A DNA stretch of 64,000 nt from Limisalsivibrio acetivorans (lineage in GTDB: Bacteria; Chrysiogenota; Deferribacteres; Deferribacterales; Geovibrionaceae): positions 1,313,407 to 1,377,406 of the forward strand of contig NZ_ATWF01000001.1 in NCBI RefSeq assembly GCF_000421105.1, written 5' to 3'. A program made the translations under genes and the position numbers. This document shows, in pieces, positions 1 through 64,000 of this stretch; positions within the stretch are counted from its first letter, which is position 1, and every line of letters begins with the position of its first letter. The notes beneath the pieces were generated by a model that made no database searches, was not told the origin of the DNA, and saw only the letters and a list, made by a program, of their open reading frames with translations.

Positions 1-170
1 GTCAACCGTATGAGCCAGTCTGCAATAAGACCATTCTCATCAGAAAGCTTTCTCTTATATCGATAACAACTTTCACTGATCCCGAATGCTTCGCATACCT
101 GACGAATATTTAAGAGACCCTTATCAACCGCTGACACGGCCATCTCTTTCCGTTGAGACGGCCTTAAAAC
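1..170 (-). CDS. IS3-family transposase OrfB, N-terminal part
   Basis: This is the start of the catalytic half, reached from OrfA by a -1 shift on the A7G run. In that frame the fusion reads on as KVLRPSQRKEMAVSAVDKGL and then a helix-turn-helix-like stretch (RQVCEAFGISESCYRYKRK), both typical of IS407-group OrfB. It stays open to base 1, so only about 56 codons are seen and the DDE catalytic core lies outside the window. It has no start codon of its own that I would trust, in keeping with production by frameshifting. Confidence 0.75.
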
Positions 171-430
171 TTTTTTTCTAGCGCATCCTTCAGAATCTCT
201 GTCTTGAGCTGAGATTCTGCGTACATCTTTTTGAGCTGTTTGTTCTCTTGCTCAAGCTCTTTTAGGCGATTCATCGCGGATACATCCATACCGCCATATT
301 TAGAGCGCCATTTATAAAATGCTGCGCTGCTCATGCCATATTCTCGGCATAATTCAGGTACTGGTACACCATTCTCGGCTTCCTTTAAAATCTTAAATAT
401 CTGACTCTCGCTGAATCGTGACTTCTTCAT
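164..430 (-). CDS. IS3-family transposase OrfA (IS407-like)
   Basis: This 88-residue protein is the DNA-binding half of an IS3-type transposase. It begins MKKSRFSESQIFKILKEAE and has the helix-turn-helix pattern ELCREYGMSSAAFYKWRSKYGG around residues 26-47, written here as two halves of one HTH_Tnp_1 domain. A Leu/Glu/Lys-rich coiled coil follows, which in this family mediates multimerisation. The reading frame stops just after an A7G slippery run. In related elements a -1 frameshift there makes the OrfAB fusion, which is the active transposase. Confidence 0.88.
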   Translation of the reverse strand: MKKSRFSESQIFKILKEAENGVPVPELCREYGMSSAAFYKWRSKYGGMDVSAMNRLKELEQENKQLKKMYAESQLKTEILKDALEKKF

Positions 431-497
431 GTAAAATCTCCTCCTTTTACTATAACGAGAAAATTCTACTTATAAATACTTCCTTTTTACGGGGAGA

Positions 498-1223
498 TTA
501 CCAACACTTATCAATTTTCTCACAATATTCTTTAATTATTTGCAAAGCGCTAGCCGTATCTCCCTTGTGTACGAGCATTTTACCATTCTTATCAAATTCA
601 TCTTCAAGACAAAGATTGTATATGGCACTGTGAATCGCAGTAACAGATAAGTCATCATTATTTTCTATAATCTCAGCTAGAGGAACGTCACTGATAGAAA
701 CATACCCATGCTCAGCACAAACTTTACTCACGCATTCATGAATTCTAGTTAGTTCATCTGCGCTAACTAGAATTTTATTTATATTGGCGTAAGTTTCAAC
801 ACTGTTCCATAGAAATGTATTGGATTGACTCAGTGCAGATTTGATTTTTTCTATTGGGATATATGGTAAACGTTCAGCAATTTTATTATAATTGAGTAAT
901 ATTACATCTCCCCAAACCCTAGATATTTCACTATGAATTCTTTGAAGTTCGGGTTTACTTAGAACATTATTAGTAAAGTAGTTCTTTTTGTAAGAATATG
1001 CTGGAAACATATTTTCTAAAATGCTTTTCAACATCTCGCATGAAACAATACTTCCATCAAACAACCATTCTTCATTTAATTCATAAAATTTTTCATAAAA
1101 TATCAAACTTACTCCATCTGAAAAGAGTTCTTCAATAATTACACGAATTTTTATGGTTGTTTCAGATGGTATTACGTAAACCTTTTTATCAAACAAGACT
1201 CCTACTTTTTTTATATCACTATA
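498..1223 (-). pseudogene. Middle fragment of a broken gene of unknown function
   Basis: An open frame of about 230 codons is bounded on both sides by insertion sequences. Its stop lies inside the IS3 element at 1-503. At the other end the frame stays open through 1223, where the second IS3 element begins, and the only candidate start (TTG at 1196) sits just 2 bases from a GGAG. The protein is acidic and helical and I recognise no family with confidence. The N-terminal part of the same gene is probably at 2523-2700 across the second element, and the C-terminal part would lie left of the window. It is best read as a dead gene and not as a 232-residue protein. Confidence 0.6.
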
Positions 1224-2522
1224 GTGGACCGACGAATTAAGACAGTAGGAGTAGATTTCTAAGTGTTTTTTGCATTAAAATACTTAAGAGAAATCGGAGG
1301 TCCACATGAGCAAGAAGAGACGGCAGTTTTCTGCCGAACAAAAGACTAAGATTGTACTTGAAGTCCTTCAGAGTGATTCGACTCTGAATCAGATTGCCAG
1401 CAAATATGAAATAGCCCCTAATGTCATCCAGAACTGGAAGAAACAGTTTTTAGATAATGCATCTATTGCTATGGAGCCATTGAAAGTTGTAAAGGAGTAT
1501 AAGACAGAGCTATCAGATAAAGACAAAGAAATAGAAGCCCTACACAAGGCTCTAGGCAAAGCGACCATTGAGTTGGAGTTTGTGCAAAAAAAGCTCGTCA
1601 GCTTGGGCTCATCAAATAAGAGTCTTGTGGAGCCTGAGCTGGAAGATATTAATATTGCAAGGCAGTGTGAGCTTTTAGATATAAACCGGAGTACCTTTTA
1701 CTATAAGCACGTTGACCGCAGTTTTGAGGATGAGCTATTTAAGCGACGTATTAGCAGTTTATATACAGATCACTCAGAGCTTGGCTATAGAATGATCTAT
1801 CATCAGATGAAAGATGAGGGTTTTAAGGTCGGTAAGAATAAAGTGCTGAAGCTTATGCGTGAGCTTGGTATCAAGTCTATTCATCCTAAGAAGAAAAAGC
1901 TTACATCAATCAAAAGCATTGAACATGAGACTTACCCATATCTGCTTACAGCCTTAAAGAACGACAGGAAGCAGGTTGTTGCCAAATATGCCAATCAGGT
2001 CTGGAGCGGCGATATAACATATGTTCCAACAGCCGGAGGGTTTATGTATCTGGCTGCTATTATCGATTGGCACAGCAAGGCTATTCTATCCTGGAAGCTT
2101 TCAAACACTATGGATACATCACTTGTATGTGATGTTCTTGAGGAAGCTATTTATAAGCACGGCACTCCTGAAATCTTCAATTCAGATCAGGGCAGTCAGT
2201 ACACCTCTTATCGCCATACAGAGATCCTTAAGGGGCACAATATAAAGATATCCATGAACGGCACGGGACGTTCTATTGACAACATTGCCATTGAGAGATT
2301 TTTCCGTACATTGAAGTATGATGATATATATGTAAGAGATTATAGAACTATCAGTGAATTAAGAGCCGGGATCGGCAAGTATACAGATTATTATAACAAT
2401 AAACGACTGCACTCAGCCTTGGGTTACAAGAGACCTATGGATGTGCATATGAATCAGGTGAGAATAGCGGCATAGAAACACATTAAGAAATCAACTTATG
2501 CTGTCTTGACAAGGGGTGGCAA
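1224..2522 (+). mobile_element. Complete IS3-family element, single-ORF type
   Basis: An element of about 1299 bp with one transposase gene. The ends form imperfect inverted repeats that extend inward: the left end GTGGACCGACG continues to AAGACAG and GATTTCT, and the reverse complement of the right end begins TTGCCACCCC and also continues to AAGACAG and GATTTCT. TATA flanks it on both sides (1220-1223 and 2523-2526), which fits a 4-bp target duplication; because TATA is a palindrome and the junction is AT-rich, the ends could shift by one base. It separates two pieces of an older gene. Confidence 0.82.
1306..2475 (+). CDS. IS3-family transposase, OrfA and OrfB in one frame
   Basis: This 389-residue transposase cuts and joins the ends of its own element. 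An N-terminal helix-turn-helix (KRRQFSAEQKTKIVLEVL onward, residues 4-55) and a coiled coil (60-100) correspond to OrfA. They are followed without a frameshift by the OrfB integrase core. The catalytic acids are visible: Asp in WSGDITYVPT, Asp in FNSDQGSQYTS and Glu in IAIERFFRTLKYDD. A good ribosome site (CGGAGG) precedes the ATG. The frame is intact and the element has both ends, so it may still be active. Confidence 0.93.
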   Translation: MSKKRRQFSAEQKTKIVLEVLQSDSTLNQIASKYEIAPNVIQNWKKQFLDNASIAMEPLKVVKEYKTELSDKDKEIEALHKALGKATIELEFVQKKLVSLGSSNKSLVEPELEDINIARQCELLDINRSTFYYKHVDRSFEDELFKRRISSLYTDHSELGYRMIYHQMKDEGFKVGKNKVLKLMRELGIKSIHPKKKKLTSIKSIEHETYPYLLTALKNDRKQVVAKYANQVWSGDITYVPTAGGFMYLAAIIDWHSKAILSWKLSNTMDTSLVCDVLEEAIYKHGTPEIFNSDQGSQYTSYRHTEILKGHNIKISMNGTGRSIDNIAIERFFRTLKYDDIYVRDYRTISELRAGIGKYTDYYNNKRLHSALGYKRPMDVHMNQVRIAA

Positions 2523-2700
2523 TATACACTTTTTAGCTCTTCATCTGTCAGTTCTAAGGTTAGTTCCCAATTCTCGACAGCAAAACGGCGAAGCCTAGAC
2601 AATTCAATAGGTGACTCAATTCTAAATCCTGTTCTAAAATGGGAATAAAGTATTTTTTTAGTTTTTCTTTATTAGAAACAGCTCCCATATCGCTCATCAT
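2523..2700 (-). pseudogene. N-terminal remnant of the IS-broken gene
   Basis: An ATG at 2700 is preceded by AGGCGG at a normal spacing and opens a frame beginning MMSDMGAVSNKEKLKKYF. That frame soon stops. A different frame then continues toward the insertion sequence with protein-like sequence (GFRIESPIELSRLRRFA, then ENWELTLELTDEELKS), which implies a frameshift near 2625-2640. The second frame would meet a stop at the TATA junction if the element were removed. I infer that this is the start of the gene whose middle lies at 498-1223, now carrying two insertions and a frameshift. The function is unknown. Confidence 0.45.
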
Positions 2701-2831
2701 ATTAAATTCCGCCTAAACATAAATTAGTTAGATCACTCAACATTTGCTTCAATTCAGTTTATCAAAAGATGCATAAAATTAAATCACCATATATATTTAG
2801 AAACATCTTTAAAGTGTATTTTTTTTAGATG

Positions 2832-3914
2832 TTACCCTGCCGGATATTTATCATTCCAGTCATCGGTAGAGAAACCCAAAGGATGGTTTTTATCAACCTC
2901 ATATTCGACATAAAGATCCTCTGCCATGCTTAAAACAATATCAACACCACAAAGCCCTTTTCTCCAATCCTCAGGGATTGAATCATAACCATTTATGAAC
3001 CCTAAGATATTCCCGGTGATAGAACCGGTGCTGTCACTATCTCCATCATGCAATACAGATACACCAACCCCTTTCCTAAAATCATCCGCATACGCTAATG
3101 AACAGTATAAGGCAATGGCAAGAGCCTCTTCTGCCACCCAGCCTTCACCTATTGTTTTAATACTTTCTGCTGTTGGCTCCTCTGTGTTGGCCATTTCCAT
3201 AGCTTTCTTAACGAATATCGCCGTTTCTTCTGAATCATTGTGTTTATTTAGAATATCTAGTGCTTCCAAGCTTGAGTCACCAAGGCTCTCACCTTTGTTA
3301 ACCAAGGCAATGAGAGCTGAAAAATAACCTGCTGTGAGATACCCTGTAGGGTGACTGTGAGTACATGCTGCCAAGATCGCACCGTTCTCAAATGCATGAT
3401 AGGGCTGATCAGAAAACACTAATCCGGCTGGAGCGACCCTCATGACGCCTCCACAACCTTTACTGAAGTTTATTGACACATCAAGACCTCCCTGTATACC
3501 TGCGCTTAATGCGGCAAGGCATGTATTTCCCGGGGCCCTTCTTCTGTAAAGAAACTTCTCATAAACAAGCCATCCATCAAGCCGAATGTCATTCTTATAG
3601 CCCTGGGTGAACAACCAGCGCTGGTAACTTTCAAAAGCGATCTGATTAATTGCACCCCAGAGGCCTTTTGAAACAGCTCTATGGATTGACCTAAGGACAG
3701 CTTCACCAGAAAACAAGGTCATCTGTGTGTCATCTGTAAACTCCCCATATTCAGATCCGAACTCTACATAGCTTAAGCTATCGTCAAAATTATATTTTGA
3801 GATAATTTCTGTGCTACTCATGAACTCCAGCGGAGCTCCTAGAGCATCCCCAACAGCGCCACCGACTAAACAGCCTTTATAGTGCTCCAGTGATTTCTTC
3901 TTATTACTGTTCAT
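2832..3914 (-). CDS. ADP-ribosylglycohydrolase family protein
   Basis: A DraG/ARH-type enzyme of 360 residues, predicted to remove ADP-ribose from proteins, nucleic acids or small molecules. The di-metal site motifs are all present: GGAVGDALGAPLEF near the N-terminus, FTDDTQMT around residue 55, and HDGDSDSTGSITGN near residue 295. An upstream start at 3947 exists, but the ATG at 3914 has GGGGA at a good spacing and puts the conserved block where the family usually has it. The WYL regulator just upstream, in the same direction, may control it. Such pairs occur in accessory and defence regions, but the substrate cannot be read from sequence. Confidence 0.9.
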   Translation of the reverse strand: MNSNKKKSLEHYKGCLVGGAVGDALGAPLEFMSSTEIISKYNFDDSLSYVEFGSEYGEFTDDTQMTLFSGEAVLRSIHRAVSKGLWGAINQIAFESYQRWLFTQGYKNDIRLDGWLVYEKFLYRRRAPGNTCLAALSAGIQGGLDVSINFSKGCGGVMRVAPAGLVFSDQPYHAFENGAILAACTHSHPTGYLTAGYFSALIALVNKGESLGDSSLEALDILNKHNDSEETAIFVKKAMEMANTEEPTAESIKTIGEGWVAEEALAIALYCSLAYADDFRKGVGVSVLHDGDSDSTGSITGNILGFINGYDSIPEDWRKGLCGVDIVLSMAEDLYVEYEVDKNHPLGFSTDDWNDKYPAG

Positions 3915-3980
3915 AAACAAATCCCCACACCTACACATTTCAAGCAAACACTTGATTCATAACCCTACCCTATCACTGCG

Positions 3981-4913
3981 TCATTTCTTGTCGCTGGCTC
4001 GGTTATTGAATGCAACGGTATCATTAAGCACCTTGAGGAACTCTTCTCTATACTCATGGGGGCTGTCTATACGCACATGGGGTAGCCAGCCGATAAGCAG
4101 GTTAACGCATTCATATCTGTTTCCTGGCTCAAAACTGATAACGATTCCGTCCTCATTCTCGCCGATGATCCGTTGACTGGGCAAAAACTCCTTTCGCCTG
4201 AAATAGTCTGCGACTGCATTACCTAAAGTGACAACGACCTCACATCGCTCAGTATCACCAAAGAATATGCTTTTCGCACTGTCTATGGCATGTTCGTACT
4301 CTTCTGAATTAACAATGAAAGCTTTACCAGTCGGTTTAACCGACTCGATATATTCAAGGGTAAACTTCTTAATAACTCCGTCGTGCTTAGCGGCCAGATA
4401 CCAGAAACCGTTATGGAAGATAAACCTGAGCGGGCTTACTGTGTAACTCTTTTCTTTGTTCGTATAGTAAAAGCTTATCTCTTCTGATGCATCTATATAC
4501 TTCTCAAGAAGCTCAATTTTATCCTGCAAACCGTCAAAATCCTCTGAGTCATCACCGATAATACTCACCATCGGTCTGGATGCAGAAGCTGTGATTATCT
4601 TACGCCTCAGTTTGTCGATTATTGAGCTGTCTTTATTGGTTATCTTCTTCGCATACTCAAAGAGTGCATTAAGGATATTGAGCTCAACTGAGCTTATATA
4701 GCTGTCGCTTAGATGGTACTTCTCAGCCAAAAACCACTCATGGGTGTCCTCATCATAACAAACACCAGGCAGATAACTCATGTCAGACATGTACCTCTGA
4801 GCGGTTCTGAGGCTTACATCCAGCTCATCAGCAACCTCTCTGGCAGTAACTTTCTTTCTCTCGTTAAGCAAACGGATTAGCGATATCGCTACATACAGTT
4901 TATTCAATTTCAT
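3981..4913 (-). CDS. WYL-domain transcriptional regulator
   Basis: A 310-residue regulator with an N-terminal helix-turn-helix (residues 5-60, including REVADELDVSLRTAQRYMSD) and a WYL domain around 130-230 (FHNGFWYLAAKHDG). WYL domains bind nucleic-acid or nucleotide ligands, and these regulators often sit beside phage-defence or DNA-damage genes. It lies 67 bp upstream of the ADP-ribosylglycohydrolase start on the same strand and probably regulates it. The start at 4913 has only a weak, very close AAAGGG. Confidence 0.88.
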   Translation of the reverse strand: MKLNKLYVAISLIRLLNERKKVTAREVADELDVSLRTAQRYMSDMSYLPGVCYDEDTHEWFLAEKYHLSDSYISSVELNILNALFEYAKKITNKDSSIIDKLRRKIITASASRPMVSIIGDDSEDFDGLQDKIELLEKYIDASEEISFYYTNKEKSYTVSPLRFIFHNGFWYLAAKHDGVIKKFTLEYIESVKPTGKAFIVNSEEYEHAIDSAKSIFFGDTERCEVVVTLGNAVADYFRRKEFLPSQRIIGENEDGIVISFEPGNRYECVNLLIGWLPHVRIDSPHEYREEFLKVLNDTVAFNNRASDKK

Positions 4914-5037
4914 ACCCTTTCATAATAAATGAAGACGTCACATTCTGACGTGAACATATGCAAAGGTAACACATAAATTATCTAAACGTGATCTAAACAA
5001 GGGATTTGTTTAATGAGCACAAAATGCCTTTAAGGCC

Positions 5038-5214
5038 ATGGATCATAGAGAAAACAAGTAATTGGATTAGGAAAACGGCCACAGCCTTGAAAACGGAAGA
5101 TTTGAGCGCAGGTTCTTGTTTGCCACATGCTTCGATGGAGGAATATGGCGAAATAATCATGAATACAATACACTTAAAGATGCTCAAAAGATACAAGAAT
5201 ACCATCCAAGATAA
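5038..5214 (+). pseudogene. Possible decayed small gene
   Basis: A 59-codon frame from ATG to TAA contains two in-frame stops near its start. After them it reads as plausible protein (ENGRFERRFLFATCFDGG, then IWRNNHEYNTLKDAQKIQEY). No family is recognised. It may equally be chance. The surrounding 4914-5320 region shows nothing else that I can support. Confidence 0.2.
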
Positions 5215-5321
5215 GTATGGTGTCTTGGGCAGGTGTACCATGCTAAATGTAAATTCTTAACACCTGAACCTCAAAAGAACCAAGAGGCAGATTACTCAAA
5301 ACTTAAAATATCTATCATCTT

Positions 5322-5351
5322 AAAAAAGAAAAGCGGGGCAAAAAGCCCCGC
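5322..5351 (-). terminator. Rho-independent terminator after the DUF1566 gene
   Basis: On the minus strand, GCGGGGC-TTTTT-GCCCCGC forms a 7-bp GC stem directly after the stop at 5358. It is followed by TTTTCTTTTTT. Confidence 0.88.
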
Positions 5352-5357
5352 ATCAAG

Positions 5358-5807
5358 TCACTGTCCGGGACGAACACAGCGAACATAACGTGTACCCGAC
5401 TTAAGGAAGTTGAAGCTGTAGCCGCCGTCTCCGAAGTACACTCCCCATGCATTATTACTATTACCGGCATCCGTAGTGGACGACCAATAGTCCACATAGT
5501 AGGTAGAAGAATAGTTATGAAATGTATTATCAATTGCAGGTCCAGATTTTGACCTGTCTGCAATTGAAAGAAGCTCTCTCTTATTAGGCAGCAGCCAGTC
5601 GTTATACCCGCCGAGAGTTAATGTTTCGCAGTAGTCTATAGCTCCCTGCCAGTTTTTTTTGACTGAAGCTGCATAAGAATCATCCTGCCACATTAGACCG
5701 GTTAAGCTGTCAGTTACTGTTTCATTCGAATCGTTCCTTGTCAGCTCAGCAATCACTTGAGATGTCATTAAAAGCATCACGATCATAACCAAATGGATCT
5801 TTTTCAT
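5358..5807 (-). CDS. Secreted DUF1566 (Lcl C-terminal-like) protein
   Basis: A 149-residue exported protein. Residues 1-20 form a signal peptide ending at VIAEL. The rest is one DUF1566 domain with its usual signposts: TGLMWQDD, GGYNDWLLPNKRELLSI, YYVDYWSSTTDAG and YVRCVRPGQ. The fold is related to C-type lectins and phage receptor-binding domains, so a binding role at the cell surface is a reasonable guess, but no ligand is known. GGAGG precedes the ATG. The same domain closes the large lipoprotein at 7163-10414, and an IS30-family element has inserted between the two genes. Confidence 0.88.
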   Translation of the reverse strand: MKKIHLVMIVMLLMTSQVIAELTRNDSNETVTDSLTGLMWQDDSYAASVKKNWQGAIDYCETLTLGGYNDWLLPNKRELLSIADRSKSGPAIDNTFHNYSSTYYVDYWSSTTDAGNSNNAWGVYFGDGGYSFNFLKSGTRYVRCVRPGQ

Positions 5808-5945
5808 ATATTCCTCCGATTTTATTTATTAGTCAGTAGCTGTCTGCATGTTTACAGTGTCCTCTGAATGAAGCGATAACGTCCTCTCTGCTAATATTCT
5901 CTTCAGATTTATCGTAAAAATACAGATACTGTGCTTTTTTCTGTT

Positions 5946-7018
5946 CCTGAATTCAACTAGCAAGTGCAACGGGGTCTATAGAGAATAGTATCTGGTTAGG
6001 AGTTTTATATCCAGTTGCTTTTCTTGGTCTGTTGTTTAGTTTCTGCATAATATTCTGAATCTCTATATCATCAACACTTTCAAGCATCCTACTCTTTGGT
6101 ACATACTGCCTAATGAGTCCGTTTGTATTTTCGTTTATTCCGCGTTCCCACGAAGCATATGGATGAGCAAAGTAGAATTCAGCCCCTAGTATCTCAGATA
6201 TTTCGGCATGTCCTGCAAACTCTTTCCCGTTATCGGAAGTGATTGTATGGACTAGGTGTGATATCGGTTTCAACATTTCTATAACCGCTTTTGTCACCAG
6301 TACAGCAGTCTTTCTTTCTACCTTGCGTATAAGTGTCAGATAAGACTTCCGCTCAATAAGAGAAACAATCGCCTGCTTGTTCCCTTTTCCTATAACTGTA
6401 TCCACTTCCCAGTCTCCGAATCTCGCTTTCTCTTCTACAATACTTGGACGCTGCTCAATGCTTAACTTGCCATGTATCTCTCCTCTGCGTTCATAAACAC
6501 CATATCGCTTCCTGCGTTTTCTTCGGCAACGCAGGTGAGTATAAAGTGTTCCACCATGACTTTTATCTTCAAGAATGTGCTGGTAGATACGCTCATGACT
6601 TACGTTTATTCCATAATTTTGATTTAGCCAATTGCTCACCTGCTCAGGGCTCCAGTCTTCAAGCAGAAGACGTTCAACAAAATACCATTCAGTTTGTGCA
6701 ATCCGTCTTGGGACCTTGTCCATTCTTCGTTCAATAGCTTTGCGATGAGCTTGCTTTGGGCGATAACCACGACCTCCTGTGTTTCTGCGTAACTCTCGGC
6801 TGATGGTAGATTTATGTACTTTAAGCAAATCAGCTATGTCCGTCTGAGAATGTCCGGTTTTCCTCAGCACATAAATCTGGTACCTTTGTTCACGGGTCAG
6901 GTGTGTATAGTTCTTCATTCGGTGCTCCTTTGACGTGGTGGTTAAAGAGCTACGATGCTAACGCACCTGACCTCTTTTGACCACTACTTAAAAGTTGCAC
7001 TTAATTATTGAATCCAGG
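5946..7018 (-). mobile_element. IS30-family element, copy 1
   Basis: This element is 1073 bp, identical in length to the copy at 47501-48573. The ends are imperfect inverted repeats of 25 bp with 20 matches: left CCTGAATTCAACTAGCAAG..., right (reverse complement) CCTGGATTCAATAATTAAG.... GTT flanks both ends (5943-5945 and 7019-7021), a 3-bp target duplication as expected for IS30. It lies between two DUF1566 genes and interrupts neither. Confidence 0.95.
5953..6918 (-). CDS. IS30-family transposase
   Basis: A 321-residue DDE transposase. An N-terminal helix-turn-helix (LTREQRYQIYVLRKTGHSQT onward, residues 5-45) recognises the element ends. The catalytic core has Asp in FGDWEVDTVIGKG, Asp in ITSDNGKEFAGH and Glu in ERGINENTNGLIRQY. 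The frame is complete and starts behind GGAGC. Only one residue differs from the copy at 47508-48473: this copy has Leu in LLLEDW where the other has Arg. Confidence 0.95.
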   Translation of the reverse strand: MKNYTHLTREQRYQIYVLRKTGHSQTDIADLLKVHKSTISRELRRNTGGRGYRPKQAHRKAIERRMDKVPRRIAQTEWYFVERLLLEDWSPEQVSNWLNQNYGINVSHERIYQHILEDKSHGGTLYTHLRCRRKRRKRYGVYERRGEIHGKLSIEQRPSIVEEKARFGDWEVDTVIGKGNKQAIVSLIERKSYLTLIRKVERKTAVLVTKAVIEMLKPISHLVHTITSDNGKEFAGHAEISEILGAEFYFAHPYASWERGINENTNGLIRQYVPKSRMLESVDDIEIQNIMQKLNNRPRKATGYKTPNQILFSIDPVALAS

Positions 7019-7162
7019 GTTTAAAGTTATTCACATTTGAGGGCATTTACACTGTTTCTTTTTTTCTTTCTGCAATTTATGTATGCACTGTATATTTCTT
7101 CAAAGCAGTACATTCGATTCCTCTTTTTTAAGTATGAATGTTATAAATTCGGGCTGAATTAC

Positions 7163-10100
7163 TCACTCTCCGGAACGAACACAACGTAAGAAGTTTGTAT
7201 TGGACTTATTGTCGTGGCTACCACTATTGCCGTAGCTGAAGCTCACACTCCATGCAGCATTTGGAAATATAAGATTATTATAGGCATTTGTAGTGGACGA
7301 CCAATAGTACGAATTATCTACATTTTGGAAAATTAGATCAATTGAAGGTAAAACTCTGCCAAAATCCACTATAGTTTCCAGTTCTTCAATTGACGGGAGT
7401 CTCCAGTCGGAATGTCCCCCAAGGCTAAGTGCATCGCAGTAATCGATAGCACCCTGCCAGTCTTTTTCTACTGAACCTGCATCCGCATCATCCTGCCACA
7501 TAAGCCCGGTCACTTCGTCTGTAACGATATCATTCGCTCTGCTGTAGCTCGGCTCAACACCAGCTTGATACCAGCCGTCATCATAATCTGCGTAGGAAGT
7601 TGTCTGTCCGGTTTTCTTCAGTTTCGGACTAGACTCCGGTATCACAGGCTCTTCCTTTTCCTCCACAAAACTGAAGGCTACCCAGCAGTCTTGCATGATC
7701 ACATCTGTAGTATAGGTATTTCCGCTAAAAGTACCTGCACCGCATGTTCCCGATGCAGTGGGGACAACATAGTAACCATCGTTTGGAACAAGAACGAACT
7801 CAGCCCTTTCCCCTTCAACAACAACTGCTGTCTCTGGAGTTACAGTTCCAGTATTATTTACACGTGCTGTCACAGTAAACTCCGTCTCTACATCCCTACT
7901 CTCATACTCTGCATAAGCTGATACACCGGAGTAGCTAGCAAAACCATAAAGCATTAAATACCATCGACCTTCTTCAGGATTGTCAATACCGACCATTTCG
8001 CTGTTTCCATCAGTGTAACCTCTATAGTCGAAGTCCCCAAGTGTAGGCAAAACTTCATGACTAATGTATATATCAACATCTCCCGTTCCTCCATATGTCC
8101 AGAACTCAAGATCAATTGCGTTTTCTGGGACTTCAATATAAAAATACTTTTTACTCTCTATACTTCCTGAAAGATCTGCTACAGCCTCATTAGAAACAAG
8201 TCTTTCAGCTGAATCATCATAATCCTCATTGAAGCTGAAACTTATTGAGCAATTAGAGCTTATTGCTCCAGTAGTATATGTTGAGCCACTCCATGAACCA
8301 AATGGACAAGTTCCGCCTACACTGTTTTTATCTGTTGTATAACCGTTATTTGCTGAAACGGTAAATGAAGCAGTGTCTCCCTCTACAACAGCCCTGTATG
8401 ATGGAGTCACTGAACCACCAACTCCGGCTGAGGCTGTTACACTATATGCTGAAACTTCAACATCGAAACTGAAACTTACTGAACAGCTTGAGCTTATTGA
8501 GCCAGTAGTATATATTGAACCGTTCCATGAGCCGGAGGGGCATGTTCCGCCGACATCATATTTATCAATTGTATACCCACTGTCTGCTGAAACTGTGAAC
8601 GAAGCAGTATCATCCTCTTCGACTGTTATTGATGACGGGCTGACTGAACCGCCTGTTCCGGCACTGGCTGTTACGTTATATGTTGTTATACCTACATAAT
8701 TGAAATAGAATTCTACTGAACAGTCTGAATTAACTGATCCGGTTGTATATGTTGAACCACTCCATGAACCTTCAGGGCACGTTCCACCAACATAGTCATT
8801 GTTTATGGCATAGTCAGTATCGGGAGTCACATAGAATGAGGCCGTTTCACCCTCAACAACTGTTTTAGAAGGTGGGCTTACAGAACCTCCTGCTCCAGCT
8901 GATGCTGTTACATTGTATTCTATATTTTCATAACCTCCAGCTGACTGTTTTAAGATTTTTTCAACGAGTGTATGAGAACCAAGATTGATATCTACGCCGA
9001 AATCCATAAAACCTAACCCGGGAATCAAGCCTGGATCACTTAATACTACATCCAAAGTAAGTTTAGCTCCTGCCAATATTTTCCACCATGGGTTCTGGTT
9101 AATATCAACCTCTGTTCCAACATAACCTGTGAGAGCGATCTGGGGGCCAACCATTCCACCAATCTTATAAGCAAGCTCTGGTCCTACTCCGACTGACCCA
9201 ATAAAACTGAAACCCTCTAAATCAGGACCATAGACATTAAAATCTGCTTTATTTTCTTTAATAACATTGATATCTCCATCTTTTAGTTCAAAACCGATTT
9301 TATTAGAGTTTGATCTTGACACGCCTGCACTAAGAGTTATTTCACCATCTGAACTCCCCGAAAGGGCTATACCTACAACAGTGGTTGCCGGAATATACCC
9401 GAGAGGTGTAAAAAATGTATAGCTTATTAATGTTTCTTCGAAAGTAATCCTTTCTGTGTCGGATGATGCTGTTATAGAAATTTCAGTAGCATTAGCTGAA
9501 GCAACTTCATAGGCCAGCCTGAAAAGCTTTATTCTTCCAAATCCAATATCTAATTCTTTCTCAAGTTTTAGACTAAATCCATAACACCCGCTAACAAAAA
9601 TGCCATCTGATACTTCAACATCTTCAAAATCAGTAACATAGTCAGTTTTTTTATTGTTGCAATAATCTTCAGCCCCGTATACGCTTCTTGTTTTGATCTT
9701 TCCTTTAAGTTTTTCATTTTTATATCTGGTTTCAATCAGACTATCAGGAGATATGTCTTCTACTGACTTGAACTTTCCGTCTTGCACAACATCAGTAACG
9801 AGTGCTTGTTCAGTCTCAACTACCACATTTCCGCCAACATCACTAACAGATACAACTTTTCTAAACACTCCATACTCTGCCTTTTTATCAGCTTGAGCAA
9901 CAATAACATCACCCTGTTGAATACCTTTCAACTCGTTTGTTGTGCCTGAAAAAATAATCGAATCATTATCCATTGAGCTTATAAGATTAGTAGAGTTTTC
10001 TGACAACTTAACTCTTTTATCAGAATAGCTAAGGCAGTTGATATATACATTAGTAATATTACCTGAGTCTATAACACCTTTGCCATTAGTAACTGTGCAT

Positions 10101-10414
10101 TCATATCCTGATGGCTGAGAGTCTACAGTTACGTTATAGCTAGAACCGTCAGGATACTTTTCTGAAAACTGAAAGTCTGAGTCACCTTCATTAAGCGTTA
10201 ATACACTACCATTGTTTGAAATCTTTAGAATCCCCTGCAGTCCATTTATTTGACCGCTGATCGCATAAGTTGTTATACTATCGTTACCACCCCCGCCGTC
10301 ATCGCCGCCGGATGACGAACCTCCGCCACCGCCCCCACCGCAAGCTGTGATAGAAAGCGTTAATGCTGTAATAATAATAACAATTACGAACTGCCAAAGA
10401 TTAGACTTTTTCAT
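7163..10414 (-). CDS. Large repeat-containing surface lipoprotein with C-terminal DUF1566
   Basis: A 1083-residue predicted outer-surface lipoprotein. A signal peptide ends in a lipobox (SITAC) followed by Gly/Ser-rich linker. A long beta-rich region follows to about residue 500. Next come three tandem repeats of about 75 residues beginning YNVTASAGAGGSVSP, YNVTASAGTGGSVSP and YSVTASAGVGGSVTP, each with a GGTCP...GSW...YTTG core. After them come a bacterial pre-peptidase C-terminal (PPC) domain (KKYFYIEVPENAIDLEFWTY), a fourth divergent repeat and a terminal DUF1566 domain ending LRCVRSGE. The build suggests adhesion or ligand binding outside the cell; no enzyme motif is seen. GGGGAG precedes the ATG. 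Confidence 0.85.
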   Translation of the reverse strand: MKKSNLWQFVIVIIITALTLSITACGGGGGGGSSSGGDDGGGGNDSITTYAISGQINGLQGILKISNNGSVLTLNEGDSDFQFSEKYPDGSSYNVTVDSQPSGYECTVTNGKGVIDSGNITNVYINCLSYSDKRVKLSENSTNLISSMDNDSIIFSGTTNELKGIQQGDVIVAQADKKAEYGVFRKVVSVSDVGGNVVVETEQALVTDVVQDGKFKSVEDISPDSLIETRYKNEKLKGKIKTRSVYGAEDYCNNKKTDYVTDFEDVEVSDGIFVSGCYGFSLKLEKELDIGFGRIKLFRLAYEVASANATEISITASSDTERITFEETLISYTFFTPLGYIPATTVVGIALSGSSDGEITLSAGVSRSNSNKIGFELKDGDINVIKENKADFNVYGPDLEGFSFIGSVGVGPELAYKIGGMVGPQIALTGYVGTEVDINQNPWWKILAGAKLTLDVVLSDPGLIPGLGFMDFGVDINLGSHTLVEKILKQSAGGYENIEYNVTASAGAGGSVSPPSKTVVEGETASFYVTPDTDYAINNDYVGGTCPEGSWSGSTYTTGSVNSDCSVEFYFNYVGITTYNVTASAGTGGSVSPSSITVEEDDTASFTVSADSGYTIDKYDVGGTCPSGSWNGSIYTTGSISSSCSVSFSFDVEVSAYSVTASAGVGGSVTPSYRAVVEGDTASFTVSANNGYTTDKNSVGGTCPFGSWSGSTYTTGAISSNCSISFSFNEDYDDSAERLVSNEAVADLSGSIESKKYFYIEVPENAIDLEFWTYGGTGDVDIYISHEVLPTLGDFDYRGYTDGNSEMVGIDNPEEGRWYLMLYGFASYSGVSAYAEYESRDVETEFTVTARVNNTGTVTPETAVVVEGERAEFVLVPNDGYYVVPTASGTCGAGTFSGNTYTTDVIMQDCWVAFSFVEEKEEPVIPESSPKLKKTGQTTSYADYDDGWYQAGVEPSYSRANDIVTDEVTGLMWQDDADAGSVEKDWQGAIDYCDALSLGGHSDWRLPSIEELETIVDFGRVLPSIDLIFQNVDNSYYWSSTTNAYNNLIFPNAAWSVSFSYGNSGSHDNKSNTNFLRCVRSGE

Positions 10415-10990
10415 TGTGTCACTCCCCTTTCTTCTATTAGTTTTATTTATAGTTCAAGAAAGGGCGAATTAGAATACTCTCATTGTATTAGTTATATATC
10501 TGTAAATACTGAGTAATACCCTCGCAATAGATGTTTATAGCTTTTTGCACCTGAGTGCTTATGCAATTATTTTTTTCAGAACGTGTTTATTTAGATATAA
10601 ACATGTAGATTTTTCTCTTGTGTATTAAATTCCACAAGAAATATCGATACCCATTCTCAATTAGACTGGTCAGGAAACTTCTCACCTAGCTTACTGGTGC
10701 TATATATGTATATTTATACACACAAGAGAAGTACCGTTTGTGTTAAACTGGAACTATACCTACAGTCTATGATGCCAGTAAGCCTATTGAAAAACCAGTT
10801 GGCTCTCCTATGGGTATCGCAGGTGTTAATACTCACTAGAGATCATAGATGCCGACAACAACGAATTCAAAAGCTATCCCTGGACAATACAATAGCCGAG
10901 GTAGAAGAGACCGCTGAGGCTTCTGGCAACAGTATCGGATTTAGCATTCACACCACCCACTTTCAATATGCTTCATCAATTACGAAATAA
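10415..10990. other. Intergenic stretch, no supported gene
   Basis: AT-rich DNA between the lipoprotein and the hipBA operon. Scraps of protein-like sequence in changing frames occur around 10755-10990 (for example SKPIEKPVGSPMGIAGVN, then EIIDADNNEFKSYP, each ended by stops), so a long-dead gene is possible. A single 97-codon frame across it has no ribosome site and odd composition, and I do not accept it as a gene. Confidence 0.4.
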
Positions 10991-11014
10991 GGCATGTTAA
11001 ACTTTTAGCCATTC

Positions 11015-11137
11015 AATAATTCTACTGCAACGATATTTTTAAAGATCATACCTTAATCTCTATTATAAATACTGCTACATCAGTATTTATATTGCATTTC
11101 AGAAAAAAACATGATTAAATACTGCTATAGTAGAATT
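11015..11137 (+). promoter_or_regulatory. hipBA promoter with three operator-like sites
   Basis: Three related sites lie upstream of hipB. The middle one (11066-11089) is a clean palindrome, TAAATACTG and CAGTATTTA around 6 bp. The third (11116-11138) begins with the same TAAATACTG and ends TAGTAGAATTA. The first (11015-11029) is AATAATTCTACTGCA, the other half-site type. HipB proteins repress their own operon through such palindromes, so these are probably HipB operators. The third overlaps the region just before the ribosome site. Confidence 0.6.
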
Positions 11138-11153
11138 ATTGACGAGGCGAACT

Positions 11154-11399
11154 ATGGCAAAGGTCATTGTAAAAGAAGAGACCCCACAGCCACAAAAGCT
11201 GACAGATGCAACGATACTGGGCAAATTTATCAGAGCGGCAAGAACTAACAGCTCCCTTACTATTCATGATACTGCGGCTATATGCGGAGTATCAGTAAGC
11301 ACTATGACGAAGATAGAAAACGCTAAAGGGGATATGAAGTTAAGCACAGTCCTTAAGGTATGTAAAATGCTTGGAATAACGCTTAGGATCGAAGCATGA
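11154..11399 (+). CDS. hipB: HipB-like antitoxin
   Basis: An 81-residue helix-turn-helix (HTH_3/Xre) protein that should neutralise HipA and repress the operon. The DNA-binding unit spans about residues 19-75, with TIHDTAAICGVSVSTMTKIE as the recognition helices. The ATG at 11154 has GAGGC at a good spacing; the earlier TTG at 11139 does not. It overlaps hipA by 4 bases (ATGA), so the two are translationally coupled. Confidence 0.85.
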   Translation: MAKVIVKEETPQPQKLTDATILGKFIRAARTNSSLTIHDTAAICGVSVSTMTKIENAKGDMKLSTVLKVCKMLGITLRIEA

Positions 11400-12661
11400 T
11401 AGGCAGGCTCCTCCTGAAGCTTAACGGTAAAGACATCGGTTATCTCTCCCACTCTGCTCAGGAGCAAAGCTTCGAATTGAGCCTGGATGATGAAAGTATC
11501 AAGCTGTCCCCACACGTGTTCAGTGGCGCAGGTTCTTTATCAATTCAGCGTTTTCTTATGAATCTTCTTCCAGAGGGACAGGGATTGGAGGAGCTTTCTA
11601 ACCTTATGCACGTATCGAAGTCCAATATTTTCGGGCTTATCAGGGCTATTGGTATAGAAACCACAGGTGCCCTCACCTTCCACCCTGAAACAGAGCATTC
11701 TGAAAGTACTTCCTTCAGAGAGATCAATATTGCTGAACTAAAAGAAAGAATCGCTATAAGAAAAGAGAAGTCCATAACTATATGGGACAACAAGCCGAGG
11801 CTCTCCGTTGCTGGTGTTCAGGAAAAACTTCCTATTATGATCAACAGCGACGGGAAATACGGCCTTGGTGAAGGAGATCTAGCCTCGACACATATTCTCA
11901 AATTTGGGCAGAACCCCAATGAGCATATGGTTCTTAACGAACATATATGCATGACTCTTGCATCAAAGCTAAAGCTTCCAGCGGCCCAGACAGAATTATT
12001 GAGACTTGGCGAACCAGTGCTTTCTGTAAAGCGTTTTGACAGGAATCCCGCCGATAAAAGAATCGATAGACTGCATGTAATTGACGGCTGCCAGATGTTG
12101 GATATACCGCCCCATTATAAGTATGAAAGGGCATACGGTGACGGAAGAGACGTTAAGGATTACCGTGTGGGCGCAACGCTACCAAAGCTTTTCTCATCGG
12201 CGGAGGCATGCAGTGTGCCTGCCGCAGCAACAAGGGACATATTAAACTGGGTTCTTTTTAACCTGATAATCGGAAACTGTGATGCTCACGGCAAAAATAT
12301 CTCCTGGCATTACAGCAAAGAGGGCGTACATGTTGCGCCGTTCTACGATATGCTTTGCGTATCCATTTACGGAGATAAATACAACCGTAACCTCGCCATA
12401 GCAATAGGCAACACCTTTAATGAAAAGGTCTATGCATATGACTTAGCTGAAATGTGCGATTCTTGCGGCCTACAGAACCGTTTTGTATCAAGGGCGTTAA
12501 TGAAGCTCGCAAGGGAGACAGTTCTTCAGCTTGAGTCACTAACGAATGAGATGTGCCTAAAAAGTGATGAGCAGGACTTTGCGGCTGAGTTGGTCTCAGT
12601 AATAAAAAGCAACGCTGAATGGTATATTGAGACAGCCGGTGAGCTGGCTGCTATCCGGTGA
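11396..12661 (+). CDS. hipA: HipA-like serine/threonine kinase toxin
   Basis: A 421-residue HipA-family protein kinase. In E. coli, HipA phosphorylates glutamyl-tRNA synthetase and causes growth arrest. The N-terminal HipA domain covers about residues 1-100. The kinase core shows the loop LSVAGVQEKLPI (around 138), LSVKRFDR with the ATP-binding Lys (around 209), the catalytic IIGNCDAHGKNIS (around 297) and the metal-binding VAPFYDML. The usual Ser after VQEK in the phosphorylation loop is not obvious here. It is coupled to hipB by ATGA. The toxin targets cannot be read from sequence. Confidence 0.9.
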   Translation: MIGRLLLKLNGKDIGYLSHSAQEQSFELSLDDESIKLSPHVFSGAGSLSIQRFLMNLLPEGQGLEELSNLMHVSKSNIFGLIRAIGIETTGALTFHPETEHSESTSFREINIAELKERIAIRKEKSITIWDNKPRLSVAGVQEKLPIMINSDGKYGLGEGDLASTHILKFGQNPNEHMVLNEHICMTLASKLKLPAAQTELLRLGEPVLSVKRFDRNPADKRIDRLHVIDGCQMLDIPPHYKYERAYGDGRDVKDYRVGATLPKLFSSAEACSVPAAATRDILNWVLFNLIIGNCDAHGKNISWHYSKEGVHVAPFYDMLCVSIYGDKYNRNLAIAIGNTFNEKVYAYDLAEMCDSCGLQNRFVSRALMKLARETVLQLESLTNEMCLKSDEQDFAAELVSVIKSNAEWYIETAGELAAIR

Positions 12662-12819
12662 TATTATTACTTGAATAATTCCATACTGACTGCTATTTAA
12701 GATATATAAGAAACAAGCAGCAAAAGGCTCTAACATCGAATATACAACAGTACTTTTTACAGTACTTTCGCATAATCAAACCTAAAGAACCAATCATTAG
12801 CAAATATTTACATCCATAA

Positions 12820-12842
12820 TTCGATTCCCGCCGCCTCCACCA
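12820..12842 (+). other. tRNA 3'-end remnant (attachment-site-like)
   Basis: The 23 bases read TTCGATT (a T loop), CCCGC (3' half of a T stem), CGCCTCC (3' half of an acceptor stem) and ACCA. The sequence immediately 5' (CATAA) does not pair with the T-stem half, and no 5' acceptor half (GGAGGCG) is found upstream. It is therefore only a tRNA tail, perhaps of a tRNA-Ser, and not a tRNA gene. Such tails are left when an integrative element recombines into the 3' end of a tRNA gene. A terminator follows at once, as after a real tRNA. Confidence 0.65.
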
Positions 12843-12850
12843 CTTTCTTT

Positions 12851-12895
12851 AGGCCAATGCCCTCTCCACTAAAAGGGCGCTGGCCTTATCTTTTT
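12851..12895 (+). terminator. Terminator downstream of the tRNA remnant
   Basis: AGGCCA and GCCCT pair with AGGGC and TGGCCT around a short loop, and TATCTTTTT follows. It reads rightward and probably belonged to the original tRNA gene. Confidence 0.75.
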
Positions 12896-12920
12896 CAAAA
12901 CAAAACGGTTATGACACTCG

Positions 12921-13112
12921 CTACTCGAACTTACCTTCTGGCAATTCTCCCCCAGAAGACCGATTAACCTCGATTTCTTCGCTCATCTGCTTCTCTGTTC
13001 TCTGTATTTTTTCAGCTGCGCTCTCGCCAAGTCCGGAAACAGACATCCCTGTTTCTTCCTGATATTGGCGAAATGCGTCTGCAATTCCTTCAAACAAATC
13101 GTTTATATCCAT
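12921..13112 (-). CDS. Small acidic hypothetical protein
   Basis: This 63-residue protein has a strong ribosome site (AAAGGAG) before its ATG. It is acidic and helical and starts MDINDLFEGIADAFRQYQEE. I recognise no family. It is the first gene to the right of the tRNA remnant. The 265 bp upstream hold an inverted repeat (GAGAGGCAG at about 13155 and CTGCCTCTC at about 13197) and nothing else that I can name. Confidence 0.55.
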   Translation of the reverse strand: MDINDLFEGIADAFRQYQEETGMSVSGLGESAAEKIQRTEKQMSEEIEVNRSSGGELPEGKFE

Positions 13113-13377
13113 TCGCTTTCTCCTTTGGGTTGTGGTTCGAGAGTTACTTACCGGAGAGGCAGAGAATGTGTCGGGTTAAGTTTAAAATATTTAGGCTGCC
13201 TCTCGCTCATACCATGGGAGCACACCGTCGTAGGCTTTATGGCGCATGATTTTTCCTGCGCTTTTAGCTGATGAGCTGGGCTACAGTACCTTGTTTCCTA
13301 TGTCCTTCCCCTGAATGGCCCCTCCGCGAGGCAGAGTAGCAGGACGGCCATCGCGGCAGGGCCGGGGACGTTATTCA

Positions 13378-14127
13378 CTAAAAAAGCTCCGATAATTGCG
13401 GCATCAGGTTATCGGGAAATGAGAGATAGGTTTTGCCGTTGATCTTGCATCCGGTTTTGGCTTTGGAGCCGGTGGTGCCGTCTGGGGCATATTTCCCCCA
13501 CTGCTTCCAGTAGAGGTGCACGTTCTGCGTTTCGCACTGACGCACCAGCGATTCCGCCCAGGTCTGTTCGGTTTTACGTGCGTTGGGGCCGCTCTCTCCT
13601 CCGCCGACCACCAGTTCGATTCCCGATAGATCGATATCGCCGAGATCCTCTAGCAAGGGCTCGCAGCAGATATGCTTATGTTTGCCGTTGGTTTCTTGCA
13701 GGTCTTTGAGTCGTGGCAGGCCGTGTTTGCGGTCTTCAACGGTTACGCCGAGCCACAGGTTGTCGGGCGCGGCGTCCTTTTCAAAGTAGGCTTTCATGCG
13801 AGCACTGCGTTTGGTGAGGAAATAAAAGTTGTGCCAGTGAGCCTGTTTGATGAGGTCAATCAGTTGGTCGATGTCTTCATTACGCGCGTCTTCATGAAAG
13901 GTATCACTCATGTTGTTGATAAAGTAGAGCGTCGGTTTTTTCCGGTGCAGCGGCACCGCTTTTTCCAGGCGCTCGGGATGGACTGTAAATTTAAATCCGT
14001 CCTCATATCCGGCGGTTCCCCATTTATGCAGCTTTTGCGCAAACATTTCCGCATAGCAGTTTTTGCAGGCTGGCGAAATCTTAGTGCAGCCGGTAAACGG
14101 ATTCCAGGATGTGACTTCTAATTTCAT
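13378..14127 (-). CDS. DUF5131 (phage Gp37/Gp68-like) protein
   Basis: A 249-residue member of the family first named after phage Gp37/Gp68. The hallmark is near the N-terminus: WNPFTGCTKISPACKNCYAE, with three Cys spaced as in iron-sulfur or zinc sites. FINNMSDTFHEDA, YFLTKRSARM, VTVEDRKHGLPR and GGGESGPNAR follow, all typical. Biochemical function is unknown; the Cys pattern suggests a radical-SAM-like or metal-binding protein. It overlaps the upstream gene by 4 bases, so it is the last gene of the operon that starts near 17017. Confidence 0.85.
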   Translation of the reverse strand: MKLEVTSWNPFTGCTKISPACKNCYAEMFAQKLHKWGTAGYEDGFKFTVHPERLEKAVPLHRKKPTLYFINNMSDTFHEDARNEDIDQLIDLIKQAHWHNFYFLTKRSARMKAYFEKDAAPDNLWLGVTVEDRKHGLPRLKDLQETNGKHKHICCEPLLEDLGDIDLSGIELVVGGGESGPNARKTEQTWAESLVRQCETQNVHLYWKQWGKYAPDGTTGSKAKTGCKINGKTYLSFPDNLMPQLSELF

Positions 14128-14696
14128 CGTTCGAATTCTTCATTCATCACAACAAAATCAGCATGGCCAAATCCCTTCTCGAAGTCGAGGATTGAGATCA
14201 CGACCGGGCGAAGGCGATACTTGGTGATGTTGGGGTCGGGAAAAACCGGATCGCCATCGTTATAGGAAATTTCAGCAAGCTCCGGCATCTTTTCGAGCAA
14301 CAACCGGCTGCACTCCTTCGCAGTGGCTTCATCGGTTACTTTTTCGGCATATGCCGCCATGGATATCCCACAACCATTGCCCACATTTTCATAGGGTGGC
14401 CAGATGGCGATGGAGACGCGAGGATCCCGTTCAATATTTTTCGCTTTGGACGAGCCTGCGAACGTTTCAAAGAAGATGTTTTCATCCATGTTTACAAAGC
14501 CGACGGTGTTGGCCTGCGGCCAGCCGTCTTCACGGATCGTTGAGATGGCCATATCCTTGCAGGACGAAATAATTTCAATCATTTTTTCGCGCAGCTCCTC
14601 GGTAATTTCGGTGACTCCGTTTCCATAAACCCTTCTTTTGATGATATCGTCCATCTCATTTTCCGCCTGCAGCTTTTTGTTATTCAATTCGTTCAT
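14124..14696 (-). CDS. Pyridoxamine 5'-phosphate oxidase-like flavoprotein
   Basis: A 190-residue split-barrel flavin-binding protein. The core motif is DMAISTIREDGWPQANTVGF (residues 48-67), followed by FFETFAGSSKAKNIERDPRV, typical of FMN- or F420-binding pyridoxamine-oxidase-like proteins. These reduce or oxidise small molecules; the substrate is unknown. AAGGAG precedes the ATG. It is coupled to the DUF5131 gene by an ATGA overlap and lies 37 bp after the SnoaL-like gene. Confidence 0.85.
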   Translation of the reverse strand: MNELNNKKLQAENEMDDIIKRRVYGNGVTEITEELREKMIEIISSCKDMAISTIREDGWPQANTVGFVNMDENIFFETFAGSSKAKNIERDPRVSIAIWPPYENVGNGCGISMAAYAEKVTDEATAKECSRLLLEKMPELAEISYNDGDPVFPDPNITKYRLRPVVISILDFEKGFGHADFVVMNEEFER

Positions 14697-14733
14697 GCTG
14701 AGTGTCTCCTTCCTTTGGGTGCCTCATTATTCG

Positions 14734-15117
14734 TTATTGGTTAGAGTTGCGGATTTGCAGTGCGAGTTTCCATTGGCCATCGATCTTCTTGTAGATCGTC
14801 ACGTATTTCTCCGTCATCACAACATTGTCCGGTGTTTTGATATTAATGATTCCAATGACGTAGGCCATATCCTCAGATGCGCTGACATGTACTTCCGTCG
14901 GCTCCCAGGACATCTCAAGGCCTTCTGTTTCCATCGCTGCTGTTAAAGCCGCCCGTTCGTGTTCCTTCCCGGCAAGAATTTTTGAGCCGGGGTTAAGCAG
15001 CGCTACGTTCTCGGCGAACTGGTCCATGCAAAAATCGATATCTCCGGATCGGAATCGTCGACACGTTTCACGTTCAAGTTCCATGATTTCATCTATGCTT
15101 GTGGTATGTGCGGTCAT
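14734..15117 (-). CDS. SnoaL-like / DUF4440 family protein
   Basis: A 127-residue alpha-beta-barrel protein of the NTF2-like superfamily (DUF4440, SnoaL-like). Typical parts are ERETCRRFRSGDIDFCMDQF, then ALLNPGSKILAG, then YVTIYKKIDGQWKLALQI. Members are small enzymes or binding proteins; the substrate is not predictable. I chose the ATG at 15117 because AAAGGAAA precedes it; the upstream extension to 15168 runs toward the IS30-like element. The element at 15146-16232 has cut this gene off from its likely promoter upstream of the PEP-mutase gene. Confidence 0.75.
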   Translation of the reverse strand: MTAHTTSIDEIMELERETCRRFRSGDIDFCMDQFAENVALLNPGSKILAGKEHERAALTAAMETEGLEMSWEPTEVHVSASEDMAYVIGIINIKTPDNVVMTEKYVTIYKKIDGQWKLALQIRNSNQ

Positions 15118-15145
15118 TCTTTTCCTTTGATTACTTTTTTCTGCG

Positions 15146-16232
15146 AATTGTAAATTGAATCTTATCACATCTCTATGCCCATGCTATCAAGTACTTCCAT
15201 AGTTGTCATATACCCAAATCTTTTCTTAGGCCTATTGTTGATCTCTTCTACTGCCCTGTATACATCTTCACTCTTTACATCTTTAAAGCTTGTTCTCTTC
15301 GGAAAATACTGCCGAAGAAGCCCGTTCATGTTTTCGTTAAGTGCTCTTTCATTAGGACTCATCGGATTGCAGAAATAGAACTGTACTCCTACTGACTTAT
15401 AACCGTAAAACTCTTTACCTCTATCTACTGTTATGGATTTAAACTTAGAGCTGCCAAAGCGCCTTATACACTCTATTGCTGAGCGGTTATATTCTTTTAT
15501 AGACTTGTTCTCAAGTTTCTCAGCCCATATAAAACCAGTACTTCTCTCTACAAAAGTTGCTATATAACCGCTTTTGTTGTAACCACTTATAAGATCGCTC
15601 TCCCATACTCCAAAACCCTCTTCTGGACGGTCCTCAATGCGAGGAAGGTCTGTCTTGGCTGAACGACTTCCTGCCTTTATACCTATAGTGCGTTTACGAC
15701 CTCGGTGTGTCCTGAAATACTTGTGGTAGCCACGTAAGGGAACATCCCTGTACTCATGGTCAATACCCTTGCGTACCCATAAATATATGCTCTTAAATGA
15801 TATATGTTTATCTGACTCACACGGATAATCTCTCTTTAAACGACCGGATATCTGCTCCGGTGACCAGTGTTGTTCTAGTTTCTCTCGGACATAGTTTAAC
15901 AAAAATCCCTTATCCTTACGAAATCCGCCCTTAGTCTTTTTGCGCCTACGTAAGGCTCGAGAGTGGGATGCTTTAGCTCGATATCTGTTACAGCAATCCT
16001 TATTACGACTGATTTCCTGACTTACAGCAGATTGTGTAATGCCTAATATTGCGGATATTTTACGTTGTGAGTATCCCTGGCGAAGTAGACGCTCTAGTAT
16101 TTCTCGATCTCTAATGCTAAGATGCTTATGGCTCATTGCTGTGCTCCTCCTTCGGGAGAAAGTTTTTGTGGTGAAGACTGCATGGCATGAGCCTTTTTTA
16201 TTTCATATTAGTGATAAGATTGCTATTACAAT
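15146..16232 (-). mobile_element. Second type of IS30-family element
   Basis: About 1087 bp, with terminal inverted repeats of 22 bp and 18 matches: left ATTGTAAATTGAATCTTATCAC minus its last two bases, mirrored on the right by ATTGTAATAGCAATCTTATC. CTGCG flanks both sides (15141-15145 and 16233-16237). If that is the target duplication it is 5 bp, longer than the 2-3 bp usual for IS30, so the exact ends are uncertain by a base or two. It differs in sequence from the elements at 5946 and 47501. It splits an operon. Confidence 0.82.
15165..16136 (-). CDS. IS30-family transposase, second type
   Basis: A 323-residue DDE transposase. The helix-turn-helix is LLRQGYSQRKISAILGITQS (residues 16-35). 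Catalytic acids are in GVWESDLISGYN, ITVDRGKEFYGY and ERALNENMNGLLRQYFPK. The C-terminal NNRPKKRFGY motif is typical of IS30. The frame is complete. Confidence 0.93.
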   Translation of the reverse strand: MSHKHLSIRDREILERLLRQGYSQRKISAILGITQSAVSQEISRNKDCCNRYRAKASHSRALRRRKKTKGGFRKDKGFLLNYVREKLEQHWSPEQISGRLKRDYPCESDKHISFKSIYLWVRKGIDHEYRDVPLRGYHKYFRTHRGRKRTIGIKAGSRSAKTDLPRIEDRPEEGFGVWESDLISGYNKSGYIATFVERSTGFIWAEKLENKSIKEYNRSAIECIRRFGSSKFKSITVDRGKEFYGYKSVGVQFYFCNPMSPNERALNENMNGLLRQYFPKRTSFKDVKSEDVYRAVEEINNRPKKRFGYMTTMEVLDSMGIEM

Positions 16233-16249
16233 CTGCGTCAAAATGATCC

Positions 16250-17017
16250 TTATTTCTGTCCTGCAAAGAGACTCGAACACGATTCCCCGTTCGCAACTTC
16301 ACTAAACGCGGATTCCATGGCCGTGGTCATATGCTTGAACAGGAAATCCGCCAGGCTGATCCGGCGCACTCCCAGCTTGCTCAAGCCGTCAAAGTCAGGG
16401 AACTGGGGCAGTGGCAATACATTGAGGGGCAGGTCTGTTGACTTGGCCAACACGGAAATATCATCGGTGCTTTGAACGAAAGGAACAAAAACACCGTCCG
16501 CGCCGGCCTCTTCGTACAGTTTGATGCGGCGCTGTGTTTCGGCAAGCGCATCGGGTACGCCCATGATATACGTGTCGATTCGTGCGTTGATAAACATTTC
16601 GGTATCGGACGCTTGGAGCAGCGATCGAATTGTTTCGAGGTTTTCCGCATATACTTCCGCAGGTATCAAAGACCGGTCGGCACTTCCGCGACTGTCCTCA
16701 AGGTTAATACCTACCACACCGATTTCCGCAAGGGCCTCGATGTTCCGCGCAACTTCGGCAGGATCCGTACTGTATCCAGACTCAAAATCCACCGTAAAAG
16801 GCAGGCTTGTGGCCTGAGCGATACTTTTGACGATATGCATCATTTCAGAGAGCGTGATTACTTCGCCGTCTTCATAACCCATCGATCCGGCAATCGCCCC
16901 GCTTGAGGTTCCGATGGCCAAGAATCCGGCTTTCTCTGCCGCCTGTGCACTGGCCGCATTCCATACGTTGCACAGGATGAGCGGCTTGTCCTGATTATGC
17001 ATTTCTTTAAAGTTCAT
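16250..17017 (-). CDS. Isocitrate lyase/PEP mutase family protein
   Basis: A 255-residue TIM-barrel enzyme of the PEP mutase/isocitrate lyase superfamily. Key motifs are IGTSSGAIAGSMGYEDGE (residues 36-53), VDFESGYS, INLEDSRG (metal-site acids) and INARIDTYI. It lacks the KKCGH loop of true isocitrate lyases, so cleavage or rearrangement of another 2-oxo or phosphono acid is more likely. GGAGAG precedes the ATG. It faces the GlxA-type regulator across 103 bp, and the SnoaL, flavoprotein and DUF5131 genes follow beyond the IS30-like insertion. Confidence 0.85.
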   Translation of the reverse strand: MNFKEMHNQDKPLILCNVWNAASAQAAEKAGFLAIGTSSGAIAGSMGYEDGEVITLSEMMHIVKSIAQATSLPFTVDFESGYSTDPAEVARNIEALAEIGVVGINLEDSRGSADRSLIPAEVYAENLETIRSLLQASDTEMFINARIDTYIMGVPDALAETQRRIKLYEEAGADGVFVPFVQSTDDISVLAKSTDLPLNVLPLPQFPDFDGLSKLGVRRISLADFLFKHMTTAMESAFSEVANGESCSSLFAGQK

Positions 17018-17120
17018 ACGTTCTCTCCATTTGTTCTCACATATTAACAGTTGTGCTTATGCTGCGAAAGTGGCATATACGACATAAAAAGGTTCACATG
17101 CGCCAACCAGAGGAAAGGTT

Positions 17121-18101
17121 ATGAGAAACATCACCATATTGCTGCATGACAATGTCATGCTTTCATCTCTCGCACTCCCGTTGGATATTTTTAACGCCGC
17201 CGGTGTTTTCTGGAATATGCTGAATGAAAAAGAGCCGACCCCTTTTTTTAAAGTCAAGACCGTGACGTTTGACGGAAATCCGGTCAGAACCTACTTCGGG
17301 ACGGATGTTAAACCGGACATGTCCATTCATGAAGCCGAGGAAAGCGGAACCATCATCATTCCGCCCTCAGATGCGGATCTGACGTTGGCGCCTGAAACCA
17401 TATCATGGCTCATCGAGTCGCACCAAAAAGGCGTGCATATCGCCAGTTTCTGCCTGGGCACCTTTCTGTTGGCACAAACCGGCCTTCTAAAAAATAAACA
17501 CGCAACCACACACTGGGGATATGCCGACCGGTTCCGCCAACAATACCCAAATATCAAATTAGACACAGATCAACTGATTACCGATGAAGGCGATCTTTTT
17601 ACCGCTGGCGGTGCGAACGCCGGGGGAGATCTGGCGCTGTATCTCATAGCGAAATACGTTGAAAAAGAGGCTGCCTTTCAAACGGCAAAAGTCATGGTGA
17701 TGGATATGGATCGCAGTTCTCAGGCTCCATATCTGATGTTCCGGATCGAAAAGATTCATGGGGACAAGGAGGTTCTGAAAATTCAGAATTGGCTCGAGAA
17801 GAACTTTAGGAATCCAATCAGCGTGGACCTGCTGGCCGACAAAGCGGCCATGACCCGTAGAACCTTTGAGCGTCGTTTTAAAAATGCCACGGGTTATTCG
17901 CCCCTACGATATATTCAGCGAATCCGAATTGAACATGCAAAACAGCTCCTTGAAAAAGGCGGGACAACCTTTGATGAAATCACCTACACCGTGGGGTATG
18001 AAGACAGCAGCACCTTTGGGAAAATCTTTAAGCTGGCAACTGGACTATCCCCTAATTCATACAAGAAAAGATACAGTTATGCATTCAGGGCATTGCAGTA
18101 G
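17121..18101 (+). CDS. GlxA-type AraC-family regulator with DJ-1/PfpI domain
   Basis: A 326-residue regulator. The N-terminal half is a DJ-1/PfpI-like amidotransferase fold (residues 5-180), with the nucleophile-elbow Cys in IASFCLGTFLLAQTG. The C-terminal half has two AraC helix-turn-helices (residues 220-315: ADKAAMTRRTFERRFKNATG and GYEDSSTFGKIFKLATGLSP). Such proteins sense metabolites and activate a neighbouring operon. Its divergence from the PEP-mutase gene makes that operon the likely target. GAGGAAAGG precedes the ATG. Confidence 0.9.
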   Translation: MRNITILLHDNVMLSSLALPLDIFNAAGVFWNMLNEKEPTPFFKVKTVTFDGNPVRTYFGTDVKPDMSIHEAEESGTIIIPPSDADLTLAPETISWLIESHQKGVHIASFCLGTFLLAQTGLLKNKHATTHWGYADRFRQQYPNIKLDTDQLITDEGDLFTAGGANAGGDLALYLIAKYVEKEAAFQTAKVMVMDMDRSSQAPYLMFRIEKIHGDKEVLKIQNWLEKNFRNPISVDLLADKAAMTRRTFERRFKNATGYSPLRYIQRIRIEHAKQLLEKGGTTFDEITYTVGYEDSSTFGKIFKLATGLSPNSYKKRYSYAFRALQ

Positions 18102-18700
18102 AGCAAAAGATAGAGACTGTAGACCGCCTCGAAGATTCTGCAGATGGATGGCTTTTTGTACACACAAACTTTGTACGCATATAGAGGCCTCTTCCAATTC
18201 CCAAATACCCGCGTAGTACCGCAGCCCTATAAATCCACAAAATCCGAAGATCATACGAGTTCCGGAGAATTCGGATGATCAAAACATCAAAATTGCAATG
18301 TTCGGACTCGGTTTTCGACATCAAAAATGGTGAGGGGAATTTCGCTTACAACCTGTCCGAAAAAACAGAGAAAGGAAATCGGGCTTAATAGGTTTCCTTT
18401 TCCAGCTTTGAGAGCGGTTTAGAAAGTGTGATGCAACCGATTTTAAATCAATGAGATACGAAGAAGCTCAAAAACGGAGAACGGTTGCTTTTCGACGACG
18501 CACCCTCCATTTATTTAATATTGCTTTTTTTCTAATTGTATTTCAGATGATTTGCGCACTCCGAATATCCCAAAGAAAATCCCACATTGCTGAGCTGTGC
18601 TACATTCGCACCCCTCGCGGGTGCATGGATTGAAACATAAGCGCAGCGTTCTACGCAGATATGGCGCCGGAAGGTTTTAGAAAGTCGCTTGAGATATGTA
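18102..18700. other. Intergenic stretch with a solitary CRISPR repeat
   Basis: No gene can be supported here. Short frames on both strands lack ribosome sites and protein-like composition. The one recognisable object is a lone type I-C-like CRISPR repeat at 18605-18636. Confidence 0.6.
18605..18636 (+). CRISPR. Solitary type I-C-like CRISPR repeat
   Basis: The 32 bases contain CGCACCCCTCGCGGGTGC, a GCACCC/GGGTGC hairpin, followed by ATGGATTGAAAC. That is the standard form and 3' end of type I-C repeats. No second repeat is found 60-70 bp on either side, and no I-C cas genes are in the window. It is probably a relic of a deleted array or an imported single repeat. Confidence 0.72.
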
Positions 18701-18934
18701 CTAGTGCTTTAAATCGTTGATCCCTTCAAGGAAAAAGTAAATTGCATGTATAGGTATCGAAAGGAAGGGGAATACAAGTAATGCTGAGAAAAAGGCTCCC
18801 AAGGGAATGAGGTGCAACGGTGTTACACCGTTCGTGTGGTTAAGAAGAAGGGCGAAGAGCGCAATTATATAGCTGAAAAAGTAGATAAGATAAGGATTTG
18901 TGAGAATGGAAAATCTTTCACTTACAGTAGCCAT
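18701..18934 (-). CDS. Small membrane protein
   Basis: A 77-residue protein with two clear membrane segments (LIYFFSYIIALFALLL and LIPLGAFFSALLVFPFL) and a third hydrophobic stretch (IPIHAIYFFLEG). No family is recognised. The ATG at 18934 has GGAGG at an ideal spacing, so I prefer it to the upstream start at 18991. It may be in one operon with the cupin gene at 19124-19471. Confidence 0.6.
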   Translation of the reverse strand: MATVSERFSILTNPYLIYFFSYIIALFALLLNHTNGVTPLHLIPLGAFFSALLVFPFLSIPIHAIYFFLEGINDLKH

Positions 18935-19070
18935 AGGCGCCTCCGTCGGCGGTTTTATTAAAAAAATAAGCCGGGCGGGGCGCTCTGTCAATCAGATGGG
19001 CTTTGACATCGATAAGCTTGAAGATAAGCGCTTTGGTATCGATAGATATCGTCATCTCCACAAACACCAT
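18918..19070 (-). CDS. Possible 50-residue open frame between cupin and membrane protein
   Basis: An ATG-to-TGA frame that overlaps the start of the membrane-protein gene by 17 bases. It reads MVFVEMTISIDTKALIFKLI and ends in ADGGAYGYCK. The ribosome site is weak (GTGGAG abuts an internal ATG). Overlap and direction fit translational coupling, but composition alone does not prove a gene. Confidence 0.25.
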   Translation of the reverse strand: MVFVEMTISIDTKALIFKLIDVKAHLIDRAPRPAYFFNKTADGGAYGYCK

Positions 19071-19123
19071 CAGTATATTACCCCAGCGGAAATAGTGCTA
19101 AATAATGGTTCCGTTGGCAGATC

Positions 19124-19471
19124 TCAGCCCTCACCTTCCTCCGGCACTATGCATACAAACCTGAACACTTCGCTCGAGGCACTCTTAAACTGGTGCTCTG
19201 TCCCGGCAGGGACATACGCCACAGAGCCTTTCCTGACAGGATGATCAACCCCGTCCATATGCAGAACACCTTCACCTTCGATTATATAGTTAATATGCGG
19301 CCATTCGTGGGAATGCTTAGGGGTATGCCCTTTGTCAGTTATGGTGAAAACACGCATAACATGATCGCCCCACCCCTCTTTCTTGCCCACAGCGGCCTGC
19401 TTCATCACATTAAGAGCCCCTTCAATATTCATCTCAACTGAATCGATATTCTCAAGATTTTCCACAAACAT
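19124..19471 (-). CDS. Cupin-domain protein
   Basis: A 115-residue single-domain cupin. Both cupin motifs are present: GHTPKHSHEWPHINYIIEGE with three His and a Glu as metal ligands (residues 48-67), and PAGTEHQF (89-96). It could be a small metal-dependent enzyme or sensor. GAGGTG precedes the ATG. It diverges from the AraC regulator at 19740 across 268 bp and may be one of its targets. Confidence 0.85.
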   Translation of the reverse strand: MFVENLENIDSVEMNIEGALNVMKQAAVGKKEGWGDHVMRVFTITDKGHTPKHSHEWPHINYIIEGEGVLHMDGVDHPVRKGSVAYVPAGTEHQFKSASSEVFRFVCIVPEEGEG

Positions 19472-19739
19472 TTATCACCTCATCAATTATATGAATCTCT
19501 TAATACGCAATACCTCTTTAACACATCCATAACCCCGAACAGCCACATCTGTCTATACATTATTTGCCTCCTGTGCAATAATTGCCACAGAAATAAGATG
19601 GACTGCCGCCCTCCCAAATCATCCCGACCCGCCTCTGCCTGATACTACTGAATTATTGCCTGATACTCCAGAAACCAGCCCTTGTGTATTGTAAAGTGCA
19701 GATATTTATCTATATTACCCTCATCATAAGGGGTGCAAC

Positions 19740-20639
19740 ATGGACAACAACTATTATCACACGGCTCAAAGGCAACTTGCAGACACCATTGATGAACTGA
19801 CAAAAGGGAAGAATATGCTTGAAACCGGCATTCCCGGAGTGATCCTGCATCGATGGAACTACCCCACAGAGCCTGTGAGTTACATGCACGACCCAAGCAT
19901 ATGCGTAATAGCACAGGGAAGGAAGCAGGTTGTCCTCGGCAGCGAGACGTACATCTACGATGACAATCATTTTCTCGTATCCTCACTCGATCTCCCCATC
20001 ATCGCAAACATCTTAGAGGCAAGCGAGGATAAACCCTATCTAGGCATAACATGCCATCTGGATAAACAGGCAATTGCCCATCTCCTTGTGGATACGGATC
20101 TTCCGAGCAAACCATGCAAGGAACCATGCGCCAGTATGGCCGTAGGCGAGGTGACTCAGCCGATGCTGAATATCTTCCTTAACCTCGTAAACCTTGTTAA
20201 GGAGCCGGAGCAGATAAAAATCCTCGCTCCCCTTTATCATAAGGAGCTTCTGATAAGACTTCTCGGGAGTGAGCAGGGTCCGAGGCTTCGTGATATTGCC
20301 CGGAACGGAAGCAGAGAGAATCAGGTAGCCCGTGCGATTGACTGGCTTAAAGAGAATTACAGCGAACAGTTGAGAATCGAAAGCCTTGCATCCCATGTCA
20401 TGATGAGTGCCTCCTCCCTTCATCACAACTTCCGTGAGATGACGAATATGAGCCCCCTGCAGTATCAGAAGTGGATAAGGCTCCATGAAGCGCGCAGACT
20501 GATGCTGACAGAGAGGATGGATGTCTCTAATGCGGCCTTTGAGGTGGGCTATGAAAGTCCATCCCAGTTCAGCAGAGAGTACAAAAGGATGTTCGGCAAC
20601 CCTCCCCTGCGTGACATCAAGCTCATGAACATGCAGTAG
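19740..20639 (+). CDS. AraC-family transcriptional regulator
   Basis: A 299-residue regulator with an N-terminal AraC_N cupin-like ligand domain (residues 20-170, SICVIAQGRKQVVLGSE) and two C-terminal helix-turn-helices (LASHVMMSASSLHHNFREMT and GYESPSQFSREYKRMFGNPP). This type often sits beside oxidoreductases or hydrolases whose expression it controls. Here it lies between a divergent cupin gene and a co-directional secreted hydrolase. AAGGGG precedes the ATG. Confidence 0.9.
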   Translation: MDNNYYHTAQRQLADTIDELTKGKNMLETGIPGVILHRWNYPTEPVSYMHDPSICVIAQGRKQVVLGSETYIYDDNHFLVSSLDLPIIANILEASEDKPYLGITCHLDKQAIAHLLVDTDLPSKPCKEPCASMAVGEVTQPMLNIFLNLVNLVKEPEQIKILAPLYHKELLIRLLGSEQGPRLRDIARNGSRENQVARAIDWLKENYSEQLRIESLASHVMMSASSLHHNFREMTNMSPLQYQKWIRLHEARRLMLTERMDVSNAAFEVGYESPSQFSREYKRMFGNPPLRDIKLMNMQ

Positions 20640-20785
20640 CATAAGTCAGCCAAAAGAGTAACCTTCGGGCAAGATGTGCAGGATTATGCAATTATTCTGC
20701 AGTAACGGTCTAACGCCCCCTCCCCCTCCGGATATATATTATCTGCATAAGAACAAATGACTCAAAAAAGTTATCTGGAGGATTA

Positions 20786-21844
20786 ATGATGAGAAAAGAA
20801 GGATTCATTTCAAAGACCTTTCTTACAAAGCTCGTAATGATGGCAGCGGTTAGTATAGGGCTGGTTGGCGTATCAGGAAGCATAGCCTACGCCGAAAATC
20901 CCGAAGGATGGGACAAAACCTTCAACAAGAGCAACAAGGTTTACCACGAGAAGGTAGCCTACCACAACAAATACGGGATAAGGATAGTAGCCGACCTATA
21001 CACTCCCAAGGGGATGGACAGATCGAAGAAACACCCCGCACTGGTCGTAGGCCCTCCCTACGGAGGGGTTAAAGAGCAGGGCCCCGGAAGGTATGCACAG
21101 AAAATGGCGAAACTCGGCTACGTTGCCATCGCCTTCGACCCCTCATACAACGGTGAGAGCGGCGGCTACCCCAGGCAGGTATCCTCACCCGATGTTTTCT
21201 CAGAGGACTTCAGCGCCGGAGTAGACTATCTCGGAACCCGCCCCTTCGTTGACAGAGAAAGAATCGGCGCCATCGGAATATGCGGAAGCGGAGCTTTCTC
21301 AATCAGTGCTGCCCAGGTTGATACACGCATCAAGGCTGTGGCCACTGTAAGCATGTACGATATGACCAGGGTTAAGGCAAAGGGATGGAAGGACTCCATG
21401 ACCGAAGAACAGCGCAGAGCTCATCTTGATGCCATAGGTGAACAGCGCTGGAAGGAATTCAACGGTGGAGAAGTGAAAACTCTCGGCCTCCCGGACTACA
21501 TCGATGAGGACACCGACCCCATCACAAGGGAGTTCTACGAATACTACAAGATGCCCAGAGGCTTCCACCCCAGATCCACTACTCACTTTACAATGGTTAG
21601 CGATGCTTCCTTTATGAACTATCAACTCTTTAACCATATTGAAAAGGTATCACCCCGCCCCATCCTCTTCATCATGGGTGAGAATGCTCACTCACGCTAC
21701 TTCACCGAGGATGCCTATGAAATGGCGGCTGAGCCGAAGGAGCTTTATGTCGTTCCCGGTGCAGGGCATGTAGACCTTTATGACAAGATGGATCTTATAC
21801 CCTTTGATAAACTCAAGACGTTCTTTGATGAAAACCTGAAATAG
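20786..21844 (+). CDS. Exported alpha/beta hydrolase (YcjY-like)
   Basis: A 352-residue hydrolase with an N-terminal signal peptide (cleavage probably after SIAYA, about residue 36). The nucleophile elbow is GICGSG, so the nucleophile is probably Cys, as in dienelactone hydrolases, and not Ser. The acid (ILFIMGENAHS region) and the His in VPGAGHVDLYD complete a triad. The substrate is unknown. GGAGG precedes the start. It is 146 bp downstream of the AraC gene. Confidence 0.85.
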   Translation: MMRKEGFISKTFLTKLVMMAAVSIGLVGVSGSIAYAENPEGWDKTFNKSNKVYHEKVAYHNKYGIRIVADLYTPKGMDRSKKHPALVVGPPYGGVKEQGPGRYAQKMAKLGYVAIAFDPSYNGESGGYPRQVSSPDVFSEDFSAGVDYLGTRPFVDRERIGAIGICGSGAFSISAAQVDTRIKAVATVSMYDMTRVKAKGWKDSMTEEQRRAHLDAIGEQRWKEFNGGEVKTLGLPDYIDEDTDPITREFYEYYKMPRGFHPRSTTHFTMVSDASFMNYQLFNHIEKVSPRPILFIMGENAHSRYFTEDAYEMAAEPKELYVVPGAGHVDLYDKMDLIPFDKLKTFFDENLK

Positions 21845-21860
21845 CAGTTCCTTCTCTGAC

Positions 21861-21883
21861 GGGTCCCGCTCCATGCGGGGCCC
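21861..21883 (+). terminator. Hairpin after the hydrolase gene
   Basis: GGGTCCCGC and GCGGGGCCC pair around TCCAT, 16 bp after the stop. No T run follows, so it may be a weak terminator or an mRNA-end stabiliser. Confidence 0.4.
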
Positions 21884-21949
21884 AATATATGAATCGGCAG
21901 AGATATCAAAATTACAAGATGCTATATTCTCAGTAACGGAGCATGATTT

Positions 21950-22771
21950 ATGAACGGAAAGATACTTATTGCCCTTATAATTGTACTCGCGGCATTCTTC
22001 ACAACCGGCACAGCCCTGTCCACGGAGATGAGAAACGGCCTCCCCCTTTCGAATATGAAGGTGCGGATAACCTCAGGCGAGCATACAGCGAAATTCCGTC
22101 TTTACGATACGAAGGGGGCAAAGGATTTTTACGAACAACTCCCCCTCAAGCTTGAGCTCACAAACTTTCGTGATGCCCAGTGGATGTTTTATCCTCCGAA
22201 GAAACTTAGTGTTACAGCCAAAGAGGCTTACCACGACGGTAAAAAGGGTGAACTTAGCTACTACGCCCCGTGGGGCGATGTGTTCATGCTCTACAAGGAC
22301 TTCTACGCTGGCGACAATATGCACAGACTCGGGATTAACCTTGCCGGAAAAGAGGTAATCGAACACATGTCCGGCAGTATCACCGTTGAGAGAATCGAAG
22401 ACAAGACAGACGGGAGTAATAATGCGATGAGGATAAGTGTTGAATCAAACGGAAAAACTACAGTTTTCGAGCTGAACGGTAGTGATGCGGCTCTAGAGCT
22501 GTATGACCAGCTCCCTATGGATATAAAGGTGGAGGACTACAGCAATGATGAGAAGATCTTCTATCCGCCGGAGAAGCTCAGCACTGAAAATACCCCAAAG
22601 GCAGACAGCAAAAAGGGGAGCCTGGCTTATTTTGCCCCATGGGGTGATGTTGTGATGTTCTATAAGGACTTCGGGTCAGCATCAGGATTGTATGAGCTTG
22701 GCAAAGCGGTATCCGGGACAGAGAATATCAAAGAGATGTCAGGTACAATAAGGATAAAAAAGGGGAACTGA
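21950..22771 (+). CDS. Exported protein with two cyclophilin-like domains
   Basis: A 273-residue protein with a signal peptide (residues 1-23) and two tandem copies of a cyclophilin-like (PF18050-type) domain. Matching blocks show the duplication: FYEQLPLKLELTNF with YYAPWGDVFMLYKDF in the first half, and LYDQLPMDIKVEDY with YFAPWGDVVMFYKDF in the second. Single-domain versions are common near oxidoreductases and cupins; the exact role is unknown. It follows the secreted hydrolase by about 100 bp and may share its promoter. Confidence 0.82.
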   Translation: MNGKILIALIIVLAAFFTTGTALSTEMRNGLPLSNMKVRITSGEHTAKFRLYDTKGAKDFYEQLPLKLELTNFRDAQWMFYPPKKLSVTAKEAYHDGKKGELSYYAPWGDVFMLYKDFYAGDNMHRLGINLAGKEVIEHMSGSITVERIEDKTDGSNNAMRISVESNGKTTVFELNGSDAALELYDQLPMDIKVEDYSNDEKIFYPPEKLSTENTPKADSKKGSLAYFAPWGDVVMFYKDFGSASGLYELGKAVSGTENIKEMSGTIRIKKGN

Positions 22772-22809
22772 ATCACAAGGCGGTTCTTTAATCCGTTTAA
22801 GGTTATGGC

Positions 22810-23448
22810 TCAGTCTCTGATGCCTAGAATCCGGCAGAAGAGGTCAAACAGCTTTTCGGGTATCCTTTCTGCGGGCTGTGCTCCGAGGATCGCCTCATCA
22901 CACCCCCCACGGAAGCTGTAGAACATAACAACGGCAGTCCAATGGGAATCCCCCGCGTCCCATGCCCCCGCCTGAGCTCCTTCACTAATCAGGGATTGCA
23001 GATACCGGGTTATCTCCGCATCCGCCATAGCGTTGCGAAAGGGCATACCGGAGCCATAAATAACCGTATCATGGAGTTCATGCATCTCGAAATAGGCATC
23101 AACGGCTGAATGTATCCACGCCTTCAGCCTTCCGATCCAGTCGTCCTCCCCACAACTCTCAACAGCGGGGCGGATCCTTGCCATTACCTTCCTTTCAAAA
23201 TCCCCACGCAGAGCCTTCAAAAGCTCCTCTTTGTTTGCGAAATAGTGATACAGCGTCCCCTTGGCAAAGGAGGCCGCCGACGCTATCTCTTCCATGGTGG
23301 TATGGCTGTAGCCCTTCTCCACAAAAAGACGGGACGCAGCATCAATAAGTGCTGCACGCCTTTCCTCTGCCTTTCTGGGGCCGGAAGGGGCCCCTGTTCT
23401 TCTGGTTTGCTTCCGTGCCTGATACCCGGTTTCCTGAGTGTTTTTCAT
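22810..23448 (-). CDS. TetR-family transcriptional regulator
   Basis: A 212-residue repressor with a basic tail and a TetR helix-turn-helix at residues 30-75 (SHTTMEEIASAASFAKGTLY). The C-terminal ligand domain is not assignable. It diverges from the molybdopterin oxidoreductase at 23654; the 205 bp between them carry partly repeated GTCTATT motifs (around 23512 and 23536) that could be operator half-sites. Confidence 0.88.
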   Translation of the reverse strand: MKNTQETGYQARKQTRRTGAPSGPRKAEERRAALIDAASRLFVEKGYSHTTMEEIASAASFAKGTLYHYFANKEELLKALRGDFERKVMARIRPAVESCGEDDWIGRLKAWIHSAVDAYFEMHELHDTVIYGSGMPFRNAMADAEITRYLQSLISEGAQAGAWDAGDSHWTAVVMFYSFRGGCDEAILGAQPAERIPEKLFDLFCRILGIRD

Positions 23449-23653
23449 AATATTTTCACCAAGGCTACTATACCCATATGAGCGTTCTTTTTCAACTTTT
23501 TTCGACCACGAGTCTATTTTAAATTGACTATCGGTCTATTATCACCTAGGCTTAGTATTATGAATAATACGCTGAGAAGCAGGCCAAAGCGAAACTTACG
23601 CACCAGAAAGCCTTTTATTCAATGCACCAGAGACTCACAACAGGAGGCACAAC

Positions 23654-25828
23654 ATGAACAAAGTTCGCAGGAGCTACTGCGGTCTCTGTCATCCAAGATG
23701 CGGAACCCTTCTTCACTACGAAGGTGACAGGGTTGTCAAGGTAACCGGAGACCCGGACCATCCTATAAATAAAGGTAAACTATGTGAACGGGGCAAACTT
23801 ATGCTTGACCACCTTTACCACCCCGACCGCCTGAACTACCCGATGAAGCGTGTCGGAAAGAAGGGGGAGGGTAAATGGGAGCGTATATCATGGGACCGGG
23901 CCCTTGACGAGGTCGCAGAGAAACTGTCTGAGCTTAAGGATAAATACGGAGCGGAGACACTCACCTTCACCCATGGCACTAAACGGACATACCACTGGGA
24001 CTGCCGAAGGTTTTATAACCTCTTCGGCTCGCCGAACACCTGCGGTGTAAATAACATATGTATGTGCCCGAGCTACGCCACAGAATACGCCACCTACGGC
24101 GGAATGATACTCGGCAGTGAGGTTCCGGGAGCAAAATGTATAGTCCTCTGGGGATGTAACGCCTCCCAGTCGAACCCAAACCTGCTTTACCCCTTCATCG
24201 TTCATGCACGCAATAACGGTGCAAAACTCATTGTCATAGATCCCAGAAAGACAAAGGAAGCAGAGAAAGCCGACTTCTGGCTTTCCATACGTCCAGGGAC
24301 AGACCTTGCACTAATGCTTGGATGGATCAGGCTAATCATAGAAGAGAACCTGTACGATCATGAATTCGTTTCAAACTGGACAACCGGTTTCGAAGAACTG
24401 AAGAAGGAGGTCGAGGAATACACACTTGAAAAGGTTTCTGAGATCACTTCTATTGAACCTGAGCTTATTGCTGAATCTGCAAGGATGTACGCAATAACCA
24501 GCCCCGCAGTAATCCCCTTCGGACTGGGCTTAGACAAGCAGGGCATAAACTCCACCCAATGCGCAAGGGGAAGGGCTATCCTAAGAGCGATCACAGGAAA
24601 CCTTGAAATCCCCGGCGGAGAGGTTTTCACCCTAGCCGGCGATGTGGGCAAAATAAGAGACTGGACATACCTCGAAGCTAACGACGTCCTCCCCGAAAGC
24701 CAGAGGAAGAAGCAGATCGGCGCAGATAAATACCCCTTCTTCGGGTTTCCCGGCTGGGAGATGAATTCTGCGGCAAACGAGAAACTGCCCGAAGGCTACA
24801 TGGCTCCTCCGGAGGGATGGCATTCAAACCTTGCCCACGCCAGAGAGGTTATGAATGCAATAATAACTGAAGAGCCCTACCCGGTTAAAGCTGCCATTAC
24901 TTTGGCAAATAACCCTCTTCTCGCCCTGCCTGACACAAATAAAGTATTCAAGGCTTTAAAAAAACTGGAGCTTTATGTTGTTGTCGATTACTACATGACC
25001 CCCTCTGCGGCCATGGCAGACTATGTATTCCCAGCGGCTTCAACCGTTGAGACATCGGAGCTTTGGCTCACAAACCGTTTCTGCGTTGCATGTCCGAAAG
25101 GTGTTGAGCCTTTGTATGAAAGGAGAAACAGCTACGACTTCTATAGAGGGCTCGGCATACGTCTTGGTCAGGAAGAACATTGGCCATGGAAAACCATCGA
25201 AGAGGTTTACGACCACTGCCTCGAACCAGTGGGGCTGAACTTCAATAAGCTTGTGGAGCAGTACGGATTCTTCGGCGATATGGAATACCGCAGATATGAA
25301 AAATACGGTTTCGGAACCCCCTCAGGAAAGGTTGAGCTGAAATCATCAATATTTGAAAAGCTCGGAGCAGACCCTCTGCCCAGATACAAGGAACCAAAAT
25401 GGAGCCCTAATCAGGAGATCTCTAAGGAATACCCCCTTGTACTGATAACGGGAAGCCGGTTCATGCCAATGTATCATTCCGAGCAGAGGCAGATAGAAAA
25501 GGCCCGGAAACGTATGCCAGAACCTCTGGTTTCTATAAATCCGGAAACTGCTGAAAGGTTAGGCCTTTCTGAGGGTGACTGGGCAGTGATATCAACACCC
25601 CTCGGCTCGATACGACAGCGTGTTAAGCTCAGTGATGCGATGAAGCCGGACATGGTGGATGCGCAACATTCATGGTGGTTCCCCGAGCGGAAGGAGGCTC
25701 TCCCTGAGCTGTTCGGCGTTTTTGAATCCAATGCGAATATACTATGCCCGGACGATCACGAGTTCTGTAGTCCGGAGATAGGAAGCTGGCCCCACTCTGC
25801 GTTGATGTGCAAGATAGAGAAGGAATAG
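23654..25828 (+). CDS. Molybdopterin oxidoreductase, DMSO-reductase family
   Basis: A 724-residue catalytic subunit that would bind a bis-MGD molybdenum or tungsten cofactor. The [4Fe-4S] site is at the N-terminus (YCGLCHPRCGTLLHY, then GKLCERGK). The MGD regions (LWGCNASQSNPNLLYPFIVH, LIVIDPRKTKEAEKADFWLS) and the C-terminal MopB domain (LVLITGSRFMPMYHSEQRQI) are intact. There is no Tat signal and no electron-transfer or membrane subunit next to it, so it probably acts in the cytoplasm as a single subunit. AGGAGG precedes the ATG. The substrate cannot be named; the TetR gene opposite is the likely regulator. Confidence 0.9.
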   Translation: MNKVRRSYCGLCHPRCGTLLHYEGDRVVKVTGDPDHPINKGKLCERGKLMLDHLYHPDRLNYPMKRVGKKGEGKWERISWDRALDEVAEKLSELKDKYGAETLTFTHGTKRTYHWDCRRFYNLFGSPNTCGVNNICMCPSYATEYATYGGMILGSEVPGAKCIVLWGCNASQSNPNLLYPFIVHARNNGAKLIVIDPRKTKEAEKADFWLSIRPGTDLALMLGWIRLIIEENLYDHEFVSNWTTGFEELKKEVEEYTLEKVSEITSIEPELIAESARMYAITSPAVIPFGLGLDKQGINSTQCARGRAILRAITGNLEIPGGEVFTLAGDVGKIRDWTYLEANDVLPESQRKKQIGADKYPFFGFPGWEMNSAANEKLPEGYMAPPEGWHSNLAHAREVMNAIITEEPYPVKAAITLANNPLLALPDTNKVFKALKKLELYVVVDYYMTPSAAMADYVFPAASTVETSELWLTNRFCVACPKGVEPLYERRNSYDFYRGLGIRLGQEEHWPWKTIEEVYDHCLEPVGLNFNKLVEQYGFFGDMEYRRYEKYGFGTPSGKVELKSSIFEKLGADPLPRYKEPKWSPNQEISKEYPLVLITGSRFMPMYHSEQRQIEKARKRMPEPLVSINPETAERLGLSEGDWAVISTPLGSIRQRVKLSDAMKPDMVDAQHSWWFPERKEALPELFGVFESNANILCPDDHEFCSPEIGSWPHSALMCKIEKE

Positions 25829-25845
25829 TTTAACCAATAAAGGCG

Positions 25846-25912
25846 CCGCTGTGGAACAGGACTCAAATCCTCGTCATTAAAAATCTTTACCACAGCGGTT
25901 CCTGTTTTTTTT
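25846..25912 (+). terminator. Terminator after the molybdopterin oxidoreductase
   Basis: CCGCTGTGG and CCACAGCGG pair across a 35-bp loop that contains further pairing. A run of eight T follows a few bases later. It lies 18 bp after the stop. Confidence 0.65.
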
Positions 25913-25924
25913 ATCACCGCTGCG

Positions 25925-26377
25925 CTACTCGTCTTTCATTTCGTCTACGGTGAATACATAATCGTTATCAGCCATTGACTTATGGCATGAGAAACATCTT
26001 TCTAACGACTCATCCTTCTGTACGGTTTTGTCAGGGTTGAAAGCCTGATACTCCCACTCGCCGTTTCTTATATCCTCAGGGTATTCACTCCCCCATCCCG
26101 CTCTTTTCTCCATAACAACGTAGCGTTTCAGCTCACCACTGTCTCTGTAATACTCCACAAGGGTTATAACTGTTCCACTGGGAAAGGGTGCGTCTGCCTT
26201 TGCCGCTTCAATAGCTTTCCTGGTAGTGTAGAGATACTCGGTGAGCGCCCCCCTGTCCCTGGTGAAGTACAAGACCCCCTCTTTGAAGTCATCGGGAAAG
26301 CTCACCAAACTGCCGTCTGCCAGAGAAGCTGACGCTGTACAAGCAACCAGCATTAAGGTCAATATTAGCTTTTTCAT
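25925..26377 (-). CDS. Cytochrome P460 family protein
   Basis: A 150-residue periplasmic haem protein. A signal peptide (residues 1-20, ending SASLA) is followed by a P460-type domain, and one CxxCH haem site, RCFSCHKS, lies near the C-terminus. In known P460 proteins the haem carries an extra Lys crosslink and oxidises hydroxylamine or binds NO; the crosslink Lys cannot be assigned by eye here. It has its own hairpin terminator region shared with the gene at 23654. Confidence 0.82.
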   Translation of the reverse strand: MKKLILTLMLVACTASASLADGSLVSFPDDFKEGVLYFTRDRGALTEYLYTTRKAIEAAKADAPFPSGTVITLVEYYRDSGELKRYVVMEKRAGWGSEYPEDIRNGEWEYQAFNPDKTVQKDESLERCFSCHKSMADNDYVFTVDEMKDE

Positions 26378-26406
26378 TATTAAAATCCTTATATGAAGTT
26401 AAGAAG

Positions 26407-26436
26407 AAAGCCCGCCCGGGTGTGTAGGCGGGCTTT
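26407..26436 (-). terminator. Terminator after the CMD-family gene
   Basis: AAAGCCCGCC and GGCGGGCTTT form a perfect 10-bp stem around 10 bases, 7 bp after the stop at 26443. The T tract on the minus strand (TTTCTTCTT) is modest. The symmetric stem could serve both directions. Confidence 0.8.
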
Positions 26437-26442
26437 CAAAGT

Positions 26443-27168
26443 TTATTTCCTGCTTTCAAGCACGTCAGAGAGAACCTCTTCTGCGATTCCCCCTTCCTTG
26501 GAACCAACCTTATCCTTGATAACAGAAACAAAGTCCTTTAACTCTTTCTCACTGTTGCCAACATTCATAGCAGCATTAAGGTGATACCTTAGCTGCCCAG
26601 CTGTCCCGCTGATGCTTGCCAGTGCAGAGATTGTAACCAGCTCTCTTGTTTTATGGCTAAGAACATCACGGACAAATATATCAGCAAAGAGATGTTCCTT
26701 CAGGAACCGATCCATGACAGGGTTGAACCTTTGCCATTTCGCCTCCGGGGGTATCTCATCAACACCGGAGAGCTTCGCCCTAACCTTTGCACCGTAGAGA
26801 TCCCTGTTAAGATCCTCCGGAACGGGACTTGCGGACCTTCCTTCCTCATCCTTAATCCCCTGCCCCTTTCTCTTATCCATAAGTTTCATGAAGAGCGTCT
26901 GGCTGTTAAGTGCTCTTGGGAAGCCGGCATAGGCGTATATATGGACGATCATCTCTTTGATCTCATTAACTGTGAGTCCTGCTTCAAGACCATCCACAAA
27001 AGCGGGTTCGAGTTTTTCGAGGTTACCGTTGGCCGTGAATGCGGATATCTCTATTATACTCAACTGTTTACCCGAAAGCGCCTCATACTTCTCTGCATGG
27101 GCTCCAGCCGCCGCAGCGAATGTGATAACCGCTGTGGCCATTATTGTCATTAACTTACGTATTTTCAT
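26443..27168 (-). CDS. Exported carboxymuconolactone decarboxylase-family protein
   Basis: A 241-residue protein with a signal peptide (residues 1-25, ending GAHA) and two AhpD/CMD-like helical repeats (EIKEMIVHIYAYAGFPRALN and LVTISALASISGTAGQLRYH). The Cys pair of AhpD peroxidases is absent, so it is not a peroxidase of that kind. Its start overlaps the upstream cupin gene by 14 bases. CMD plus cupin pairs are frequent in bacteria and thought to act on small organic substrates, but no reaction is established for this one. Confidence 0.82.
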   Translation of the reverse strand: MKIRKLMTIMATAVITFAAAAGAHAEKYEALSGKQLSIIEISAFTANGNLEKLEPAFVDGLEAGLTVNEIKEMIVHIYAYAGFPRALNSQTLFMKLMDKRKGQGIKDEEGRSASPVPEDLNRDLYGAKVRAKLSGVDEIPPEAKWQRFNPVMDRFLKEHLFADIFVRDVLSHKTRELVTISALASISGTAGQLRYHLNAAMNVGNSEKELKDFVSVIKDKVGSKEGGIAEEVLSDVLESRK

Positions 27169-27577
27169 TATTCACCTCATTGCCGTGATACTGATTGTCG
27201 GTCACATGCTCCATCCATTCCACAGAGGAGTCTTCAATCTTTTCCTGGATAGCGATATGAGACATCTCAGCGTCCGGTGAAGCACCGTGCCAATGCTTCT
27301 CACCGGCAGGAAACCATACGACATCACCTGCCTGTATAGTCCGGATATCGCCACCCGCACTCTGGGCACGGCCTTCGCCAGATGTTATAATCAGGGACTG
27401 CCCCGCCGGATGGGCATGCCATGCTGTCCTGGCGCCAGGCTTGAAAGTGACAAGAGCTCCTGTAGCCCTTGAAGGTTCCTCCGCTTCCAGAAACAAAGGA
27501 TCGATACGAACCTCGCCTGTGAAATATTCGCGCGGACCATGTAAAGAACCCTGTGTTCCTCTCTTTGTAATCTTCAT
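27155..27577 (-). CDS. Cupin-domain protein, hydroxynitrile-lyase-like
   Basis: A 140-residue cupin. Metal ligands are visible in ARTAWHAHPAGQSLIITSGE (two His, a Gln and the Glu region) and PAGEKHWHGA. It resembles the small manganese cupins that include bacterial hydroxynitrile lyases. No signal peptide is present, unlike its partner, the CMD protein, which it overlaps by 14 bases. GAGGTG precedes the ATG. Confidence 0.85.
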   Translation of the reverse strand: MKITKRGTQGSLHGPREYFTGEVRIDPLFLEAEEPSRATGALVTFKPGARTAWHAHPAGQSLIITSGEGRAQSAGGDIRTIQAGDVVWFPAGEKHWHGASPDAEMSHIAIQEKIEDSSVEWMEHVTDNQYHGNEVNNENT

Positions 27578-27734
27578 TTCGCACCTCTTTGTTCTGCCAT
27601 TTAAGTATAATAGCTACACGTGCAAAACCGTTAGACAGATACTCCGGCATTTCTGCACAATTCTGCAAACCGTGTCATTTCGGTGCATTCAGCATAATGG
27701 CCGGAATGAACCATTCGATACAAGATATTGATAT

Positions 27735-29425
<1,691 letters not shown>

Positions 29426-29449
29426 GAATTAATAATCAATGGGTGTGCC

Positions 29450-32065
29450 ATGAATATTGATCAGCAGCAAATCAGCACAGGGAAGAAATGCCTTGATCAT
29501 ATACTGAATTACCTGTGGGCCGGCGACAATGTTGTATGGCACACCCCTTCCGTTAATGAGTACTCAAAGTTTGTTCAGCCATATGTGGATGAGGCTCTGA
29601 GCTGCGGACATGAAATCCACTACATCCGCTTTGCGGAACACCCTCATGTAATCGACCATAAAGAGAAAGGCGTCATAGTACACAGGCTTGATGCCACCGT
29701 CGGTTTTGAGAATTTCTCTAAACAGATACACGAAAAGATAAACCAGGCAGGGGAAGGCGCTTACTTCGTTTTCGACTGCCTATCTGCACTCCTCTCCCAC
29801 TGGGCAACGGACACTATGGTGGCAAATCTCTTCCTTGTGACATGCCCGTATCTTTATAAAATGAAGGCACTTGCATATTTTGCAACGCTCAAAAACTACC
29901 ATTCCTTCAGTACAATCAACAAGATAAAAGATACGACACAGATTTTTATAGAGCTCTACAATTACTCAGAGACATCATACGTCCATCCGCATAAGGTTTT
30001 CGGAAGAAGCTCCCCGACCATGTTCCTCCCCCACAAGCTCACAGAGGAAGGTGACTTCAAGCCTGTGGTGAACAGCATCGAAGCCACAGGACTCTCACAC
30101 AGCCTCTGTTCCATAAACTCGGTTCCCCACAAGAAGCTGGACGCATGGGACAGAATGATGCTTCACGCAAGGGAGGTGGAGGCATCCACAGATGTCAAGA
30201 AACGAGCGGACGTCTTTGACACAATCGCAAGGCACATCATCGGCAGAGATGAGAAGATCCTCAGGCTTGTTAAAAAGCATTTCACTATCCGAGATATCCT
30301 TGCAATCAAATCAAGAATGATAGGAACCGGCTTCATAGGCGGCAAATCCACCGGTATGCTTCTGGCAAGGAAAATACTGGAGAATAACGATTTAGATAAA
30401 TGGGGCAGGCTCCTCGAGGATCACGATTCATACTTCATTGGCTCGGACGTCTTCCATACATTCATAATACATAACGGATGGTGGAATCTATACATAGAAC
30501 ACAGGACAAAAAAGGGCTATCTGGAGGCTGGCAAAAAGCTTGAGGAACTCATGCTTGGGGGTGAGTTCCCTGCTGAGATCCTCGAACAGTTCAGCTCTAT
30601 GCTGGATTATTTCGGCCAGTATCCAATAGTTGTGCGCTCGAGCAGTATTATGGAGGACGGCTTTGGCAATGCCTTCGCCGGAAAATACGAAAGCTTCTTC
30701 TGTTCTGTTCAAGGAACGCCTGAGACAAGGCTTTCGGAGTTTATATACAATCTTAAAAGGGTATACGCCAGTGCTATGTGCACAGAGGCTCTTGAGTATA
30801 GAATTACCAAGGGGCTGGCAGATCAGGATGAACAGATGGGTATCCTTATACAGAGGGTTTCCGGCAGTTTTCACGGATATTTCTACTACCCCCATGTAGC
30901 GGGAGTGGGCCTTTCATACAACACCTATGTCTGGCATGACGATATCGACCCAAATTCCGGAATGCTGAGGCTTGTGGCCGGACTGGGAACAAGAGCTGTG
31001 AACAGGGTAAAGGATGATTATCCCCGTGTGGTTGCCTTAAATGCACCTGACATGAACCCCCTCAACAGCACCGACGATATCAAGAGATTCTCACAAAGAG
31101 ACCTTGATGTTCTTGATACCAGACACAGCGGAAAGAATGCAGTATCACTTTACGACCTCTACAACGAAGACTTTCCTTTTAACCTGAATAACATTGCCTC
31201 CCATGACAGGGATGCGGAAAGAAGGCTTGCTGAAAGAAGGCGACCGAAAAAGGATGTTTGGCTCCTTACATTCGATAGACTACTGAAACAGACAGACTTC
31301 ACTAAGGATATGACGAGGTTGATGAATACCCTTGAAGGTGAATACGAATATCCTGTGGATATCGAATTTACACTTAACTTCACAGATGACAGCTCTTTCA
31401 TGATCAATCTTGTGCAATGCAGGCCTCATCAGACGAGTATCATAACAAAGGACCCGGGCTTTGACGAGAAAGACCTTAAAAGCTACACCCCTCTTTTCAG
31501 TTCCAAAAGCAATTTCATGGGCGGGAACACACTCATGAACCTTAATCAAATAGTCTTTGTTAATCCCTCTGAGTATTCCCGGCTGAACGACAATGAAAGA
31601 TTCTCAGTCGTAAGGGGGATAAGGGAAATCAACAACGAGATAAAAACAAGTAATCGCCAAACCCTACTCCTCGGTCCCGGGAGATGGGGAACATCAACCC
31701 CGAGTCTTGGGGTTCCTGTAAACTTTTCGGATATTAATAACATGTGTGCCCTTGGCGAGATAGAGTTTGAAGAGGGGGGGCTTATGCCGGAGCTCTCATT
31801 CGGTTCCCATTTCTTTCAGGATCTGGTTGAGGGGAATATATTCTTCATGGCGCTTTTCCCAACTTCCTTTGAATGCACCTTTGAAAACAGCATATTCGAC
31901 AGGTTCACCAACTGCGCAACAACGGTCCTTGGCGACATTCCGGAAATTAGGAACACCATAAGGCTTTACCGGTTCGACGATAGCCCCCTTGTCCTTAAGT
32001 CGGACATCAAAAGCCAGCAGCTGGAAGTCCTTATCAAGGAGAAGCATCTGCTCGAAGGGGGATGA
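29450..32065 (+). CDS. PEP/pyruvate-binding (PPDK N-terminal) domain protein
   Basis: An 871-residue protein. Residues 1-230 look like a RecA/KaiC-type fold (FVFDCLSALLSHWATDTMVA). From about residue 295 there is an ATP-grasp domain like the nucleotide-binding part of pyruvate phosphate dikinase (GGKSTGMLLARKIL, then PIVVRSSSIMEDGFGNAFAG). The C-terminal part has LLGPGRWGTSTPSLGVPVNF. The phospho-His domain and the PEP-binding TIM barrel of true dikinases are missing, so it cannot carry out their full reaction. A regulatory phosphotransferase role linked to nitrogen metabolism is possible, given gdhA, but this is inference. Confidence 0.85.
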   Translation: MNIDQQQISTGKKCLDHILNYLWAGDNVVWHTPSVNEYSKFVQPYVDEALSCGHEIHYIRFAEHPHVIDHKEKGVIVHRLDATVGFENFSKQIHEKINQAGEGAYFVFDCLSALLSHWATDTMVANLFLVTCPYLYKMKALAYFATLKNYHSFSTINKIKDTTQIFIELYNYSETSYVHPHKVFGRSSPTMFLPHKLTEEGDFKPVVNSIEATGLSHSLCSINSVPHKKLDAWDRMMLHAREVEASTDVKKRADVFDTIARHIIGRDEKILRLVKKHFTIRDILAIKSRMIGTGFIGGKSTGMLLARKILENNDLDKWGRLLEDHDSYFIGSDVFHTFIIHNGWWNLYIEHRTKKGYLEAGKKLEELMLGGEFPAEILEQFSSMLDYFGQYPIVVRSSSIMEDGFGNAFAGKYESFFCSVQGTPETRLSEFIYNLKRVYASAMCTEALEYRITKGLADQDEQMGILIQRVSGSFHGYFYYPHVAGVGLSYNTYVWHDDIDPNSGMLRLVAGLGTRAVNRVKDDYPRVVALNAPDMNPLNSTDDIKRFSQRDLDVLDTRHSGKNAVSLYDLYNEDFPFNLNNIASHDRDAERRLAERRRPKKDVWLLTFDRLLKQTDFTKDMTRLMNTLEGEYEYPVDIEFTLNFTDDSSFMINLVQCRPHQTSIITKDPGFDEKDLKSYTPLFSSKSNFMGGNTLMNLNQIVFVNPSEYSRLNDNERFSVVRGIREINNEIKTSNRQTLLLGPGRWGTSTPSLGVPVNFSDINNMCALGEIEFEEGGLMPELSFGSHFFQDLVEGNIFFMALFPTSFECTFENSIFDRFTNCATTVLGDIPEIRNTIRLYRFDDSPLVLKSDIKSQQLEVLIKEKHLLEGG

Positions 32066-32199
32066 GCAAAGGTTTTAACGATACGCCGGAAGATGTTCAC
32101 CGGGCGCACTTACTAATAGATGCGCACATACTAAAGGACAGGCTCAAAACAATAACTCAAACTACAGTGCTGAACAGTTACCTAAAGATGCCCGGCTGA
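32062..32199 (+). CDS. Small protein coupled to the PEP-binding gene
   Basis: A 45-codon frame whose ATG overlaps the preceding stop as ATGA, with GGGGG just upstream. It reads MSKGFNDTPEDVHRAHLLID and ends NSYLKMPG. The overlap and ribosome site support translation. No family is recognised. It fills the space up to the convergent CorC-type gene. Confidence 0.45.
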   Translation: MSKGFNDTPEDVHRAHLLIDAHILKDRLKTITQTTVLNSYLKMPG

Positions 32200-32208
32200 G
32201 GCTGCCTC

Positions 32209-33513
32209 TCACTCTTCGGCGATCTTCGGCTTTGGAAGCTCGCTGGCAAGCACCTTATCTATACGGTTTCCGTCAAGGTCTACAACCTCAAGCCTCCAGT
32301 TCTGCCACATGGCAACATCTCCGGTACGGGGAACCTTCCCCACAAGCCACATAACCATACCGCTGAGGGTGTGATAACCATTCCTCTCTTCGTCGGGGAC
32401 ATACTTGAGATCCAGCCTGTCCTTCAGCTCGGGGATAGGTATAAGTCCGTCCAGAAGCCATGAACCGTCCTCCCTCTGCACAGCCCAAACATCCTCGGGA
32501 TCAGTGGGCTTAAACTCTCCCGCCAGTGCCTCAAGGAGATCCTGCAGAGTGATAAGCCCCAATATCTCGCCATATTCATCCACGACAAACACCATCTGAA
32601 CACCCGATTCCCTGAACTGCTCCAGAAGCTTCATCCCTGTGAGGGACTCTGGTACGTAAACAGCGGGGAGGAGCTTGTTTTTTATAACATTCAAGTCATC
32701 GTCCCCATCCTTCCGCTGCAGGAGTCTTTTGGCTGTTATTATGCCTGTAAGATCGTGCAGACCGCCGCGGCAAACGGGGAAACGGGAATGGTCGGAGGCT
32801 ATCAGCTTTTCAAGCTCAGCCTCGAAGTCCTGCTCAATATCAAGGTATATTATCTCGCTCCTGGGTGTCATCAGAGATGCTATCTGTCTGTCGTCAAGGC
32901 GGAAAACATTCCTGACCATCTCATGCTCCTGCTTCTCGATAACTCCGGACTGAGAGCCCTCCATGAGCATCGCATGGATATCCTCTTCGGTGAGATTAGC
33001 ACTACTCACTTCATTCTTGCTTATAATCCGCAGGATACCGTCCGTAGAGACTGAGAGGAGGAAAACAAAGGGCTTGGAGAGACGTGCCAGCAGCTGAATG
33101 GGCATTGCAATGGTTCTGGCAACCCCTTCTGCATTGAACTGCCCAAGCCTTTTGGGAACAAGCTCTCCGATAACGATGGTAAGATAAGTTATGGAGATAA
33201 CAACCACGGTTGTTGATATTATCGAACTGCTTCCAACTCCAAGACCGAAGCCCTGCAAAAACAGTGCAAATGGTTCGGCAAGCGCTGCCTCACCTACGAT
33301 ACCGTTCATAATCCCAATAACGGTGATACCGATCTGCAGGGTTGAAAGAAACTGTGTAGGTTCCTCACCAAGCCTGATGGCAGTGGCCGCAGAGCGGTCC
33401 CCCTCTTCCGCCAGTTTCTCAAGCCGGCTTTTACGGGCTGTTACAAGGGCAATCTCCGACATGGCAAAAACGCCGTTAAGCAGTATCAGCAGTATAAGGA
33501 TAACAATATCCAA
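32209..33513 (-). CDS. CorC/HlyC-type transporter (DUF21-CBS)
   Basis: A 434-residue membrane protein of the CNNM/CorC family, linked to divalent-cation (Mg, Co) efflux. It has a DUF21 membrane domain (residues 1-185, four hydrophobic segments, starting DIVILILLILLNGVFAMSEI), two CBS nucleotide-binding domains (about 205-325) and a CorC_HlyC domain at the end. The start is a TTG: GGAGG lies seven bases before it and no ATG is nearby. Labels such as hemolysin for this family are historical. Confidence 0.9.
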   Translation of the reverse strand: MDIVILILLILLNGVFAMSEIALVTARKSRLEKLAEEGDRSAATAIRLGEEPTQFLSTLQIGITVIGIMNGIVGEAALAEPFALFLQGFGLGVGSSSIISTTVVVISITYLTIVIGELVPKRLGQFNAEGVARTIAMPIQLLARLSKPFVFLLSVSTDGILRIISKNEVSSANLTEEDIHAMLMEGSQSGVIEKQEHEMVRNVFRLDDRQIASLMTPRSEIIYLDIEQDFEAELEKLIASDHSRFPVCRGGLHDLTGIITAKRLLQRKDGDDDLNVIKNKLLPAVYVPESLTGMKLLEQFRESGVQMVFVVDEYGEILGLITLQDLLEALAGEFKPTDPEDVWAVQREDGSWLLDGLIPIPELKDRLDLKYVPDEERNGYHTLSGMVMWLVGKVPRTGDVAMWQNWRLEVVDLDGNRIDKVLASELPKPKIAEE

Positions 33514-33742
33514 AAAAATCCTCCGGGGTATTAAATCTCATCTAAAGCGAGCAGGTATACGTTCCACTAGAAATAATCCCATTCTTTATATTTTACAAGA
33601 TATTCAGGAAGAAAACTCTCAGTAAGACGATTTCAGAAACATCCAGTCGGATTTACTCCTATGCTCTGTATGCATAAAAACATAGTATACACCCCTCGTG
33701 CACATACCTTTTATGATGACGGCAACACCATGCCTATGGCAT

Positions 33743-33774
33743 AAAAAAACCCCGGCAGGATGAGCCCGCCGGGG
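33743..33774 (-). terminator. Terminator after the gene at 33812
   Basis: On the minus strand, CCCCGGC and GCCGGGG pair around 11 bases and are followed by seven T. Confidence 0.85.
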
Positions 33775-33811
33775 CATTGCATATCACATATTATATCGTT
33801 ATTAGGGTCTT

Positions 33812-34225
33812 TTAGTCCATCGAAACAGAGAGTTTTTCATAGCTATTTGAACCAGAGTTGTCCACCAACAGAAGGTAGCTTCCCATCGCAAGCTTTTTAT
33901 CTAAGCTGGAGGATTCGCCTGCTATCCTGTTATGCTCCTCATCGAAAAGAGTGAGCTTGCCTGAGGTTATAGATGCTTTGAAATCTTCGGATGCGGAATA
34001 TACCATCTCCCCTGCAGAATCGTAGATCTCCATCGAACCGTTCTTGAGTATATATATAACATTTGCACCCTTCTCCAGCCCTATGGAAACGTTGTCCATC
34101 TCGGTTAATGATTCGATGGAATCTGTGCAGGATTTTATATCTGCCCCCGCACAGGGTACGAAACAAACTGACGACAAGATAAAGATTATCGTTATCACCG
34201 AACAGATAGATCTTTTCATCTTCAT
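33812..34225 (-). CDS. Secreted hypothetical protein
   Basis: A 137-residue protein with a signal peptide (residues 1-28, ending PCAGA). The rest is beta-rich with short strands (VIYILKNGSMEIYDSAGEMV, then LAMGSYLLLVDNSGS). No family is recognised. GAGGCAG precedes the ATG, and its own terminator follows at 33743. It is 85 bp downstream of the cytochrome gene but separated by a terminator, so it is probably a separate unit. Confidence 0.6.
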   Translation of the reverse strand: MKMKRSICSVITIIFILSSVCFVPCAGADIKSCTDSIESLTEMDNVSIGLEKGANVIYILKNGSMEIYDSAGEMVYSASEDFKASITSGKLTLFDEEHNRIAGESSSLDKKLAMGSYLLLVDNSGSNSYEKLSVSMD

Positions 34226-34248
34226 ACTGCCTCAACTTACAATTATAA

Positions 34249-34275
34249 TAAAAAAGCCGCCCGTTAGGGGGCGGC
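34249..34275 (-). terminator. Terminator after the cytochrome c gene
   Basis: On the minus strand, GCCGCCC and GGGCGGC pair and are followed by TTTTTT. It closes the operon that begins at 38711. Confidence 0.85.
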
Positions 34276-34310
34276 AATACTGCAACTACGCACAAACTAA
34301 GGAGAGTCGC

Positions 34311-34622
34311 CTAACCGGCAGATTTCTCAATACCTTTTCTGATGGTGTAGAAATAATCCACCAGTGTAGCTTTATCATCCTCGCTCAGCCCTTCCATGCC
34401 GTACTTATGCATTATATTTATTACAAGGAACCATGTGTCCCTTGTCATTCCGCTCTTTTCTGGGTCCGCCACGGAATCATGACAGCTTGTACAGTATTTA
34501 CTGTTTAGTGCATAACCTTCCTCAAGCATCTTCGCCTTTGCCTTGGAATCAGCGGAGAAAGCCGCAACAGATATGCTTGCCAGCACAATAACCATGAACA
34601 TTGTAACAAGAAACCTCTTCAT
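34311..34622 (-). CDS. Small periplasmic c-type cytochrome
   Basis: A 103-residue monohaem cytochrome c. The signal peptide covers residues 1-24 (ending AFSA). The haem site is YCTSCHDS near residue 43; a Met in IMHKYGMEGLSEDD is a plausible second ligand. It would carry electrons in the periplasm. It is the last gene of a six-gene minus-strand run (GntR, MBL, membrane protein, two unknowns, cytochrome). Confidence 0.85.
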   Translation of the reverse strand: MKRFLVTMFMVIVLASISVAAFSADSKAKAKMLEEGYALNSKYCTSCHDSVADPEKSGMTRDTWFLVINIMHKYGMEGLSEDDKATLVDYFYTIRKGIEKSAG

Positions 34623-34631
34623 ATTATCCTC

Positions 34632-35360
34632 CTAGTGACAACTGCATGCCCCGTTTGCGGAGCATTTATAGTTTTTATGGGAGACGTGCTTTATCCTTTC
34701 CGTAAGCCGCCTGTCTGTGTCGATCCTAAGCTCCTGCTCCTCAATGCCGAAGCTCTGCCTGAAGACCCCAAAGGAGTCTGAGTCATACACAAGGAGAGTT
34801 ACATCCGCACCCTCCTGGGAGAGTGAGAACTCCGAAGTGTGATGGCTCTTCCAGTAGAAGTTAAATATGCTTATCAACATCTGGAAGAAAACACCGCTCT
34901 CCTCCTTCCACTCCTCTGTCCGGGCGAGGCTGAGCATCTTTACACATTTGTCTCCATCAAAAAGCACCCCAAGCTCCGCCACCTTGAAATGTGCGAGAAA
35001 GCTGTTATAAGCCTCAAATCTCGGTGATGAACTCTCACTGTCGTATAGTGAATCATCCTCAAAAAGCTTAAGCTCCTCATCACTGAGCCTGGAAACGGAT
35101 CCGGCATCGCTCCTGTCGGGGAAGTAGTGCACAACAAGGGACGCAAATCCCTCCCCCTCCACCATCTCCCCGTCCACGAAACGGAGCAGGAATGCCCCGG
35201 GGATCTCATCGCTCCAGAAGTACCATGAGGGCTCATCCTCCCAGAGCTGGCTTATACCTTTGAAACCGAAATCGGAGCAGGCCTGCTCGTACCATGTGAG
35301 ATGGCTCACAGAATGGTCCACGATATCCCTAATGGCGAGATTTATGTCTATCGTACTCAT
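34632..35360 (-). CDS. Cytoplasmic hypothetical protein with Cys-rich tail
   Basis: A 242-residue acidic protein with no signal peptide. The only distinctive part is the C-terminus, KCSANGACSCH, where three Cys and a His could bind metal. It overlaps the gene before it by 4 bases (ATGA) and lies 9 bp from the cytochrome gene, so it is co-transcribed. A chaperone or assembly role for the neighbouring redox proteins is a guess only. Confidence 0.6.
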   Translation of the reverse strand: MSTIDINLAIRDIVDHSVSHLTWYEQACSDFGFKGISQLWEDEPSWYFWSDEIPGAFLLRFVDGEMVEGEGFASLVVHYFPDRSDAGSVSRLSDEELKLFEDDSLYDSESSSPRFEAYNSFLAHFKVAELGVLFDGDKCVKMLSLARTEEWKEESGVFFQMLISIFNFYWKSHHTSEFSLSQEGADVTLLVYDSDSFGVFRQSFGIEEQELRIDTDRRLTERIKHVSHKNYKCSANGACSCH

Positions 35361-35647
35361 ATAACACCTCTTTCATGGAGGTCTTTCACGATCTCCAGAG
35401 TCTCACGCCCCTCATGGGGTATCCCTTCCTTATCCGCCATCTGCTCGAACATATCTCTCGGATAGGCAAGGGTCAGGGAGTAACTCATCTCGTAGGAATC
35501 GAAGAAACCGGGCTCGTCAATATCCTCTAAAGCCTCGGTGATCGTCTGGGTAACATCATCACGAACCTTATTGATCTCCGATATGCTTTCCTTTACAGAC
35601 TTGATGTTGTCCTTCAGCATCGTCCTTATGAAGCTTCTTCTATCCAT
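35357..35647 (-). CDS. Small hypothetical protein
   Basis: A 96-residue helical protein starting MDRRSFIRTMLKDNIKSVKE. The RRSF start resembles the first half of a Tat motif, but there is no hydrophobic core after it, so export is unlikely. AGGAGG precedes the ATG. It overlaps both neighbours by a few bases, which argues for tight coupling in one operon. No family is recognised. Confidence 0.6.
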   Translation of the reverse strand: MDRRSFIRTMLKDNIKSVKESISEINKVRDDVTQTITEALEDIDEPGFFDSYEMSYSLTLAYPRDMFEQMADKEGIPHEGRETLEIVKDLHERGVI

Positions 35648-36842
35648 CCTTCCTCCTTAACGGCAATCCGTTAAAGAACTTGTCATGAACCATAATTATC
35701 GCCATGGACATGATGGTCCAGCAGAGAGATGTGTCATCGATACTTCCAACACCGGGAACCCTGTCCATATACTTGGGCCCTATGGTATCGCTGTAATAGA
35801 AGAAGTAGATGACCATGCCCAGAACAAAAACCCCGGCAAAGCGCACCAGATAGTTGAGAGCACTGCTCTTGAGGTTGATAATATTGTTGAAATAAACCTT
35901 GATGATGAGAAGGGCGAGCATAAAGAATGCCGAGATCTCAGCCACATGCAGATGCCTGAACCGTGGGTCATCGGTGTAGTTTCCACCCATAAAAGGCTCA
36001 TACCAGTAGTAGTTCAGGATAGCTTCGATGATATAGAGGATCACGAAGCCCGCCGCAACTGCGATAACAAGGGAAACTATGCCTGATACCCAGCGCTTCT
36101 CCTCGCCGCTGCTGAATTTATCGAGGGGGAAACCCTCCATGGAGTCCTCTATGAACATAAGAACGAAGAGTCCAGCGAACATCCAGCCGAGGTGATAGAA
36201 GGAGCTTGAGGTCATCGCCGCATCCTCCCACCATGGGAGAACGCCTGCGTAAATCTGCTTGGGAACGAAGAGCGCCGTAACGTTCGGGTGAAAGAAGATC
36301 GCATAAACAAACACAGAAAACGTTGCCACACCGAAGAAGCGGCTCACACCCCTTACCCATTTTGTATCGTTCTGCCATGGGAAGCTCTTAAGGCCTGTGT
36401 TCCATATTATGCTGACCCATATAAGTGCTGTTATAACATAAAGTATGGCGAGGGATGCGTTCTCCCTTGCGTTCCATATCTCAGCTCCGGTTCCTCCGGC
36501 GGAAACTATCGCCTGGGGGCTGAAGTAGGTCACACCGTATTTTCCAAGAACATTCCAGAAGAGTCCGTAGTATCCCGCATAGAAGATAACAAGGGAAACC
36601 GCAGTGAGCATAAGCCCCTTGCCGATATTATTCTCCCTTTCTCTGTATTCGAATATATCCGCAACAATCATGACGGAAAACATAAAGAAAGCCGCCAAAG
36701 ATAGACCATACATCGGTGTAAAAAGCTTAAACACTCCATTGGTGGGGGCGAAAAAAAGCCTCCACAACGCAAAGTTAACAACAATCATCACCAGAAAGGC
36801 AATAACGCCGTAAATATAATTGAACTGCCTGCCGTCACTCAT
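35640..36842 (-). CDS. Polytopic membrane protein of unknown family
   Basis: A 400-residue protein with about ten hydrophobic segments spread along its length, starting GVIAFLVMIVVNFALWRLFF. Conserved-looking His and Arg residues sit near membrane ends (SSSFYHLGWMFAG, DDPRFRHLHVAEISAFF), as might suit haem or quinone contact, but I cannot assign a known family. It lies between the Tat-exported metallo-hydrolase and the cytochrome c gene, so a membrane role in an electron-transfer pathway is plausible inference. AGGAGG precedes the ATG. Confidence 0.7.
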   Translation of the reverse strand: MSDGRQFNYIYGVIAFLVMIVVNFALWRLFFAPTNGVFKLFTPMYGLSLAAFFMFSVMIVADIFEYRERENNIGKGLMLTAVSLVIFYAGYYGLFWNVLGKYGVTYFSPQAIVSAGGTGAEIWNARENASLAILYVITALIWVSIIWNTGLKSFPWQNDTKWVRGVSRFFGVATFSVFVYAIFFHPNVTALFVPKQIYAGVLPWWEDAAMTSSSFYHLGWMFAGLFVLMFIEDSMEGFPLDKFSSGEEKRWVSGIVSLVIAVAAGFVILYIIEAILNYYWYEPFMGGNYTDDPRFRHLHVAEISAFFMLALLIIKVYFNNIINLKSSALNYLVRFAGVFVLGMVIYFFYYSDTIGPKYMDRVPGVGSIDDTSLCWTIMSMAIIMVHDKFFNGLPLRRKDG

Positions 36843-36915
36843 AGATGCCTCCTGTTGTGTGAATAAGGGGTGCGCCCGCCTGCTGGGGCAGACGCACCGT
36901 ATCGAAGAGCCGGGT

Positions 36916-37974
36916 TTAGAAGGTTACTGTGTCTCCGTTGGTGAGGAATACGTTGGATTCCTTCGCCACAGAGGACTGCTTGGGGTATGTTTTATAGGTG
37001 TTTGTACCCTTAACGATGGGAAGACCTGCCTTGGCCGCATTCTCCGCCCATATCCAGCCTGTGCAGTGGTTACAGCCCATCTTAACGGGCTCGAAGCGCT
37101 CGGCTCCTTTGATGATATCGTCGAACTTGGGATCCCAGTTCTCGAAGAGGGATATGTGGAGTCCGCCGTAGCATCCGTATATCTTCTCGCCACCTTTGAT
37201 ATTCCTTCTGGCAGTGCTGTAAAGGGTGAGAAGACCGGGGTGACAACAGCCGGTTACCGTTACGATACCCTTGTCCTTAACGTTTACATAGATAACGTTT
37301 TCTCCACGCACCCTGAGAAGGATCGGCACATCAAACTCCTTAACGGCCAGACCGGGCATAAGCTTGTACCACTCCTTCGGGTTCGTCTTAATGAGCTTAC
37401 CCTTGAAGGGTACGTTGTTTTCACAACCAGCAACCTCATGCTTGCCGCCGTAGAGAAGCTTTTCATCCTCTTCGTACATTGTTTCGGGGCCGTACATGGT
37501 AATCTTGTCGTTATGCTTAAGGGTAGACTCGATTCCCCAGAAATGGTCAAGGTGCCAGTGGCTTAGAACCATGGTATCGATCTCGCCGGACTTGAGCATC
37601 TTGTCGATGCCGTGCCTTTCATATACGTAGTCCATCCATTCGTTGTTCCAGCCGGTATCGAGCAGGAGCTTGTTCACTGTGCCGTCGAGCTGTTCTATCT
37701 CAAGGAGTGCGGCATAGCCGCCGGAGTTTTCCCTGTCCCAGGGGATGGCGTACTGGTTTGTGCTGGCTCCGCCGTTGTCTACGATATCCTTTTTGAACTG
37801 GTCGTTGTTGAACCAGCTGGTTTCGCTGAGAACTGTTATCTTCAGGCTTTTACATTCGCCTATATCCTCTTTGCCTCTGGCCGCAAGTGCCTTTGAGGGT
37901 GAACCAAGAGTTGCCGCTGCGCCAAGCCCCACGGCCGATGCGCCAAGACCCTTAAGGAATGTCCTTCTTTTCAT
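36916..37974 (-). CDS. Tat-exported metallo-beta-lactamase-fold hydrolase
   Basis: A 352-residue periplasmic protein. The N-terminus is a Tat signal (MKRRTFLKGLGASAVG, with cleavage near SKALA). The metal site is SHWHLDHFWG (residues about 138-147); GCCHPGLL and GGLHI supply further ligands. The arrangement resembles the MJ0301/COG1237 group, which acts on pterin-type phosphates or serves other redox roles. Export by Tat with metals loaded fits this. It begins 2 bp after the GntR gene and leads the structural genes of the operon. Confidence 0.88.
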   Translation of the reverse strand: MKRRTFLKGLGASAVGLGAAATLGSPSKALAARGKEDIGECKSLKITVLSETSWFNNDQFKKDIVDNGGASTNQYAIPWDRENSGGYAALLEIEQLDGTVNKLLLDTGWNNEWMDYVYERHGIDKMLKSGEIDTMVLSHWHLDHFWGIESTLKHNDKITMYGPETMYEEDEKLLYGGKHEVAGCENNVPFKGKLIKTNPKEWYKLMPGLAVKEFDVPILLRVRGENVIYVNVKDKGIVTVTGCCHPGLLTLYSTARRNIKGGEKIYGCYGGLHISLFENWDPKFDDIIKGAERFEPVKMGCNHCTGWIWAENAAKAGLPIVKGTNTYKTYPKQSSVAKESNVFLTNGDTVTF

Positions 37975-37976
37975 GC

Positions 37977-38711
37977 CTAACCTCCGTTAATATGCTTATG
38001 CTTGTTGAAAACGCCACCGAGAACCTCGCCCGGTGGGTGTTCAGTCCCTTTATCCTTCCTGTCCGGCAGCAGAAACATCTCTATGGCATCAAGATGCCTG
38101 CATACCGGATCTTCGATCCTTTCCGTTTTGTTTTTCATCGCTTTGACCAGAGAAGTGAATGTGCTGAAGAAACCGCTGTAATCTGTTTTTCTGGGTGAAG
38201 AGGCCTTTATCATCTCCTCAAACTGACACCCCGTAGAGACAAGAAACTTCTCAACGAACTCATTATCCGTACCCGAGGAGAGAAGGAGGTAGAACTCTTT
38301 ATATGATTCGGCCAGCCCCTCCCTGCTGTTTTCAAGGGTTACTGTGGCGGCCTTTGTGAGGATGGCCTCGCAGGAGTAGATAACCTCTTCGGAGATATCT
38401 TCCATAAGACGGCTGAACATGCCGGGGAGTACAGCCTGCTGAAATGCGATGAAATCCGTACAGCGCTCTTTCATATCCTTGCCGGAGGCAAATTTTCCGA
38501 GAAGCTCCTTGGATTTTAATTTATAACCGCTTCTCGGTTTCAGTTCGAGAATACCGATACTGCTGAAGGAGTGCAGAACCTCACGCAGGGTATTCCTGCT
38601 TGTGCCCAGGATACCCTTCAATACACGCTCCGCCGGCAAACGTTGACCGTTGTTCATGTTTTCTTCGATGATATAGCGGGCGAGTTTCTGCTCTGTCTCC
38701 TTCCTTCTCAT
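37977..38711 (-). CDS. GntR/FadR-type transcriptional regulator
   Basis: A 244-residue regulator. The winged helix is at residues 1-65 (LPAERVLKGILGTSRNTLRE) and an all-helical FCD-like ligand domain follows. I chose the ATG at 38711 (MRRKETEQK) because AGGAG precedes it; the TTG at 38726 has none. It is the first gene of the run ending at 34311 and probably controls it according to the level of a small acid. Confidence 0.85.
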   Translation of the reverse strand: MRRKETEQKLARYIIEENMNNGQRLPAERVLKGILGTSRNTLREVLHSFSSIGILELKPRSGYKLKSKELLGKFASGKDMKERCTDFIAFQQAVLPGMFSRLMEDISEEVIYSCEAILTKAATVTLENSREGLAESYKEFYLLLSSGTDNEFVEKFLVSTGCQFEEMIKASSPRKTDYSGFFSTFTSLVKAMKNKTERIEDPVCRHLDAIEMFLLPDRKDKGTEHPPGEVLGGVFNKHKHINGG

Positions 38712-38975
38712 ATTACACTCCTGCAACTAAATAGAACGCTATTTAATTTTAAGACTAATTAAGAGTATATGTGCAGGAGCATTTATGTCAAGATTATTTA
38801 TCATATTTGCTGATAATGTGGCTAGTAAATACAAACTGGTCCAACCAGATGACTATTTTAGGACCATATCCAGAGCCAGTTATGAGCCTATAGAGAATAT
38901 TTATATAATCAATTAAACGTGGTTCACGATTAGACAACGGCGTGTAAATAAGACCTTTTCTGTTTTAAAACGGTA

Positions 38976-40238
38976 TTATCTTTTTGATTTGCGCCAGCAC
39001 TTGGTGCCAACCTCAAAGGGCTTATAAAGTGCCTTATAGAAAGGAAGATTATCCGAATGATAGGCATTGGGTCTGGAGGAGCAGAGGATCATAACAGAAC
39101 GAACCACACCCCTGATATAAAAGGCTTTTGCGAAGTATGACCGCACACCCTTCGGTATGAAAAGTGCCCAGTCGATGGACTTGATGCTGTCGAGGGTATC
39201 GTCCACAATGAGATGCTCCAGCCTGAAGTGGTTCATGTCCTGGGCGATGGTTCCAATATATGCGAAGCTTTCACCTTGCTTAAGGGTGGAGAAGATGTCA
39301 CCAGCATGATAAACAACAACCTTGTTCTTCTTTGAATATACATCCGAGAAGATTATCGCCTCGTACCCCACCCCGTCTGGCTGGTTGTTCAGCATTACAT
39401 CAAGGAATTCATCGGGGTCATCCAGGGACTTTATCCTTTGTGCAAGCTCCTCGGAATAACGGGCAAGCTCACTCTCCTCAACCTTCTGGTCCAGCGCACC
39501 ATCCTTGAGAAAATCCTGTATATCTATGATTGAGAGGCGGATTATCCACCTGCCGTTGCAGTAGATAAGCCTGAACTTGGACTTGGCAGTAAACACCTCA
39601 TCGGGCTTTCTCTTGTAATAAACCTGGCCGTTCCAGGAGCCTTTGGAGCTTACGCTTTCGAGTATATCATTGATATTATGAAAGGACTGGATCGAGAGGA
39701 TATCCTCCATCTCCAGCTTTGTGACCTCTTCATGCTCGGTCTTAAAAACCATCCTCGCAGCACTGTTCGCCGAGAGGATCTTCTTCGTTTTAAAGTCTGC
39801 CAGCAGCACTGGGAAGTCGAACATCTCAATGGAGAACGAATCAAGTTCGTTCTTTTTTTCAGCATTAACAGCTTCTTCGATGGAATCATGAACGTCCAGG
39901 AGAACACCATAATAGTAGCCGCCGTTTGAAACTGCCGGAGAGCCAACGATCCTTAGCCAGCGCCATTCATCACTCCCCGAACTCACCCTGAAGGTGCAGC
40001 TGGCATCTCTGTTCTCTTTCATACAGGAGAGGAAACGTTCGAACTTCGCTTTATCGTCTTCGTGGATGAGCTTCTCACGGAGAATCGGATCCTTAAGGAA
40101 CCTTCCAGTATCCACACCCAGAACCTCAAGCTCGGTATCGTTCAGGAAGGTTATCCGAGAACGCTTTAGCTCAAGCTCCCAGAAAAGGCCGCTGAATTTC
40201 TCCAGAAAACCTGCAAACTCATTCCACCTGTCTTCCAT
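38976..40238 (-). CDS. Tandem PAS-domain protein without output domain
   Basis: A 420-residue cytoplasmic protein. Two PAS domains are visible: residues 1-130 with the PAC motif SDEWRWLRIVGSPAVSNGGY, and about 140-260 (FDFPVLLADFKTKKILSANS, then GSWNGQVYYKRKPDEVF). The last 150 residues may be a GAF-like sensor (QPDGVGYEAIIFSDVYSKKN). No kinase, GGDEF or methyl-accepting domain follows, so the signal is probably passed by protein contact. AAGGAG precedes the ATG at 40238. The gap to 38711 has no gene. Confidence 0.75.
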   Translation of the reverse strand: MEDRWNEFAGFLEKFSGLFWELELKRSRITFLNDTELEVLGVDTGRFLKDPILREKLIHEDDKAKFERFLSCMKENRDASCTFRVSSGSDEWRWLRIVGSPAVSNGGYYYGVLLDVHDSIEEAVNAEKKNELDSFSIEMFDFPVLLADFKTKKILSANSAARMVFKTEHEEVTKLEMEDILSIQSFHNINDILESVSSKGSWNGQVYYKRKPDEVFTAKSKFRLIYCNGRWIIRLSIIDIQDFLKDGALDQKVEESELARYSEELAQRIKSLDDPDEFLDVMLNNQPDGVGYEAIIFSDVYSKKNKVVVYHAGDIFSTLKQGESFAYIGTIAQDMNHFRLEHLIVDDTLDSIKSIDWALFIPKGVRSYFAKAFYIRGVVRSVMILCSSRPNAYHSDNLPFYKALYKPFEVGTKCWRKSKR

Positions 40239-40393
40239 TGTGTCTCCTTTAATAAATAATATTGCAAGCATTCGTTTATATCAATGAATATATATACCAC
40301 CTGCGAAAGACAACCCATCCTTAACGGTTTAAACAAAAAAGGAGCGGCATTTACACCACTCCATTGTATACTCAAACTCAAAAAAATCAGCCC

Positions 40394-42412
40394 TTACTCC
40401 GGCAAATGATCATAAACAGAGTTAAGAAATATCGAAGCACTCGCCGCTGTGCCCTCAATTGCATCAGCATAGATAACATTAGGGAAATACTTTTTAGTTA
40501 TTCCGCCATCCTTCTTCCATTCGTTTATATACTCAAAGATTCTGGGTGTGGCCTTATAGGCAAGGTTCAATATGCTTGTATTCGGCATAACCGTACACCC
40601 CACAACGTCTTTGGTGCTGAGAGTTAAGGTCCAGGAGAGCAGGAAAAGCTTATCGCTTGAATGATTTTTAGAGTCCCTCATTTTATCGTACTGATTCTTC
40701 TGCATATGATGAAAATCTTCCGTGTTGGAAAAGTTGTCGGAGAGGTAATAGTCTGTACCGCCGCCGTACCCCCAGCTGAACACCCCTGCGTTTCTGTCCC
40801 TCGGTCCGCTTGTGAATACAAGTAAGATATTGCCGTGTTCAAGGATCTCGTTAAGGGTCATCTCCCGGATATCACAACCGTCGCACCTTATAACATATTC
40901 GGAAAGATCCTCCGCAAGGGAGTGGGCCAAGACCTCCAGCTGCTCATCGGAACAATCATAAAAATCCAGCCCCGGGTATGAACTACAGTGTGACACTTTC
41001 AGAATAACCAGCTCCTTGCTGTGGTCTTCATCCTCAAAGAAATTATTAAGTGTATCGACTATGGAGCCTCTGCACTCACCTTTACACCCCAAGGAGGCGC
41101 CGTTCACGTTTGTCGTATGGGCGGTGCACCATCTGTTGCCGTAATCGCTGTACTGAAGGGTCGGCCGAATATCGAAATAGCGTGCACCGTGATGGAGCTG
41201 ATGCTCAATGTCCCCCAGCTGTGTAACAGTATTACACTCAAAGGCATCGTGGCAGTCGTGTCTATCGTCCGCATTCATCCCAGAATCATGGGAGCCTGGC
41301 ATGGCAATCTGGGAGAGCTTTCTATCTCCGATGGTTTCATTAAGCCTCCCCATCCAGTTCTTTTTGTTGAAATAAAGTTCATCAAAACCCAAAGAAAGCA
41401 GGGAGTCATAGAAGTGTGCCCAGCTTCCGTGGTCTGTCTCCTCCTTCATATTTCCGTGGTGGGTCATATGCTGGATGAAGTAATGCTTATCTGTATTGTG
41501 CCCGACAAGGTAGTATCTCCCCTTGTATTCAAAGCTAGTTATCGATTTGTAGTAGTTATTCCATGTTCCGCTGTCGGTCTGGGCACCCATACTCCCCGTA
41601 TGGGTAACGTGCTGGAGAAACCAGTCACCATGCCCTGTCCATCTCTTACGGTGACCGAATATATGGGTTCTGCCGCCGAGCCTGTACGCTGTAACAGTCG
41701 GCCAGTAATGTTCAAAGTAGCCGCTGTCCTTATTCCAGAGATGCCCCTTCGAATTAATACAGTCTATGGACCAAAAGTACCCCCTGCCATGCTCGTGATT
41801 ATCATCCTGATGGTAAAGACACATCCTGTTTGAGACAGGAACCTGTGTCACCGCACCGTAATAATGGTGCCAGTGGCCGTTATCGGACTCGTGGGAGGCC
41901 AGCTTTCCATTTCCGTAAACCTCCTGAAGAAACCACCGGTTGTTATCATGCTCAGACTGGCCAAAGATAAACACCTTGCCGTCAACCTCAAGTGCCTTAA
42001 GGGTTTTATAGTATCTGGACCAACTGCCTCTATCCGTCTCTTTCCCAAGATCCCCTGAAGGAAGAACTCTTTGGATAAACCATGAATTGTCCTTCTCCTT
42101 ATGCCCCATTATGTAGTAGCGGCCATCCAGTTCAAAGCTTGTCATAGGGTGCCATTTATGGTGCTTATCCCATGAGCCTTTCGTTAACTCAAGACCCATG
42201 CCCGTTGTGATATGCTGATTGAAAAACATGTTATCATCACTGCTGTATCCGAAAAGTGACGCCATTGACATTTCAGGGCCAGATAGCTCGTCCACACCCA
42301 CAACAACGGGCTCAACCTCTGAGTCCTGCGTAATATCATCAATGGAAGCGCCGCATGATGCCATAATGAATGCAGAACAGTATATAAACAACAATCTAAT
42401 ACATTTAGTCAT
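40394..42412 (-). CDS. Lipoprotein with repeats and PI-PLC X-like domain
   Basis: A 672-residue lipoprotein. The signal peptide ends in a lipobox, IMASCGAS. Residues about 50-335 hold five or six repeats of about 50 residues rich in Trp, Tyr and His (DRGSWSRYYKTLKALEVDGK, SGTWNNYYKSITSFEYKGRY, HGSWAHFYDSLLSLG), which may form a propeller. The C-terminal half is a phosphatidylinositol-specific phospholipase C-like X domain: SQIAMPGSHDSGMNADDRHD has the first catalytic His and GARYFDIRPTLQYSD follows. It would act on phospho-head groups at the cell surface. The ATG at 42412 has GGGGGA before it. Confidence 0.82.
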   Translation of the reverse strand: MTKCIRLLFIYCSAFIMASCGASIDDITQDSEVEPVVVGVDELSGPEMSMASLFGYSSDDNMFFNQHITTGMGLELTKGSWDKHHKWHPMTSFELDGRYYIMGHKEKDNSWFIQRVLPSGDLGKETDRGSWSRYYKTLKALEVDGKVFIFGQSEHDNNRWFLQEVYGNGKLASHESDNGHWHHYYGAVTQVPVSNRMCLYHQDDNHEHGRGYFWSIDCINSKGHLWNKDSGYFEHYWPTVTAYRLGGRTHIFGHRKRWTGHGDWFLQHVTHTGSMGAQTDSGTWNNYYKSITSFEYKGRYYLVGHNTDKHYFIQHMTHHGNMKEETDHGSWAHFYDSLLSLGFDELYFNKKNWMGRLNETIGDRKLSQIAMPGSHDSGMNADDRHDCHDAFECNTVTQLGDIEHQLHHGARYFDIRPTLQYSDYGNRWCTAHTTNVNGASLGCKGECRGSIVDTLNNFFEDEDHSKELVILKVSHCSSYPGLDFYDCSDEQLEVLAHSLAEDLSEYVIRCDGCDIREMTLNEILEHGNILLVFTSGPRDRNAGVFSWGYGGGTDYYLSDNFSNTEDFHHMQKNQYDKMRDSKNHSSDKLFLLSWTLTLSTKDVVGCTVMPNTSILNLAYKATPRIFEYINEWKKDGGITKKYFPNVIYADAIEGTAASASIFLNSVYDHLPE

Positions 42413-42734
42413 AACAGTCCCCCACTGCCCATATAGGTCATATGTGCATATATATGACAATTATAACCCAACTTTTCTAAATATTCACAAGACAACAAGC
42501 CTTCGAGCCCCATGCTGAGTCGATGCTTAACGTAATTAACTGGTAAACTGAGAACTTGGTCAGAAAAACAAACCAAATTAGCCATAGATAATGTGATATA
42601 ATGTATAGCTAAGCACAAAAGCCTGCTTAAAGGACTGAGTGCTGTAAAATGATATAATTCTTACACTCGCTCACCTTTGCATAGCTTTTATATTCTGATA
42701 GGCTGAAAAATCATAACATCAATGAGAGGTAAAA

Positions 42735-43901
42735 ATGCTTAACTTCAGTTTCTACAACCCGACACAGATTGTTTTTGGAAAAGGACAGACCGAAAAGCTC
42801 GATGGTCTTGTTCCTAAAAATGCAAATATACTCATAACCATAGGCGGCGGAAGCGTTAAAAAGAACGGCGTGCTGGACAAGGTTCAGGAGGAGCTTGCCA
42901 AGTCCGATAGAAACGTTTTCCTCTTCGAAGGGATCGAGCCCAACCCTAAGTTCGACACCCTCATGAAAGCCGTTGAGATTGTCCGCAAGGAGAAAATCGA
43001 CTTCCTCCTCGCAGTTGGCGGCGGTTCGGTAATGGATGGCACGAAGTTCATCGCCCTTGCGGCAAACAACTACGTAGGCGAAGAGAAGAAGATCCTCAGC
43101 TTCGGTTTTAAGGGTGTTCCCGCTGAGAGTGCGCTCCCCCTCGGAACCGTTGTCACACTCCCCGCTACCGGTTCAGAGATGAACATGGGCGCAGTTGTGA
43201 GCGACGGCGAAGACAAGCTGCCCGTAATGAGCCCTCTCAACTACCCCAGGTTCTCCATACTCGATCCCGAGTTCACCTTCACACTCCCCGCAACACAGGT
43301 GGCAAACGGTATTGTGGACAGCTTTGTACACGTCATAGAGCAGTACATGACCTACCCCGCCGAGGGAAGGTTTCAGGATAGAACAGCAGAAGGGATCCTC
43401 CAGACACTCATCGAGATCGGCAGGAAGACCATGGACAACCCCGAGGACTACGACGCAAGGGCAAACCTCGTATGGTGTTCCACCATGGCGCTCAACGGTC
43501 TCATCGGCGCAGGCGTTCCCGGCGACTACACAACCCACATGATCGGCCATGAGCTGACAGCTCTCTATGGAATAGACCATGCAAAAACCCTCGCCGTTGT
43601 TATGCCCGCACTCTGGAAGGTGAAGAAACAGGATAAGGGTGAAAAGCTTCTCCAGTACGCAGAAAGGGTATGGAACATAACCGAAGGCTCCGACGATGAG
43701 AAGATCGACAAGGCTATCCAGAAAACAGAGGAATTCTTCCACAGCCTCGACATACCCACGGATCTTTCAAGCTACGATCTCGGCGATGAGGATATCGACA
43801 AAATAATCGCAAACCTTGAAAAGCACGGCATGACAGCCCTTTCCGAAAGGGGAGATGTCACCCCCGAGGTATCAAGGAAGATACTGCAGACGGCAAAGTA
43901 A
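42735..43901 (+). CDS. Iron-containing alcohol dehydrogenase (YqhD/BDH-like)
   Basis: A 388-residue NAD(P)H-dependent aldehyde reductase or butanol-dehydrogenase-type enzyme. It starts MLNFSFYNPTQIVFGKGQTE as YqhD proteins do. The nucleotide loop is LLAVGGGSVMDGTKFIAL. The metal site is spread over VVTLPATGSEMN, VDSFVHVIEQYM and HMIGHELTALYGIDHAKTLA. It would reduce toxic or fermentation aldehydes. GAGAGG precedes the ATG. It stands alone with its own terminator. Confidence 0.92.
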   Translation: MLNFSFYNPTQIVFGKGQTEKLDGLVPKNANILITIGGGSVKKNGVLDKVQEELAKSDRNVFLFEGIEPNPKFDTLMKAVEIVRKEKIDFLLAVGGGSVMDGTKFIALAANNYVGEEKKILSFGFKGVPAESALPLGTVVTLPATGSEMNMGAVVSDGEDKLPVMSPLNYPRFSILDPEFTFTLPATQVANGIVDSFVHVIEQYMTYPAEGRFQDRTAEGILQTLIEIGRKTMDNPEDYDARANLVWCSTMALNGLIGAGVPGDYTTHMIGHELTALYGIDHAKTLAVVMPALWKVKKQDKGEKLLQYAERVWNITEGSDDEKIDKAIQKTEEFFHSLDIPTDLSSYDLGDEDIDKIIANLEKHGMTALSERGDVTPEVSRKILQTAK

Positions 43902-43925
43902 AGATAACAGCGCATCAATATAATC

Positions 43926-43962
43926 AACCCGCACGCCTTCACAGGTGTGCGGGTTATTTTTT
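43926..43962 (+). terminator. Terminator after the alcohol dehydrogenase
   Basis: AACCCGCAC and GTGCGGGTT pair around 12 bases and are followed by ATTTTTT. A weaker second hairpin with a T7 run lies near 44058-44091. Confidence 0.88.
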
Positions 43963-44184
43963 GACATTTCCTGAGAATATGTCTACATTTATAAAATCTT
44001 TCACACTTAACTGTTGCATAAAGGCATCTCGGCACCGTTCAATAAGTAAACAAACTCAAAGGGCTCCCTTTTCGGGGGTCCTTTTTTTGGACACTCTCTC
44101 GCTTATGTTATTCTAAACATGACAAAAAGCCGGGCTATATGATATAAGTAAAAAACGGCCAATTTGCCAATACAGCAATACTGG

Positions 44185-45831
44185 ATGTTAGATATGCCCC
44201 CTTTATACGGCCTCAAGCTAGACTTAACCTCCATCCCTGTCCTCTTCATCTTCGCACTAGCACTGTATATAGCTGTCATAACACTAAAATACCACAAAGA
44301 GCCCGTATACCGATTCTTCGGGCTATACATGCTCAGCATGCTTGTCTATGTCACCGGATACCTATTCCAGACGATGTCCGTCACCATTGAGATGAAGGTT
44401 TTCTGGGCCAACATAAAGGTCTCTGGGATGTGCATAGTCCCCGCAACCTGGCTGGCGGCAAGCTACATGATAACCCAGCGCAGACTACCCCCCATGTGGC
44501 TGGGCGTTTTCTCCATAATCGGTGCTGTAGTTAACCTTTATATGGTATGGGGGAGCCTGAACCACTACTTCAGGACCGGAGCAGAACTCCACACACTCTC
44601 CTACGGCGTAACCATTATGAAACCGGAGCTTGGCATCTGGTTTTTTACAGGTTACCTCGGCTATATCTATCTGCTGATATTCATAACTATGATTCTTTAT
44701 CTATACGAGGCTGTACAGTCCTCCGGGTCAAAGCGTTTTATGCATCTTACACAGCTTGTGGCCATTATCATTGCAGTTGTGGGTGGTCTCCCCTTTGTAA
44801 CAGGGCAGACCCATATGGATATTTTTGCCTATACAATCGTTCTTACCTCTGTCATCCACTACTTTCTTATCCACCGTTTCGGCTTTCTGGATATAACAAA
44901 GCTCGCCAAGGATGCAGTTGTGAACCATATCGATGCAGGTGTGCTTGTTTTCGACAGGCTAGGCAGGTTTGTTGAATCAAACCGGAAGGCCAGCGACTTC
45001 ATAAAAAACGAGAAGCCTACGCTTAAGGGTTTCCTCAATTCACTGAATCTGGAGATGGAAGAGGTATTTTCATTTTTCGAACGTTCGGTTTCTAAATATG
45101 TGGAGCTCGGCTCGGCGGTATATTCGCTCAGTCTGTACATCTTCACCGATGATGAAAGCAACACTGCCGGCTATATGCTTTATATATCTGATATAACCGC
45201 CCACACTCGTTACCTGAAGATGCAGGATGACATCCACAAGATTGAAGAAAAGAAGGTTCTTATCAGCGATATCCACGACGGTATCGGTGGGAGTATATCC
45301 GTAATCAGTGCTATCTCTGCACCACCCTTCGGCGATCAGGAGTCAATGAAGGTTTCGCTCAGCAACATCAATAGTATAGCTACAGAAACAAGCCGAGAGA
45401 TAAGGCTTATGTTGAACTCCTACGACAGAGATGAACCCACAATGAATGAGCTTACAGGGGATCTCAGGCACATCGGAAACATCTTCACAGAAGGCACAGG
45501 AATCGACTTTACTCACACAGAGGATATAAATGAGCATGGCGAAACATCCGTAAGCTTTATAGTTTATATAAACGTGATAAGACTTTTTAAAGAAAGCGTG
45601 GTGAACAGTGTTAAACATTCGGAAGCGGCTGCAATTGAATCCTTTATTGCTTTCGACGGAAATGATATAAAACTGGTTATCAAAGATAATGGTAAAGGCT
45701 TTAGTTCAGACAATAAGAGAGGCCGGGGAATTAAGAACATGATCAAGAGGATAGAAGGCCTTGGCGGCGATATTAGTATTTCATCAGAGAAAGGAACCTC
45801 AATAAATGTACAGATCTCATCGGGGCTATAA
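44185..45831 (+). CDS. Sensor histidine kinase with 7TM N-terminal domain
   Basis: About 548 residues. The N-terminal 230 residues have seven hydrophobic segments of the histidine-kinase 7TM type. A PAS-like domain (GVLVFDRLGRFVESNRKASD) follows. The dimerisation box is ISDIHDGIGGSISVISAIS, of the NarX/HisKA_3 kind, with the phosphoacceptor His. The ATPase domain ends with IKDNGKGF and GRGIKNMIKRIEGLGG. The start is uncertain: ATG at 44185 or 44194, or TTG at 44164; none has a strong ribosome site. The response regulator follows by 2 bp. Confidence 0.88.
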   Translation: MLDMPPLYGLKLDLTSIPVLFIFALALYIAVITLKYHKEPVYRFFGLYMLSMLVYVTGYLFQTMSVTIEMKVFWANIKVSGMCIVPATWLAASYMITQRRLPPMWLGVFSIIGAVVNLYMVWGSLNHYFRTGAELHTLSYGVTIMKPELGIWFFTGYLGYIYLLIFITMILYLYEAVQSSGSKRFMHLTQLVAIIIAVVGGLPFVTGQTHMDIFAYTIVLTSVIHYFLIHRFGFLDITKLAKDAVVNHIDAGVLVFDRLGRFVESNRKASDFIKNEKPTLKGFLNSLNLEMEEVFSFFERSVSKYVELGSAVYSLSLYIFTDDESNTAGYMLYISDITAHTRYLKMQDDIHKIEEKKVLISDIHDGIGGSISVISAISAPPFGDQESMKVSLSNINSIATETSREIRLMLNSYDRDEPTMNELTGDLRHIGNIFTEGTGIDFTHTEDINEHGETSVSFIVYINVIRLFKESVVNSVKHSEAAAIESFIAFDGNDIKLVIKDNGKGFSSDNKRGRGIKNMIKRIEGLGGDISISSEKGTSINVQISSGL

Positions 45832-45833
45832 AA

Positions 45834-46472
45834 ATGGCAAATGAAAAGATACGGGTTCTGCTCGTGGAAGATGACGAAAACTACGCTGAGGTTATGCGTG
45901 TTATCTACAACGCCTCCGACGAATACGAACTGGTGGGCGTTGCATCATCCCACGAAGAGTTTTGCAAAATCACAGATAAAAAGGATATTGATATCGCCGT
46001 TGTGGACCTTGAGCTCGGCGAAGAACTCAGTGGTCTGGACGTCGTTAAAACATGTACAGAGAAACAGCCCGAAGCACTTATCCTTGTTAATACTGTCCAC
46101 GAAGACAGTCGAGTCCTGTTCGATGCACTCCGTGCGGGCGCCAGAGGCTACATCCTAAAGGGCTCATCACCCGTTGAGCTGTTTGAGCACCTCAAAAAAC
46201 TGTACAACGGCGAAGTGCCCATGAGCCCCAAAATCGCAAGACGTGTACTGCAGTTCTTTCGAGAAGGGGACGACAACAGCGGACTGCTCACAGACAGAGA
46301 AAAAACCGTCCTCGAATACGCCGATAAAGGGTATACCTATAACCAAACAGCCGAAATGATGGGAATCAGCCGCTATACAGTACACACCCACTACAAGAAC
46401 ATATACTCAAAACTGCATGTGAAATCCAAGAAAGGCGCCATAAAAAAAGCCAAAGATATGACGATTATATAA
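45834..46472 (+). CDS. NarL/LuxR-type response regulator
   Basis: A 212-residue DNA-binding response regulator. The receiver domain (residues 1-125) has LLVEDDENY, the phosphoacceptor Asp in IAVVDLELGE and the Lys in GYILKGSSP. The C-terminal LuxR helix-turn-helix is at 150-205 (LTDREKTVLEYADKGYTYNQ, then MGISRYTVHTHYKNIYSKL). It is the partner of the kinase that ends 2 bp upstream. Targets are unknown. Confidence 0.92.
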   Translation: MANEKIRVLLVEDDENYAEVMRVIYNASDEYELVGVASSHEEFCKITDKKDIDIAVVDLELGEELSGLDVVKTCTEKQPEALILVNTVHEDSRVLFDALRAGARGYILKGSSPVELFEHLKKLYNGEVPMSPKIARRVLQFFREGDDNSGLLTDREKTVLEYADKGYTYNQTAEMMGISRYTVHTHYKNIYSKLHVKSKKGAIKKAKDMTII

Positions 46473-46960
46473 TAAAGGTTTTTTTGGAATTATGATTTTC
46501 CCAGATTAATTCGCCAGAGGCATGCTGTCACGTGCCCGGTGCGAGCAAAACAACGTGCCCCGTGTGAACCTATTTTGCCAGCAATCATAACTCACGACAC
46601 TATGATATTGCGTCCACGTCCCTTTCGTTTCTTCCCCGAATGTTTTTAAGCCGAGCAAGTGCTTACTTTTCCGCCCGGAATATTTCCCGCACGATAACTA
46701 GTGCTGAATGTATGAATAATGGCTTCGGTTATCTGTGATAAGTTAATAACCTCCTCAGAATCAGGAAATATTCAGGAAAAGGAAGTGCGAAGCGAGGGAA
46801 CCGTTATCAGTTATCAGTATTTTATTAAAATGCTGATAACAATGACGGATTAAAAACCCTGAGGGAATAGTTTTGCATACTTTTCTAAAAAGTATGTGGC
46901 GCATAAGCGCAAGACAAATAAGTTTGTGCCTAATTTAGTATTATAGTATGAAAGGAAAAG
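46473..46960. other. Non-coding stretch with scattered hairpins
   Basis: No gene is supported. Several inverted repeats occur: CATACTTTT/AAAAGTATG around 46874, GTTATCAGTATTTT/AAAATGCTGATAAC around 46815, and a pair of GTTATC-type arms near 46730. A piece reading GGAAGTGCGAAGCGAGGG (about 46780) resembles GGAAGTACGAGAGGG of the repeats that follow, so this may be a more decayed copy of the same family. Confidence 0.5.
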
Positions 46961-47190
46961 AACGCAGGGAACTTTTTAGGGAACAAAGTTCCCCGCACCC
47001 CTCAAAAACCCTTTTTGTGAGCAATTTTAAGGTTGATACATAAAAGGCTTCCAAGGATGGAAGCCCTGAAGGTGGAGTTAAATTGAATTCTATTCAATTT
47101 ATGTAGCCGGAAGTACGAGAGGGCAAAGTTTCTTTGCCCGAACAACAATGGAATTTCCATGAATGGTAAATTCCATAAATAAAATAAAGA
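46961..47190 (+). repeat. Multi-hairpin repeat, copy A
   Basis: About 230 bp with four hairpins in fixed order: GGGAACTTT/AAAGTTCCC at 46967; GGCTTCCA-AGGA-TGGAAGCC at about 47046; AAATTGAAT/ATTCAATTT at about 47080; and GGGCAAAG-TTT-CTTTGCCC at 47121-47139, followed by a GGAATTTCCAT/ATGGTAAATTCC pair. Constant linkers such as CTGAAGG and GCCGGAAGTACGAGAG join them. Three other full copies are at 47191, 61674 and 61945. Function unknown. Confidence 0.85.
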
Positions 47191-47470
47191 CTAAGGGGAA
47201 ATTTTTAGGGAAAACTTTCCCCTTAGAATCCCCTTAAAAACCCATTTTGGGAGCAGTTTTAAGGTTGATGCATAAAAGGCTTCCAAGGATGGAAGCCCTG
47301 AAGGCGGAGTTAAATTGAATTTTATTCAATTTATGTAGCCGGAAGTACGAGAGGGTAAGGTCTCCTTGCCCGAACAACAATGGAATTTCCATGGATGGTA
47401 AATTCCATAGATAAAATCAGACCAGGGAAATTCTCAGGATCACGAATTTCCCTGGTTAATTCAGTGGATA
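47191..47470 (+). repeat. Multi-hairpin repeat, copy B
   Basis: Same order of hairpins as copy A. The first stem is GGGGAAA/TTTCCCC, replacing GGGAAC/GTTCCC. The variable stem at 47353-47371 is GGGTAAGG-TCT-CCTTGCCC: one pair is changed on both sides relative to copy A and one is a T-G wobble. It ends in CCAGGGAAATTC/GAATTTCCCTGG at about 47423-47455 and then joins the flank that adjoins CRISPR array 1, where the IS30 copy has inserted. Confidence 0.85.
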
Positions 47471-47500
47471 TTTTTATGTAAAAAGTTCCCCTGAAACCCC

Positions 47501-48573
47501 CCTGAATTCAACTAGCAAGTGCAACGGGGTCTATAGAGAATAGTATCTGGTTAGGAGTTTTATATCCAGTTGCTTTTCTTGGTCTGTTGTTTAGTTTCTG
47601 CATAATATTCTGAATCTCTATATCATCAACACTTTCAAGCATCCTACTCTTTGGTACATACTGCCTAATGAGTCCGTTTGTATTTTCGTTTATTCCGCGT
47701 TCCCACGAAGCATATGGATGAGCAAAGTAGAATTCAGCCCCTAGTATCTCAGATATTTCGGCATGTCCTGCAAACTCTTTCCCGTTATCGGAAGTGATTG
47801 TATGGACTAGGTGTGATATCGGTTTCAACATTTCTATAACCGCTTTTGTCACCAGTACAGCAGTCTTTCTTTCTACCTTGCGTATAAGTGTCAGATAAGA
47901 CTTCCGCTCAATAAGAGAAACAATCGCCTGCTTGTTCCCTTTTCCTATAACTGTATCCACTTCCCAGTCTCCGAATCTCGCTTTCTCTTCTACAATACTT
48001 GGACGCTGCTCAATGCTTAACTTGCCATGTATCTCTCCTCTGCGTTCATAAACACCATATCGCTTCCTGCGTTTTCTTCGGCAACGCAGGTGAGTATAAA
48101 GTGTTCCACCATGACTTTTATCTTCAAGAATGTGCTGGTAGATACGCTCATGACTTACGTTTATTCCATAATTTTGATTTAGCCAATTGCTCACCTGCTC
48201 AGGGCTCCAGTCTTCACGCAGAAGACGTTCAACAAAATACCATTCAGTTTGTGCAATCCGTCTTGGGACCTTGTCCATTCTTCGTTCAATAGCTTTGCGA
48301 TGAGCTTGCTTTGGGCGATAACCACGACCTCCTGTGTTTCTGCGTAACTCTCGGCTGATGGTAGATTTATGTACTTTAAGCAAATCAGCTATGTCCGTCT
48401 GAGAATGTCCGGTTTTCCTCAGCACATAAATCTGGTACCTTTGTTCACGGGTCAGGTGTGTATAGTTCTTCATTCGGTGCTCCTTTGACGTGGTGGTTAA
48501 AGAGCTACGATGCTAACGCACCTGACCTCTTTTGACCACTACTTAAAAGTTGCACTTAATTATTGAATCCAGG
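47501..48573 (-). mobile_element. IS30-family element, copy 2
   Basis: This is the same 1073-bp element as at 5946-7018, with identical ends. CCC flanks both sides (47498-47500 and 48574-48576). The uninterrupted version of the site survives next to array 2 (AGTTCCCCTGAAACCCC then TTAAAAAC near 59613-59640), which proves the insertion point and the 3-bp duplication. It lies 23 bp from the last repeat of array 1, on the old end, and does not break the array. Confidence 0.96.
47508..48473 (-). CDS. IS30-family transposase
   Basis: A 321-residue transposase, one residue different from the copy at 5953-6918 (Arg in LLREDW here, Leu there). The catalytic motifs FGDWEVDTVIGKG, ITSDNGKEFAGH and ERGINENTNGL are intact. 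Near identity of the two copies points to recent movement within this genome. Confidence 0.95.
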   Translation of the reverse strand: MKNYTHLTREQRYQIYVLRKTGHSQTDIADLLKVHKSTISRELRRNTGGRGYRPKQAHRKAIERRMDKVPRRIAQTEWYFVERLLREDWSPEQVSNWLNQNYGINVSHERIYQHILEDKSHGGTLYTHLRCRRKRRKRYGVYERRGEIHGKLSIEQRPSIVEEKARFGDWEVDTVIGKGNKQAIVSLIERKSYLTLIRKVERKTAVLVTKAVIEMLKPISHLVHTITSDNGKEFAGHAEISEILGAEFYFAHPYASWERGINENTNGLIRQYVPKSRMLESVDDIEIQNIMQKLNNRPRKATGYKTPNQILFSIDPVALAS

Positions 48574-48596
48574 CCCTTAAAAACAAATCTTGATAA

Positions 48597-50965
48597 TGAA
48601 AATACTGCCTGTGCGGCAGTGAACAAATGCTAGATACACATTATGATGGTGTATTTTTTCTAAGCTGCCTGTGCGGCAGTGAACACAAAGACATATTTAG
48701 TCGCAAGCTCGATTTCTTTCTAAGCTGCCTGTGCGGCAGTGAACGAGGATAAACACCTTCATATACTTTTCGATATTTTCTAAGCTACCTGTGCGGCAGT
48801 GAACCGACCGTCAAAGTCGAAATAACAGATGATACATTTCTAAGCTACCTGTGCGGCAGTGAACATGATGTCATACGGCACTGGGCGTACGGGGTGTTTT
48901 CTAAGCTACCTGTGCGGCAGTGAACTAATATCTATGGGCGGAGTAGTAGCATTGTCTTTTCTAAGCTACCTGTGCGGCAGTGAACCGTTTGCCGTTTTTG
49001 CCTTGATAAATATGTGGTTTCTAAGCTACCTGTGCGGCAGTGAACCGAGATCAGCACACCAAAGATCAGCGTGCCAGTTTCTAAGCTACCTGTGCGGCAG
49101 TGAACTCAGGTGCTACAAAATCGGTCGGTGCTGGTAATTTCTAAGCTACCTGTGCGGCAGTGAACCAAATTCCAAGAATTTGTCATCAAACATATCCTTT
49201 CTAAGCTACCTGTGCGGCAGTGAACGAAAAGCGAGGGTGGGAAGAAAGCTAATCTCATTTCTAAGCTACCTGTGCGGCAGTGAACTGTTATTATACCCAG
49301 AACGTTGTCCTTCCCGTTTTCTAAGCTACCTGTGCGGCAGTGAACCTTCAAAAAACTTTGCTAGGCTTGTTGACATTTTTCTAAGCTACCTGTGCGGCAG
49401 TGAACGAGAAAGCAAGCCGAACCCGCTTGCTCAAGCGTTTCTAAGCTACCTGTGCGGCAGTGAACTCATTATAAACTCACCGGCTACACAAGTATCTTTT
49501 CTAAGCTACCTGTGCGGCAGTGAACGCTATATTGTAAAAGCTATGGTTTCATATACATTTCTAAGCTACCTGTGCGGCAGTGAACTTACGTTGTAACTAT
49601 TAATAACACCTATCAGATTTCTAAGCTACCTGTGCGGCAGTGAACTGTTTTAGAAAGCGGTCAAATCTTTTGCGAAGTTTCTAAGCTACCTGTGCGGCAG
49701 TGAACTGCGGATAGGTTCGTTGAAGTAAGTTCCGGTGTTTCTAAGCTACCTGTGCGGCAGTGAACCGTATCCCTTGTTACAACCCTTTGCTATTAAGTTT
49801 CTAAGCTACCTGTGCGGCAGTGAACAGGACCGGAGCTGGAAGGATAGGACCGGAGCTTTTCTAAGCTACCTGTGCGGCAGTGAACGCCCCTGCGGGGCGG
49901 GGCGGGCGCAAAACAAATTTCTAAGCTACCTGTGCGGCAGTGAACAGCTCCGGATTTTGTTGCGAGTGCGACGATATTTTCTAAGCTACCTGTGCGGCAG
50001 TGAACAAGCCTCTTCAATCTCCCAGTAAGCCCCTTTCTTTCTAAGCTACCTGTGCGGCAGTGAACTCGCTGTAATCACTGAAAACAACACCACAGCATTT
50101 CTAAGCTACCTGTGCGGCAGTGAACTATTAGAGATCGCATCTTTTTTACGGTGGAATTTTCTAAGCTACCTGTGCGGCAGTGAACGACATCCCGATCAAG
50201 CTTTTCCCTGTGCCGGTTTTCTAAGCTACCTGTGCGGCAGTGAACGGCACGCCGATCTCAAAGGCGCTGATCTAAGATTTCTAAGCTACCTGTGCGGCAG
50301 TGAACACTAATAGTGAAGAACGCTTTATTGAATATGATTTCTAAGCTACCTGTGCGGCAGTGAACCCCTTCAGCTTTAAGCCGCCCGGCGGTCTTGCTTT
50401 CTAAGCTACCTGTGCGGCAGTGAACTTGAAAAAACTCTTGAAGGGGAGCTTGATAACTTTCTAAGCTACCTGTGCGGCAGTGAACCTCGTCTAATGTCCT
50501 TGCCTGGCTGTCAAAGATTTCTAAGCTACCTGTGCGGCAGTGAACAGAACACGACCACCAGGCAACAATCTTCCAGTTTTCTAAGCTACCTGTGCGGCAG
50601 TGAACTTTTGTCCTGATATACTTCTTCCCACCCTCAATTTCTAAGCTACCTGTGCGGCAGTGAACTGGTATCACAAGATATGGGCGCAGTGCGCTTCTTT
50701 CTAAGCTACCTGTGCGGCAGTGAACTAGCACTCGTACAGCAAAAGCATCTGCCTGCCTTTCTAAGCTACCTGTGCGGCAGTGAACCTAGGCATCATCCAC
50801 CCCCGGAAGATTCATCTTTTCTAAGCTACCTGTGCGGCAGTGAACCGTACCATGAAGGGCCGCCGTCCTTCTGCGCATTTCTAAGCTACCTGTGCGGCAG
50901 TGAACTGCGTAAGCTGTACGAGGGCTGATGCGGTCCATTTCTAAGCTACCTGTGCGGCAGTGAAC
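48597..50965 (-). CRISPR. Type I-F CRISPR array 1 (40 repeats, 39 spacers)
   Basis: Repeats of 28 bp alternate with 32-bp spacers; the fifth spacer is 33 bp. Read on the minus strand the repeat starts GTTCACTGCCGCACAGG and ends AGCTTAGAAA, the standard I-F form with a Cas6f hairpin. The leader is therefore on the high-coordinate side, and the oldest end is at 48597, where the last repeat is degenerate (its first 8 plus-strand bases are TGAAAATA, where the others have TTTCTAAG). The three oldest repeats have CTGCC on the plus strand like array 2; the other 37 have CTACC. That turns one stem pair into a G-U wobble. Four spacers overlap or match spacers of array 2. Confidence 0.98.
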
Positions 50966-51094
50966 AGTTCCCAAAATCGGGCAAACCTATACTACCTATA
51001 CCATATCTAATATTTAGTTGCAAAAACCCTTTTTTTTTCAGGGTTCCCTAAATCACTGATAGGGAACCCTTTAAAAAATGCTCTGAAAAAAGGG
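50966..51094 (-). promoter_or_regulatory. Leader of CRISPR array 1
   Basis: This AT-rich stretch lies between the newest repeat and the end of cas6f. It contains AGGGTTCCCTA and TAGGGAACCCT, a perfect 11-bp inverted repeat (about 51039-51070). That is nested in an outer pair, AACCCTTTTTT... and ...AAAAAAGGGTT, which also frames the array 2 leader. A short GGTAG-containing motif about 20-35 bp from the first repeat is shared with the other leader as well. Confidence 0.7.
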
Positions 51095-51661
51095 TTAGAA
51101 AAGGGGTACTGTGCCCCCTTTACTTAAGCCATACTTATTAAAGCCCCCCTCGCCGGGTTCATTAACACGCTTCTGCTGGATAAAGAGGCGAAAACTGTGC
51201 TCTGTGCTCCCGCTTTTTACATTGATAAAGGGCTTTCTTGTCCTTTTCTCTGCTGAATCGGGGTATTTTTCTCTAGCTTCTTCTTCGGTATAGCCGTGGC
51301 GTTTCATCTGTCTGCGGCGGACTCGCTCCATACTGCTCTTAACTTGAACCCTGCGCACAGCAACATGCTCCGCACCGGAGGGGACAGATTTCACCATCCC
51401 TGCCTGAACGTAGTCACGCATGCCACCCAGCCAGCCTGTCTCCATGAACCTTTTAAGGCTCATCTCTTCCCCGTGGACACGAATGACATCGCCAAGGGGT
51501 GAGCCTGTGTCCTTCACACCTTCCTTAGGAAAGCTGACGGCAAGCTCGGGGCTGTCCTCCTGAACCAAGGCCTTATGAAACCTTGAGAAAACCTTGTTAA
51601 GAACCACCGGAACAGTTACCTCCGAAGGAGGCACCGCCTTTATATCAACATAGTGGGTCAT
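51095..51661 (-). CDS. cas6f: Cas6f (Csy4), crRNA-processing endonuclease
   Basis: A 188-residue endoribonuclease that cuts the pre-crRNA at the base of each repeat hairpin and stays bound to it. The catalytic His is in VFSRFHKALV (about residue 29). The arginine-rich helix MERVRRRQMKRHGYTEEEAR grips the hairpin, and the C-terminus ends in the family signature GGFNKYGLSKGGTVPLF. Length is normal for Csy4. AGGAG precedes the ATG; csy3 ends 3 bp upstream. It is the last cas gene of the effector operon. Confidence 0.95.
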   Translation of the reverse strand: MTHYVDIKAVPPSEVTVPVVLNKVFSRFHKALVQEDSPELAVSFPKEGVKDTGSPLGDVIRVHGEEMSLKRFMETGWLGGMRDYVQAGMVKSVPSGAEHVAVRRVQVKSSMERVRRRQMKRHGYTEEEAREKYPDSAEKRTRKPFINVKSGSTEHSFRLFIQQKRVNEPGEGGFNKYGLSKGGTVPLF

Positions 51662-51664
51662 GGC

Positions 51665-52702
51665 TTACTTCTCCTTTCCTTTTCCAAAAACTCCGCCTCG
51701 AACAAAAACTGCCATAATGTAATGCTGCTGTTCTTCTTCGGGCTTTTTGTCCTTCTCCATCCAGTTATCAAGGAGGTTATAGAAATCCTTCTTACCTATC
51801 TTAGGTTGACGGAAAGCCTTGCCCATGGATGTAACAGAGCCATAGGGCTCAACGGCGATGGGTCCCTGCTCGAGCTCATCCGCCTCCGGATACCATGTAT
51901 CTATGGTGCGGATTGCATTGCCTATCTTCTGAGAGTGCATGGCGGCGGTTTCCTCTACAGTATAAAGAAGTTTGCTCTTTGTTCCCTTTACATTAGATTT
52001 ATCCAGGGAAAGTTCCTGGGAAGGAAAAACCTCCTGCCCTCTACCGAAACGGGAGTAGGCAGTTATATCGAGGAGAACATAGTTGTCCTCGCTGGTGAGA
52101 CCTTCTTCTATTGTCTTTACAAGCGCCTTGAAGTCCTCGCTTTTGTTATCGCCAAAACGCTTCAAGGAGAACTTGTGGGCATCGAAAACCCATTTTTCGA
52201 CAGCTTCACCCTTTTTGATTCTGGAGACATGGATCTCGGCATCCTCAACACCTATCCTGTTTCTCCAGAGAAACCTGCCGTTTGCGATATTCTGGGCGTA
52301 CCTTTCCGCGAGTATCCCAAAACCGTGTTCAGTATTATACTCATCAACAATATCTTTAAGCTTTGCCATGTAGCCGTAATCGTTACATGCTGAAGGTTTG
52401 CCTGTTCCGCCAAGGACCCTGAGGGTAAAGTTAATCTTGAGCGTATCCGCAGTATCGGGGAGTGCGGCAATATCCACTGTCTGCAGGTTCGGGCTTTGCA
52501 CAGCGGCATCCATCTTCGCAGGGTCCTGCTTACTCGTCTTCATCCAGTTTGAGATTGTTCCACGAACAGCCTTTTCACGAACGGGGATGGTCTCCCACCC
52601 TTCTTTTCCTCTGTTTTCCCAGTTTCCTGCATAGAAAAGTCCATCTGATACATCCAGTTTCCTGTCAAACGCCAATACTGTCGGTGTCTTTACATTACTC
52701 AT
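51665..52702 (-). CDS. csy3: Cas7f (Csy3), effector backbone subunit
   Basis: A 345-residue RAMP protein. Six copies form the backbone of the I-F effector (Csy) complex along the crRNA spacer, and their thumbs flip out every sixth base of the guide-target duplex. Family blocks are present: LAFDRKLDVSDGLFYAGNWE at the start, then INFTLRVLGGTGKPSACND, and FRQPKIGKKDFYNLLDNWM near the end. GGAG precedes the ATG. It lies between csy2 and cas6f. Confidence 0.95.
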   Translation of the reverse strand: MSNVKTPTVLAFDRKLDVSDGLFYAGNWENRGKEGWETIPVREKAVRGTISNWMKTSKQDPAKMDAAVQSPNLQTVDIAALPDTADTLKINFTLRVLGGTGKPSACNDYGYMAKLKDIVDEYNTEHGFGILAERYAQNIANGRFLWRNRIGVEDAEIHVSRIKKGEAVEKWVFDAHKFSLKRFGDNKSEDFKALVKTIEEGLTSEDNYVLLDITAYSRFGRGQEVFPSQELSLDKSNVKGTKSKLLYTVEETAAMHSQKIGNAIRTIDTWYPEADELEQGPIAVEPYGSVTSMGKAFRQPKIGKKDFYNLLDNWMEKDKKPEEEQQHYIMAVFVRGGVFGKGKEK

Positions 52703-52720
52703 AATTATTTCTCCTTAATT

Positions 52721-53695
52721 TTATTTATTTTTTTGTTTACAAAGATATGTCCCTATTTCGGGATCGGATTCGTAGTACCACATGAGATCCTCGGCATTCC
52801 TGAGCTTTAAGGGATTGAGCCATTCGCCCATGGAATAGGCCGCCTCCACAAACCGGAAGGGAACCTCATTATCACGGGCATTCTTGACCACACCCGGCTC
52901 ATAGAGCTCGGATATGGGTAGGAAGCCCACCGGGATAGGAACAAGCCAGCCGGGGCGTTCTCTGCGGAATCCCCACGTAACATTGAAATCCTTATCCTCG
53001 TTCTCTGCTTTCTTATCCTCATATTCCTCCGGCGACATTTCCGGCTCAACCTTCACTGCACAGAGATCCAGAAGTGCATCAAGGGCTGTTGAATCAGGGT
53101 TCTCAACACGCATCTCCTTGAGCCTTTCGCTGAGAATATCTCCCCTTTCTACAAGGACAAAGCCAGGGATAAGCCTGCGTTTCAGCCTAGCAATCTGCTC
53201 TTTTCTCTCATCATCAATATCAGAAAGAGGGCTGGCATAGGGTTTAGGGTCCTCTTTTCTCCGTGGCAGAACGGAACCTCCGGCTATTCGCATAGACTGA
53301 GAAGCTTCCAGAACCTTCTCTGCCAGTTCCTTAAGTCCTGCTTCGGTAGTATCAGCAGTCCAAACGCCTATAACGAGTGTTACATCAAGGTGAATACGCC
53401 CCTCCTCCAGAGTACTGGAGGGGTCTCCATTACTATCGTAGGGGTTACGGGTTATCTTAAGCTGATGCGGAACATAGGGAACAGGCTGATAAACCTGCGC
53501 CTCATAATCGTGGCAGACTATACCCACACCATCGAAGGAGGTTTCGGCACCGCCGAGCTTCCTATGCAGTGCATGGACAAAGCCAAGAAAGTTGCTCACA
53601 GCAGGGAATCCCCATGAGTAGGGACCTGAGATCATATTCGCATTCTGTATGCGAACATGGGGCAGAGTTACGAGTGTATTGGGCTTTTTACTCAT
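52721..53695 (-). CDS. csy2: Cas5f (Csy2), effector subunit
   Basis: A 324-residue RAMP protein that caps the 5' handle of the crRNA together with Csy1. The opening LVTLPHVRIQNANMISGPYS, then GFPAVSNFLGFVHALHRKLG, is typical. I chose the ATG at 53695, with GGGGG upstream, over the in-frame TTG at 53701. It overlaps the csy1 stop by 8 bases, so the two are translationally coupled. Confidence 0.94.
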   Translation of the reverse strand: MSKKPNTLVTLPHVRIQNANMISGPYSWGFPAVSNFLGFVHALHRKLGGAETSFDGVGIVCHDYEAQVYQPVPYVPHQLKITRNPYDSNGDPSSTLEEGRIHLDVTLVIGVWTADTTEAGLKELAEKVLEASQSMRIAGGSVLPRRKEDPKPYASPLSDIDDERKEQIARLKRRLIPGFVLVERGDILSERLKEMRVENPDSTALDALLDLCAVKVEPEMSPEEYEDKKAENEDKDFNVTWGFRRERPGWLVPIPVGFLPISELYEPGVVKNARDNEVPFRFVEAAYSMGEWLNPLKLRNAEDLMWYYESDPEIGTYLCKQKNK

Positions 53696-55052
53696 TATCA
53701 AACCCCCTAGCCAGATCCTTCAGTACTTCGGCAGCCTCTTTGCGAACCTGAACGATGTCTTCATCTCCCAGAGGTTTCTCATACTTAGCCTTCTTAGCCT
53801 CTTTATCGAAGGTTCTTGTGAACCACTTCACATAGGCCGTAGCCACATCCTCTACCCAGTCGATATTCTGATATTCCTCATCCAGGTTACCCACTTCCAT
53901 GCCGGAATCGAGCCACAACCTGAAAGACTGGTTCAATCGGCAGTTTTCATCATTGCTCCAACCAGGCTCGAGTTGTCGCATCTCAAAGGTGAAAAGGGTC
54001 AGTTCGTCCAGTAGAGCCTCTCTATATTTGCTGCTCATTTCTCTAATCTCGAGGTTTGTACGATCTTCATACCTTTTCAATATGCGCAGGTATCCCTTAA
54101 ACTGGCTCCAGACATCTTTCCTTTTGGAAAAAACCTTCTCAATGGGGTCTTCGATATACAGAATCGGCTTTGTATCTTTTGATACCCACTTTGGCGGGAG
54201 TGAGGGCAACAGATACCCTTGCCCACCACGCTGGCTGTTAAGCTGACTGGCGTTCTGCGGCTTTGAGCCACCAACCCCCTGCAAAGCAAGATCAGGGTAG
54301 TAACGGTATCCGCAACTGTGTGGTTTATTTTTAGATTTCAGATCCCTAATCTCCTTAATTTCTTTGGAGAACCTGATATCACTCATACATCTGTGCACAT
54401 AATGAACAACTACAGAAGGATACAGGGGCGTTAGGAGATGGTATGAATAACCCACAGGGAAGTACAGCTGTTTCAGCAGAGTGTCCGCATAGGGTTCACC
54501 TATGTTGAGAGCTTGATAGAATGCTTTATAAAGCTCCTCTGACTTTTCTGGATCATCTGATAATGCATTAAGCAATTCAGGATCTTTTCGCATAAAAAGC
54601 TCATATATTGGAACTCCATTAACTGTGGATCTATAAAGTGGAAATGTTCCAAGATAAGCAGCGTTTCCCATACAATCCAAAGGTTTTTCATTCAGTGAAT
54701 GTGTCCCTACAAGCTCGTCTGAGCTATATAGAGGGTTCTGTAAAAACACACCTGTGGCTTTAGCATCTTTGTGAGTGTATTTAGGCGCATGAGTAACAAG
54801 TCTTAAGGATGAAAGTCTATCCGGCTCAACTCCTTTAGCCGCATTTTCAAGCCAGTTTTCGAGGGTAAATTTCTCATTGATCTTATCGATCTTCTCCAGG
54901 ATCTTCACCCTCTTCTCAAAATCATCTTCACTTTCTAGCTTTTTTTTCTCAGGTTTTAGTTCTTTTTCCTTCTTTTCTAGAAGAAAGGCCTCTATGACAC
55001 CACTAACGGTCTCATCTTTGGGCAAACTATCCTTATCCGGGTCGTCTCGCAT
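53688..55052 (-). CDS. csy1: Cas8f (Csy1), large effector subunit
   Basis: A 454-residue protein that reads the CC PAM and binds the 5' handle of the crRNA in the I-F effector. Recognisable Csy1 parts are THAPKYTHKDAKATGVFLQN, LGGSKPQNASQLNSQRGGQG (as VGGSKPQNAS...) and LPPKWVSKDTKPIL. It is the first gene of the effector operon. AAGGAGG lies 6 bp before the ATG. Its promoter region (55053-55145) holds a site matched by the mini-CRISPR at 55174, so its expression may be set by the Csy complex itself. Confidence 0.95.
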   Translation of the reverse strand: MRDDPDKDSLPKDETVSGVIEAFLLEKKEKELKPEKKKLESEDDFEKRVKILEKIDKINEKFTLENWLENAAKGVEPDRLSSLRLVTHAPKYTHKDAKATGVFLQNPLYSSDELVGTHSLNEKPLDCMGNAAYLGTFPLYRSTVNGVPIYELFMRKDPELLNALSDDPEKSEELYKAFYQALNIGEPYADTLLKQLYFPVGYSYHLLTPLYPSVVVHYVHRCMSDIRFSKEIKEIRDLKSKNKPHSCGYRYYPDLALQGVGGSKPQNASQLNSQRGGQGYLLPSLPPKWVSKDTKPILYIEDPIEKVFSKRKDVWSQFKGYLRILKRYEDRTNLEIREMSSKYREALLDELTLFTFEMRQLEPGWSNDENCRLNQSFRLWLDSGMEVGNLDEEYQNIDWVEDVATAYVKWFTRTFDKEAKKAKYEKPLGDEDIVQVRKEAAEVLKDLARGFDNE

Positions 55053-55111
55053 AAGCGCCTCCTTATTTTAATTCACAACAAGACTAACACATAACCCTAT
55101 ACGTGTACATG

Positions 55112-55133
55112 CCTATATATTTGTGTTTTAGAA
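55112..55133 (+). promoter_or_regulatory. Predicted target of the mini-crRNA in the csy1 promoter
   Basis: A CC (55112-55113), the I-F PAM, is followed by TATATATTTGTGTTTTAGAA (55114-55133). The pseudo-spacer of the mini-array is TATATCTTTGTATTTTATAT. The two agree at 16 of 20 positions; mismatches are at 6, 12, 18 and 20. On the minus strand the first six target bases read TATATA and are a candidate -10 for csy1 (a TTCAAA lies 19 bp upstream). A Csy complex bound here would block the promoter. The guide is too short and mismatched for a full target, which fits binding without DNA destruction. Confidence 0.8.
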
Positions 55134-55144
55134 CCTTCTTTGAA

Positions 55145-55172
55145 TTGATCTTGATAAGCTATTGTGTATAAT
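55145..55172 (+). promoter_or_regulatory. Promoter of the mini-CRISPR RNA
   Basis: TTGATC (55145-55150), 16 bp, then a perfect TATAAT (55167-55172). Transcription would start near 55178-55180, just before the hairpin of the first degenerate repeat. It faces away from the csy1 promoter. Confidence 0.75.
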
Positions 55173-55173
55173 A

Positions 55174-55240
55174 GATCACTGTCGAGAAGACAGCTTAGAA
55201 TTATATCTTTGTATTTTATATATCCACTGCCGCAAGGCAG
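55174..55240 (+). ncRNA. Mini-CRISPR giving a Cas-regulating guide RNA (CreR-like)
   Basis: Pseudo-repeat 1 (55174-55201) matches the local repeat at 21 of 28 positions. Its stem is CTGTC-GAGAA-GACAG, where the normal one is CTGCC/GGCAG, so one pair has changed on both sides. Its last 8 bases, CTTAGAAT, would be the 5' handle (normal CTTAGAAA). A 20-base pseudo-spacer (55202-55221) follows in place of 32. Pseudo-repeat 2 (55222-55240) has the intact stem CTGCC-GCAA-GGCAG. The unit runs opposite to the arrays and the cas genes. Guides of this kind that repress cas promoters (CreR) or toxin genes (CreA) are known from other CRISPR types; no toxin gene is seen here. Confidence 0.82.
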
Positions 55241-55249
55241 TTCCAGCTT

Positions 55250-58200
55250 TCAGTCATCCCATATACCTAAACGCTCGTTGAAGTGCAGAGCCCTAGCGCT
55301 CTCCCTTACTCCGAAGGTTCCATATCGAAGTGAGGCTTCCTCTAACGAAAGGTTTTTCTCATCAGCAATACGCCCTAAGAGATCGGTGTAATCCAGGTTT
55401 ATAAATGTACTGCTTCGCTCAGGTGTCTCCAGATCCACACGATTAAAGGAGCTGTCTCTCTTTGCGGTGCTATCCGAATCTGCCTGACTCATTTCATCCA
55501 GCGAATAGGGAGTCACACAAAAGCATGTTTCCCCGTCCTCATCAATCTGAAGGAAATAGCCAGTCTCAGGACTACCCTTTCTGAAGCGTGTATTACTCTG
55601 TATCACACCTGTGAGATAAGCCTTAGTAGCCCAAAAACTCTTAGCCGGACGTACCTTGCTAGACTCGATTAAATGACTGCGCAGAACATAATGTTCGAAA
55701 TCGCTCAGGTTATCACATCTGTCCTCCACATCCCGCTCCAATAGCCGGGGAATCGAGCTGATCACCTCATACTGCTCTGGCTCTAAAGCCTCGCTGAGGT
55801 CATGGCTGTTTATCTTAAAACCATACCTTTCAAACCCGGGCATGCTAAACTTTCCACGGATATTTTTCCTAAGTATCCCCAGGTTCGGTGTTTCGCACTT
55901 CACCTCCCTGTGCCGCATGATCCTTCCGGCAAGCTGAATAATCGAACGCATGCTCGATGGCTCCACTATTCCCCAGTCGTAATCGTGGTCCCTGCCTACC
56001 TCCGCCACTGGAGAGGCAAAGACTATAAATATATGATCTATGCCATCCTTCTTGAGTGCCTCCGCCAAAAACTCGTTACTCTCGGGACTGAACTCTTTTT
56101 TTCTGTTGAGTATTTCGTCCAATACAAACTCTATATTCGAGCGCATGATCATCGGATAACGGGAGTGATAACAGCAGAAATGGAAGCATACACCCTCCGG
56201 AGGCTCGAGACTTGCAAAAGAGAGGACAGTTTTAACAAGGTTACGGATATTCGCCATCCGCACCAAGCCGAAGCTCATACGCTTCCCCTCTGCTGTCACT
56301 GTATGATGCTCATTATGGAACTTTACCGACTGCTCCCCCACAAGCTCGGCAAGTCTCGTCTCCGCCTCACCGGAGTTATCTTTATTGTCACCCGGCTCAT
56401 AAGGAATCAGTACACCACGCCTGCGTACAACCTCATTCTTGAGCCTTTCAATTCTTCGCTTTGCAAAATCGCCATGCTTTTCAATGAACGATTTCACACC
56501 ACTGGGCCGGTCCGAGGTACAGCCATACTCATCAAACCACGCACAGACTGGAGCACAACACCTCCCCCGGTTTCTATTGAACTCTATACGGCCTCTGGAA
56601 TATGCCCTATACAGCGCTTCGGCGATAGATGGTGTTATAGTCGCAGAGGAAAGCAAAACACGACTCCCAGCCAGACCAGCGAAATATACCAGCCTCGAAA
56701 GCGCATAAAGATCACCCACATCGAAATCGTCCGGCTCATCCAAAACAAGGTCACTGGTCATAAGGCGAAGCATGGGGGCAATCTGCTGGCCACCCCTTAT
56801 CCCTTCGGATGCCGGGATCAGGTGGTCTATGGTACATGTAAGAACAGGTGAGCTGAGGAGCTTTACTGCCCCTCTCCTGCCCGAAAGCCACTCAGCTAAA
56901 ACTCCGGTGTCCAATGCGCCTTCATAATGGACATAACTGTTTTCCGGCATCAGGTCCTCTGCGGATTCACTCCCCTTAAAGTTCTCGTTCTCCTCATATA
57001 AATCACGATACGCCTGACCGCCGACGAGTATCCCGAGGTCCGTTTCATCAAGATTCATCATCTCTCTATAGGCCTGCCCGGTCTGGAGTGTCAGAACACG
57101 AAGCCCCAGCGCTATGGTGAACCTCGCTCCACGCTCCTGATCCGCAAGACCATACATTATCCGACCATTCGCAATGGTTTTGCCGCAACCAGTAGAGGCC
57201 ATATTTATACCGAAGAATCCCCTCTCTCTCGAATCTTCACGCACCGACTCGGCCAATGCAAAAGCATCGTTTTGCCACATAAACCTTTTTTCTCTGGTGT
57301 TTTTACGAAAGAGCTTGTGACGGGCTATACGTGAAAAGGCGTTATCAACTCCCATGAGCTCGAAAAGGATACGGTGGCACATCTTTTCAACGCCGATTAT
57401 ATGCTCGTCCAGCCGCTGGGGGGGATCGCCTGTTTTGTTTGCAAGCACTTTATCCGATTTATCAAATGTTTCTCGTTTGTGCGGTTCACCTATGCCGGAA
57501 TAGATGTGATCCGCCATCATGAGTGTCAGCCTGCAATAGGCGGATATATAATGATTATTCTCCGGAGGGCATTTCTCAACCTGCTCTAAGTCTATAATTC
57601 GTAAAACCGCTCTGGCGGCCTTTGCGGCTCTCTTTTGCCACTCCTCGCTCTCTGTGGGAAGTTTTTGTAATAATTCCAATGCCTTCCGGCGCTTTTGATC
57701 GTTGTCATCCCGGAAATGATTCCACCGCACATTCGCATGGTTAAAGGGGTAATTAATATAGCCATCAATATTTCCCCTCTCCTCCGGGTCTGGTGTGGGA
57801 AGTCTGTGATGGGAAAGAACAAGCCATCCGACGAAACGGGCTATGGGCGGTAGATTTTTCAGCGGTGCATGTTCTTTTTCCCACAGCTTTTCCAGCGCTG
57901 CACTCCTTATTGATTCGCCATCCCATTTCCCTGATTCAAGCTCATGAAGCCATTCTCCATCCGTCTTGCCCGAGGCCATCGCCTCCAATATCAATACGGA
58001 AATCCATTCGTGGCGAATAATGTTTACGGTATTCCCCTTTTGAGCCAAACATTTCTGAAAGTCATTATTCGCTTTTCCAAAATCATGAAACAATGCACCA
58101 AGAGCACTCAAAACACGTATCTGCTCCCCCGTTGCCCAATCATTCTCGTCCGCACTGCGCAAAATATCCTTCTCCGTCGAATTCGTGGGTACGGTTCCGG

Positions 58201-58453
58201 TGCTTGTGAACCTACTTATATCACCGACAAACCACAGAATCTCACTCCGATTCCGACCCTTAAGCCAATGGCAGGCAACGGAGGTGTTTCGTCTCGCACT
58301 CCTCCTGAGCATCTTATAAAGCGTATCAAGCCCCTGTTTCGTTATCTCCGTCTGCCAAACACGCTCACCCTTCCGCTCGGCAAACTGGTCCACAACTCGA
58401 CGGGTCTCTTTAAGGGCATTCTTCGAGCACTGGGAAACTATAAGAACATTCAT
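55250..58453 (-). CDS. cas3: Cas2-Cas3 fusion, helicase-nuclease
   Basis: A 1067-residue I-F-type fusion. Residues 1-95 are Cas2 (MNVLIVSQCSKNALKETRRV), which works with Cas1 in spacer uptake. The HD nuclease follows (LGALFHDFGKANNDFQKC). The helicase has Walker A in MASTGCGKTIANGRIMYGLA, the DEAD-box equivalent LVLDEPDDFD, SSATITPSIAEA, and motif VI IIQLAGRIMRHREV. It degrades DNA marked by the Csy complex. The real start is 58453, not the upstream extension: it overlaps the cas1 stop as ATGA. The hairpin of pseudo-repeat 2 lies 10 bp after the stop. Confidence 0.95.
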   Translation of the reverse strand: MNVLIVSQCSKNALKETRRVVDQFAERKGERVWQTEITKQGLDTLYKMLRRSARRNTSVACHWLKGRNRSEILWFVGDISRFTSTGTVPTNSTEKDILRSADENDWATGEQIRVLSALGALFHDFGKANNDFQKCLAQKGNTVNIIRHEWISVLILEAMASGKTDGEWLHELESGKWDGESIRSAALEKLWEKEHAPLKNLPPIARFVGWLVLSHHRLPTPDPEERGNIDGYINYPFNHANVRWNHFRDDNDQKRRKALELLQKLPTESEEWQKRAAKAARAVLRIIDLEQVEKCPPENNHYISAYCRLTLMMADHIYSGIGEPHKRETFDKSDKVLANKTGDPPQRLDEHIIGVEKMCHRILFELMGVDNAFSRIARHKLFRKNTREKRFMWQNDAFALAESVREDSRERGFFGINMASTGCGKTIANGRIMYGLADQERGARFTIALGLRVLTLQTGQAYREMMNLDETDLGILVGGQAYRDLYEENENFKGSESAEDLMPENSYVHYEGALDTGVLAEWLSGRRGAVKLLSSPVLTCTIDHLIPASEGIRGGQQIAPMLRLMTSDLVLDEPDDFDVGDLYALSRLVYFAGLAGSRVLLSSATITPSIAEALYRAYSRGRIEFNRNRGRCCAPVCAWFDEYGCTSDRPSGVKSFIEKHGDFAKRRIERLKNEVVRRRGVLIPYEPGDNKDNSGEAETRLAELVGEQSVKFHNEHHTVTAEGKRMSFGLVRMANIRNLVKTVLSFASLEPPEGVCFHFCCYHSRYPMIMRSNIEFVLDEILNRKKEFSPESNEFLAEALKKDGIDHIFIVFASPVAEVGRDHDYDWGIVEPSSMRSIIQLAGRIMRHREVKCETPNLGILRKNIRGKFSMPGFERYGFKINSHDLSEALEPEQYEVISSIPRLLERDVEDRCDNLSDFEHYVLRSHLIESSKVRPAKSFWATKAYLTGVIQSNTRFRKGSPETGYFLQIDEDGETCFCVTPYSLDEMSQADSDSTAKRDSSFNRVDLETPERSSTFINLDYTDLLGRIADEKNLSLEEASLRYGTFGVRESARALHFNERLGIWDD

Positions 58454-59433
58454 TCGTGCTCCTTCTGCATCTCTTGACAGGTCTCTTTCACTGTATCGAT
58501 CATGACGTCCATTGCGCCGTACCTTAGAAAGTTGCTTATACATCTGTCACGAAATTCGCGCATATCCTCACCGTTTGAGGCAGAGACAAAGGCCTGCGGA
58601 AGTATTAGAGCATCCTTAATAATGTCTGCAATATCAAAGACAAGTCCGCCCCGCCTAGTTTTACCATGCAGAACAGCAAGGCCGTGGGGTAGACCGAGCA
58701 CCCATGCGGATGCGGCGCCCAGGCCATAGGCGAGATAGTTTCCCGCATCCAGCATCTTGTTTGCCATATCCCGGGAATCACCACGTTCAGACCGCTTAAA
58801 TTCTGCTATACTGCAGGATCTTGACGCATTACCGTATAGCTTCTTTGTCAGCTCCGCCTCATGCATAAGAAGATCATTTGTGCTCTCAGCCTTTTCTATC
58901 TTTCCAGAGAACCTATCCAGCGCATTATTCAGACCGGTTTCAGCTGGTTGAAAGTTCTGTTCAGTTAATATATTATGGAACCACCCCTTCGATATGTTCT
59001 CCAAACGTTTTTTCTGAAACAGCTTCGCAGCTTTCAACCGTTTCTCTTCATCAAACCAAAAAGAGACCCAAGACTGGAGATAATTAGTAGGCCGGTATTC
59101 ACTCTGCGGGGTTACGTAAAGCATCTCTGTTTCCCTGCCATCCCATTCCGTTCCACCGAAAAACGGGGTTCCGCCACCACCGCAAAAGCCGAGAAGTACG
59201 CCCGCTTTAGCCAGATACCTTATCGCCGCCTGCGTGACAGATGTCCCAGGGCCAAGCATAATTACGGTTGTGTTCGCAATGGGGATGTTGTAATAATCGC
59301 TCCTTTTGCCACGCTCAGCCACATACTCAACACGGCCACCCTTAACAAGGATTCTGGTATGCTCAAGATAGTATATGTTTGCCCGCTTCGAGAGCAGGAT
59401 TGTCTTCATGTCCGAGGGGTTCAAATCTTCCAT
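58450..59433 (-). CDS. cas1: Cas1 integrase, type I-F
   Basis: A 327-residue integrase that inserts new spacers with the Cas2 part of Cas2-3. It begins MEDLNPSDMKTILLSKRANI and shows GRVEYVAERGKRSDYYNIPI, the Glu/His active-site region (LLMHEAELTKKLYGNASRSC, then YLAYGLGAASAWVLGLPHGL) and HGKTRRGGLVFDIADIIKDA. The ATG at 59433 has GGAGG at 5 bp; the TTG at 59445 has nothing. It is the first cas gene, with array 2 upstream. Confidence 0.95.
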   Translation of the reverse strand: MEDLNPSDMKTILLSKRANIYYLEHTRILVKGGRVEYVAERGKRSDYYNIPIANTTVIMLGPGTSVTQAAIRYLAKAGVLLGFCGGGGTPFFGGTEWDGRETEMLYVTPQSEYRPTNYLQSWVSFWFDEEKRLKAAKLFQKKRLENISKGWFHNILTEQNFQPAETGLNNALDRFSGKIEKAESTNDLLMHEAELTKKLYGNASRSCSIAEFKRSERGDSRDMANKMLDAGNYLAYGLGAASAWVLGLPHGLAVLHGKTRRGGLVFDIADIIKDALILPQAFVSASNGEDMREFRDRCISNFLRYGAMDVMIDTVKETCQEMQKEHE

Positions 59434-59649
59434 ACAAGCCTCCAACCCTTCAATTATTACACAGGTTACAATATTTTAAAGAGAATTGCACATCACGTAA
59501 ATATGTAGAAAAGTTGGTATGAATTTCATTCAGACGAAGTTTAGTTCACATCCTCGAAATTCTCAGGATGATGAATTTTCCAGATTAATTCAGAAGAAAT
59601 TTTTATGTAAAAAGTTCCCCTGAAACCCCTTAAAAACAAATCTTGATAA

Positions 59650-61479
59650 TGAAAATACTGCCTGTGCGGCAGTGAACCTTTGAGGTAAGCAAGTCCAGCT
59701 GCGCCATCCTTTCTAAGCTGCCTGTGCGGCAGTGAACTGCAAGGGCGGAACTAGCCCGCACCGGAGACTGTTTCTAAGCTGCCTGTGCGGCAGTGAACCC
59801 CTGTATGTAAGACGGGGTTGTGATGGAATTTTTCTAAGCTGCCTGTGCGGCAGTGAACCATATTGATTCCCGCATGATGTCAGCCAAATATTTCTAAGCT
59901 GCCTGTGCGGCAGTGAACTAGCCTCCTCCTCTGCTCGGTCCGACGTATCCTTTCTAAGCTGCCTGTGCGGCAGTGAACCAAAATCGGTCGGTGCAGGAAG
60001 TGACTGTTCATTTCTAAGCTGCCTGTGCGGCAGTGAACGTATTATGTAGTCCTCTTGGTTCGTCCTCGGGTTTCTAAGCTGCCTGTGCGGCAGTGAACCC
60101 AGAGCTTCCCCAGCAGGCTTAATTATGTTATTTCTAAGCTGCCTGTGCGGCAGTGAACACGGGAAAAACGTCTGGTAATGTAATATCTATTTTCTAAGCT
60201 GCCTGTGCGGCAGTGAACCTCTCATATGGTTTAAACACAGATAAGCGGATTTTCTAAGCTGCCTGTGCGGCAGTGAACTGCGACAAAAAAAACGGAGGAA
60301 ACATCATGACTTTCTAAGCTGCCTGTGCGGCAGTGAACGCAGGACTTCAAGAGATGATCCGCAGGAGAGCTTTCTAAGCTGCCTGTGCGGCAGTGAACTC
60401 TTCAAGTGTCGTGTGCAGTATCTTTTGATATTTCTAAGCTGCCTGTGCGGCAGTGAACAGCCGGAAATAACCGAGGCTCTTGAGTGTGCATTTCTAAGCT
60501 GCCTGTGCGGCAGTGAACGCATCCTTACGTGTGAGAAAGCGATTTTTACTTTTCTAAGCTGCCTGTGCGGCAGTGAACGGATATAAAGGTTGTCTTTTGC
60601 GACACAAAATTTTCTAAGCTGCCTGTGCGGCAGTGAACCAAAGGTTGATCTCAGGCATGCTAATCTCATATTTCTAAGCTGCCTGTGCGGCAGTGAACAA
60701 TACACAAGAGGAGAAAACCCCGGCAATAAGTTTCTAAGCTGCCTGTGCGGCAGTGAACGAAGCCGTATAGTTTTGCGATTACGTGCTTCGTTTCTAAGCT
60801 GCCTGTGCGGCAGTGAACACACTGAACTCGGTTATAGTGCTGAAGAAGTAATTTCTAAGCTGCCTGTGCGGCAGTGAACTACTATCCGCTTCGTGATAAT
60901 CTATATCGCCGTTTCTAAGCTGCCTGTGCGGCAGTGAACGAGGTCGGCACCGCTTAGGTTAGCGCCTTCAATTTCTAAGCTGCCTGTGCGGCAGTGAACA
61001 AAGGCGCTAATTTCTGGTGCGCTAATATCAATTTCTAAGCTGCCTGTGCGGCAGTGAACAGAGGCGTTGATCTCAGACATGCTAATTTAAATTTCTAAGC
61101 TGCCTGTGCGGCAGTGAACGACATACCGATTAAGCTCTTCCCCGTGCCAGTTTTCTAAGCTGCCTGTGCGGCAGTGAACGACAGAAATTTCAATTTGAGC
61201 AATTTTTTTTATTTCTAAGCTGCCTGTGCGGCAGTGAACATGCGGTCCAGGTTATACACCCCACGCCCAACTTTCTAAGCTGCCTGTGCGGCAGTGAACA
61301 GTCTCTTTAAGAGTTGTGATGCCTGCACAGCTTTCTAAGCTGCCTGTGCGGCAGTGAACCCGGCGGTCTTGCGGTGGCGTTTCCCGCCATTTTTCTAAGC
61401 TGCCTGTGCGGCAGTGAACGATACGGAAAGTTCATTACGATATCTCGTAGCTTTCTAAGCTGCCTGTGCGGCAGTGAAC
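59650..61479 (-). CRISPR. Type I-F CRISPR array 2 (31 repeats, 30 spacers)
   Basis: Repeats of 28 bp alternate with 32-bp spacers; the second and twentieth are 33 bp. All repeats have CTGCC on the plus strand, giving a fully paired Cas6f hairpin. The oldest end is at 59650; its repeat is degenerate in exactly the same way as that of array 1, and about 95 bp of flank (from 59557) match the flank of array 1 apart from its IS30 insertion. The arrays therefore descend from one. The leader is on the high-coordinate side. Several spacers come from genes coding for pentapeptide repeats. Confidence 0.98.
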
Positions 61480-61630
61480 CGTTCATGAATACTCATAGCT
61501 ACCTGTGAATATTACCATAGTATAAATAAAAGAGCAAAAACCCTTTTTTCAAGAGACTCCGTAAGTAACTGATAAACAGCGCTTGAAAAAATAATTAAAA
61601 AAAAGGGTTAAAGGCAAAAGCATTCTTTCT
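61480..61630 (-). promoter_or_regulatory. Leader of CRISPR array 2
   Basis: AT-rich. It shares the outer inverted repeat AAAAACCCTTTTTTCA... and ...AAAAAAGGGTTA with the array 1 leader, though the inner part differs. At 61495-61505, AGCTACCTGTG repeats 11 bases of the array 1 form of the repeat and may be a leader-anchoring motif for Cas1 or a relic of it. Confidence 0.65.
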
Positions 61631-61673
61631 TCCATAACGGAAGTAATCGGAGCGAAGGCTTTGCCAAGCGTAG

Positions 61674-61940
61674 CGGCAGGGAACTTTTTAGGGAACAAAG
61701 TTCCCCGCACCCCTCAAAAACTCACGTTGTAGATAACTACTAAGGTCGCTACTCAACAGGCTTCCATGGATGGAAGCCCTGAAGGCGGAGTTAAATTGAA
61801 TTTTATTCGATTTATGTAGCCGGAAGTACGAGAGAGCGGGGTAACCCCGCTCGAACAACAATGGAATTTCCATGAATGGTAAATTCCATAGATAAAATCA
61901 GACCAGGGAAATTCTCAGGATGATGAATTTCCCAAATTAA
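61674..61940 (+). repeat. Multi-hairpin repeat, copy C
   Basis: Same build as copies A and B. The variable stem at 61834-61852 is GAGCGGGG-TAA-CCCCGCTC: four of its eight pairs differ from copy A, each changed on both sides, while length and linkers are constant. The first linker differs (ACTCACGTTGTAGATAACTA...) from copies A and B but is shared with copy D. Confidence 0.85.
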
Positions 61941-61944
61941 TTAA

Positions 61945-62190
61945 AAAAAGATCGCAGGGAACTTTTTGGGGAACAAAGTTCCCCGCACCCCTCAAAAACT
62001 CACGCTGTAGATAACTACTAAGGTCGCTACTCAACAGGCTTCCATGGATGGAAGCCCTGAAGGCGGAGTTAAATTGAATTTTATTCAATTTATGTAGCCG
62101 GAAGTACGAGAGGGCAAAGTTTCTTTGCCCGAACAACAATGGAATTTCCATGGATGGTAAATTCCATAAATAAAATAAAGACTAAGGGGA
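61945..62190 (+). repeat. Multi-hairpin repeat, copy D
   Basis: Same build. The variable stem at 62112-62130 is identical to that of copy A (GGGCAAAG-TTT-CTTTGCCC). The copy is followed by the same AAGGGGAAA.../...TTTCCCCTT hairpin as lies between A and B, so C-D and A-B look like separate tandem pairs, one on each side of the CRISPR locus. Confidence 0.85.
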
Positions 62191-62335
62191 AATTTTTAGG
62201 GAAAACTTTCCCCTTAGAATCCCCTTAAAAACCCATTTTGGGATTTTTATAAAGGTTGAAGCGAATAAAGCCAACCCGGATGTTGGCTCTGAAGGCGAAG
62301 CTGAATTTTCCAGATTAATTCAGATGTGGTTTAGT
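62191..62335 (+). repeat. Multi-hairpin repeat, partial copy E
   Basis: The first linker (AAAAACCCATTTTGGGA, AAGGTTGA) and the second hairpin are present, but the hairpin is now GCCAAC-CCGGAT-GTTGGC followed by TCTGAAGGCGAAGCTGAA. The stem is wholly different from GGCTTCCA/TGGAAGCC and still pairs. The rest is missing. No gene is seen up to 62507. Confidence 0.65.
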
Positions 62336-62506
62336 TATACGAAAACTGAGCTGTACAAAAGTATACATTATTGAAGATTAACGACTAGAAATGAGTTTTT
62401 GAGGGGTTCTTAAGGGGTGGTTTGTTCCCAAAAAGCACCCCTTAAATAGCTATTGTTCAGTAGACACAGACTTCTTTAAGACATTTCACAGGCTTAAATG
62501 TCACTA

Positions 62507-64000
62507 TCAATCGCTAAACTTTAATGCGATCTCGGCAAAATCCGACTCGATCTCCAAAAAGGCATCCACCAGCTCAGGATCAAAGTGCGTTCCTCTCCCC
62601 TCTTTGATAATGGACATAGCCTTTTCATGCCCCATCGGCGCCTTATAGTGCCTCTTTGAGATGAGCGCATCGTAAACATCTGCAATGGCCATAAGCCTCC
62701 CCGCAAGGGGTATCTCAGCACCCTTCAGGCCTCTGGGGTAACCGCTTCCGTCCCACTTTTCATGATGTGTATATGCTATATCCGCAGCCATACGCAGGAA
62801 CTCGTTTTCTGGAATCTTTTCCTGCGCACCGTGTATGATGTTGAGGCCGTAGACAGCATGCTTCTTCATCTCCTCAAACTCAGCCTCATCGAGCCTCCCC
62901 GGCTTCAGCAATATATTATCCGGAACCCCAACCTTGCCGATATCGTGCATGGGCGCAGAGATATACAACAGCTCTATATACCTCTTGGTCAATATCTTTT
63001 TATACTCGGGTTTGTCGCTCATATGCTCTGCGAGACGTTTCACATAATTCTGCGTACGGATAATGTGCGCACCCGTTTCCGGATCCCTCGTTTCAGCAAC
63101 GGTGGCCATACTCTCGATGGCCGCCTCATGGGTTCTGGCTAGAATATTTGCCCACTGCAGAGAACGGCGCATCTCTATGGAATAGTTCAGTGATATTGAA
63201 ATAAGGAATACTGCGAATAATGCCACAACGACAGCTAAGGGGGATACATACATATGCGTGTGCTCCAAAAGCAGAAGGGAACCTGAAAGCACCAAGCCCA
63301 GTCCAACGGGGAGTGTGAGGGCTGTAATGGCATTATTCCGAAATGAAAGAGCAAGGGAGACGATAAGACTGAAGAATAGAATAAGCCCAATCTCCAGATC
63401 TCTACCCCATTTGGGGATACTGAAAAAGTCTCTGTTTATCAGGTTGTCAACAAATGTGGCATGCACCTCAACACCCGGGAAATAGAGGGTTCCCGCTACA
63501 TTATGAAGGTCGTTAAGCCCGACAGCTGTGGAGCCTATGAAAACGATCTTCCCCCTTATGTCTTCGGGTTTGTAGTCTCCTGTGAGTATATCAACTGCGG
63601 ATATGTAATTGTAGAAACCCTTCTCACCTTTGATATTAAAGAGCACGTTCCCATGCTTATCAACGGGAATCTTCCTTCCCCAGACCTTTACGAAATATCC
63701 TCTGGAATCCTCGCCAATCTCAATACTGTTTTTCTCCTGCATGCTCAGGAACGTTGCAAGGGCGAGGCTCGGATAATAATCCCCGTTATATTTTGCAAGA
63801 AGCGGCAACCTTCGGAGTGCGCCATCCCTGTCCCGGAAGGCGTTAAAGAAGCCCTTATACTCTGCCGACTGGGAAAATACTTTTCTGTTGCAGAGAAATC
63901 CTTTCGCCCGATAAGGTTCAGGAAGAACGCCCTTCCCCTCAATAACATTCAGAGGATGGAGGATGCAGTTGGTGTCGGGGTACTGATAGTCCGAAAAGAA
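62507..64000 (-). CDS. CHASE2 sensor with HD-GYP phosphodiesterase domain, 5' end missing
   Basis: At least 498 codons; the frame stays open to the right edge. The N-terminal part is a periplasmic CHASE2 sensor (IRGKIVFIGSTAVGLNDLHN), followed by three membrane segments around residues 205-290 of the visible part. The C-terminal HD-GYP domain should degrade cyclic di-GMP: the HD pair is in SAPMHDIGKVGVPDN, further ligands are in AYTHHEKWDGSGYPRGLKG, and the GYP is intact. It probably links an outside signal to motility or biofilm control. The first visible residues are in-frame CHASE2 sequence (NVIEGKGVLPEPYRAKGFL), so the TTG at 63808 is not the start. Confidence 0.9.
   Translation of the reverse strand, partial: FFSDYQYPDTNCILHPLNVIEGKGVLPEPYRAKGFLCNRKVFSQSAEYKGFFNAFRDRDGALRRLPLLAKYNGDYYPSLALATFLSMQEKNSIEIGEDSRGYFVKVWGRKIPVDKHGNVLFNIKGEKGFYNYISAVDILTGDYKPEDIRGKIVFIGSTAVGLNDLHNVAGTLYFPGVEVHATFVDNLINRDFFSIPKWGRDLEIGLILFFSLIVSLALSFRNNAITALTLPVGLGLVLSGSLLLLEHTHMYVSPLAVVVALFAVFLISISLNYSIEMRRSLQWANILARTHEAAIESMATVAETRDPETGAHIIRTQNYVKRLAEHMSDKPEYKKILTKRYIELLYISAPMHDIGKVGVPDNILLKPGRLDEAEFEEMKKHAVYGLNIIHGAQEKIPENEFLRMAADIAYTHHEKWDGSGYPRGLKGAEIPLAGRLMAIADVYDALISKRHYKAPMGHEKAMSIIKEGRGTHFDPELVDAFLEIESDFAEIALKFSD

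What the first reader, a model, noticed from the sequence alone, without database searches (positions are those of the whole stretch)
48657..50965. A repeat mutation swept through array 1 after its third repeat
The three oldest repeats carry CTGCC like array 2; the remaining 37 carry CTACC. New repeats are copied from the leader-end repeat, so one point mutation at the leader end was inherited by every later addition. It changes a G-C stem pair to G-U in the crRNA hairpin, and Cas6f evidently still tolerates it. It also dates the split between the arrays: only two or three spacers of array 1 predate the change.
Basis: partly seen in the sequence, partly recalled or inferred. Interest (0 to 1): 0.5.

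Follow-up and report, generated by a model that had tools for sequence, protein, structure and literature searches.

The report
Inherited repeat mutation in CRISPR array
In one of two CRISPR arrays of a bacterium nearly every repeat carries the same single-letter change because each new repeat is copied from the previous one; this is a known kind of trace, and here it does not date the split of the two arrays, because their old ends appear to have been exchanged.

Summary
Array 1 (type I-F, crRNA on the minus strand, leader from 50966) has 40 repeats: 37 leader-side ones with C18T (CTACC on plus), two older ones with C18, and a degenerate terminal repeat (48597-48624) with an intact stem. Array 2 has 31, all C18. 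Copying of one leader-end mutation is the accepted explanation, and C18T does turn G8-C18 into G8·U18 (hairpin -7.5 to -5.5 kcal/mol). Two inferences fail or weaken. First, both arrays share the same degenerate terminal repeat and trailer, while their leaders are only 70% identical and other genera have two arrays with different ends; so the arrays split long before, the distal end was exchanged later, and the boundary may be a crossover. New here: stem changes rarely become the template in I-F (no run in 78 surveyed arrays, 28 stem singletons), yet T18 runs occur in 3 of 17 arrays of this family and one array of a distant genome is all T18. Ordinary in kind, modestly interesting in detail.

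The parts
48777..50965 (-). 37 leader-side repeats of array 1 with C18T (G8·U18 in the crRNA hairpin) and their spacers
   Evidence: spacers unique
48657..48744 (-). Two older C18 repeats of array 1 (48657-48684, 48717-48744)
48745..48776 (-). Spacer 37: the boundary between C18 and T18 repeats (mutation point or crossover)
48597..48624 (-). Degenerate terminal repeat of array 1, identical to that of array 2 (six shared substitutions)
48574..48596 (-). Trailer of array 1, 23 nt identical to array 2's trailer, up to the IS insertion
   Evidence: a 25-base string over terminal repeat and trailer found at only 2 places in the genome with up to 3 mismatches
47501..48573 (-). IS30-family element inserted in the trailer of array 1, 3-bp target duplication CCC
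   Evidence: ends read; transposase NF033563
47427..47500 (-). Continuation of the trailer homology beyond the IS (66/74 to array 2), inside a dispersed repeat
50966..51094 (-). Leader of array 1
   Evidence: 0.70 identical to leader 2
51095..51661 (-). cas6f (csy4), the only match in the genome at E <= 0.001
   Evidence: TIGR02563
51665..59445 (-). csy3, csy2, csy1, cas3f, cas1f
59650..61479 (-). Array 2: 31 repeats, all C18, terminal repeat 59650-59677
61480..61609 (-). Leader of array 2

Best explanation
Array 1 is an ordinary type I-F CRISPR array. Once, a C-to-T change at repeat position 18 arose in a repeat that then lay next to the leader. Each later spacer insertion duplicated that repeat, so all 37 leader-side repeats carry it (pattern shown, mechanism inferred). 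Of the 39 crRNAs of array 1, the 36 from spacers 1-36 should end in a hairpin with a G8·U18 wobble, about 2 kcal/mol weaker but still fully paired, which Cas6f most likely still binds and cuts (inferred). Separately, the distal end of array 1 (trailer, terminal repeat, possibly the two C18 repeats) has been exchanged with array 2 by recombination (shared sequence shown, event inferred). The boundary is therefore either where the mutation happened (about 0.55) or the crossover itself (about 0.35), and it cannot be read as a clock for the split of the two arrays.
For: Contiguous leader-side run with unique spacers and one variable site. In Legionella I-F an emptied array refilled with the sequence of the one repeat left (PMC7056967, section 15 read). 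Stretches of repeat variants were read the same way in Escherichia/Salmonella (PMC2886076, passages). Hairpin energies. Position 18 tested in Pectobacterium: C18A abolishes targeting, C18A/G8U restores it (PMC3630108, passages). All-T18 array of 16 repeats beside cas1-cas6f in G224. Exchange of distal ends: same terminal repeat and trailer, string at only these two places, leaders 0.70 identical, and terminal repeats and trailers that differ between the two arrays in 5 of 5 relatives where both distal ends could be read (G001, G004, G007; G002, G011).
Against: No second genome of the genus was at hand (none among the relatives; may leave out near records), so the event cannot be polarised directly. 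The distal spacers of array 1 are not found in array 2, so no spacer shows that the exchange reached the C18 repeats. In 78 other I-F arrays no stem change became a run, so a stem mutation spreading this far is unusual and may carry a cost. No expression data.
Confidence: 0.8

Rival explanations
1. The C18/T18 boundary is a recombination junction: a distal piece of an array-2-type array (two C18 repeats, terminal repeat, trailer) was joined to an array 1 that was already T18. The mutation then has no known place in the order of spacers.
For: Arrays 1 and 2 share the degenerate terminal repeat and trailer but not the leader. The outer edge of the shared stretch lies in a dispersed repeat with dozens of copies, a natural crossover substrate. 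Relatives have mosaic arrays: G008 changes sites 12, 14 and 18 at one boundary, and 6 of 18 switches in 17 family arrays change more than one site, against 12 of 125 in the 78 survey arrays.
Against: A crossover inside the terminal repeat, whose first 20 bases equal a normal repeat, explains the shared end equally well. The spacers beside the two C18 repeats are absent from array 2.
Confidence: 0.35
2. One reading: arrays 1 and 2 arose by duplication of one array and the mutation came two or three spacers later, so it dates the split.
For: Shared terminal repeat and trailer; the distal repeats of both arrays are C18.
Against: Leaders 0.70 identical while the trailer is identical. Two arrays flanking the same cas operon occur in two other genera with their own leaders and ends. 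Three look-alike spacer pairs lie in the same order (array 1 numbers 10, 13, 31; array 2 numbers 2, 6, 25; scores 13, 19.5, 16.5 against a best of 12 among 2340 shuffled pairs), which suggests side-by-side growth through the T18 period; weak, since the order alone arises by chance 1 time in 6 and one pair barely exceeds the shuffles.
Confidence: 0.05
3. T18 is kept by selection: a weaker hairpin lowers the crRNA output of array 1 relative to array 2, or helps against repeat-mimicking phage RNAs.
For: T18 runs in 3 of 17 arrays of this family against 0 of 78 survey arrays (Fisher p 0.005, post hoc, relatedness not corrected); weaker hairpin. Phage RNAs that mimic I-F repeats and occupy Cas6f exist (PMC10651486, passages).
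Against: In one relative T18 was abandoned after 13 additions. Near-neutral copying predicts the same pattern. No functional data.
Confidence: 0.08

Closest known systems
Stretches of repeat variants in Escherichia/Salmonella CRISPR arrays (PMC2886076, passages)
   Same: Runs of one repeat variant, read as duplication of the adjacent repeat
   Different: Here the variant is in the hairpin stem and fills 37 of 40 repeats
Replenished type I-F arrays of Legionella pneumophila (PMC7056967, section 15)
   Same: Same 28-base repeat (the Lens chromosomal consensus equals the C18 form here); new repeats copy the repeat left at the leader
   Different: There the change is at the last base of the repeat after array collapse; here position 18 in the stem, with older C18 repeats still present
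C18A and C18A/G8U repeat mutants of Pectobacterium I-F (PMC3630108, passages)
   Same: Same nucleotide position of the repeat
   Different: Engineered; C18U is not among the mutants in the passages I saw
Multiple arrays from duplicated array fragments (PMC12814883, section 13)
   Same: Arrays of one genome sharing distal pieces by duplication of fragments
   Different: Here the shared piece is the terminal repeat and trailer, with no shared spacer

Membership tests
CRISPR-Cas type I-F (I-F1) | cas1f, cas3f, csy1, csy2, csy3, cas6f | tested here: met
   each above the curated cut-off of its I-F model
CRISPR-Cas type I-F (I-F1) | 28-base repeat with CTGCC/GGCAG stem and 32-base spacers | tested here: met
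   in array 1 the 3' arm is GGTAG in 37 of 40 repeats, predicted still paired
CRISPR-Cas type I-F (I-F1) | Cas6f with the catalytic and base-reading residues | tested here: met
   H29, R104, Q106 of the window protein align with H29, R102, Q104 of a solved Csy4; the roles of these residues are recalled, from no call
CRISPR-Cas type I-F (I-F1) | PAM and working interference | not tested
   protospacers were not searched
Leader-end inheritance of a repeat variant | Variant contiguous up to the leader, older form distal, spacers unique | tested here: met
Leader-end inheritance of a repeat variant | Order of the forms never mixed | tested here: inconclusive
   met in the window; mixed in G001 and, at other repeat sites, in 4 of 78 survey arrays (L060, L097, L098, L109); G008 changes three sites at once

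The most novel reading that the evidence does not exclude
In this bacterial family repeat position 18 acts as a recurrent two-state site: whole arrays move between G8-C18 and G8·U18 by mutation and by recombination between arrays. Because one Cas6f serves both, the state of an array sets how well its crRNAs mature, so one base tunes the weight of an entire immune memory.
Probability: 0.08. Interest if true: 0.55.

Novelty: new member of a known kind. Interest (0 to 1): 0.25.

Why it matters
It is a natural tag on array history, but also a warning: a repeat-variant boundary can be a crossover, so it should not be used as a clock without checking leaders, terminal repeats and trailers. The stem position makes a natural test of how much hairpin weakening Cas6f accepts in the cell, with an internal control (array 2) served by the same enzyme.

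Tried and rejected
Whole-array duplication as source of the two arrays: rejected because the leaders differ while the trailers are identical. Internal duplication of units as cause of the T18 run: rejected, 39 of 39 spacers unique. The flank homology as mere chance placement of a dispersed repeat: the dispersed part begins about 9 bases into the trailer (copies read), and the stretch before it plus the end of the terminal repeat occurs at only two places, so chance is unlikely. Leader alignments as a tree: apart from the cas6f-side leaders of G001, G004 and G007 (0.75-0.85) most values sit near 0.6-0.7 and resolve little. Searches suggested that T18 runs exist only in this family; (369 genomes of the class of G069, drawn evenly; 400 asked) then found 3 genomes with T18: G224 with 18 matches, G334 and G243 with one each, so that claim was dropped. 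I did not count how many of those 369 genomes carry I-F at all. Paper searches aimed at Cas6f stem mutants gave little; the useful paper surfaced and was read in passages. The Csy4 specificity paper I recalled and Mitrofanov 2025 on repeat mutations (seen only as an entry in a reference list) are not held and were not read. Passages of PMC9602844 and PMC4466440 were seen; the first gave nothing on the stem, the second describes degenerate terminal repeats as usual. One search used 'Deferribacteres' as a guess; no call named the organism.

Full report
What is there. The window holds a complete type I-F system on the minus strand: array 2 (61479-59650), cas1f, cas3f, csy1, csy2, csy3, cas6f, array 1 (50965-48597); all six proteins exceed the curated cut-offs of their I-F models. 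Array 1 has 40 repeats. In the crRNA sense the consensus is GTTCACTGCCGCACAGGCAGCTTAGAAA; the 37 repeats nearest the leader have T instead of C at position 18, the next two have C, and the terminal repeat (48597-48624) has six other differences in its last eight bases but an intact stem. Array 2 has 31 repeats, all C18. The whole genome holds 69 repeats that fit the search pattern, all in these two arrays, and one cas6f at E <= 0.001. All spacers are unique, 39 of 39 and 30 of 30.

What the change does. Position 18 pairs with G8 in the 5-bp stem read by Cas6f. C18T turns the pair into G·U; the predicted hairpin goes from -7.5 to -5.5 kcal/mol and keeps all five pairs, whereas G8A would leave two. 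With standard processing the 3' hairpin of a crRNA comes from the repeat distal to the spacer, so 36 of 39 crRNAs of array 1 should carry the wobble (inference). In Pectobacterium, C18A abolished targeting and C18A/G8U restored it, so pairing rather than the base itself is what counts there (PMC3630108, passages). C18U is not among the mutants in those passages.

How it arose. Copying of the leader-end repeat is the accepted explanation of such runs: it was inferred from stretches of repeat variants in Escherichia and Salmonella (PMC2886076, passages) and seen directly in Legionella I-F, where an emptied array refilled with copies of the one repeat left (PMC7056967, section 15 read). I see no better account for 37 contiguous identical changes beside unique spacers.

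Why it does not date the arrays. The terminal repeats of the two arrays share the same six substitutions, followed by 23 identical trailer bases up to an IS30-family element that split the trailer of array 1; the homology continues beyond it at 66 of 74 bases, inside a dispersed repeat. A 25-base string over terminal repeat and trailer occurs at only these two places within 3 mismatches. Yet the two leaders are only 0.70 identical over 130 bases, no more than leaders of different genera reach (up to 0.72). Relatives G001, G004, G007 (one genus) and G002, G011 (another) also have an array on each side of the cas operon, and in all five the two terminal repeats and trailers differ from each other; in G004 and G011 the last cas6f-side repeat found is of consensus form, and in G002 that array has only two repeats. 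In G008 the cas6f-side array runs off the end of its contig, so its end could not be read. The cas1-side arrays of G001, G004 and G007 share one trailer among themselves. So the two-array layout is old, and the common end in this genome looks like a later exchange. The crossover may lie anywhere between the terminal repeat and the C18/T18 boundary; the boundary is one of the possible places. The distal spacers of array 1 are not in array 2, which neither proves nor excludes it.

Mixed order in relatives. Reading from old to new after the degenerate terminal repeat, the cas1-side array of G001 goes: one repeat with G13, one with T18, three with G13, five plain, 13 with T18, 45 plain, with 68 of 68 spacers unique. 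The cas1-side array of G008 passes from a GGATA loop with C18 (7 repeats) to a GCACA loop with T18 (14 repeats), three sites at one boundary, which one point mutation cannot do. Over the 17 family arrays (last repeat of each dropped) 6 of 18 switches between neighbours involve more than one site; in the 78 survey arrays it is 12 of 125. Runs of two or more flanked on both sides by the consensus base also occur at non-stem sites in 4 of 78 survey arrays (L060, L097, L098, L109); in L060 the spacers there are near-duplicates, so that one may be a unit duplication.

How unusual a stem change is. All 78 leader-end repeats have CTGCC/GGCAG. With the last repeat of each array dropped (3,457 left), stem positions show 28 single deviants and no run of two or more, other positions 53 singles and 10 runs in 8 arrays (Fisher p 0.028). 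Four of the stem singles are C18T. Of 50 of these loci given, 49 whole genomes could be searched; they hold five T18 repeats in four genomes, none next to another. In the own phylum, 3 of 50 genomes have T18: own 37, G001 14, G008 14; in addition the degenerate last repeat of one G002 array has T at 18 but does not fit that pattern. T18 runs are in 3 of 17 family arrays against 0 of 78 survey arrays (Fisher p 0.005), a post hoc count with no correction for relatedness. Of a further 369 genomes (class of G069, the genome of a Pseudomonas locus, L072), 3 have T18, two as single repeats and G224 with 18 matches; its array next to a full I-F operon has 16 repeats, all T18, in the 20 kb read. So T18 is rare, recurrent, and apparently workable as the only form.

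Verdict. The pattern is real and its mechanism known. What is worth keeping is the rarity of a propagated stem change and the mosaic nature of arrays in this family.

Noticed in passing
window 46963-47548, 59556-59645, 61676-62307: A dispersed intergenic repeat family; pieces of it match 46 and 65 places in the genome in two searches, here also as neighbouring copies 232 and 278 bp apart.
   Followed up: partly
window 47501-48573: IS30-family element with imperfect terminal repeats and a 3-bp target duplication (CCC) in the trailer of array 1.
   Followed up: yes
window 49106-50397 and 59979-61391: Three look-alike spacer pairs between the arrays (array 1 numbers 10, 13, 31; array 2 numbers 2, 6, 25), in the same order, as if both arrays sampled related invaders at the same time.
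   Followed up: partly
L033 2075-8319 (G007): Between two I-F arrays this relative has a type I-Fv protein (Cas7fv), a shorter Cas3, two Csy4 genes and a 179-aa Cas1f fragment, as if an I-F1 cassette had been replaced between its arrays.
   Followed up: partly
L143 9275-10624 (G008): The array beside cas1 lies in the opposite orientation, leader next to cas1, with three repeat types in blocks.
   Followed up: partly

Follow-up and report, generated by a model that had tools for sequence, protein, structure and literature searches.

The 197-bp gap between cas3f and csy1 in the type I-F1 CRISPR-Cas locus of Limisalsivibrio acetivorans (55053-55249 of the window, i.e. the whole stretch of 64,000 nucleotides that was analysed) holds a two-repeat mini-CRISPR whose guide matches a PAM-flanked site upstream of csy1. 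Judging from the sequence and from analogy with characterised systems, this element, named here creR, is very likely a CreR-type autorepressor of csy1-csy2-csy3-cas6f, repression being its predicted activity. The kind of regulator is already known, and the element in the window is a new, well-supported example of it. It would provide a clear I-F1 case of an immune system measuring its own effector via a guide RNA.

A mini-CRISPR in the cas3f-csy1 gap and its matching site

On its minus strand, the window carries a complete type I-F1 locus consisting of cas1f, cas3f (cas2-3), csy1, csy2, csy3 and cas6f, with I-F repeat arrays on either side of the cas genes; this gene and repeat content makes it a member of type I-F1. 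All cas gene calls scored above the curated NCBIfam cut-offs. The cas3f-csy1 gap is the sole large one in the locus. The features considered below are the following:

51095..51661, minus strand: cas6f (csy4), TIGR02563
51665..52702, minus strand: csy3 (cas7f), TIGR02566; also matches solved Csy3 chains
52721..53701, minus strand: csy2 (cas5f), TIGR02565
53688..55052, minus strand: csy1 (cas8f), TIGR02564, 268 bits against a cut-off of 169
55080..55108, minus strand: alternative csy1 core promoter, -35 TGTACA, 17 nt, -10 TAGTCT with a preceding TG; suggested by comparison, weak (7/12 consensus)
55112..55113, plus strand: CC PAM, read from the sequence
55114..55133, plus strand: target site (protospacer) TATATATTTGTGTTTTAGAA in the predicted csy1 promoter region, identified by the guide match and by covarying sites in relatives
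55145..55172, plus strand: predicted creR promoter, TTGATC-16 nt-TATAAT, 10/12 consensus matches
55174..55201, plus strand: psi-repeat 1 of creR, GATCACTGTCGAGAAGACAGCTTAGAAT, a degenerate I-F repeat with hairpin CTGTC/GACAG and handle CTTAGAAT
55202..55221, plus strand: pseudo-spacer (guide) TATATCTTTGTATTTTATAT, 20 nt compared with the usual 32, read directly from the sequence
55222..55244, plus strand: psi-repeat 2, ATCCACTGCCGCAAGGCAGTTCC, hairpin ACTGCC-GCAA-GGCAGT, the expected Cas6f processing and binding site
55250..58543, minus strand: cas3f (cas2-3), upstream of the gap, TIGR02562, 1010 bits

The mini-CRISPR spans 55174-55244 on the plus strand, antisense to csy1, and its two degenerate repeats, inside the cas locus, are related to the repeat of the local arrays. 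Psi-repeat 1 is identical to the array repeat GTTCACTGCCGCACAGGCAGCTTAGAAA at 21 of 28 bases, and at seven of the eight handle bases; it is the only standalone repeat-like unit of its orientation within the window. On folding, both psi-repeats form a Cas6f-type hairpin, of -6.5 kcal/mol for the first and -9.9 kcal/mol (z -3.2) for the second. The predicted creR promoter, the only promoter-like site in the gap, ends one base 5' of psi-repeat 1, and is weak by itself because 0.9 such sites per region are expected by chance. Within creR itself, the handle places AT rather than CC in front of the guide, and thus the creR locus should not be self-targeted. As for the flanking arrays (48597-50966 and 59650-61480), a single base distinguishes their repeats, GGTAG versus GGCAG; within the array at 48597-50966 the form switches after the first units. 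Both arrays terminate with an identical degenerate repeat and a near-identical flank (TATTTTCATTATCAAGATTTGTTTTTAAGGG).

The preliminary description had matched the 20-nt pseudo-spacer to 55114-55133 except at positions 6, 12, 18 and 20, directly behind a CC. Both statements hold to the base: the mismatches fall at exactly these four positions, and CC occupies 55112-55113. Guide positions 1-17 minus 6 and 12, i.e. the read positions (see below), pair with the site in 15 of 15 cases. No dinucleotide shuffle of the 197-bp gap, out of 40,000, reached 15/15, or even 14/15, beside CC, and 3 of 40,000 shuffled guides reached 15/15 beside CC in the gap. The 18-base pattern of PAM and site with the two silent bases masked (CCTATATNTTTGTNTTTT) has a single match with zero mismatches in the 2,967,889-base genome, the next-best CC-flanked places genome-wide having at least 2 mismatches. 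The match is not due to chance. The first gene downstream of the site is csy1, with the Shine-Dalgarno (SD) sequence AAGGAGG; its start codon and the PAM are 61 bases apart, and because of this distance and of the placement seen in relatives, we assign the site to the csy1 promoter. As far as match and PAM go, the guide thus shows, as for CreR, partial complementarity to a cas-promoter site beside a PAM.

Guide-site pairs in I-F1 relatives

Six genomes of the order have csy1. A Csy1 query of genome contigs gave no matches, and the better conserved Csy3 alignment was used instead; Csy3 homologues added 80 I-F1 loci, mostly from Proteobacteria, with some from Chlorobium and others, for a total of 86. 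In each locus, csy1 was located by profile and the 700 nt upstream were searched on both strands for I-F repeat-like units; the guide behind each unit was read, and the best CC-flanked site was then sought. A mini-CRISPR with a significant CC-flanked site near csy1 is present in 32 of the 86 loci. It is antisense to csy1 in all 32, with the site on the same strand in 31. Guides score 11-15 of 15 on their own locus and mostly 7-9 when tried on other loci. Dropping the PAM requirement leaves 30 of 31 loci with a best site directly behind CC.

The occurrence of the element follows the length of the cas3-csy1 gap. Among the 78 loci with a readable upstream gene, the gap measures at least 120 bp in 49, of which 31 contain the element, whereas all 29 loci with a shorter gap lack it, which argues that the mini-CRISPR goes with a separate csy1 promoter; in loci with a gap below 120 bp, csy1 probably lacks its own promoter. 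Three of the five family relatives with I-F (L019-L021), in which csy1 lies ~50 bp or less from cas3, lack the element, which is therefore dispensable. Elsewhere in these three genomes, the search for a mini-CRISPR returned nothing beyond degenerate ends of arrays and weak look-alikes attributable to chance. The guide between pseudo-repeats varies from 14 to 33 nt in length (24 and 26 being commonest), and pairing always ends near 17. A rule by which spacer length would equal 32 minus multiples of 6 was rejected, 24 nt being the most frequent length (8/31).

The preliminary description claimed that every sixth guide base is unread, such that mismatches at 6, 12 and 18 are silent. The 31 non-redundant loci bear this out: mismatch rates are 74% at position 6, 77% at 12 and 74% at 18, close to the neutral 75%. 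They are 0-23% at positions 1-5, 7-11 and 13-17, and 58-81% beyond position 18. Since unconstrained bases are expected to mismatch at 75%, the complex does not read positions 6, 12 and 18, and pairing extends to about position 17. This profile does not originate from masking positions 6, 12 and 18: sites picked unmasked and without the PAM were identical in 30 of the 31 loci. It agrees with the flipping-out of every sixth base in type I complexes (PMC5965380), and an I-F3 example involves position 12 (PMC12774636).

Guides of different loci are unrelated, with a median of 5 of 17 bases identical; a guide compared with its own site gives a median of 15 of 17 in the 31 non-redundant loci. Pairs of loci with similar guides differ at 65 read guide positions, of which 52 show the corresponding change in the site, and at 12 silent ones, none of which does; these counts carry no formal probability, as the pairs overlap. 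Between the window and the family relative G020 (L018), for instance, the guides differ at positions 5, 10, 11, 16 and 17, with a corresponding change in the site in each of the five cases. Covariation outside 6, 12 and 18 had been proposed earlier as a check, with free divergence of guide and site as the outcome that would speak against a functional pair; the opposite is found across the 31 loci. These natural guide-target pairs amount to an in vivo read-out of the bases checked by Csy binding without cutting. All positions up to 17 except 6 and 12 are read, which is useful for the design of silencing guides and for examining how cas expression is raised by anti-CRISPRs. Together with the promoter placement, the distinction between read and unread positions is the most useful addition of the comparative set.

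Predicted autorepression of csy1 and competing readings

A sigma-70 scan recognised no csy1-strand promoter by consensus in the gap. An alignment of 29 loci anchored on the PAM shows enrichment of a TTGAC-like hexamer immediately past it on the csy1 side. In 18 of these loci, a -35/-10 pair with at least 8 of 12 consensus matches begins 2-5 bases past the PAM; positions that do not overlap this stretch give such pairs in 0-4 loci. At the same PAM offset, the two family relatives L018 and L017 have TTGACT-17-TATTAT and a perfect TATAAT, respectively. By this sequence comparison, the data favour a target site that abuts the csy1 -35 rather than covering the -10. The earlier proposal that the site covers a TATATA -10 of csy1 finds no support, as the -35 of relatives lies 2-5 bases past the PAM and TATATA is a weak consensus reading. 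Note that the candidates in the window are weak in both places, TATATA within the site and TGTACA-17-TAGTCT beyond the PAM; under either placement, a bound complex is expected to collide with RNA polymerase. The site also lies between the divergent csy1 and predicted creR promoters (55112-55172), ~12 bp from the creR -35, and a bound complex might affect creR transcription as well.

By analogy with known systems, we infer the transcription and processing of creR, the binding of its RNA, repression without cleavage and the feedback dynamics as follows. The element would be a mini-CRISPR derived from the repeats of its own locus. Cas6f would cut its transcript into a crRNA-like RNA composed of the handle CUUAGAAU, the 20-nt guide and a 3' hairpin, which would load into Csy1-Csy2-Csy3-Cas6f to form a shortened Csy complex. 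The loaded complex would be guided to 55112-55133 in the predicted csy1 promoter region, where pairing would stop at ~17-19 bp, such that the complex binds without triggering Cas3 (Cas2-3) and blocks RNA polymerase sterically. Expression of csy1-csy2-csy3-cas6f would then be lowered when spare complex is present, and repression would be relieved by loss of the complex, by competition from ordinary crRNAs or by anti-CRISPRs.

The alternative closest to this scheme is CreTA, in which the guide acts as an antitoxin repressing not csy1 but a small RNA toxin, creT, encoded between the site and csy1. The slot and the guide logic are identical, in that a creA-like mini-CRISPR between cas3 and csy1 has a target flanked by CC, and an I-F version is proven in Acinetobacter (PMC10097628). 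Moreover, the site lies 159-269 nt before csy1 in ~20 of 29 relatives, with a strongly structured intervening stretch, and about a dozen of these ~20 long-leader relatives, counted by eye, hold an SD and a mini-ORF of ~10 codons in which AGA/AGG, TTA or TCA codons occur in tandem, resembling creT. In the window, however, only 61 nt separate the PAM from the csy1 ATG, the sole SD-led start is that of csy1 itself, and 55053-55112 contains no SD-led mini-ORF with tandem rare codons; L017, L035, L039, L048, L057 and L073 share this short, toxin-less arrangement. There is thus no toxin gene between the site and the cas gene, as for CreR, although cas regulation itself is a prediction. Given these 61 nt without a mini-ORF, csy1 is the most likely target and the element is best grouped with CreR, which makes a toxin guard very unlikely at this locus.

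Candidate creT mini-ORFs between site and csy1 occur in L033, L045, L046, L050, L064, L069, L078, L080, L083, L084, L101 and others, with putative peptides such as MFGTHQVRRG, MSDPHMTRRV, MIGYRPVRRV and VFGRHLALLG and with highly structured leaders. Such candidate genes are present in many proteobacterial I-F1 loci and use at least three codon kinds. L018, with 212 nt from site to csy1, has a possible ORF of ~56 codons with an SD instead of a mini-ORF. We tentatively suggest, with somewhat less than even confidence, that an ancient I-F1 slot switches between a CreTA toxin guard and plain csy1 autorepression, that the window and L017 represent the toxin-less state, and that selection keeps the guide-site pair at read positions only.

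Autorepression of csy1 also has to be weighed against a main target elsewhere, either the divergent creR promoter or a distant gene, with csy1 being secondary. The position of the site between divergent promoters, close to the predicted creR -35, would fit this reading, which is nevertheless scarcely probable: the genome holds no second full match, and the conserved element next to the PAM of relatives lies on the csy1 (or creT) side. That creR is instead a functionless relic, i.e. a decayed array end whose match is left from a self-derived spacer, would account for the degenerate repeats, and a guide could indeed be copied from a promoter. Covariation contradicts this: read positions are kept, silent positions are saturated and changes are compensated. 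Both hairpins and the handle are retained, and an even loss of match is what a dead relic would be expected to display, so that we regard a relic as highly improbable. Finally, a chance match, suggested by a guide almost entirely A/T in an AT-rich gap and by the three shuffled guides that match as well, is refuted by the gap shuffles, the uniqueness in the genome and the 31 further loci alike.

Comparison with known systems

CreR denotes cas-regulating RNAs (Liu et al, 2023, Cell Host Microbe, as summarised in PMC13131331 and PMC12737573), for which autorepression of cas genes has, according to the summary in PMC13131331, been demonstrated experimentally in types I-B, I-E and V-A. The element of the window resembles them in being a mini-CRISPR beside cas genes with partial complementarity to a cas promoter and no toxin gene, and in its expected autorepression, to be released by crRNA competition or anti-CRISPRs. 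It differs in belonging to type I-F1 and in being predicted, whereas the I-B, I-E and V-A cases are experimental (PMC13131331).

The I-F CreA of Acinetobacter sp. WCHA45 has a 20-nt guide in the cas3-csy1 gap and a CC PAM, with positions 6, 11 and 18 unpaired; Csy, directed to the site, represses transcription, and disruption of the pair at position 12 has no consequence (PMC10097628). Like creR, it is divergent from the controlled genes and has two degenerate repeats, a guide of 20 nt and a CC PAM. In contrast, its target drives creT within a gap of ~400 bp, while the window has no creT and csy1 comes next. In 2023, Shmakov and colleagues reportedly described, in NAR, I-F1 standalone repeats and mini-arrays whose spacers have partial complementarity to cas8 promoters, and are said to have tested a type I-F1 mini-array as a regulatory guide.

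Two more distant systems share parts of this logic. Racr are solitary repeat units in phages (PMC10651486), repeat mimics acting on I-F Cas6f and Cas7f, as the repeats of creR are predicted to do. They are viral and inhibitory and lack a cas-promoter guide, whereas the unit of the window has two repeats in a host cas locus, on a 2.38-Mb contig rather than on a phage or plasmid. A search for the guide pattern in IMG/VR viral contigs gave three AT-rich matches, none with a repeat hairpin and hence attributable to chance. The long-form tracrRNA of Cas9 (Workman et al, 2021, cited in PMC10651486) uses short pairing to bring a CRISPR effector to the promoter that drives its own cas operon, but it is a Class 2 natural single guide and not a mini-CRISPR.
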